Part shown: positions 1 to 20,699 of the stretch, piece by piece
Layout of the letters: every line of letters starts with the position of its first letter
Position numbering within the stretch: position 1 is the first letter of the stretch
Assembly: GCA_902798605.1 (NCBI GenBank)
Contig: CADBXH010000042.1
Location: forward strand, 1 to 20,699
From: an uncultured Ruminococcus sp.
Lineage (GTDB): Bacteria > Bacillota_A > Clostridia > Oscillospirales > Acutalibacteraceae
Direction of reading: 5' to 3'
Length of the DNA stretch: 20,699 nt
Notes under the pieces: model-generated
Database searches by the model: none
What the model was told of the DNA's origin: nothing
The model's input: the letters and a program-made list of their open reading frames with translations, nothing else
Program-made: the position numbers and the translations under genes

Positions 1-801
1 GGACGGCTGTCCCTTTGTAAAAACATAGCGGTACAGGTACACCTTTTCAAGATTTGTAAATACAGCCTGTCCGTCCTTCAAAATCGTCAGCGACGCGCGG
101 ATCTTGGGGATATTGTACCGCGCGTTGTCAAGGTTGTTAAGGATCAGGTCGGCAAAGTTTATAAAGGTGTTGTCGTCGATCTTTCTGGTGTGGTACTTGC
201 CGCTTAGCGGATAGTCCTCGTACTTTTTCGCGACCGACTTCCGCTGCTCCTCGAGCATATTATTCTGTGCCTCAGTGAGTCTTAGCTTTAGCTTTTTGAT
301 GTAATAAAGCGGATATTTTATTCCGTGGTATATACCGAGCGCGATAAGCAAATCCGCGTCGAGGTTCGCGTTCATATGGGTGTGAAGGTCGGTTCTAAAC
401 TTATACTCGCGGCGGATGAAGGTCTTAACAAGCGTTTTCTTTACGTCAAGGTGATAATCCTTAGTCTGGCTCATCAAGGTCTTTGAGATCGCGGGGATAT
501 ACGCCTTGCGCTCGATCTCGCCGTCGGGATAGATGTTTGCGACCTTTGTATCGGCGAGCCTGAAAATATATATCTCGCGGTTGCGCTCGTCAATATAGCA
601 CGGGACCTCTCCCCTGATCACCTTAAGCCCGTCGTCACCTCTGCTGAGCTTAAGACCGCAAAGGTTCGCGAGGTTGGTTATAAGATTCCCCTTGGCGTGG
701 TTTGGGGTGCGCAGCAAATAAAAGAGCCCGTTTTTCTCCATACTGAGCTCAACTATTATATCCTTTTCTTTGTCAAGATAAAACTTTCCGAAATAAGCCA
801 T
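1..801 (-). CDS. Adenosine deaminase-like protein, N-terminal part (cut by window edge)
   Basis: The frame is open from an ATG at 801 to the window edge, giving 267 residues without a stop. Its start is supported by a GGGGTGA ribosome site just upstream. Around residues 136-146 it carries FRTDLHTHMNA; the HxH pair (H140, H142) in this context matches the first metal-binding motif of adenosine/AMP-deaminase-type amidohydrolases, which act on purine nucleosides or nucleotides. The first 130 residues are an additional N-terminal region not found in short classical adenosine deaminases, so the complete protein is probably a long clostridial variant. The remaining metal ligands (third His, catalytic Glu and His, terminal Asp) would lie outside the window, so activity cannot be judged. 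It is transcribed divergently from the flavoprotein gene. The family assignment rests on one motif and its surroundings; substrate unknown. Confidence 0.65.
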   Translation of the reverse strand, partial: MAYFGKFYLDKEKDIIVELSMEKNGLFYLLRTPNHAKGNLITNLANLCGLKLSRGDDGLKVIRGEVPCYIDERNREIYIFRLADTKVANIYPDGEIERKAYIPAISKTLMSQTKDYHLDVKKTLVKTFIRREYKFRTDLHTHMNANLDADLLIALGIYHGIKYPLYYIKKLKLRLTEAQNNMLEEQRKSVAKKYEDYPLSGKYHTRKIDDNTFINFADLILNNLDNARYNIPKIRASLTILKDGQAVFTNLEKVYLYRYVFTKGQPS

Positions 802-826
802 TTTGTCACCCCGTCTCTTTTTATTT

Positions 827-855
827 ATAATACATCATCAGCCTGTTTTTTGCAA
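827..855 (-). promoter_or_regulatory. Candidate sigma-A promoter of the adenosine deaminase-like gene
   Basis: On the minus strand TTGCAA (850-855) and TATTAT (827-832) are separated by 17 bp. The -35 matches consensus at 4 of 6 positions and the -10 at 5 of 6. It points at the ATG at 801 and lies back to back with the flavoprotein promoter. Confidence 0.5.
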
Positions 856-873
856 TATGATATCGCATTTTGA

Positions 874-903
874 TTGACAAAAATCCGCGCGGTGTTATAT
901 AAT
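874..903 (+). promoter_or_regulatory. Sigma-A promoter of the flavoprotein gene
   Basis: A perfect TTGACA (874-879) and a perfect TATAAT (898-903) are separated by 18 bp, about 30 bp upstream of the ATG at 932. Both hexamers match the vegetative consensus, so the gene is probably expressed constitutively and well. Confidence 0.85.
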
Positions 904-931
904 TTATACATCACTAAAAGAGGTAATAGCT

Positions 932-2050
932 ATGGCTTTAAAATACGATACCGTGGTTATCGGCGCGGGGCCGTCGGGCTCGGCGTGCGGGATAACGCTT
1001 CAAAGAAGAGGAATAAAAAACTGCCTGATCGACAAGGCGGTTTTTCCCCGTCACAAAACCTGCGCGGGGCTTGTCACGGGCAAAACCTACAAGCTGATAA
1101 ATAAGCTTTTCGGCGAAAACGACACCGCCGGTCTGTTTTGCGATACAACATCCCGGATCAGGTTGTTTCAAAGGAAAAAGGAGCTTGTCACAGCGCAGAT
1201 CAAAAACCCCGTCCGCCTTGTAAAGCGCAGGGATTTTGACAACGAGCTTGTAAAGCGCTATAAGGCCTTAGGCGGTGAGCTTTTTGAGGGAGAAAAGATA
1301 CTCAGGATCGACTACGGCTCAAACAAAATCAAGCTGAAAAGCGGCAAAGCGATAGAATACAAAAACCTGATCTTTGCCGACGGAGCACTGAGCCTTGCGC
1401 ATAAAAAACTGAACTTCGGCAAAAGCAAGCTCGCGTTCGGGATAGAGGCGTATATCCCTAAAGAACAGCTCGGCACCGACAGTATTGACATCTATTTTGA
1501 GTACATCGACGGCGGTTATATTTGGGTGTTCCCGCACGGAGATACCGTTTGCGCCGGAGCTGTCAACCAATTCAAAAAAGGCGTTGACTATAAAAGTATT
1601 CTTTCCGGTTTTTTAGCGGACATCGGCGTTGACACAAAAAACATAAAATACGTCGGCGCGTTTTTGCCATACGGAAGCCCTGTTCCGCAGAACAAGCTGC
1701 CCGGTAACGTAATGCTTGTCGGCGACGCCGCGGGCTTTGCCGACCCTATATCGGGCGAGGGGCTGTATATGGCGCTTAAATCGGGTATCGCCGCTGCCGA
1801 GGCGGTTCAGCGCAGCGATCCCAAGAAAAAATACCTTGAAGCAGCAAAGCCGCTGAAACGTGCCGTCACCGACGGAAAGAAAGCGCAAAAGCTGTTTTAC
1901 TCCCCCTTGATTTTCAAAAAGATATTAAAAAAGGCGGAGGGTAAGCAAAAGTTTGTCAGCTTCTTTTTTGACAACGCGGTAGAGGAATACAACTACGAAT
2001 ACCGCCAAATGATGAAGCTGTACCGCGATTATAAAAACGAAAAGATATAA
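932..2050 (+). CDS. Geranylgeranyl reductase family FAD-dependent oxidoreductase
   Basis: This 372-residue flavoprotein has an N-terminal dinucleotide-binding motif VIGAGPSGSACG (residues 9-20) and the second FAD signature VGDAAGFADPISGEG (263-277), the hallmark pair of the p-hydroxybenzoate-hydroxylase fold. Together with CAGLVT near residue 44 this matches the geranylgeranyl-reductase family, which saturates isoprenoid double bonds in archaeal lipids, quinones or chlorophyll side chains; bacterial homologues are often uncharacterised. The length is normal for the family. The start is supported by AGAGGTAA 8 bp upstream and a consensus promoter. It stands alone between a divergent deaminase-like gene and a terminator, so context gives no pathway. 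The substrate could be a polyprenyl chain, but a halogenase- or hydroxylase-like role is not excluded. Confidence 0.85.
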   Translation: MALKYDTVVIGAGPSGSACGITLQRRGIKNCLIDKAVFPRHKTCAGLVTGKTYKLINKLFGENDTAGLFCDTTSRIRLFQRKKELVTAQIKNPVRLVKRRDFDNELVKRYKALGGELFEGEKILRIDYGSNKIKLKSGKAIEYKNLIFADGALSLAHKKLNFGKSKLAFGIEAYIPKEQLGTDSIDIYFEYIDGGYIWVFPHGDTVCAGAVNQFKKGVDYKSILSGFLADIGVDTKNIKYVGAFLPYGSPVPQNKLPGNVMLVGDAAGFADPISGEGLYMALKSGIAAAEAVQRSDPKKKYLEAAKPLKRAVTDGKKAQKLFYSPLIFKKILKKAEGKQKFVSFFFDNAVEEYNYEYRQMMKLYRDYKNEKI

Positions 2051-2053
2051 AAT

Positions 2054-2079
2054 GAGCCTGCTCATAAACGAGCAGGCTC
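2054..2079 (+). terminator. Rho-independent terminator after the flavoprotein gene
   Basis: Perfect 10-bp inverted repeat GAGCCTGCTC / GAGCAGGCTC with a 6-nt loop, 4 bp after the stop codon, followed by a T-rich run. It may also serve the converging lipoprotein genes on the minus strand. Confidence 0.85.
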
Positions 2080-2115
2080 TATTTGTTATTGATTTTGAAC
2101 TTTTGATTTTTAATA

Positions 2116-2484
2116 TCAGCGCGCCGCTCCGGGAGGAGAAATCGGTTTAGGCAAATCAGGCGAAGTGATTTCAGGGAACGTCATGGCCTCATATATATCG
2201 TTGCTGCTGTAACCGCCGCCCGAACCTGATCCGCCCGAGCCTGTTCCGCTCGAACTTGATTTACTCGACTCATCATCATAGTCGTTGATTTTGTTAACGT
2301 CTACAGTCGTTTCTGGTTCCGTGGTTATCTTTTCGGTCGTCACGGGAGCTGTCGTAGTTTCCTCGACCTTACTCGACGAACTGCTGTCATCCTTTGAATC
2401 TTTCGAGCCGCACGCGCCCATAATAAGACTGCCGATAACTAACATAATCGCCACTATTGCGGCTATGATTCTTTCACGTTTCAT
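2116..2484 (-). CDS. Small lipoprotein, copy A (tandem paralogue)
   Basis: A 122-residue protein with a type II signal peptide: positive MKRER, a hydrophobic stretch, and a lipobox-like IMGAC ending at Cys25, so it is probably anchored on the outer face of the membrane. After the Cys it is low complexity, with Ser/Asp/Thr-rich linker and a Gly/Ser-rich segment, ending in a Pro-rich tail. There is no recognisable catalytic domain. I place the start at the ATG at 2484 because AAGGAGGA lies at the correct distance; an upstream start at 2508 would put that ribosome site inside the coding sequence. Its first 26 residues are almost identical to the neighbouring copy B, showing recent tandem duplication, whereas the C-terminal parts differ. 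Function unknown. Confidence 0.8.
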   Translation of the reverse strand: MKRERIIAAIVAIMLVIGSLIMGACGSKDSKDDSSSSSKVEETTTAPVTTEKITTEPETTVDVNKINDYDDESSKSSSSGTGSGGSGSGGGYSSNDIYEAMTFPEITSPDLPKPISPPGAAR

Positions 2485-2488
2485 CGTC
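2407..2488 (-). repeat. Direct tandem duplication, copy A (signal peptide block)
   Basis: This 82-bp block recurs at 2802-2883 with one mismatch, which changes Ile17 to Thr. It covers the signal peptide and lipobox codons. Similarity continues more weakly into the Ser/Thr-rich linker. Confidence 0.9.
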
Positions 2489-2499
2489 TGTTCCTCCTT

Positions 2500-2514
2500 A
2501 CAACACACGGTTGT
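2500..2514 (-). promoter_or_regulatory. Small leader hairpin next to the ribosome site, copy A
   Basis: ACAAC-cgtgt-GTTGT on the minus strand directly precedes AAGGAGGA. The same stem with a different loop base precedes the paralogue at 2897-2911. The stem is only 5 bp, so a role in translation control is a guess. Confidence 0.4.
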
Positions 2515-2531
2515 AAATTTGATTATTTGTG

Positions 2532-2879
2532 TTACCTTTGGGAAGGATTTTTCGGGGTATTCGGAGAATTAGGATTAGGAAAATCAGACATAGTGTACGG
2601 CTGATTTTGACCTACACCGTAAGTGTATGTCTCCACTTTGGTGTTATCTTCAATCTCCCCGGTCACACCCGGTATGGTGACTGTCTCCTCGGTTGTATTC
2701 TGCGCGGCAGTATGCGATTCGGTCGTCACGGGAGCGGTCGTTGTTTTCTCGACCTTGCTCGACGAGCTGCTGTCCGCCTTTGATTCGGATGAATCTTTCG
2801 CGCCGCACGCGCCCATAATAAGACTGCCGGTAACTAACATAATCGCCACTATTGCGGCTATGATTCTTTCACGTTTCAT
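2532..2879 (-). CDS. Small lipoprotein, copy B (tandem paralogue)
   Basis: A 115-residue paralogue of the protein encoded just downstream. It starts MKRERIIAAIVAIMLVTGS and has the same lipobox-like IMGAC, so export and lipidation at Cys25 are expected. The rest is a Ser/Thr/Glu-rich linker followed by a short tail rich in Asn and Pro. No known domain is seen. AGGAGGA precedes the ATG, and a near-perfect promoter lies upstream at 2924-2951, so copy B is the first gene of the pair, with copy A 47 bp further on. The divergent tails beside nearly identical signal peptides suggest that the exposed part changes fast. Function unknown. Confidence 0.8.
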   Translation of the reverse strand: MKRERIIAAIVAIMLVTGSLIMGACGAKDSSESKADSSSSSKVEKTTTAPVTTESHTAAQNTTEETVTIPGVTGEIEDNTKVETYTYGVGQNQPYTMSDFPNPNSPNTPKNPSQR

Positions 2880-2883
2880 CGTC
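2802..2883 (-). repeat. Direct tandem duplication, copy B (signal peptide block)
   Basis: Partner of the block at 2407-2488, offset 395 bp, 81 of 82 bases identical. Confidence 0.9.
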
Positions 2884-2896
2884 GTTCTTCCTCCTC

Positions 2897-2911
2897 ACAA
2901 CACTCGGTTGT
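2897..2911 (-). promoter_or_regulatory. Small leader hairpin next to the ribosome site, copy B
   Basis: ACAAC-cgagt-GTTGT on the minus strand, between the promoter and the AGGAGGA ribosome site, matching the leader of the second paralogue. Confidence 0.4.
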
Positions 2912-2923
2912 ATATTTGATTTT

Positions 2924-2951
2924 ATTATAACATATTGGAAAACATTGTCAA
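2924..2951 (-). promoter_or_regulatory. Sigma-A promoter of the lipoprotein pair (extended -10)
   Basis: Perfect TTGACA (2946-2951), a 16-bp spacer, and perfect TATAAT (2924-2929) preceded by TGT, which forms an extended -10 element. Confidence 0.85.
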
Positions 2952-3006
2952 GCAAATTTATATTATTTTAGCGACAATATAGAATAACAAACCAAGTAAC
3001 CGCCGC

Positions 3007-3321
3007 TTACTTCAGGCGGCAGGTAAAGCAGATCACGCCGTCCTTCCATACGGCGTCAATGCTTCCGCGGTATTTGCTGACGATCGCCTGCGCGATAGAT
3101 AAGCCGATACCGTATCCGCCCTTGTCGATATTATGGCTCTCGTCGCGGCGGTAGAAGCGGTCAAAGAACTTACCGTAGTCCGTATCCTTGCCCTCGGCAT
3201 AGTCGTTTGAAACCTTGAGCGTTATCCCCTTACCCTTTTGAGCCAGTTTTACGCTCACGGTTCCGCCGTCGTCGCAGTATTTTATAGCGTTATCGACAAG
3301 CAACGTCATAAGCTGCCCGAA
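3007..3321 (-). pseudogene. Sensor histidine kinase, C-terminal ATPase remnant
   Basis: About 105 residues match the end of a two-component sensor kinase. The N-box DNAIKY, the F-box FFDRFYRRDES, and the G2 motif GGYGIGLSIAQ occur in order. The entire sensor, membrane and dimerisation/phospho-acceptor region is missing. An ATG exists at 3309, but kinase-frame residues GQL continue upstream of it into the neighbouring alarmone-synthetase sequence, so this is a truncated gene and not a stand-alone small protein. The two remnants are joined in different frames, with the stop of the upstream one overlapping the ATG here. With no phospho-acceptor His it cannot act as a complete kinase. It probably arose by deletion between two formerly separate genes. 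Confidence 0.8.
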
Positions 3322-3620
3322 CCGGCAATGTAGTCGCGGATAGTATAAACATCATCCACAAAGGCGCAGACGATGCGCACGCCCACCGCGTCGAAAATTT
3401 TATTCAGCGCCGAATCGGTCGTTTCGGGCAAATTCTGCCGTCTGCACTTTTCGCGCATACTTTCCTCTTTTTTTATCCTGCCGAGGCAGTGCTCAACGGG
3501 ATCCATACCGAGCGTTTGCTCCATTTTTTCGCGGATCTCGACGACGTGAAGCATAATTTGTTCCAACACGCGTTCAAGCGCGGGCTTATGATCCCCGTAA
3601 ATACTCGTTGTGTTTTCCAT
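3306..3620 (-). pseudogene. RelA/SpoT-domain (p)ppGpp synthetase, N-terminal remnant
   Basis: This 104-residue frame starts at an ATG with AAGGTGA upstream. It resembles the first part of small alarmone synthetases and RelA/SpoT-domain GTP pyrophosphokinases: a helical start, then GRIKKEESMREKCRR and a region ending in AVGVRIVCAFVDDVYTIRDYI. The family normally runs well over 200 residues. Here it stops right after the first part of the synthetase domain in SGSL and then runs into kinase sequence in another frame. Much of the nucleotide-binding and catalytic region is therefore gone and the product should be inactive. The intact start and ribosome site mean a short peptide could still be made. 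Confidence 0.75.
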
Positions 3621-3720
3621 ATGATCACCTTAATTTAATAAACTCCTGCTTTATCTTACCAAAAAACGAACGTATGCACAAGTAAAATCACATTTTTTTC
3701 ATTATTATTTCAAATATTAT

Positions 3721-3749
3721 TTGAATTCGCTCCGGTTGTGTTGTAGAAT
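3721..3749 (+). promoter_or_regulatory. Sigma-A promoter of the putative esterase gene
   Basis: TTGAAT (3721-3726), 17-bp spacer, TAGAAT (3744-3749), placed 22 bp upstream of the ATG, with AAGGAG in between. Confidence 0.65.
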
Positions 3750-3771
3750 AAAATAAAAAGGAGCTAAAACT

Positions 3772-4548
3772 ATGATAGATGAAAAGATTTTTGAACTGAA
3801 TCTGCCCTACCCCGAAAAGGGCGACAGGCTTGTGCGCGTTTTTGTTCCCGCGCATGATGAAGATGAAAAGCTGCCCGTTATCTATATGACCGACGGACAG
3901 AATCTTTTTGATGAGGAGCACTCGTCGTGGGGCTGCTGGCACACGCGCGAATCGGTTCGCGCCGAGCGTGTGGAGAGCGGCAAGGCGGCTATAATCGTAG
4001 GGATCCACAACGACAACATCTGGCGCGATAACGAGCTCACGCCGAAGTCGATCGGCGAAATCGTCTACAAAGGCGATATGGATAACTTCACCGCGCCCGA
4101 GGGCGAGATATTTGACGACTTTGTTATGAACACGGTCAAGCCCGCAATTGAACAAAAATTCCCTGTAAAAACAGGCAGGGAAAACACCGCGTTTTGCGGA
4201 AGCTCCTCGGGCGGCCTGCAATCGTTTTTTACCGCGCTGTGCCACCCCGAAGCGTTTTGCATCGCCGGAGTATTTTCCCCCGCGTTTTTGCTGTATTCAC
4301 AGGATGATCTGCGCCGCTGGATCTGCGAAAAGCTGAACCCCGAACTCCCGTACCTTTACATCTACACGGGTGACGGCGATGAGCTCGAGCACAGGATATT
4401 TGTCTGCGTTGAATCGACATACGACATCCTCACGGAGGTCTATCCGCCCGAGCTGATGACCGAGATAATCCTGCCCGATCAAAAGCATCACGAAGCGGCG
4501 TGGGAGCCGGTTTTCAGAGATTTTTTGCACACTTTTATGAATAGGTAA
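3772..4548 (+). CDS. Putative esterase (alpha/beta hydrolase, esterase D-like)
   Basis: A 258-residue soluble protein without a signal peptide. FCGSSSGGLQS (141-151) is the nucleophile elbow of serine esterases, with Ser145 as the likely nucleophile, and His240 in KHHEAAW near the C-terminus is a good candidate for the catalytic His. YMTDGQNLFD (38-47) and the region after it match the putative-esterase family that includes esterase D and carbohydrate esterases. The substrate cannot be read from the sequence. AAGGAG precedes the ATG and a good promoter lies upstream. The gene is single and converges on nadE, with a palindromic element between them. Confidence 0.8.
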   Translation: MIDEKIFELNLPYPEKGDRLVRVFVPAHDEDEKLPVIYMTDGQNLFDEEHSSWGCWHTRESVRAERVESGKAAIIVGIHNDNIWRDNELTPKSIGEIVYKGDMDNFTAPEGEIFDDFVMNTVKPAIEQKFPVKTGRENTAFCGSSSGGLQSFFTALCHPEAFCIAGVFSPAFLLYSQDDLRRWICEKLNPELPYLYIYTGDGDELEHRIFVCVESTYDILTEVYPPELMTEIILPDQKHHEAAWEPVFRDFLHTFMNR

Positions 4549-4552
4549 AATC

Positions 4553-4631
4553 GTAGGGGCGAGCATTGCTCGCCCGCGGGTAACATCAAGCTTAGGCACA
4601 AATCCCGCGGGCGGTCAATGACCGCCCCTAC
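4553..4631. repeat. 79-bp palindromic interspersed element (REP/MITE-like)
   Basis: Two 28-bp arms (4553-4580 and 4604-4631) are inverted copies of each other, apart from compensating changes. Each arm is itself a small palindrome: GGGCGAGC-ATT-GCTCGCCC in the left one and GGGCGGTC-AAT-GACCGCCC in the right one. The element lies between the converging esterase and nadE genes. The GTAGGGGCG...CGCCC pattern is typical of dispersed intergenic elements in clostridial genomes; it may also act as a two-way transcription stop. Confidence 0.8.
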
Positions 4632-4640
4632 ATCTTTATA

Positions 4641-5372
4641 TTAAATTTCCGGCTTGAACGCGGGCATAAGCTCGAGCTTGAATTTATTGATCTCGTGCTT
4701 GCGGTCGATCAGCGCCTTGTGCTCCTGATTTTCAATCACGCCCTCGCGGATATATCGGTCGAGCTCGGCATAGGTAAAGCCGAGGTTATCCTCGTCTGTC
4801 TTTCCGCAGAGTCCGTCGGACGGAGCCTTGTCGATAAGCGCGTCGGGGAGTCCGAGCAGTCTGCCGATCTGCTTCATCTCTGCGACAGTTATAAACGAGC
4901 AGGGGCTGAAATCGCCGACAGAATCGCCGTAGCGGGTCGAGTAGCCGACCCAGTCCTCGGAAAGATTGCAGGTGTTAGCAACTCTGCCGTTATGGCTCTG
5001 CGAAACAGCGTAGAGGGTCGACATCCTTATCCTCGGCGGAAGATTCACTCGGCTTTGGTCTGACATTTCAAACGGCAGCGCGTTAGTCAAGCCCTCTACC
5101 GCGTCCTTTATATTGATTATGAAGTGCTTTATCCCGAGGGTATCGACCAGCAGCTTTGCCATATCTATATCGCTCTGCTCGCCGCAGGGCATAAGCACAC
5201 CGATAACCCTGTCCTTTCCGAGCGCCTCAACACAGAGCGCGGCGACTATTGAGCTGTCCTTTCCGCCCGAGATACCCACAACGGCGTTGCAGCCCTTTCC
5301 GTTTTTTTCAAAAAAATCGCGTATCCACTGTACACATTCGTCTTTTACCTTTTGCGCGTTGAAATTATACAT
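4641..5372 (-). CDS. nadE: Ammonia-dependent NAD(+) synthetase
   Basis: A 243-residue enzyme that converts nicotinate adenine dinucleotide to NAD using ATP and ammonia, the last step of NAD synthesis. GISGGKDSS (33-41) is the PP-loop of N-type ATP pyrophosphatases. NTCNLSEDWVGYSTRYGDSVGDFSP and APSDGLCGKTDED are typical NadE active-site segments, each visible here in order. The length fits the short, glutaminase-free form. AGGAGG precedes the ATG. It follows a nicotinamidase-like gene by only 12 bp, so the two are probably co-transcribed for NAD salvage. Confidence 0.95.
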   Translation of the reverse strand: MYNFNAQKVKDECVQWIRDFFEKNGKGCNAVVGISGGKDSSIVAALCVEALGKDRVIGVLMPCGEQSDIDMAKLLVDTLGIKHFIINIKDAVEGLTNALPFEMSDQSRVNLPPRIRMSTLYAVSQSHNGRVANTCNLSEDWVGYSTRYGDSVGDFSPCSFITVAEMKQIGRLLGLPDALIDKAPSDGLCGKTDEDNLGFTYAELDRYIREGVIENQEHKALIDRKHEINKFKLELMPAFKPEI

Positions 5373-5384
5373 AATATCCTCCTG

Positions 5385-5909
5385 TTAAACTATATCTATC
5401 TGACAGCTTTTCATTGTGGCAATCGCCGCGTCATGAAGCTGAGGCGTGACCCCCGCGCAGCAAATCGGGTCGACCGAGATTTCAGCCTCGGGGAAGCTCG
5501 CCTTTATTAGCAGAGCGTTGCTGACGACGCAGATATCCGTGCATAGTCCGATAAGCTCTGCCGAAAACTCAGCTCCGCCGGCGGCTGTCCTTATCAATTC
5601 GGGCAAATCGACCGAGCCGAAGGTGTTCTTTTCAACAGCGGTGTAGTTTTTACCCGCCAACGCCTCGGCTATATCCTTATCGAGCTCCCAGCCGTCTGTG
5701 CCCTTTATGCAGTGCGGCACGGGCAGATTTTTGCCCTCGGCGGTCTGCATATAGTTTTCAAAATGCGTGTCATAAGTGACGAAGATCTTTCCGTCAAAGC
5801 CCTTTATCTTCTCCACCGCGGCAGGCACGATCGCGACCGCCTCTTTTGTACCGAGCGCGCCGTCCACAAAATCCTTTTGCATATCAACTACGATCAAAAA
5901 CTTTTTCAT
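5385..5909 (-). CDS. Isochorismatase-family cysteine hydrolase, probable nicotinamidase
   Basis: A 174-residue cytosolic hydrolase. The catalytic triad of the family is visible as Asp9 (VVDMQKDF), Lys94 (VEKNTFGS) and Cys127 (GLCTDICV). Asp47 and His49 (YDTHFENY) plus His66 match the metal site of nicotinamidases, which release ammonia from nicotinamide to give nicotinate. The position directly upstream of nadE strongly supports a role in NAD salvage and pncA-like identity. It is at the short end for the family. AAGGAGGG precedes the ATG. Other isochorismatase-type amidases remain possible from motifs alone. Confidence 0.85.
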   Translation of the reverse strand: MKKFLIVVDMQKDFVDGALGTKEAVAIVPAAVEKIKGFDGKIFVTYDTHFENYMQTAEGKNLPVPHCIKGTDGWELDKDIAEALAGKNYTAVEKNTFGSVDLPELIRTAAGGAEFSAELIGLCTDICVVSNALLIKASFPEAEISVDPICCAGVTPQLHDAAIATMKSCQIDIV

Positions 5910-5987
5910 TGTGCCCTCCTTGTTTTTTTATAATAATACCACATCAAAAGGAATAAGTCGAGAGATTTAAAAGTTTTTTCTCAGCTA

Positions 5988-6016
5988 TGGAAAAGGAACA
6001 GAGTTTATGCTACAAT
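5988..6016 (+). promoter_or_regulatory. Candidate extended -10 promoter of the peroxiredoxin gene
   Basis: TGGAAA (5988-5993), 17-bp spacer, TACAAT (6011-6016) preceded by TGC, giving an extended -10 that can offset the weak -35. The ATG lies 30 bp downstream. Confidence 0.55.
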
Positions 6017-6046
6017 AAAATCAAATAAAAAACGGAGGTCATAATT

Positions 6047-6502
6047 ATGTTAGAAGTCGGCACAAAAGCGCCCGAATTCACCCTGCCCGACCAAAACGGC
6101 GAGCAAAGATCGCTTTCGGACTACAAGGGACAAAAGGTAATTTTGTATTTTTACCCCAAGGACAACACCTCGGGCTGCACAAAGCAAGCCTGCGCGTTTG
6201 GCGATCTGTACCCGCAGTTCAGAGAAAAAGGAGCGGTCGTGCTCGGAGTTAGCAAGGACTCGGTCGCCTCTCACAAGCGGTTCGAGGAAAAGTACGGACT
6301 GCCGTTCACCCTGCTCTCAGACACGGAAAAAACCGTTATTCAGGCGTATGACGTCTGGAAAGAAAAGAAGCTCTACGGCAAAGTAAGCTTCGGCGTAGTC
6401 CGCACGACATACCTGATCGACGAGGACGGAGTTATCGTCAAGGCGTTCGGCAAGGTAAAAGCAGCGGATAACCCCGCGCAAATGCTCGGGGAGTTGGAGT
6501 AA
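6047..6502 (+). CDS. bcp: Thiol peroxidase, Bcp/PrxQ-type peroxiredoxin
   Basis: A 151-residue cytosolic peroxiredoxin that reduces hydrogen peroxide and organic hydroperoxides with thioredoxin-type partners. YPKDNTSGCTKQAC carries the peroxidatic Cys44 and, five residues later, Cys49, the resolving position of the alpha-type two-Cys BCP subfamily. Pro37 and Thr41 complete the expected PxxxT active-site pattern. The length is that of a full enzyme. CGGAGGT precedes the ATG. It is a single gene followed by a long gene-free stretch, and fits an oxidative-stress role in an anaerobe. Confidence 0.95.
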   Translation: MLEVGTKAPEFTLPDQNGEQRSLSDYKGQKVILYFYPKDNTSGCTKQACAFGDLYPQFREKGAVVLGVSKDSVASHKRFEEKYGLPFTLLSDTEKTVIQAYDVWKEKKLYGKVSFGVVRTTYLIDEDGVIVKAFGKVKAADNPAQMLGELE

Positions 6503-6576
6503 CTTGTTTTTGTTTTGCTGCTTTATGCGGCGTGTAAGCTCTGATAGTAAATTATTTAACGGTTTTTCAGTTTTAA

Positions 6577-6642
6577 GTTTTCAGTCTTCAGTTAGAAAAT
6601 CCTGTCCACAGAACTGAAAATTTAAAACTGAAGACTGAAAAC
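6577..6642. repeat. Inverted repeat of CAGTTTTCAGTCTTCAGTT type
   Basis: 17-bp perfect arms, GTTTTCAGTCTTCAGTT at 6577-6593 and its reverse complement at 6626-6642, each inside a longer low-complexity run of the same words. This could fold into a long hairpin or be a dispersed repeat. Confidence 0.75.
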
Positions 6643-6660
6643 TGAAGAATACAAAGCAAA

Positions 6661-6686
6661 AATCCTGCCACTTTCGTGACAGGATT
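6661..6686. terminator. Terminator-like hairpin
   Basis: AATCCTG...CAGGATT with an inner CAC/GTG stem and one mismatch, A-rich before and T-rich after on both strands. It could end transcription from bcp or from the tRNA side. Confidence 0.55.
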
Positions 6687-6691
6687 TTCGC

Positions 6692-6707
6692 TTTGGTGGA
6701 GAATGCT
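6692..6707 (-). repeat. Duplicate of the tRNA-Val 3' end (att-like)
   Basis: TTTGGTGGAGAATGCT is identical to 6991-7006, which covers the acceptor strand and CCA of tRNA-Val. The copies lie 299 bp apart in the same orientation. A second tRNA copy is not present; only this end is duplicated. Confidence 0.6.
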
Positions 6708-6787
6708 TGTGTTTCTGCTGATTGATTCTGCTCTGCTCGCTTTATGCGGCGTGTGGGCTCGATAACTTTGCGTATTCCCCGTCCGCT

Positions 6788-6814
6788 AAAAACAGTGCAC
6801 TGCACTGTTTTTTT
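6788..6814 (+). terminator. Terminator-like hairpin with T-run
   Basis: AAAAACAGTG-cactg-CACTGTTTTTTT, followed by no gene. No coding sequence ends next to it, so the transcript it would stop is unclear. Confidence 0.5.
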
Positions 6815-6963
6815 AACGCTGTCCGTTTGAAACATGGTCGTTCAGCGTCGTGTCTAAAGCCACTTCCTCGAACTCCCTGTTTCTGCGCTTCCTCGTTCTC
6901 CCTTTATCCGCCACCGGCGGCGGTCGAACTCGTCACCTTCGAGTCCGCAACTCCACCAAAAAA

Positions 6964-6988
6964 AATTGACGCCGTAAAGGCGCCAATT
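6964..6988 (-). terminator. Terminator of tRNA-Val
   Basis: AATTGACGCC / GGCGCCAATT arms with a 5-nt loop and one mismatch, starting 5 bp after the CCA end on the minus strand and followed by a run of eight T. The symmetry extends outward to CTCCACC (6951-6957) and GGTGGAG (6994-7000), so the tRNA 3' end itself is mirrored. Confidence 0.8.
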
Positions 6989-6992
6989 TTTT

Positions 6993-7069
<77 letters not shown>

Positions 7070-7101
7070 GTTGTTCATATTTTATATCTTTTTTCGCTAT
7101 A

Positions 7102-7905
7102 TTGATTTCGGCAGCCGCCGTTATAATAGCGCTCGGGCTGAGCTTTTTGATCACGGGGATCATAAGAAAAAGGCTGAATAAAAAGCCGCCGATGGCGCTC
7201 CACATTTTGATTAGCCTCTGCGCGGCGATCATCGTTACCGGCGCGGCGGGCTTTGCGTATCTCAGCATATACACCCCAGCCGATGACACTGCGGTCGAGG
7301 CTTTTGCGAAATCGGACGGAGCAAAGGTCACAAAATTTGACGGCGGATATTTTGTTGACGGAGCCGGCGATAACACCGCGCTTGTTTTTTACCCCGGCGC
7401 GAAGATCGACTCAAAGGCATATCTGCCGCTGATGAAAAAGCTCGCCGACGGCGGGGTCGACTGCTTTTTGCTTGATATGCCGATGCATATGGCGATTTTT
7501 GATATGAACGCCGCCGACAAAATAACCGACAACTACAAGTACGACACTTTGATTGTGTCGGGTCACTCAATGGGCGGGGTCGCCGCCGCAAAATACGCCG
7601 CTGATCACGATAATGTCGACGGCGTTGTGCTCCTCGCGTCATACCCGACGTCGCAGCTTCCCGAACCGACGGCGCTGCTCTCAATTTACGGAACAGAGGA
7701 CAAGGTGCTTGAGCTCAAAGCTTATGAGGAATCAAAAAAATATTTTCCCTCAAATTCCAAGGAAGTTGTGATCGAGGGCGGCAACCACGCGCAGTTCGGC
7801 AACTACGGCGAGCAAGCGGGCGACGGCACGGCTGCGATCTCACGGGAAGAACAGCAAAGCCAAACCGCCAAAGCAATCTTGGAATTTACGAAAAAAATAT
7901 CATAG
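7102..7905 (+). CDS. Membrane-anchored alpha/beta hydrolase (start uncertain)
   Basis: The frame gives 267 residues from a TTG. Two hydrophobic segments (about 3-21 and 33-55) anchor it in the membrane, and the hydrolase domain follows. VSGHSMGGVAA carries the nucleophile Ser156. LSIYGTEDKV supplies the acid region and EGGNHAQFGNYGEQ the catalytic His. This matches the small Abhydrolase_5 group of putative esterases/carboxylesterases; substrate unknown. The 5' end is odd. TTG at 7102 has no ribosome site, no ATG occurs in frame upstream, and the frame stays open and hydrophobic (YFISFFAIL) back towards the tRNA gene, which lies only 32 bp away on the other strand. The original start may have been lost. 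The gene could be 5'-truncated or use a weak non-ATG start. Confidence 0.7.
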   Translation: MISAAAVIIALGLSFLITGIIRKRLNKKPPMALHILISLCAAIIVTGAAGFAYLSIYTPADDTAVEAFAKSDGAKVTKFDGGYFVDGAGDNTALVFYPGAKIDSKAYLPLMKKLADGGVDCFLLDMPMHMAIFDMNAADKITDNYKYDTLIVSGHSMGGVAAAKYAADHDNVDGVVLLASYPTSQLPEPTALLSIYGTEDKVLELKAYEESKKYFPSNSKEVVIEGGNHAQFGNYGEQAGDGTAAISREEQQSQTAKAILEFTKKIS

Positions 7906-7914
7906 GACATAAAA

Positions 7915-7938
7915 AGCGGCTGCCGAAAGGCAGCCGCT
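7915..7938. terminator. Bidirectional terminator
   Basis: Perfect 10-bp stem AGCGGCTGCC / GGCAGCCGCT with a GAAA tetraloop, between the hydrolase (+) and the 901-residue protein gene (-). A-rich on the left and T-containing on the right. Confidence 0.85.
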
Positions 7939-7952
7939 ATTGTTATGCAGAA

Positions 7953-10658
7953 TCAAATGCTCTCTATTTCTTTGATTATTTCATCTGCGGATTTGTAACT
8001 CTCTGTGGTTTTGGCGTTTGAAGTGTTGAACGCTTGGTTTAATAATTTATCATATTCTTCTTCCGACACTTCTTTGTCATCCCACTTAAAGCTTTCCTGT
8101 CCCTGAACCGCTTTGTTTGCCCTGCCTGTGTGGATCGTATTGAGCTCGGAATTTTCAATCTGTAGTATATAATCGCTTTGGACACCTGTATGGACTTCAG
8201 TAGTCATAATACAGTTTCCTTTCTCAATATATACTAAGTTTTCAGTTCCAATTGCCTTTGAACATACTGTTCCATCGCACAGCCAGCATAACTCGCTCAT
8301 AGGACCTCTGCCCTTTAGATGAACAAACAACTCGGGAATATCGTCGTCGTCCACATAAACCAATGCGTACTCATAGTCGCCGGGATCATCCTTACTGTTG
8401 ATGTAATCAACATACGCTTTTTTCCAGCTTTCATCCTTGGGGGCTTCGGTCGCGGGCTCCTCTATTTCGGCTTTGGGCTCTGAAATCTTATATGTATTAA
8501 GTTCAGAATCAACAACGTAGCCGTCAACTACCCACATCGGCTTCATAATGTCGATTTCAAACTCTTCGCAATCTTGTTTAACCAGCTTCTTTGACTCTTC
8601 ATCAAACAAACTTACACCGTACATAAAGTAAATATTTTCGCGTTTGGTCAAGTCTTTGGTAACAAAATAATTTTTGTTCTTGCACGATCCTGCATCGCCT
8701 TCGGAAACGGACTTCTCTCCGGTTTTCAAGTCAATCGTATACATATTAAAATCACTTGTATCCTTTGAGAAGAATATGCCGTATTTTCCGTCCTCGGTCA
8801 CAGCCTGCCAATCATAATTGCTGTCTATTGGCTCGGATTTTTCTATCTTTTTATCCGCGCCGACAATAGCAATATACAGGCTGTCGTCGCTCTCATACAA
8901 AAAGCAGACTTTATTTTGAATTATATCTGCTATCACTCCGTTTGAGGACTTAACCAAAGCATCTGTTTCTTCGCTTTCAATATCATACGTGTACAAAGAG
9001 GTGTCTTTATTATAGAATATGGTGTTGCCTGACAAGTAAGCGCTGAAATAATAATACTTATTGGAAATAGCTTTTTGCGTCCATTCATCGATTTTTTCCG
9101 ACGACTCGGATTCCAAATCGTATTTCATCAGACTGCATTTATACTCGCCGCTGTCGGGATTTACAACGTCAACATAATAGATACAATTGTTTTTGAAGCC
9201 GAACAGATCCGCTCTTCCCTCGGTCTCAAACAGCTCCTCGCTCTCTGAGCCCTCTACGGTAGTTTTATAAACCTTATCTCCTGATTTTGTGCTTTTGTTT
9301 TGACTTCCGTAAACGTCAAAATAGACCGTTTCGCCGTCTGTTAAAACATTGAGCACATTTTCGTTATCAGCGATGCTTTTTCCCTCGGAGTCAATGCTTT
9401 CTTTATAATAAAGCGCCTTACTGTCCGCGGCGATTATTTTTCCATTAACAGATACTATTCCTCTGCCCGAAACATAATCTGACTCCGATTCCGATCTTGA
9501 TATTGCGTCTTGGATCCTGAAGTCTTTGTTTCCGAAGATTACCGGGTGGCTATTATGTGTTTCGCAGCATTCTTTGCCGTTTTTCTCCAGGGAATGATCT
9601 ACAGCCTTCTGCAATGTCCAATAATTTTCGCCGTCATCTGTCTTTTTATATAATCCGGAAACAGTAGTATAAATGCTTTTCTCGTTGTAATCATCACAAA
9701 TTACATCGTTGTATGCTACGACCGCGTCCGCTCCCTTATCCGTTAGAGTTTCTGCCATATATGCGTCTTTTCCGGAACAACTCGCGCCGAGATACATCAT
9801 ACTTCCGTCTAAATCGCCCAGCTTATTGTCAAGGCATTTATATGTGATCGCGAGCCTTCCTGATTCGGTAATGAGCAAATCGCCCGAAAGGAATTCATCA
9901 ATATAGCCTAACTCTTTTGTGTATCCGATCGGATCCTCTTCAAACGCTTCTTTGTCGAGCTTTTCTCCGATCTCTATATAAGAATGAGTTTTTTCGTTAT
10001 ATCCTCCGCGACCTCTTATTATTATGATTTTGTTTCGTCCTATTTTGGATAATTCCTCAATTTTAAGCGGTATATACTCCTCATCATCCGCGGATATTCC
10101 CTCATCACTTTTTTTATCCTCTTTGTTATCATCATCTGAGTTATCATCGGAATCGATATAATCTTCTTCGGGGTCGAATATCTGGATATACGGCTGATAT
10201 TCGGAATCAGTATTCGGATCCGAATTACTATCAGGGATAGTATAAACATATTCCATTCCGCTGTTTAACTTTATCCAAACAGAGCGCTTGTCGGTAACGT
10301 TATATTCCTTGATCTTTCCGTCATTAAGCAATACCTTAGTATAATCAACGATCGCATCAATAAAATCATCCTTTTTGTCGCTTGGGATATTTCCGTTTTC
10401 GTCCGCGTATTCGTCTGACACATCCTTAATTTTTGTGTTTATTGTGAAATAGTCCTTAAAGCCGTCTTTTGCGAGTTCCTCATTGTTGGACCCTAAAATG
10501 AATACCAGCAAAACGGCAAAAACCACAACACAACAGCCTCCGATAATCGAAACTGCAATTATCAGGCCCTTATTCTTTTTGTTTTTAATCGGCATACCGC
10601 AGTTTACACAACGCTTTTCTCCTCGGTAAATTTCATATCCGCAATTTTTACAACGCAT
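7953..10658 (-). CDS. Zinc-ribbon, single-span membrane protein with possible caspase-like domain
   Basis: This 901-residue protein starts with a zinc ribbon (CKNC at 3-6, CVNC at 17-20), followed by a membrane span (about 31-56). Acidic linkers lead to a region (about 195-380) resembling caspase/clostripain-fold peptidases. IIIIRGRGGYNEKTHSYIEIGE sits where the His motif is expected, and YLGASCSGKDAYMAETL, followed by GADAVVAYNDVI, resembles the Cys motif, with Cys294 as the candidate nucleophile. The His position appears to be Arg217 (CGC), so the domain may be inactive. Residues about 395-735 show repeated Tyr- and Asp-rich strands typical of a beta-propeller-like region. A C-terminal domain with YALVYVDDDDIPELFVH follows. 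AAAGGAG precedes the ATG. It lies directly after the terminator of the Ubl operon in the same orientation. The caspase-like call is inference from motifs. Confidence 0.7.
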   Translation of the reverse strand: MRCKNCGYEIYRGEKRCVNCGMPIKNKKNKGLIIAVSIIGGCCVVVFAVLLVFILGSNNEELAKDGFKDYFTINTKIKDVSDEYADENGNIPSDKKDDFIDAIVDYTKVLLNDGKIKEYNVTDKRSVWIKLNSGMEYVYTIPDSNSDPNTDSEYQPYIQIFDPEEDYIDSDDNSDDDNKEDKKSDEGISADDEEYIPLKIEELSKIGRNKIIIIRGRGGYNEKTHSYIEIGEKLDKEAFEEDPIGYTKELGYIDEFLSGDLLITESGRLAITYKCLDNKLGDLDGSMMYLGASCSGKDAYMAETLTDKGADAVVAYNDVICDDYNEKSIYTTVSGLYKKTDDGENYWTLQKAVDHSLEKNGKECCETHNSHPVIFGNKDFRIQDAISRSESESDYVSGRGIVSVNGKIIAADSKALYYKESIDSEGKSIADNENVLNVLTDGETVYFDVYGSQNKSTKSGDKVYKTTVEGSESEELFETEGRADLFGFKNNCIYYVDVVNPDSGEYKCSLMKYDLESESSEKIDEWTQKAISNKYYYFSAYLSGNTIFYNKDTSLYTYDIESEETDALVKSSNGVIADIIQNKVCFLYESDDSLYIAIVGADKKIEKSEPIDSNYDWQAVTEDGKYGIFFSKDTSDFNMYTIDLKTGEKSVSEGDAGSCKNKNYFVTKDLTKRENIYFMYGVSLFDEESKKLVKQDCEEFEIDIMKPMWVVDGYVVDSELNTYKISEPKAEIEEPATEAPKDESWKKAYVDYINSKDDPGDYEYALVYVDDDDIPELFVHLKGRGPMSELCWLCDGTVCSKAIGTENLVYIEKGNCIMTTEVHTGVQSDYILQIENSELNTIHTGRANKAVQGQESFKWDDKEVSEEEYDKLLNQAFNTSNAKTTESYKSADEIIKEIESI

Positions 10659-10745
10659 ATCAAAACTCCTTTAATATATAACAGTTCACAACATACAGCG
10701 TCTTTGTGCTTAAAATCCAAATAATACCAAAACACGCTATTATTC

Positions 10746-10775
10746 AAAAACGACGCCGAAATTGACGTCGTTTTT
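10746..10775 (-). terminator. Terminator of the Ubl-conjugation operon
   Basis: 12-bp arms AAAAACGACGCC / GACGTCGTTTTT with one mismatch and a 6-nt loop, 33 bp beyond the stop codon of the last JAMM gene, with a T-run on the minus strand. Some read-through into the 901-residue protein gene is possible, as no clear promoter for that gene is visible. Confidence 0.8.
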
Positions 10776-10808
10776 TGATTTTAATCGGGTTTTTGCAACA
10801 GTGATACT

Positions 10809-11885
10809 CTAATCGTTCACTAAGCTTGACGGGAACTTCAATGTCTGACCTATAAAAATGATGTTTTCGTCCGAAATACCGTTGATCTCCATTATTTTGT
10901 CTTTATTAGCCTGATAATCAATACCCAGCTGCGCGCAGATCGCGTCGAGCGAATCGCCGGATTTTACGGTGTACTTGATATATTCACCGTCTCCGTTTTG
11001 CTTTTTAAGCGCGTTGACCGAAGCTGATAATTCATCGATCTTTTTCTGCTGATCGTCAATAGTAGTCTTCTGCTTTTTTACCGTATCGGCTAAGCTTTCA
11101 TCGCCGAGCTGCTGCTCGTACTGCTCTTGCTTACTGTTTTGCTCTTCGATGATCTGCTTTTGGCTGTTGAGCATACCCGTCAGGACAACGCAGTAAACCA
11201 AGCTTGCGACCGCGATCAACAGCGCAAGGGTTATCGCAGTTTTTGATATCCAGCTTGTTCTCGCCCTTGGCGCTTCCTGCACGGTGTCGTTATCCTTCTT
11301 TTGGGGCGGTTCGATCTTTATCGGCTTTCCGACGTCGTCATATATATAAAAACCCCTGAGCTTTTCGATTTTGCCTTTCTTCCACTGGAAAAAGCCGCGC
11401 AGATTTTGGATCGGGTCGATAACATACGCCACCTGGAACGGCAAGTCAAAATAGTTCTCGTGGATAAACAGATCGTAGTTTGACAAAAATATACCGTAGC
11501 TCGGGTGGGTATGCTGCCAGCCGACGATTTTTTTATCGGGATATTTTTTTTCATGCACCTTGTGGATATAGTTCCAAGTTTCGTGCGTAAAAGTCAGCGT
11601 TGAAGCGGATGCGTCGGTATACTTTGCCTCAATATAGTCGGATATAACAACGTGGAGCTTTCCGTGCTCCTCGCAGAAATCGCCGAGGATTATTGTTCCG
11701 CGTTCATTATCGACATCTTCAAGTGCGTATTTTTCGAGCGCCTTATAAACATTTTGCTTTATGTAGACCTTTACGTCGTCGGTTTCGACCTCGCCAATGG
11801 TCAAAAAGTTCATCGGCAGCTGCACGCCGCCCGTACTCTTCTCTTGGCTTTCTTCGGAAATATTTATATCAAAATTATCTTCCAT
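10809..11885 (-). CDS. JAMM/JAB metallopeptidase with membrane span and LysM domain (deconjugase candidate 1)
   Basis: This 358-residue protein carries a JAB1/MPN domain (about 38-200). The complete JAMM set is visible: Glu61, then HTHP (His125, His127), Ser135 and Asp138. Enzymes of this family cleave isopeptide bonds to ubiquitin-like proteins, so removal of the Ubl encoded upstream is expected. A membrane span (about 226-250), a Gln/Lys/Glu-rich probable coiled coil, and a C-terminal LysM domain (about 306-352, YTVKSGDSLDAICAQLGIDY...) follow; LysM binds peptidoglycan. This predicts a cytosolic peptidase tethered to the cell wall. I start at the ATG at 11885 with AAAGGAGA upstream; a start at 11924 would swallow that site. 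Last gene of the operon. It is a paralogue of the JAMM protein encoded at 12279-13526. Confidence 0.93.
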   Translation of the reverse strand: MEDNFDINISEESQEKSTGGVQLPMNFLTIGEVETDDVKVYIKQNVYKALEKYALEDVDNERGTIILGDFCEEHGKLHVVISDYIEAKYTDASASTLTFTHETWNYIHKVHEKKYPDKKIVGWQHTHPSYGIFLSNYDLFIHENYFDLPFQVAYVIDPIQNLRGFFQWKKGKIEKLRGFYIYDDVGKPIKIEPPQKKDNDTVQEAPRARTSWISKTAITLALLIAVASLVYCVVLTGMLNSQKQIIEEQNSKQEQYEQQLGDESLADTVKKQKTTIDDQQKKIDELSASVNALKKQNGDGEYIKYTVKSGDSLDAICAQLGIDYQANKDKIMEINGISDENIIFIGQTLKFPSSLVND

Positions 11886-11954
11886 ATAAACCAAATCTCC
11901 TTTACACGTAAAGTCGAAAAACAACTGCCATTCAACCCGCCGCTGGGGTTTCTG

Positions 11955-12278
11955 TCAGCGTATGAGCGCTGTTCCGCACATAGGACAAAAATTATTGATC
12001 GCCTTGTTCCTTGCGCCGCATTTATGGCAAAAAACAAATTCTCTCGATATATTTGGAGCGGTGTCAAAAATCTCGATCTCAAAATCTTCATCCGCCGGTG
12101 TATCGTCAAATCGGGGCGCGCTGATAGTTCCGTCGCATCCGAAGGTCGTGCAGCCCTGATTGTCGATCCAGCACCCCTTGTGGTGGGGCATATCGCATCT
12201 GCTGCAAACAACTATATCATTAAAATCCGTCATCGGCGATTTGCAATAGGGACAAATCTTCCCGATATACCTACTCAT
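11955..12278 (-). CDS. Small RING-like zinc-finger protein with zinc ribbon (E3 candidate 2)
   Basis: A 107-residue soluble protein. Eight zinc ligands in cross-brace order (C9, C12, C25, C28, H33, C36, C43, C48) form a prokaryotic RING-like domain containing MPHHKGCWIDNQGCTTFGC. An acidic linker with EDFEIEIFD follows, and then a zinc ribbon (CHKC, CPMC). RING domains recruit charged E2 and promote transfer of ubiquitin-like proteins. The spacing of all eight ligands is identical to that in the large protein encoded first in the operon. The ATG directly follows the TAA of the upstream JAMM gene with no spare bases, and no ribosome site is visible, so it probably depends on translational coupling. 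An adaptor role without ligase activity is possible. Confidence 0.85.
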   Translation of the reverse strand: MSRYIGKICPYCKSPMTDFNDIVVCSRCDMPHHKGCWIDNQGCTTFGCDGTISAPRFDDTPADEDFEIEIFDTAPNISREFVFCHKCGARNKAINNFCPMCGTALIR

Positions 12279-13526
12279 TTACTGCTGACCCTGCTGAGCC
12301 TGCTGATCTGTCTGCTGACCCTGCTGCTGACCCTGCTGAGCCTGCTGGTCTGTCTGCTGACCTTGCTGCTGATCCTGCTGTTCGGTCGCCTGTTCTGTTG
12401 CCTGCTCACCGTTCTCCGAATTCTCCCCTTGGTTTTGTTCCGTCTGGGGATTAGATGATTTTTGAAGTTGAGCCAGCTTTGCGTTAGCGCTGTTCAGCTG
12501 ATTAGTCAGGTTGGTGTTCTCGTTTTGGAGCGTAACGATCCAGTCACCGATCGAAATCTGCTGCTGCTGATTATTTACCATTGCCTCCGGAATGTTTCCG
12601 ATCTTGGCTTTCAGCGAATTGATCTCGCTTAACAGACTGCCGCAGAAAATCATCAGAATCACTATCGCCATAACCATAACGCCGATAATAATATTTCTGA
12701 TGAGCGAGCTTTTCTCTCTGTATACCACGTTGTTGCCCGAGACTTCCTCTTCGTCCTGATCAACGTTGATCTTTACGCCTGTTTTGTCAAACACAAAGAA
12801 GCCCTTGCAGCGCTCAAGATTTCCGTTGATCCAGAAATAGAAGCCCTCTATATTCTGTATCGGGTCGACAACATAAGCGACCTGATTCTCTTCGTTGAAA
12901 AAGTTTTCGTGAATGAATTTGTCGTATTCCGAAAGGAAGATACCAAAGTCCGGGTGTGTGTGGATCCAGCCGAGTATCTTATATTTCGGGTACTTCTTTT
13001 CCGCTTCCTGATGGATATACTCCCAGCTTTCATGAGTGAATTTCAATGTTGTGGGGGTTCCCTCGCAATGCTTCGCCTCAATAAAAGCCCGGATAACAAT
13101 GTGCGTCTTTCCGAATTCTTCTATTACGTTTCCGAGGATAACTCCGCCGCTCTCGACCTTTGTTTTGTCCTTTGTAAAGCGGTGGATCTCTCTGTAAGTT
13201 TTTTGAGAGATGTATATTTTTTTATCCTCGTTGTTCTGCTCTCCTAACGGAACGATATTCTGCGGAAGCGTCAGGTCAAGAGCAGGCGATTTCTTTTTTG
13301 AAGCGGAAGTCTTTTTTTTGCCTGAACCTGCTTTTTTTCCTGCAGCTGCTTTTTTGTTCGCCGCTGCTTTCTTGCCTGCAGCCGCTTTTTTGCTCGCCGT
13401 TGCCTTTTTGCTTGCGGCTGTTTTTTTGCCGGACGTCGATTTTTTGTCTGATGAAATTTTTTTGTCTGACGTCGCTTTTTTATCCGACGCCGGTTTCTTT
13501 TCTGATGCCGCGTTTTCGTTTGCCAT
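12279..13526 (-). CDS. JAMM/JAB metallopeptidase with membrane span, Lys-rich N-tail and Gln-rich C-tail (deconjugase candidate 2)
   Basis: A 415-residue protein with ATG at 13526 and GAGGAG upstream. Residues 1-80 are a Lys/Ala/Ser low-complexity tail of KKAAAGKKAA-like units. The JAB1/MPN domain (about 100-265) has every JAMM residue: Glu125, HTHP (His189, His191), Ser199 and Asp202. A membrane span lies near 283-305, then a coiled-coil-like stretch and a Gln-rich tail with a 14-residue tandem repeat. The expected role is removal or processing of the operon's Ubl. The many lysines in the N-tail could bind nucleic acid or acid lipids, or accept Ubl. The gene begins 11 bp after the protease gene and abuts the small RING gene. 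Confidence 0.93.
   Translation of the reverse strand: MANENAASEKKPASDKKATSDKKISSDKKSTSGKKTAASKKATASKKAAAGKKAAANKKAAAGKKAGSGKKKTSASKKKSPALDLTLPQNIVPLGEQNNEDKKIYISQKTYREIHRFTKDKTKVESGGVILGNVIEEFGKTHIVIRAFIEAKHCEGTPTTLKFTHESWEYIHQEAEKKYPKYKILGWIHTHPDFGIFLSEYDKFIHENFFNEENQVAYVVDPIQNIEGFYFWINGNLERCKGFFVFDKTGVKINVDQDEEEVSGNNVVYREKSSLIRNIIIGVMVMAIVILMIFCGSLLSEINSLKAKIGNIPEAMVNNQQQQISIGDWIVTLQNENTNLTNQLNSANAKLAQLQKSSNPQTEQNQGENSENGEQATEQATEQQDQQQGQQTDQQAQQGQQQGQQTDQQAQQGQQ
12288..12371 (-). repeat. 42-bp tandem repeat encoding Gln-rich tail
   Basis: Two copies (12288-12329 and 12330-12371) of a 42-bp unit encode QQQGQQTDQQAQQG. They form the C-terminus of the second JAMM protein. The GCTGACCCTGCTG-type sequence could vary in copy number by slippage. 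Confidence 0.75.
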
Positions 13527-13537
13527 GATTATTCTCC

Positions 13538-14494
13538 TCAATCAATAATATCTATTTCAAAATCCGTGCGTTCGGATGAATCGGTATTATTGTTGTTATA
13601 GTTATTATTGTTATAATTATTGTAGTTATTATAATTGTTGTAGTTGTTATTATTGATGTTATTATCGATTTTGTTCTTGCGGTTCCGCACTACAAGAACT
13701 ATTATCAGAACGATGTTAAGTATTACCGAAACAGCCAGCATTGCCGAAAGAATATAAATTGCGTACAGCGGTTCCTCATGCTTTACTGTCCCGGGTTCAT
13801 TGTCGTCCGCTTCGGTTTGCTCCTGAGTGGGTTCCTCAACAACAAGGTCGGCAACATTTCCTTTTTCGTCGATTTCGATCTTGCTGTCTTTAAGATAATT
13901 GACCACCGTGTCTATCGGGATAGCAAGTCCGATTCCCTCGGCGTCGTTCATTTTTCTGGAATTTACACCCACAACTTCTCCGTTGTCATTCAAAAGCGGT
14001 CCGCCGCTGTTGCCGCTGTTGATAGCGGCGTCGGTCTGAATGTATTTTTGCGTGCCGACGACCCTCTCTTTTGCAGAAACAACGCCCTTTGTAAGGGTAT
14101 AATCCATATTTTTCGGCGCTCCGATAGCATAAACATCACTGCCGACGACTAATTTTTTTGTATCGCCGACCGCAAACGGAGCATAATCGGCGTCCTTTAC
14201 ACCGATAACGGCTATATCCAAATTCTCATCCATTGCGACTACAGCGCCGTCTTTGATGTCTCCGTTGTACGACGAAACCTTAACGTCATCTTTATCCTCG
14301 ATAACATGGGCGTTTGTGATAATGCAGTTTTTGCCGATGGCAAAGCCGCTGCCGAGAGAGTCTCCCGAGTAAATCACAAAAACGGAGTCGTACGCTTTTT
14401 CCGCGTCAAAGCCGACCGCGCCGACCGAAACGAAGGAGGCAAATATCACCGCCGCCACACAAAAGAATGATAAAAGCCTTTTTATTGTTTTCAC
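13538..14494 (-). CDS. Trypsin-like (HtrA/DegP-type catalytic domain) membrane serine protease
   Basis: A 318-residue protein with an N-terminal signal peptide or anchor (about 5-26) and a trypsin-fold domain. The triad is His63 (ITNAHVI), Asp93 (ENLDIAVI) and Ser163 (NSGNSGGPL). A membrane span (about 245-268) follows, then a basic stop and an Asn/Tyr-rich tail ending TDFEIDIID. This predicts an external protease domain and a cytosolic tail. No PDZ domain is seen, unlike full HtrA. I choose the GTG at 14494: GGAGG at 14506-14510 sits 11 bp upstream, whereas the TTG at 14512 overlaps that site, and the ATG between them opens a three-codon frame closing on GTGA. It lies between E2 and JAMM genes in one transcription unit. 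Substrate unknown. Confidence 0.9.
   Translation of the reverse strand: MKTIKRLLSFFCVAAVIFASFVSVGAVGFDAEKAYDSVFVIYSGDSLGSGFAIGKNCIITNAHVIEDKDDVKVSSYNGDIKDGAVVAMDENLDIAVIGVKDADYAPFAVGDTKKLVVGSDVYAIGAPKNMDYTLTKGVVSAKERVVGTQKYIQTDAAINSGNSGGPLLNDNGEVVGVNSRKMNDAEGIGLAIPIDTVVNYLKDSKIEIDEKGNVADLVVEEPTQEQTEADDNEPGTVKHEEPLYAIYILSAMLAVSVILNIVLIIVLVVRNRKNKIDNNINNNNYNNYNNYNNYNNNNYNNNNTDSSERTDFEIDIID
13585..13670 (-). repeat. AAT/AAC-rich microsatellite encoding Asn/Tyr tail
   Basis: Near-periodic ATT/GTT triplets on the plus strand encode a run of Asn with interspersed Tyr (NNYNNYNN pattern) in the protease tail. Low complexity of this kind is prone to length change. Confidence 0.7.
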
Positions 14495-14536
14495 GATAAC
14501 ATTCGCCTCCAAAAGATTTATAAATTCAATCTAAGC

Positions 14537-16507
14537 TTATTTTGTATTAAATACCAATACAGAGTTACCGATAGCGATCGCGTCACCTTGTCTAAGTACA
14601 GTTCTGTTGGTTCTTCTTCCGTTAACAATAGTACCCATAGGCGTTCCGCAGTCTTGCAGCACATACTTGGTGCCGTCCATCACGATATCGCAGTGGTGCG
14701 GACCGACAAGCTTGTCTTTGAACAGAACGATCGTGTTCTTGCCGTTGTTACCGATGCTCGTTGTTCCCGCGAATACAAGGTATTCCTTACCCTCGAATTC
14801 ACCGCGGATAACCTTAAGCCAAGCCTGTTTAGCGAACTGCTCAAGTAAGCCTACACCGAGGCCGATCAGCACGCCCATAATGAGGATAGCAACGCCGCGG
14901 GCAATAAGATCGTTCGGGATGACCTTGCAGATAAAGTCAAACGCAAAGCCGCCGAGAAACGCTCCGGCTGTACCGCCGATGCAGCAGAACAGGATGCGCT
15001 TAAGACCCGGACGGATCAAACCGACAGCGACTCCTACGCCGAGGCCCAAAATAGCCCAGCCCAGACCTCTTACAAGAGCTCCTAGAACAAGCGACGGATC
15101 ATTGTCTCCCGACGTTAGCGAAGCGTACATCATCTGCGCCAAATCGCCACTGATAAAGCCGAGCACAAGCGAAATACCCGCGCCGATAGCGCCGTAAATA
15201 GCGGCTTTTTGTCCCGAACCGTAGAACACACCTTCACCGATGCCGAGCGCCAAGCCGATAAACAGCGCTATGATCGACGACCATATGGCGGTCGATACTC
15301 TGCCTACGCGCTTCATTCCCTCTTTCATTTGATTCTCATCTTTATTGAAATCAATTTTATACGCGTTATACAGCTCTTCATCTGATTTCTCTTCTAATTC
15401 AACGATTTTCTTAAGATGCTCTTTTGCTTCCGCTGAGTATTCTCCACTCTGATACCACTTTGAGCGAGCTTTTTGGTCATTTTCGGGATCTATTCCGTTT
15501 TTCCGGCAATATTCCTTAAATTCCGGATCGATTGCTTTCCACTCGTTATTTTTCTCATCTGAATATTTTAAGTATTGTGAAAGATGCGTATATCCGAACA
15601 TATTTGCAACACTGGCATTATCGGTAAATCCCTTTACCAGTTCGCTGAACGCAAATCCTACAAGCGCGCCGATAAGCGCCCAAAGAAGTCCTTTTTGGAA
15701 GATAGTCTTAAAGTTGACGCCCGATTTTCCCCCGGGTGTGCGAACAGTCTGCATCCTCTGCGCTGTCGGAACAAATTCGATCCCTGCGAGCTCTTCCGGA
15801 GTGATGTCAAAATCGTTGGCGTTAGGGTCTTCGTCAAACGACATCGCCTCATATGCTCCGGGCTGAGTATTAGCATTTTGCGTAGCATCGGGAGCGGTAG
15901 GAGCGACGGGAGCCGCTGTAGACTGATTATATAGTTCTTCCTGTTTGGGCTCTTCGGCCGGAGTCTGATCCTCCGCGGCAGGAACCTCCTGATCGTTTTC
16001 ATCAAACAGGTTGATCTCAACACTGTCCTTCGCCGACGCATAGTCGGAATAGAACAGATCGATATTGCCGACCGGGAACAAATGCTTGTTTTCCATCGCC
16101 CACTTAGCCGCGTCGGCAGAAAGCGGACTGTAGGAGTTCCACGATTTATACTGGATCATATCGCCTATATTAACGATGATATCGCTCAGCGATTCGCCCG
16201 CGCCCCAAATGTCGCCGATGCAGATCTGGCCGTCCCTGAAATTCGGGTGCCAAATCGGAGTTTGTATGGAACAAATCGGCTTATATCTCGGATATTCGGA
16301 CGGAAGCGAGATTTCAACCTCGTGTCTTCCGAGCGTTTCAATGCTGCCGTCCGGCAACAGGTAAATGCCGTTTACAAAATAAGTAACGTGATATTTTTCG
16401 GGCGGTTCCTCGCCAATCGGAGTTACGATAATATTTTTGTGACCGGCAAAGTTTTTCTTGACTTCCTCATAATCGGAATAAAGTCTTTTTATTCTTGCAG
16501 GGGTCAT
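14537..16507 (-). CDS. E2-like conjugating enzyme fused to polytopic membrane region and FHA domain
   Basis: This 656-residue protein begins with a UBC fold (about 1-150). LPSEYPRYKP, then HPN (87-89), catalytic Cys96 in GQICIGD, and the following helices (PLSADAAKWAMEN) run in the order of eukaryotic E2s, with one residue less between HPN and Cys. It should carry the Ubl as a thioester and pass it to lysines. A linker with VEINLFDEND precedes several Gly-rich membrane spans (about 273-550). The last 80 residues are an FHA fold (SIG...PHHCDI...GTIVNG). The usual phosphothreonine-contacting Arg, Ser and Asn appear replaced by Asn, Gly and Met, so phospho-reading is doubtful. AAAGGAG precedes the ATG, 14 bp after the E1 gene. 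An E2-membrane-FHA fusion places conjugation at the inner membrane face. Confidence 0.92.
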   Translation of the reverse strand: MTPARIKRLYSDYEEVKKNFAGHKNIIVTPIGEEPPEKYHVTYFVNGIYLLPDGSIETLGRHEVEISLPSEYPRYKPICSIQTPIWHPNFRDGQICIGDIWGAGESLSDIIVNIGDMIQYKSWNSYSPLSADAAKWAMENKHLFPVGNIDLFYSDYASAKDSVEINLFDENDQEVPAAEDQTPAEEPKQEELYNQSTAAPVAPTAPDATQNANTQPGAYEAMSFDEDPNANDFDITPEELAGIEFVPTAQRMQTVRTPGGKSGVNFKTIFQKGLLWALIGALVGFAFSELVKGFTDNASVANMFGYTHLSQYLKYSDEKNNEWKAIDPEFKEYCRKNGIDPENDQKARSKWYQSGEYSAEAKEHLKKIVELEEKSDEELYNAYKIDFNKDENQMKEGMKRVGRVSTAIWSSIIALFIGLALGIGEGVFYGSGQKAAIYGAIGAGISLVLGFISGDLAQMMYASLTSGDNDPSLVLGALVRGLGWAILGLGVGVAVGLIRPGLKRILFCCIGGTAGAFLGGFAFDFICKVIPNDLIARGVAILIMGVLIGLGVGLLEQFAKQAWLKVIRGEFEGKEYLVFAGTTSIGNNGKNTIVLFKDKLVGPHHCDIVMDGTKYVLQDCGTPMGTIVNGRRTNRTVLRQGDAIAIGNSVLVFNTK

Positions 16508-16521
16508 ATCTATTTTCTCCT

Positions 16522-17709
16522 TTAAATGTTATTGAATACTTCGGTTTCATCCGCGGAAAACTCAAAGTAGGTAGTATCTACTCCTACCCTGCCGCAAATG
16601 ATATGGAGCAGAGGGATACCGACTTCATACAAAGTCTTATCCAAGAAGTCCTCGTCTCCGCGAAGGACGTGAAATGTATCAAACTGCATTGTCGCTCCGC
16701 AATCGGGGCATACCAAAGACTCACCTTTGAGCTTGTGCACGGGCGTAAACAAATCCATTTTGTGACCGCAGGTACAGTGTGCTTTTGTCGCGATATCGCG
16801 GTCAAAATCAACGACCGCGTTCTCGCCGAGCTCTGCCTTTATATTGCTCAACAGCTCTTTGAGCGTCATTGTCTTTACAGACCACGGCTTCTCGATGATT
16901 TTTTCGTATGTATCGTGGCTCATACAATCCTCTTTGCGCTGATATTCAACAACGTAAGAGTCGTGCGTAAGTCCGTTGAACACATAGCCTTTTCCCGCCA
17001 GTGTGGGCAGACCGCGATCCGAGTGGAGCAGCTTTAACATCTCCTGAACCTGGATTCCCGCGATTACCGACGACGAGGTCGGTGTTGTCGGGATTTTGCC
17101 CTCTGCCATCTGGCTGTGGGTGAGCAAAGCACAGGATTTTCTCTTGTTGATAAGCATCCAGTCGGTCTCGGTCATTGTACATTCGTAGCACGCGCCCTGT
17201 CCGGGGATAAACACACGGGCAAAGCCGTTGAGCGCCTCGATCGCGCCGTCGATCCACGGGACGTTGACGTGATAACACGACTGGTTGATAGCCAGCCTCG
17301 CCTCGCGGTTATCAAGACCGCCGAGGACGACGTCCATACGGCGAAATACTCCGAGTCCCACATCGTCGATGATGTTGTTCACGAACGCCTTCGTTTTTAC
17401 GTCCGGGTTCATCTCCTTGACGCGTTCCGCGGCAACCTCTGCCTTGTATCTGCCGACATCCTTTGCCCTGAACAAAACGGATCTTGTCAGGTTGGTGCTC
17501 TCGATCGAATCCATATCAAAGATCAGGATCCTGCCTATGCCGAGCAGCGTAAGGTTTTTGATAAGCTCATTTCCTATCGCGCCCGCACCGACCACCATTA
17601 TTGTGGCGTTTGTCAGCCTTTCCTGCTCCCACCACGGGATAAGACGCAAACGGCTGTATCGGTCTTCCTCAAAGTCGTCGTGCTTTAATTCAAAATTATT
17701 CTCTGTCAT
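16522..17709 (-). CDS. E1-like (ThiF-family) Ubl-activating enzyme with C-terminal zinc module
   Basis: A 395-residue protein that would adenylate the C-terminus of the Ubl with ATP. VVGAGAIGNE (39-47) is the Rossmann nucleotide motif, Asp67 and Arg76 (STNLTRSVLF) are the usual ATP contacts, and IPTTPTSSSVIAGIQVQE is a standard E1/MoeB segment. CYEC (174-177) is the first half of a structural zinc site, and Cys193 in KRKSCALL is the best candidate for the thioester Cys. The C-terminal third is unlike MoeB/ThiF and carries CTC (312-314) plus CPDC (334-337), probably another zinc module for E2 or Ubl contact. I choose the ATG at 17709; the TTG at 17718 overlaps the Ubl stop and lacks a ribosome site. 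Five bases separate it from the Ubl gene. Confidence 0.93.
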   Translation of the reverse strand: MTENNFELKHDDFEEDRYSRLRLIPWWEQERLTNATIMVVGAGAIGNELIKNLTLLGIGRILIFDMDSIESTNLTRSVLFRAKDVGRYKAEVAAERVKEMNPDVKTKAFVNNIIDDVGLGVFRRMDVVLGGLDNREARLAINQSCYHVNVPWIDGAIEALNGFARVFIPGQGACYECTMTETDWMLINKRKSCALLTHSQMAEGKIPTTPTSSSVIAGIQVQEMLKLLHSDRGLPTLAGKGYVFNGLTHDSYVVEYQRKEDCMSHDTYEKIIEKPWSVKTMTLKELLSNIKAELGENAVVDFDRDIATKAHCTCGHKMDLFTPVHKLKGESLVCPDCGATMQFDTFHVLRGDEDFLDKTLYEVGIPLLHIICGRVGVDTTYFEFSADETEVFNNI

Positions 17710-17714
17710 TTTCC

Positions 17715-17984
17715 TCAACCCGCGGTGATCTCAGGCTGAAGTCTCAAAACATCTCCATCCTTAATGCCTGCTTCTCTCATTGTCTGGCTTTCAAGAAGCT
17801 GACGGCCTGTAACCTTGTGAATGAATTTATAGCTGATGGGGTTTCCATCGGGGCCGATCGACGGAAGCTTGATTTTTTCTACAAGCTTAACCATAATGAT
17901 GCCGCATTTGATATCGTCGGGAAGTCCGACCTTCTGCTCCTTATTTCCGGTAGCGTCAACAATAATTACATTTACTTTTCCCAT
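17715..17984 (-). CDS. YukD-like ubiquitin-like protein (beta-grasp)
   Basis: An 89-residue small protein fitting a ubiquitin-like beta-grasp: strand (KVNVIIVDATG), second strand with KVGLP, helix (IIMVKLVEKIKL), then YKFIHKVTGRQLLESQTMREAGIKDGDVLRLQPEITAG. The TGRQLLES...AGIKDGDVLRL ending resembles YukD/EsaB-type Ubls. It ends in a free glycine (Gly89), so no processing would be needed before activation. AAGGAGA precedes the ATG. It sits just upstream of E1 and E2 genes, and no type VII secretion genes (EssC ATPase, WXG100 proteins) are in the window, so conjugation is the more likely role. Fold assignment is by pattern and context. Confidence 0.87.
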   Translation of the reverse strand: MGKVNVIIVDATGNKEQKVGLPDDIKCGIIMVKLVEKIKLPSIGPDGNPISYKFIHKVTGRQLLESQTMREAGIKDGDVLRLQPEITAG

Positions 17985-18034
17985 AACTGATCTCCTTAAT
18001 AATTTTATTTGTCAGTCTCCTGAAACGGAGGCGT

Positions 18035-18062
18035 TTTATATTAATTTTTTGATAATGTTCAA
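18035..18062 (-). promoter_or_regulatory. Candidate internal promoter upstream of Ubl-E1-E2
   Basis: TTGAAC (18057-18062), 16-bp spacer, TATAAA (18035-18040), in the 88-bp gap between the large RING gene and the Ubl gene. It could uncouple Ubl/E1/E2 output from that of the RING protein. A weak GGAG/CTCC hairpin follows without a T-run. Confidence 0.4.
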
Positions 18063-18072
18063 GCTTTACGGA

Positions 18073-19728
18073 TCAATAATAATCGTAGGAAGACTCGTCA
18101 TCATAATCATAAAGGCTTGAGCTGCTCGAACTGTCTTCCTTGGTCTGGTATACCACGCCGCTGATCAGCTTGACATTATTAAGCTTGCCTTCTTTATACA
18201 GCTGATTGATTCGGGTCACACCTTCAGTTGGTAGCTTATTGCCCGCGTTCTCGGTCTGTTTGATTACTTCTTTGCAAAGATTATCAATAAGCTTTTGGGT
18301 CCTTTCGCTTTGGGTATCAAAGTAACTTACCGATTCCTTTTCCAAATCGGAATATTTCTCAAGGAATTTGAACTCGCTTGATTTTTTTGAGTAAGAAAAG
18401 AGCCAATATTTCACTTCATCATTTTCGAAACCGCTTTCGCTTTCAACCTCAAGAACGACCCAGCCGTACTCGGAATCATAATAGGCGTCTTTAAGCTTGA
18501 ACGATGAAGATCCCAGCTTATCGGCACATATTTTGCTGCACACAGCAACCGCGTTTTCCGCGACAACATCCGATTTATCGCTTTCGCTGCTCACGGCAGT
18601 ATACGCTTTTTCATATTCACCCTTTGCCATTAATTTATCCGGGGAGTTGAAAAGCTTTGGTATCAAAACAATGGCAAGAACGATAACAACTACTGCCGCA
18701 ACTGCGATTCCCGCAATTATAAGCGGTTTTTTCTTTTTTGATGCATTGGTCTTTTGAAGATTTGTATTAAACTGAGAAATAGCGGAATTTACATTCGCGT
18801 CTATTTGCAAATCAGCTTTTTGTCCGCACTTCGTGCAAAATTCCTGATTAGGCGCAAGCTCAGCGCCGCATTTGCCGCAAACACGTTGTTGCGGGGCTGC
18901 AGCAGCCGGTGTGCCGCATTTTACGCAGAAGCTCTGACCGTCATTGATCTCAGCGCCGCAGTTTGTGCAAACGCGCGGCTGAGGTGTGACCGATGCGGCT
19001 GCAGGCACAGCGGTCTGCGCCGTGTCAGGCATATCCGCCGGCGGAACAACAGGTGTATCGACCGGAGCAATGGGTTCTGCCGCGGGGGTCACATCTGTTT
19101 CCCAAATCGGGGGTGTAACAGATGTTTCGGGAGTTGGCTCTGCAACGGGTGCGGTAGTCGTCTCATCCGCAAGTACGGTATTCGGCATGGGTGTAGACTC
19201 AACTACAGGCGCAGGTGTCGGTTCGGGAACCGGTGCAGCTGCGGGTTGGGGAGTCGGCGCAGGAGCCGGTACTGCGTTTGGTACAGGCGCGGGAGCCGGC
19301 GGTACTGTATTCTGCACAGGCGGTGGCGCAACGTTCTGCATAGGCGGGGGCGCAACGTTCTGCATAGGCGGGGGCGCAACAGCGCCCGCGTTTGTCTGAG
19401 GCGCGCCGCATTTTGTACAGAAGCTGTTGCCCGGGGCTACCTCTGCTCCGCATTGACTGCAAACATTGCGCGGCGGCGCCATTACAGGTGTTCCGCACTT
19501 AGAACAAAAAGCCTGCCCAACAACAAGCGGCGCTCCGCAGTTTATGCAGTTATCTGCCGCGTTTGGATCGACATACTGCGCCGTGCAGCCGAACGTGGTG
19601 CATCCTTTGTTCTCGATCCAGCAGGCTTCATGATGAGGAATACCGCAAGACGGGCATACTTTTACAGCTTCGCCTTCTTCGATCGTAGTTTTACAAAACG
19701 GACATTTTTTTCCAATGTATTCTTCCAT
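18073..19728 (-). CDS. RING-like, multi-zinc-ribbon membrane protein (E3 candidate 1)
   Basis: A 551-residue protein, first gene of the operon. Residues 9-48 form the same RING-like zinc cross-brace as the small protein at 11955-12278 (C9, C12, C25, C28, H33, C36, C43, C48). Four double-CxxC zinc ribbons follow, two before and two after a long Pro/Ala/Thr-rich linker that contains an 8-residue repeat. A Lys-rich stretch and membrane span (about 342-365) come next, then an outer domain of about 180 residues ending in an acidic Ser/Tyr/Asp tail. The RING and ribbons should be cytosolic, where they could gather charged E2 and substrates. I start at the ATG at 19728 with GGAGG upstream; a start at 19818 would place the promoter inside the gene. 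Confidence 0.87.
   Translation of the reverse strand: MEEYIGKKCPFCKTTIEEGEAVKVCPSCGIPHHEACWIENKGCTTFGCTAQYVDPNAADNCINCGAPLVVGQAFCSKCGTPVMAPPRNVCSQCGAEVAPGNSFCTKCGAPQTNAGAVAPPPMQNVAPPPMQNVAPPPVQNTVPPAPAPVPNAVPAPAPTPQPAAAPVPEPTPAPVVESTPMPNTVLADETTTAPVAEPTPETSVTPPIWETDVTPAAEPIAPVDTPVVPPADMPDTAQTAVPAAASVTPQPRVCTNCGAEINDGQSFCVKCGTPAAAAPQQRVCGKCGAELAPNQEFCTKCGQKADLQIDANVNSAISQFNTNLQKTNASKKKKPLIIAGIAVAAVVVIVLAIVLIPKLFNSPDKLMAKGEYEKAYTAVSSESDKSDVVAENAVAVCSKICADKLGSSSFKLKDAYYDSEYGWVVLEVESESGFENDEVKYWLFSYSKKSSEFKFLEKYSDLEKESVSYFDTQSERTQKLIDNLCKEVIKQTENAGNKLPTEGVTRINQLYKEGKLNNVKLISGVVYQTKEDSSSSSSLYDYDDESSYDYY
19310..19381 (-). repeat. 24-bp tandem repeat encoding VAPPPMQN units
   Basis: Three near-identical 24-bp units (19310-19333, 19334-19357, 19358-19381) in the Pro-rich linker of the large RING protein, differing at a few bases. 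Expandable by slippage. Confidence 0.8.
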
Positions 19729-19776
19729 AGTGAACCTCCACTCATTTGTGTATTTGTTCGTACTAAAACACTTATT

Positions 19777-19805
19777 ATTATACTTGAAGCAACATATTAT
19801 GTCAA
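19777..19805 (-). promoter_or_regulatory. Main promoter of the Ubl-conjugation operon
   Basis: Perfect TTGACA (19800-19805), 17-bp spacer, and perfect TATAAT (19777-19782) on the minus strand, giving a start near 19770 and a leader of about 40 nt to the ATG at 19728. No obvious operator is visible, so constitutive vegetative expression is the simplest reading. Confidence 0.88.
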
Positions 19806-19924
19806 TAATTTCGCGCAATTCTTTTGATGTTTTCTGTGTATTTTTTACAAATAATTCGATGTTTTGACATAGATATTATGCTTTTCATAATTTGATGATC
19901 CCAATTGTTACACTGAAAAAGCAA

Positions 19925-19953
19925 AAAGGCTGCGCGCTAAGCACACAGCCTTT
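19925..19953 (-). terminator. Terminator after the decayed ABC-transporter gene
   Basis: AAAGGCTG / CAGCCTTT outer stem with partly paired GC-rich middle, followed on the minus strand by TTTTTGCTTTTT. It insulates the operon promoter from the upstream remnant. Confidence 0.75.
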
Positions 19954-20013
19954 GAGTTATCAGATATACTGATCATTATATTTCTTTGTATTCTTGGGAT
20001 TATCTTTACCTCA

Positions 20014-20589
20014 TCAGGCAAACTGACTGTTGTAAAGATCGGCGTATTTGCCGCCCTTTGCCATCAATGTTTCGTGGTTGCCGACTTCCTTGATGTCGCC
20101 GTTTTCCATATAAAGGATCATAGCGGCATCGCGGATAGTAGACAGACGATGCGCGATAACAAAGCTGGTACGTCCCTTCATCAGGGTCGCCATAGCGTTC
20201 TGGATATCCTGCTCTGTATGAACGTCAACGTTACTTGTCGCTTCGTAGAGGATCATAATTTCGGGATTCGCGATGATAGCGCGCGCGATGGTGAGGAGCT
20301 GTCTTTGACCCTGAGAGATATTCTCAGCGCCCTTGGAGAGCATCATATCGTAGCCGCCGGGCATTGTGCGGCAGGCTTCCTTCCAATTCTCTTCGGTACC
20401 GTTCTCATTACCCCAGTTGAGGTTCTCGGCTATATCGCCGGTGAACAGTACGTTCTTCTGCGGAACGTAGCCGATGGTGTCGCGGAGCTCGTCAAGCTTG
20501 TAATCCTTGACGTTGACGCCGTCCGAGATCATCGTACTGACCATAGACGGAGCAAGCAACTGTCCAAAGGTCGAGATGCTAACAAACAT
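20014..20589 (-). pseudogene. Decayed ABC transporter (exporter-type), internal deletion
   Basis: A 191-residue frame fuses the first membrane helix of an ABC exporter subunit (ISTFGQLLAPSMVSTMISDGVN) directly to the middle of its ATPase domain (VKDYKLDELRDTIGYVPQ). The rest of the membrane domain and the whole Walker A P-loop are missing. The Q-loop (YVPQKN), signature (ISQGQRQLL) and H-loop (IAHRLST) remain. Walker B reads MILYEATS where LDEATS is usual, so its Asp is lost too. No ribosome site precedes the ATG, and the frame is blocked upstream by TAG. It cannot bind ATP normally and is almost certainly a remnant. Related genes are usually heterodimeric multidrug-type exporters. Confidence 0.85.
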
Positions 20590-20611
20590 AAAGTTGATTA
20601 TTTGTAACTAT

Positions 20612-20699
20612 TCAGCACCCTATCCCAAAAACCTGATTGATCTGACCTGATAAAACCATCTTAACCGCGTGATAAGAATCAAACCCGTTTTTGCGGGCG
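20612..20699 (-). CDS. C-terminal fragment of an unidentified open frame (window edge)
   Basis: One minus-strand frame is open from the window edge to a TGA at 20612 and encodes about 28 residues including KNGFDSYHAVKMVLSGQINQ. I do not recognise it with confidence. It lies just upstream of the truncated ABC-transporter remnant, so the end of an inserted element such as a transposase gene is possible, but the frame may equally be open by chance. Confidence 0.25.
   Translation of the reverse strand, partial: ARKNGFDSYHAVKMVLSGQINQVFGIGC

Follow-up and report, generated by a model that had tools for sequence, protein, structure and literature searches.

The minus strand of the window, by which the whole analysed stretch of 20,699 nucleotides is meant, carries one operon of eight open reading frames between positions 10,809 and 19,728 (Table 1). 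A sequence-only reading had described this region as a eukaryote-like ubiquitin-type conjugation operon encoding two RING-like proteins, a YukD-like ubiquitin-like modifier (Ubl), a ThiF/E1 enzyme, an E2, a trypsin-like protease and two JAMM peptidases, and all eight frames were recovered, in order and strand, as described, with Pfam domain calls for each of the eight proteins above the curated cut-off.

Table 1. Genes and signals of the operon in the order of transcription
Feature	Position	Strand	Composition	Match
Promoter, sigma-70 type	19777..19805	-	TTGACA-17-TATAAT	12/12 matches
RING1	18073..19728	-	N-terminal Prok-RING_1, zinc ribbons, Pro-rich linker, one predicted transmembrane (TM) segment, C-terminal part predicted outside	
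Ubl modifier	17715..17984	-	YukD family, 89 aa, ends ...VLRLQPEITAG, no extension	Pfam YukD, 44.2 bits
E1	16522..17718	-	one adenylation domain with Cys196, then C-terminal domain	Pfam ThiF, 191.5 bits
E2	14537..16507	-	UBC domain, six predicted TM segments, C-terminal FHA	Pfam UQ_con, 38.1 bits; FHA, 45.4 bits
Serine protease, trypsin/HtrA-like	13538..14512	-	signal sequence, C-terminal TM segment	Pfam Trypsin_2, 109.4 bits
JAMM1	12279..13541	-	JAMM domain, one predicted TM segment, Gln-rich tail	Pfam JAB
RING2	11955..12278	-	Prok-RING_1 and zinc ribbon, 107 aa, no predicted TM segment	
JAMM2	10809..11924	-	JAMM predicted inside, one TM segment, coiled-coil-like stretch, LysM predicted outside	Pfam JAB; LysM, 43.5 bits
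Terminator-like hairpin with T-run, operon end	about 10745..10776	-		sequence and fold

The promoter, previously called perfect, is the sole site with 12 of 12 matches among those listed in a scan of positions 10000-20699. The terminator proposed for the operon end is likewise recognized as a hairpin and T-run from sequence and folding (z-score of -1.9 for the whole stretch), despite the absence of this site from the list of the terminator scan. For RING1, ATG 19728 is the most likely start, because the listed TTG 19818 falls upstream of the promoter. For the E1, the likely start is ATG 17709, 5 bases past the stop of the Ubl gene.

The E1 of 398 aa with its single ThiF match displays a GxGxxG motif (residues 44-49), a CxxC pair (177-180) and Cys196, which by analogy we take to be the candidate catalytic cysteine. 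Its C-terminal domain, which holds Cys315, Cys317, Cys337 and Cys340, aligns, as predicted within the E1, with the UFD of certain eukaryotic E1s, the structural alignment extending to the ends of UBA1, UBA6 and UBA7, one SAE2 and one UBA3 chain. A profile built from this domain retrieved no E1 from the PDB, so that a UFD is not recognized by sequence, and the structural likeness at most hints that the domain recruits the E2 in a UFD-like manner. In the E2, HPN at residues 87-89 and a catalytic-type Cys96 are present as first read, in a protein with both ends predicted on the inner side. Prok-RING_1 (PF14446) was matched in two proteins with 40.2 and 44.3 bits; matches to RING folds upon structure comparison were weak and did not tell RING from PHD, and family name, fold matches and gene context together give a faint indication that these proteins serve as E3. 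Within the short stretches surrounding two Prok-RING genes remote from the operon (L033, L035), no Ubl genes were found.

The two JAB matches, of 33.5 and 25.6 bits, are accompanied by HxHx7SxxD motifs at residues 194-207 and 138-151 of the respective peptidases. The serine protease with its TNAH and GNSGG motifs has its protease domain predicted outside the cell and therefore probably takes no part in Ubl maturation; its gene is missing from 4 of the 21 complete loci. The notion of a mostly membrane-bound set of proteins stands for the E2, both JAMMs, RING1 and the protease, all with predicted TM segments, but does not extend to RING2, which has none and is therefore not itself membrane-bound.

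The Ubl directly precedes the E1 gene and ends, as initially proposed, with a glycine, Gly89, of the terminal EITAG (residues 85-89); a mistaken Ubl fold call, which the sequence-only reading had named as fatal to its proposal, did not materialize. The modifier is the slowest-evolving part of the system with a mean pairwise identity of 90% versus 72% for the E1, and E(I/V)TAG is kept in 233 of the 235 Ubls listed. Conservation drops sharply after the glycine, downstream of which relatives carry no residue, short tails, CxxC/two-TM domains or lipoproteins. Among the short forms, the commonest end is exactly ITAG (43/118), while in 112 of 115 long fusions an alanine follows directly. In a second Ubl list, 96 of 120 clusters combine CxxC pairs with two TM segments and a further 19 possess one TM segment or signal anchor. 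The best reading of these sequences is that the modifier is often produced as a membrane-tethered precursor. One Ubl of 197 aa (L028) appears by eye to be a tandem.

Joint conservation of the genes, on which the original proposal was said to stand or fall, was borne out by the neighbourhood survey: the gene order recurs in many clostridial genomes, with 21 complete loci and a pairwise identity of the E1 as low as 58%, and this recurrence makes the order more than a matter of chance. Domains, catalytic residues, synteny and the predicted topology thus support the cycle of charging, transfer and removal at the membrane envisaged beforehand, and the operon probably encodes a system for Ubl conjugation and deconjugation that is held on the inner side of the cell membrane. 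The C-terminal glycine of the YukD-family Ubl would be adenylated by the E1 with its single adenylation domain, and the Ubl would be loaded onto Cys196 and passed, perhaps via the UFD-like C-terminal domain, to Cys96 of an E2 held by six TM helices, with the RING proteins helping to place it on putative substrates in or near the membrane. Both JAMMs, presumably membrane-anchored with the catalytic domain inside and in one case also with an outer LysM, might mature precursor or fusion Ubl by a cut after ITAG and also strip Ubl from substrates. Kinase and envelope signals may enter through the FHA domain, the external protease, LysM and the portion of RING1 predicted outside.

A component list of this kind is not new. 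Burroughs, Iyer and Aravind reportedly predicted in 2011 bacterial E1/E2/RING/JAB operons with a YukD-like Ubl and, since such sets share the YukD-like Ubl, E1, E2, prokaryotic RING and JAB with the window, the kind of system is already known. Their work is cited in PMC4197634, PMC4506424 and PMC3701619. In fact, the operon shows the features of this type of set, with a YukD-like Ubl with C-terminal glycine beside the E1, a UBC-fold E2 with catalytic cysteine, a prokaryotic RING and an HxHx7SxxD JAMM. The suggestion that the layout may be undescribed is hence only partly safe: the operon type was predicted in 2011, but the membrane layout and the fusion precursors look like a new variation on it, and neither the clostridial layout nor the Ubl fusions were found in literature titles and the openings of abstracts. 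Operons of this type are attributed in the available text of PMC4197634 to Actinobacteria, Planctomycetes and Acidobacteria; the branch found here, by contrast, is mainly clostridial. That text also describes clustered genes for ubiquitin, E1, E2, RING and a JAMM-type enzyme in Caldiarchaeum subterraneum, a clustering shared with the window, and its description does not mention the YukD-type Ubl, membrane-spanning E2 and LysM present here (PMC4197634). The anti-phage Bil system (BilABCD) equally unites Ubl, E1, E2 and JAMM within one operon, and its JAMM processes a Ubl precursor. According to the accessible description, however, BilA has two Ubl domains, BilD an inactive and an active adenylation domain and BilB a CEHH motif (PMC11354881). 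The window, in contrast, has an 89-aa Ubl with one YukD match and an E1 with one ThiF match; its E2 carries HPN...C.

Ubl fusions and eukaryotic ubiquitin fusions share an N-terminal modifier with a conserved end followed by a partner. The eukaryotic partners are ribosomal proteins that bind zinc. Those named in the available part of PMC4197634, L40 and S27, differ from the CxxC/two-TM proteins and lipoproteins found here, and the likeness is presumably convergent. With a chance that we put close to even, the operon might represent a branch of bacterial Ubl systems with membrane-confined steps, in which a near-invariant modifier, often the N-terminal part of membrane proteins with CxxC/two-TM or lipoprotein partners, would be released between ITAG and Ala by JAMMs anchored to membrane or cell wall, a counterpart of ubiquitin fusion genes that would couple conjugation to the envelope state. 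If this reading is correct, certain Clostridia operate a eukaryote-like cycle of E1, E2, RING and JAMM that has fusion precursors and whose modifier is by far its most conserved member; this would provide a compact and testable system for the study of membrane-restricted protein tagging in bacteria and of RING-type helper function outside eukaryotes and archaea, and would bear on whether precursor fusions originated more than once.

Could the Ubl never be transferred and act as a membrane-fused docking domain, with the E1/E2/RING module as a scaffold? The abundance of long fusions speaks for this reading, which is nevertheless unlikely, as E1 and E2 retain their active-site cysteines, the JAMM motif is preserved, the exact ITAG end prevails among short forms and conservation falls so sharply past the glycine. 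A role in type VII secretion as for YukD/EsaB, suggested by the shared Pfam family and by a WXG100 cluster on one operon-carrying contig (G288), is very improbable: WXG100 proteins exceed the cut-off in just 4 of 14 operon-carrying genomes without a match inside the operon, and 3 of these 4 hold further YukD genes, two of which adjoin a WXG100 cluster and stop at the last strand without the ITAG tail of the operon Ubl. This scarcity of WXG100 and the separate tail-less paralogs led to rejection of the secretion role as unlikely. Of similarly slight probability is a sulfur-carrier pathway of the ThiS/MoaD type; the E1 adenylation domain also resembles ThiF/MoeB, but genes for a UBC-type E2, RING and JAMM are syntenic with the E1, and Pfam identified no thiamine or molybdopterin genes among the eight.

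For the conjugation system favoured here, candidate roles may be envelope stress or phage defence. The latter, with the same chemistry induced upon infection and tagging phage or membrane proteins in this or another genetic conflict, is plausible, its chance lying somewhat below even. It accords with the sporadic occurrence, the Ubl being present in 7 of the 391 genomes sampled from the class and in 1 of 246 and 2 of 247 genomes of two seed families (counts that include genomes previously known as carriers), with an integrase cluster upstream in three loci (L001, L003, L022; Pfam-assigned for the L001 member) and with upstream HTH (9/21) and M78-peptidase (6/21) genes in the complete loci reminiscent of CapH+CapP. 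CapW or CapH+CapP were reported for 219 of 544 Bub operons in the accessible text of PMC13373217, and anti-phage action is apparently the main one for other bacterial Ubl systems in that of PMC12687455. Yet the modifier is extremely conserved and not fast-evolving, the about 970 bases upstream of RING1 in the window hold no HTH/M78 pair, and the M78 proteins of L001 and L005 by eye contain a TM-like segment plus an additional tail, which sets them apart from a soluble sensor of DNA damage. The flanks form no clear defence island: 52 PADLOC families were matched below 1e-10, with at most 3 of the 149 flank proteins matching any one of the 25 families listed, and a defence-island reading of the flanks is weak given this result. 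For the proposed conjugation system, the sporadic and, in three loci, integrase-linked occurrence bears on the choice between stress response and immune system.

Concerning mobility, no Ubl relatives were found in viral_contigs and phages, att repeats were absent from L003 and not convincing in L022, and 14-base copies of tRNA ends were absent from L003, L005 and L010. In an apparently decayed or rearranged copy (L026), a long repeat ORF ends with part of the Ubl and the E1 is short, and the archaeal L031 and L032 were matched by the E1 only. Plasmid relatives of the E1 comprise 9 records, all below 60% identity, with a Crinalium plasmid as the only one covering at least 80% of the E1; there, the E1 is adjoined by two small ORFs, Ubl-like by eye, an E2 and a JAMM.

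All eight minus-strand genes described in the sequence-only reading were recovered as stated by ORF calling, every domain named there exceeds its Pfam cut-off and, by residue check, all named catalytic and sequence motifs are in place. The promoter, described as perfect, matches at 12/12, and the terminator, a hairpin with a T-run, closes the operon. Since only 5 bases separate the Ubl stop from the likely E1 start, translation of the two is likely coupled.

Scanning of GTDB contigs with the E1 delivered 32 loci, 29 of them, short and decayed ones included, with a Ubl match (exceptions L030, L031 and L032), and genome searches added three further operon loci (L067-L069) besides L070, which appears identical to L027. 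The neighbourhood survey proposed in the sequence-only reading found Ubl, UBC and JAMM together in each of the 21 loci with enough flank; RING is encoded in 20, FHA in 19, the protease in 17, two JAMMs in 13 and a detected LysM in 13 of these loci. Mean pairwise identity over 21 loci including the window is 90% for the Ubl, 72% for the E1 and 64% for the E2 (UBC part 80%), with 52% for JAMM2 (19 loci), 46% for JAMM1 (16 loci), 43% for the protease (17 loci) and 37% for the RING2 type (20 loci, among which paralogs may be mixed).

The Ubl tail pattern E(I/V)TAG is present in 118 of the best 120 of 585 homologs in a first protein search (P0016 and P0118 diverge near the end), where it forms the very end in 43 Ubls and is followed by 1-10 residues in 67 and by 11-60 in 8. 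Among the best 120 of 176 matches of a second search, with a Ubl fusion as query, 115 carry the pattern, each followed by a partner of >60 residues, the other five being proteins without Ubl; directly after the pattern, 112 of these long fusions have Ala, 2 have Ser and 1 has Gly. Over the 233 E(I/V)TAG sequences from both lists of best matches, a single residue accounts for at least 99% at each of positions -9 to -5 and positions +1 onward are variable, positions -4 to 0 being fixed by the selecting pattern; as both lists hold best-scoring matches, the invariance of the tail may be overstated. Among the fusion partners (second search, best 120 of 176), 96 clusters combine CxxC pairs with two transmembrane (TM) segments, zinc-ribbon families being precomputed for some, and a single TM or signal anchor is seen in 19, several having a lipobox. 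In L015, L023, L029 and L067 such fusions take the Ubl slot of the operon, and the JAMMs would mature the Ubl by cutting after ITAG. Unlike the operon Ubl, two type VII secretion YukD paralogs in carrier genomes (L073, L074) have no tail and stop with the last strand; a further two paralogs of the YukD family (L075, L076) have different tails without ITAG. In carrier genome G288, contig C89 (first 18 kb = L069) holds both the operon and a WXG100 cluster, the latter ~13 kb past the genes upstream of the operon.

The E1 model (pLDDT 86.5, built from 19 sequences) has UBA3 as its top Foldseek match, and in sequence comparison with the PDB, UBA1 chains rank first (E 4.5e-35 to about 3e-34). Across the 50 rows of VIA structural alignment, MoeB, ThiF and MccB stop at E1 residue 261-270, whereas the UBA1, UBA6 and UBA7 rows, SAE2 9dqb_B and UBA3 2nvu_B extend to 387-390 (rmsd 3.7 to 7.7), through a far region that is the UFD in these chains; the remaining SAE2 rows stop at 306-308 and the remaining UBA3 rows at 270-272. 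The C-terminal domain of the window's E1 may be UFD-like, but none of the 14 PDB matches (E up to 10) of a profile built from the final 128 residues of 10 E1s is an E1. Cys196, Cys177/180, Cys265/His268 and Cys315/317/337/340 are invariant in 19/19 E1s.

By a simple hydropathy script, the E2 has six predicted TM helices, so that its UBC and FHA would share one side, presumably the inner. JAMM1, JAMM2 and RING1 have one predicted TM apiece with positive N-terminal flanks, placing the catalytic or RING part inside; the trypsin-like domain has a signal sequence before it and a C-terminal TM after it and is therefore predicted outside, and RING2 of the window is without a predicted TM. With this topology, tagging and untagging chemistry would take place at the inner membrane face, with LysM, protease and the RING1 C-terminal part exposed outward; on the favoured reading, Ubl conjugation and removal would both be confined to the membrane. 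The role may be envelope-coupled regulation or phage defence.

A 2011 study reportedly predicted operons with the same component list, so the kind is known; what looks new is the layout at the membrane and, most of all, the precursors made as fusions, neither of which was met in the titles, abstract starts and passages covered. The 2011 prediction is cited in PMC4506424, PMC4197634 and PMC3701619, the second describing such operons as uncharacterised and sporadic and naming Actinobacteria, Planctomycetes and Acidobacteria. In the passages retrieved, the Bil modifier has two Ubl domains and the Bil E1 an inactive plus an active adenylation domain, whereas the window has one YukD match and one ThiF match, respectively.

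The loci are mostly labelled Clostridia, with L016 labelled Synergistaceae and L028 Acidobacteria. The latter encodes a tandem-looking Ubl of 197 aa, a 260-aa E2, a VWA-RING protein and, separately, a TM protein weakly similar to the window's E2 (26 bits); L068 has a minimal set of Ubl, E1, 191-aa E2, JAMM protein with LysM (by eye) and RING. The Ubl is rare across the class (7/391 sampled genomes, at least 3 of the 7 being carriers known beforehand) and occurs in 1/246 and 2/247 genomes of two families, all previously known carriers; this rarity together with the high identity suggests horizontal spread. L026, whose genome gave no Prok-RING match, appears to have decayed or been rearranged. 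Distant from the operon, two carrier genomes encode other proteins with Prok-RING, zinc ribbon and hydrophobic segment (loci L033, L035). In the Crinalium plasmid operon (L064), the E2 C-terminus, the JAMM protein and two hypothetical proteins all contain the short motif LxWRD or LxWR, possibly for shared docking.

Coordinates of features in the window and in related loci
Stretch	Position	Feature
Window	~48 bases ahead of 19728	promoter; RING1 ATG at 19728
Window	~10776-10745	terminator
Window	20014-20589	ABC transporter ATPase ORF, 191 aa, truncated-looking, adjoins upstream end of operon
Window	7953-10658	901-aa protein past terminator
Window	6694-6707 and 6993-7069	last 14 bases of tRNA-Val recurring ~290 bases off, same strand
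Window	2116-2879	two adjacent short lipoprotein-like ORFs
L001	6171-6854	M78-type peptidase adjoining operon
L005	7870-8679	M78-type peptidase adjoining operon
L026	5781-10816	Ubl C-terminal part in frame at end of 1403-aa repeat ORF, then short E1
L064 (plasmid pCRI9333.03)	10748-15280	E1/Ubl-like/E2/JAMM operon

Upstream of the operon, HTH and M78-peptidase genes are found in some loci (9/21 and 6/21 with enough flank) and an integrase in L001, L003 and L022; at Bub operons, CapW or CapH+CapP is present in 219/544 according to a passage of PMC13373217. The tabulated M78-type peptidases have a TM-like segment as well as a tail with CxxC in its last stretch. The 901-aa protein has an N-terminal zinc-ribbon-like stretch below the Pfam cut-off, one predicted TM, a long further part and a GC of 40% vs 48% for the operon. 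The tRNA-Val repeat is compatible with an old integration site, and the two lipoprotein-like ORFs have almost identical N-termini.
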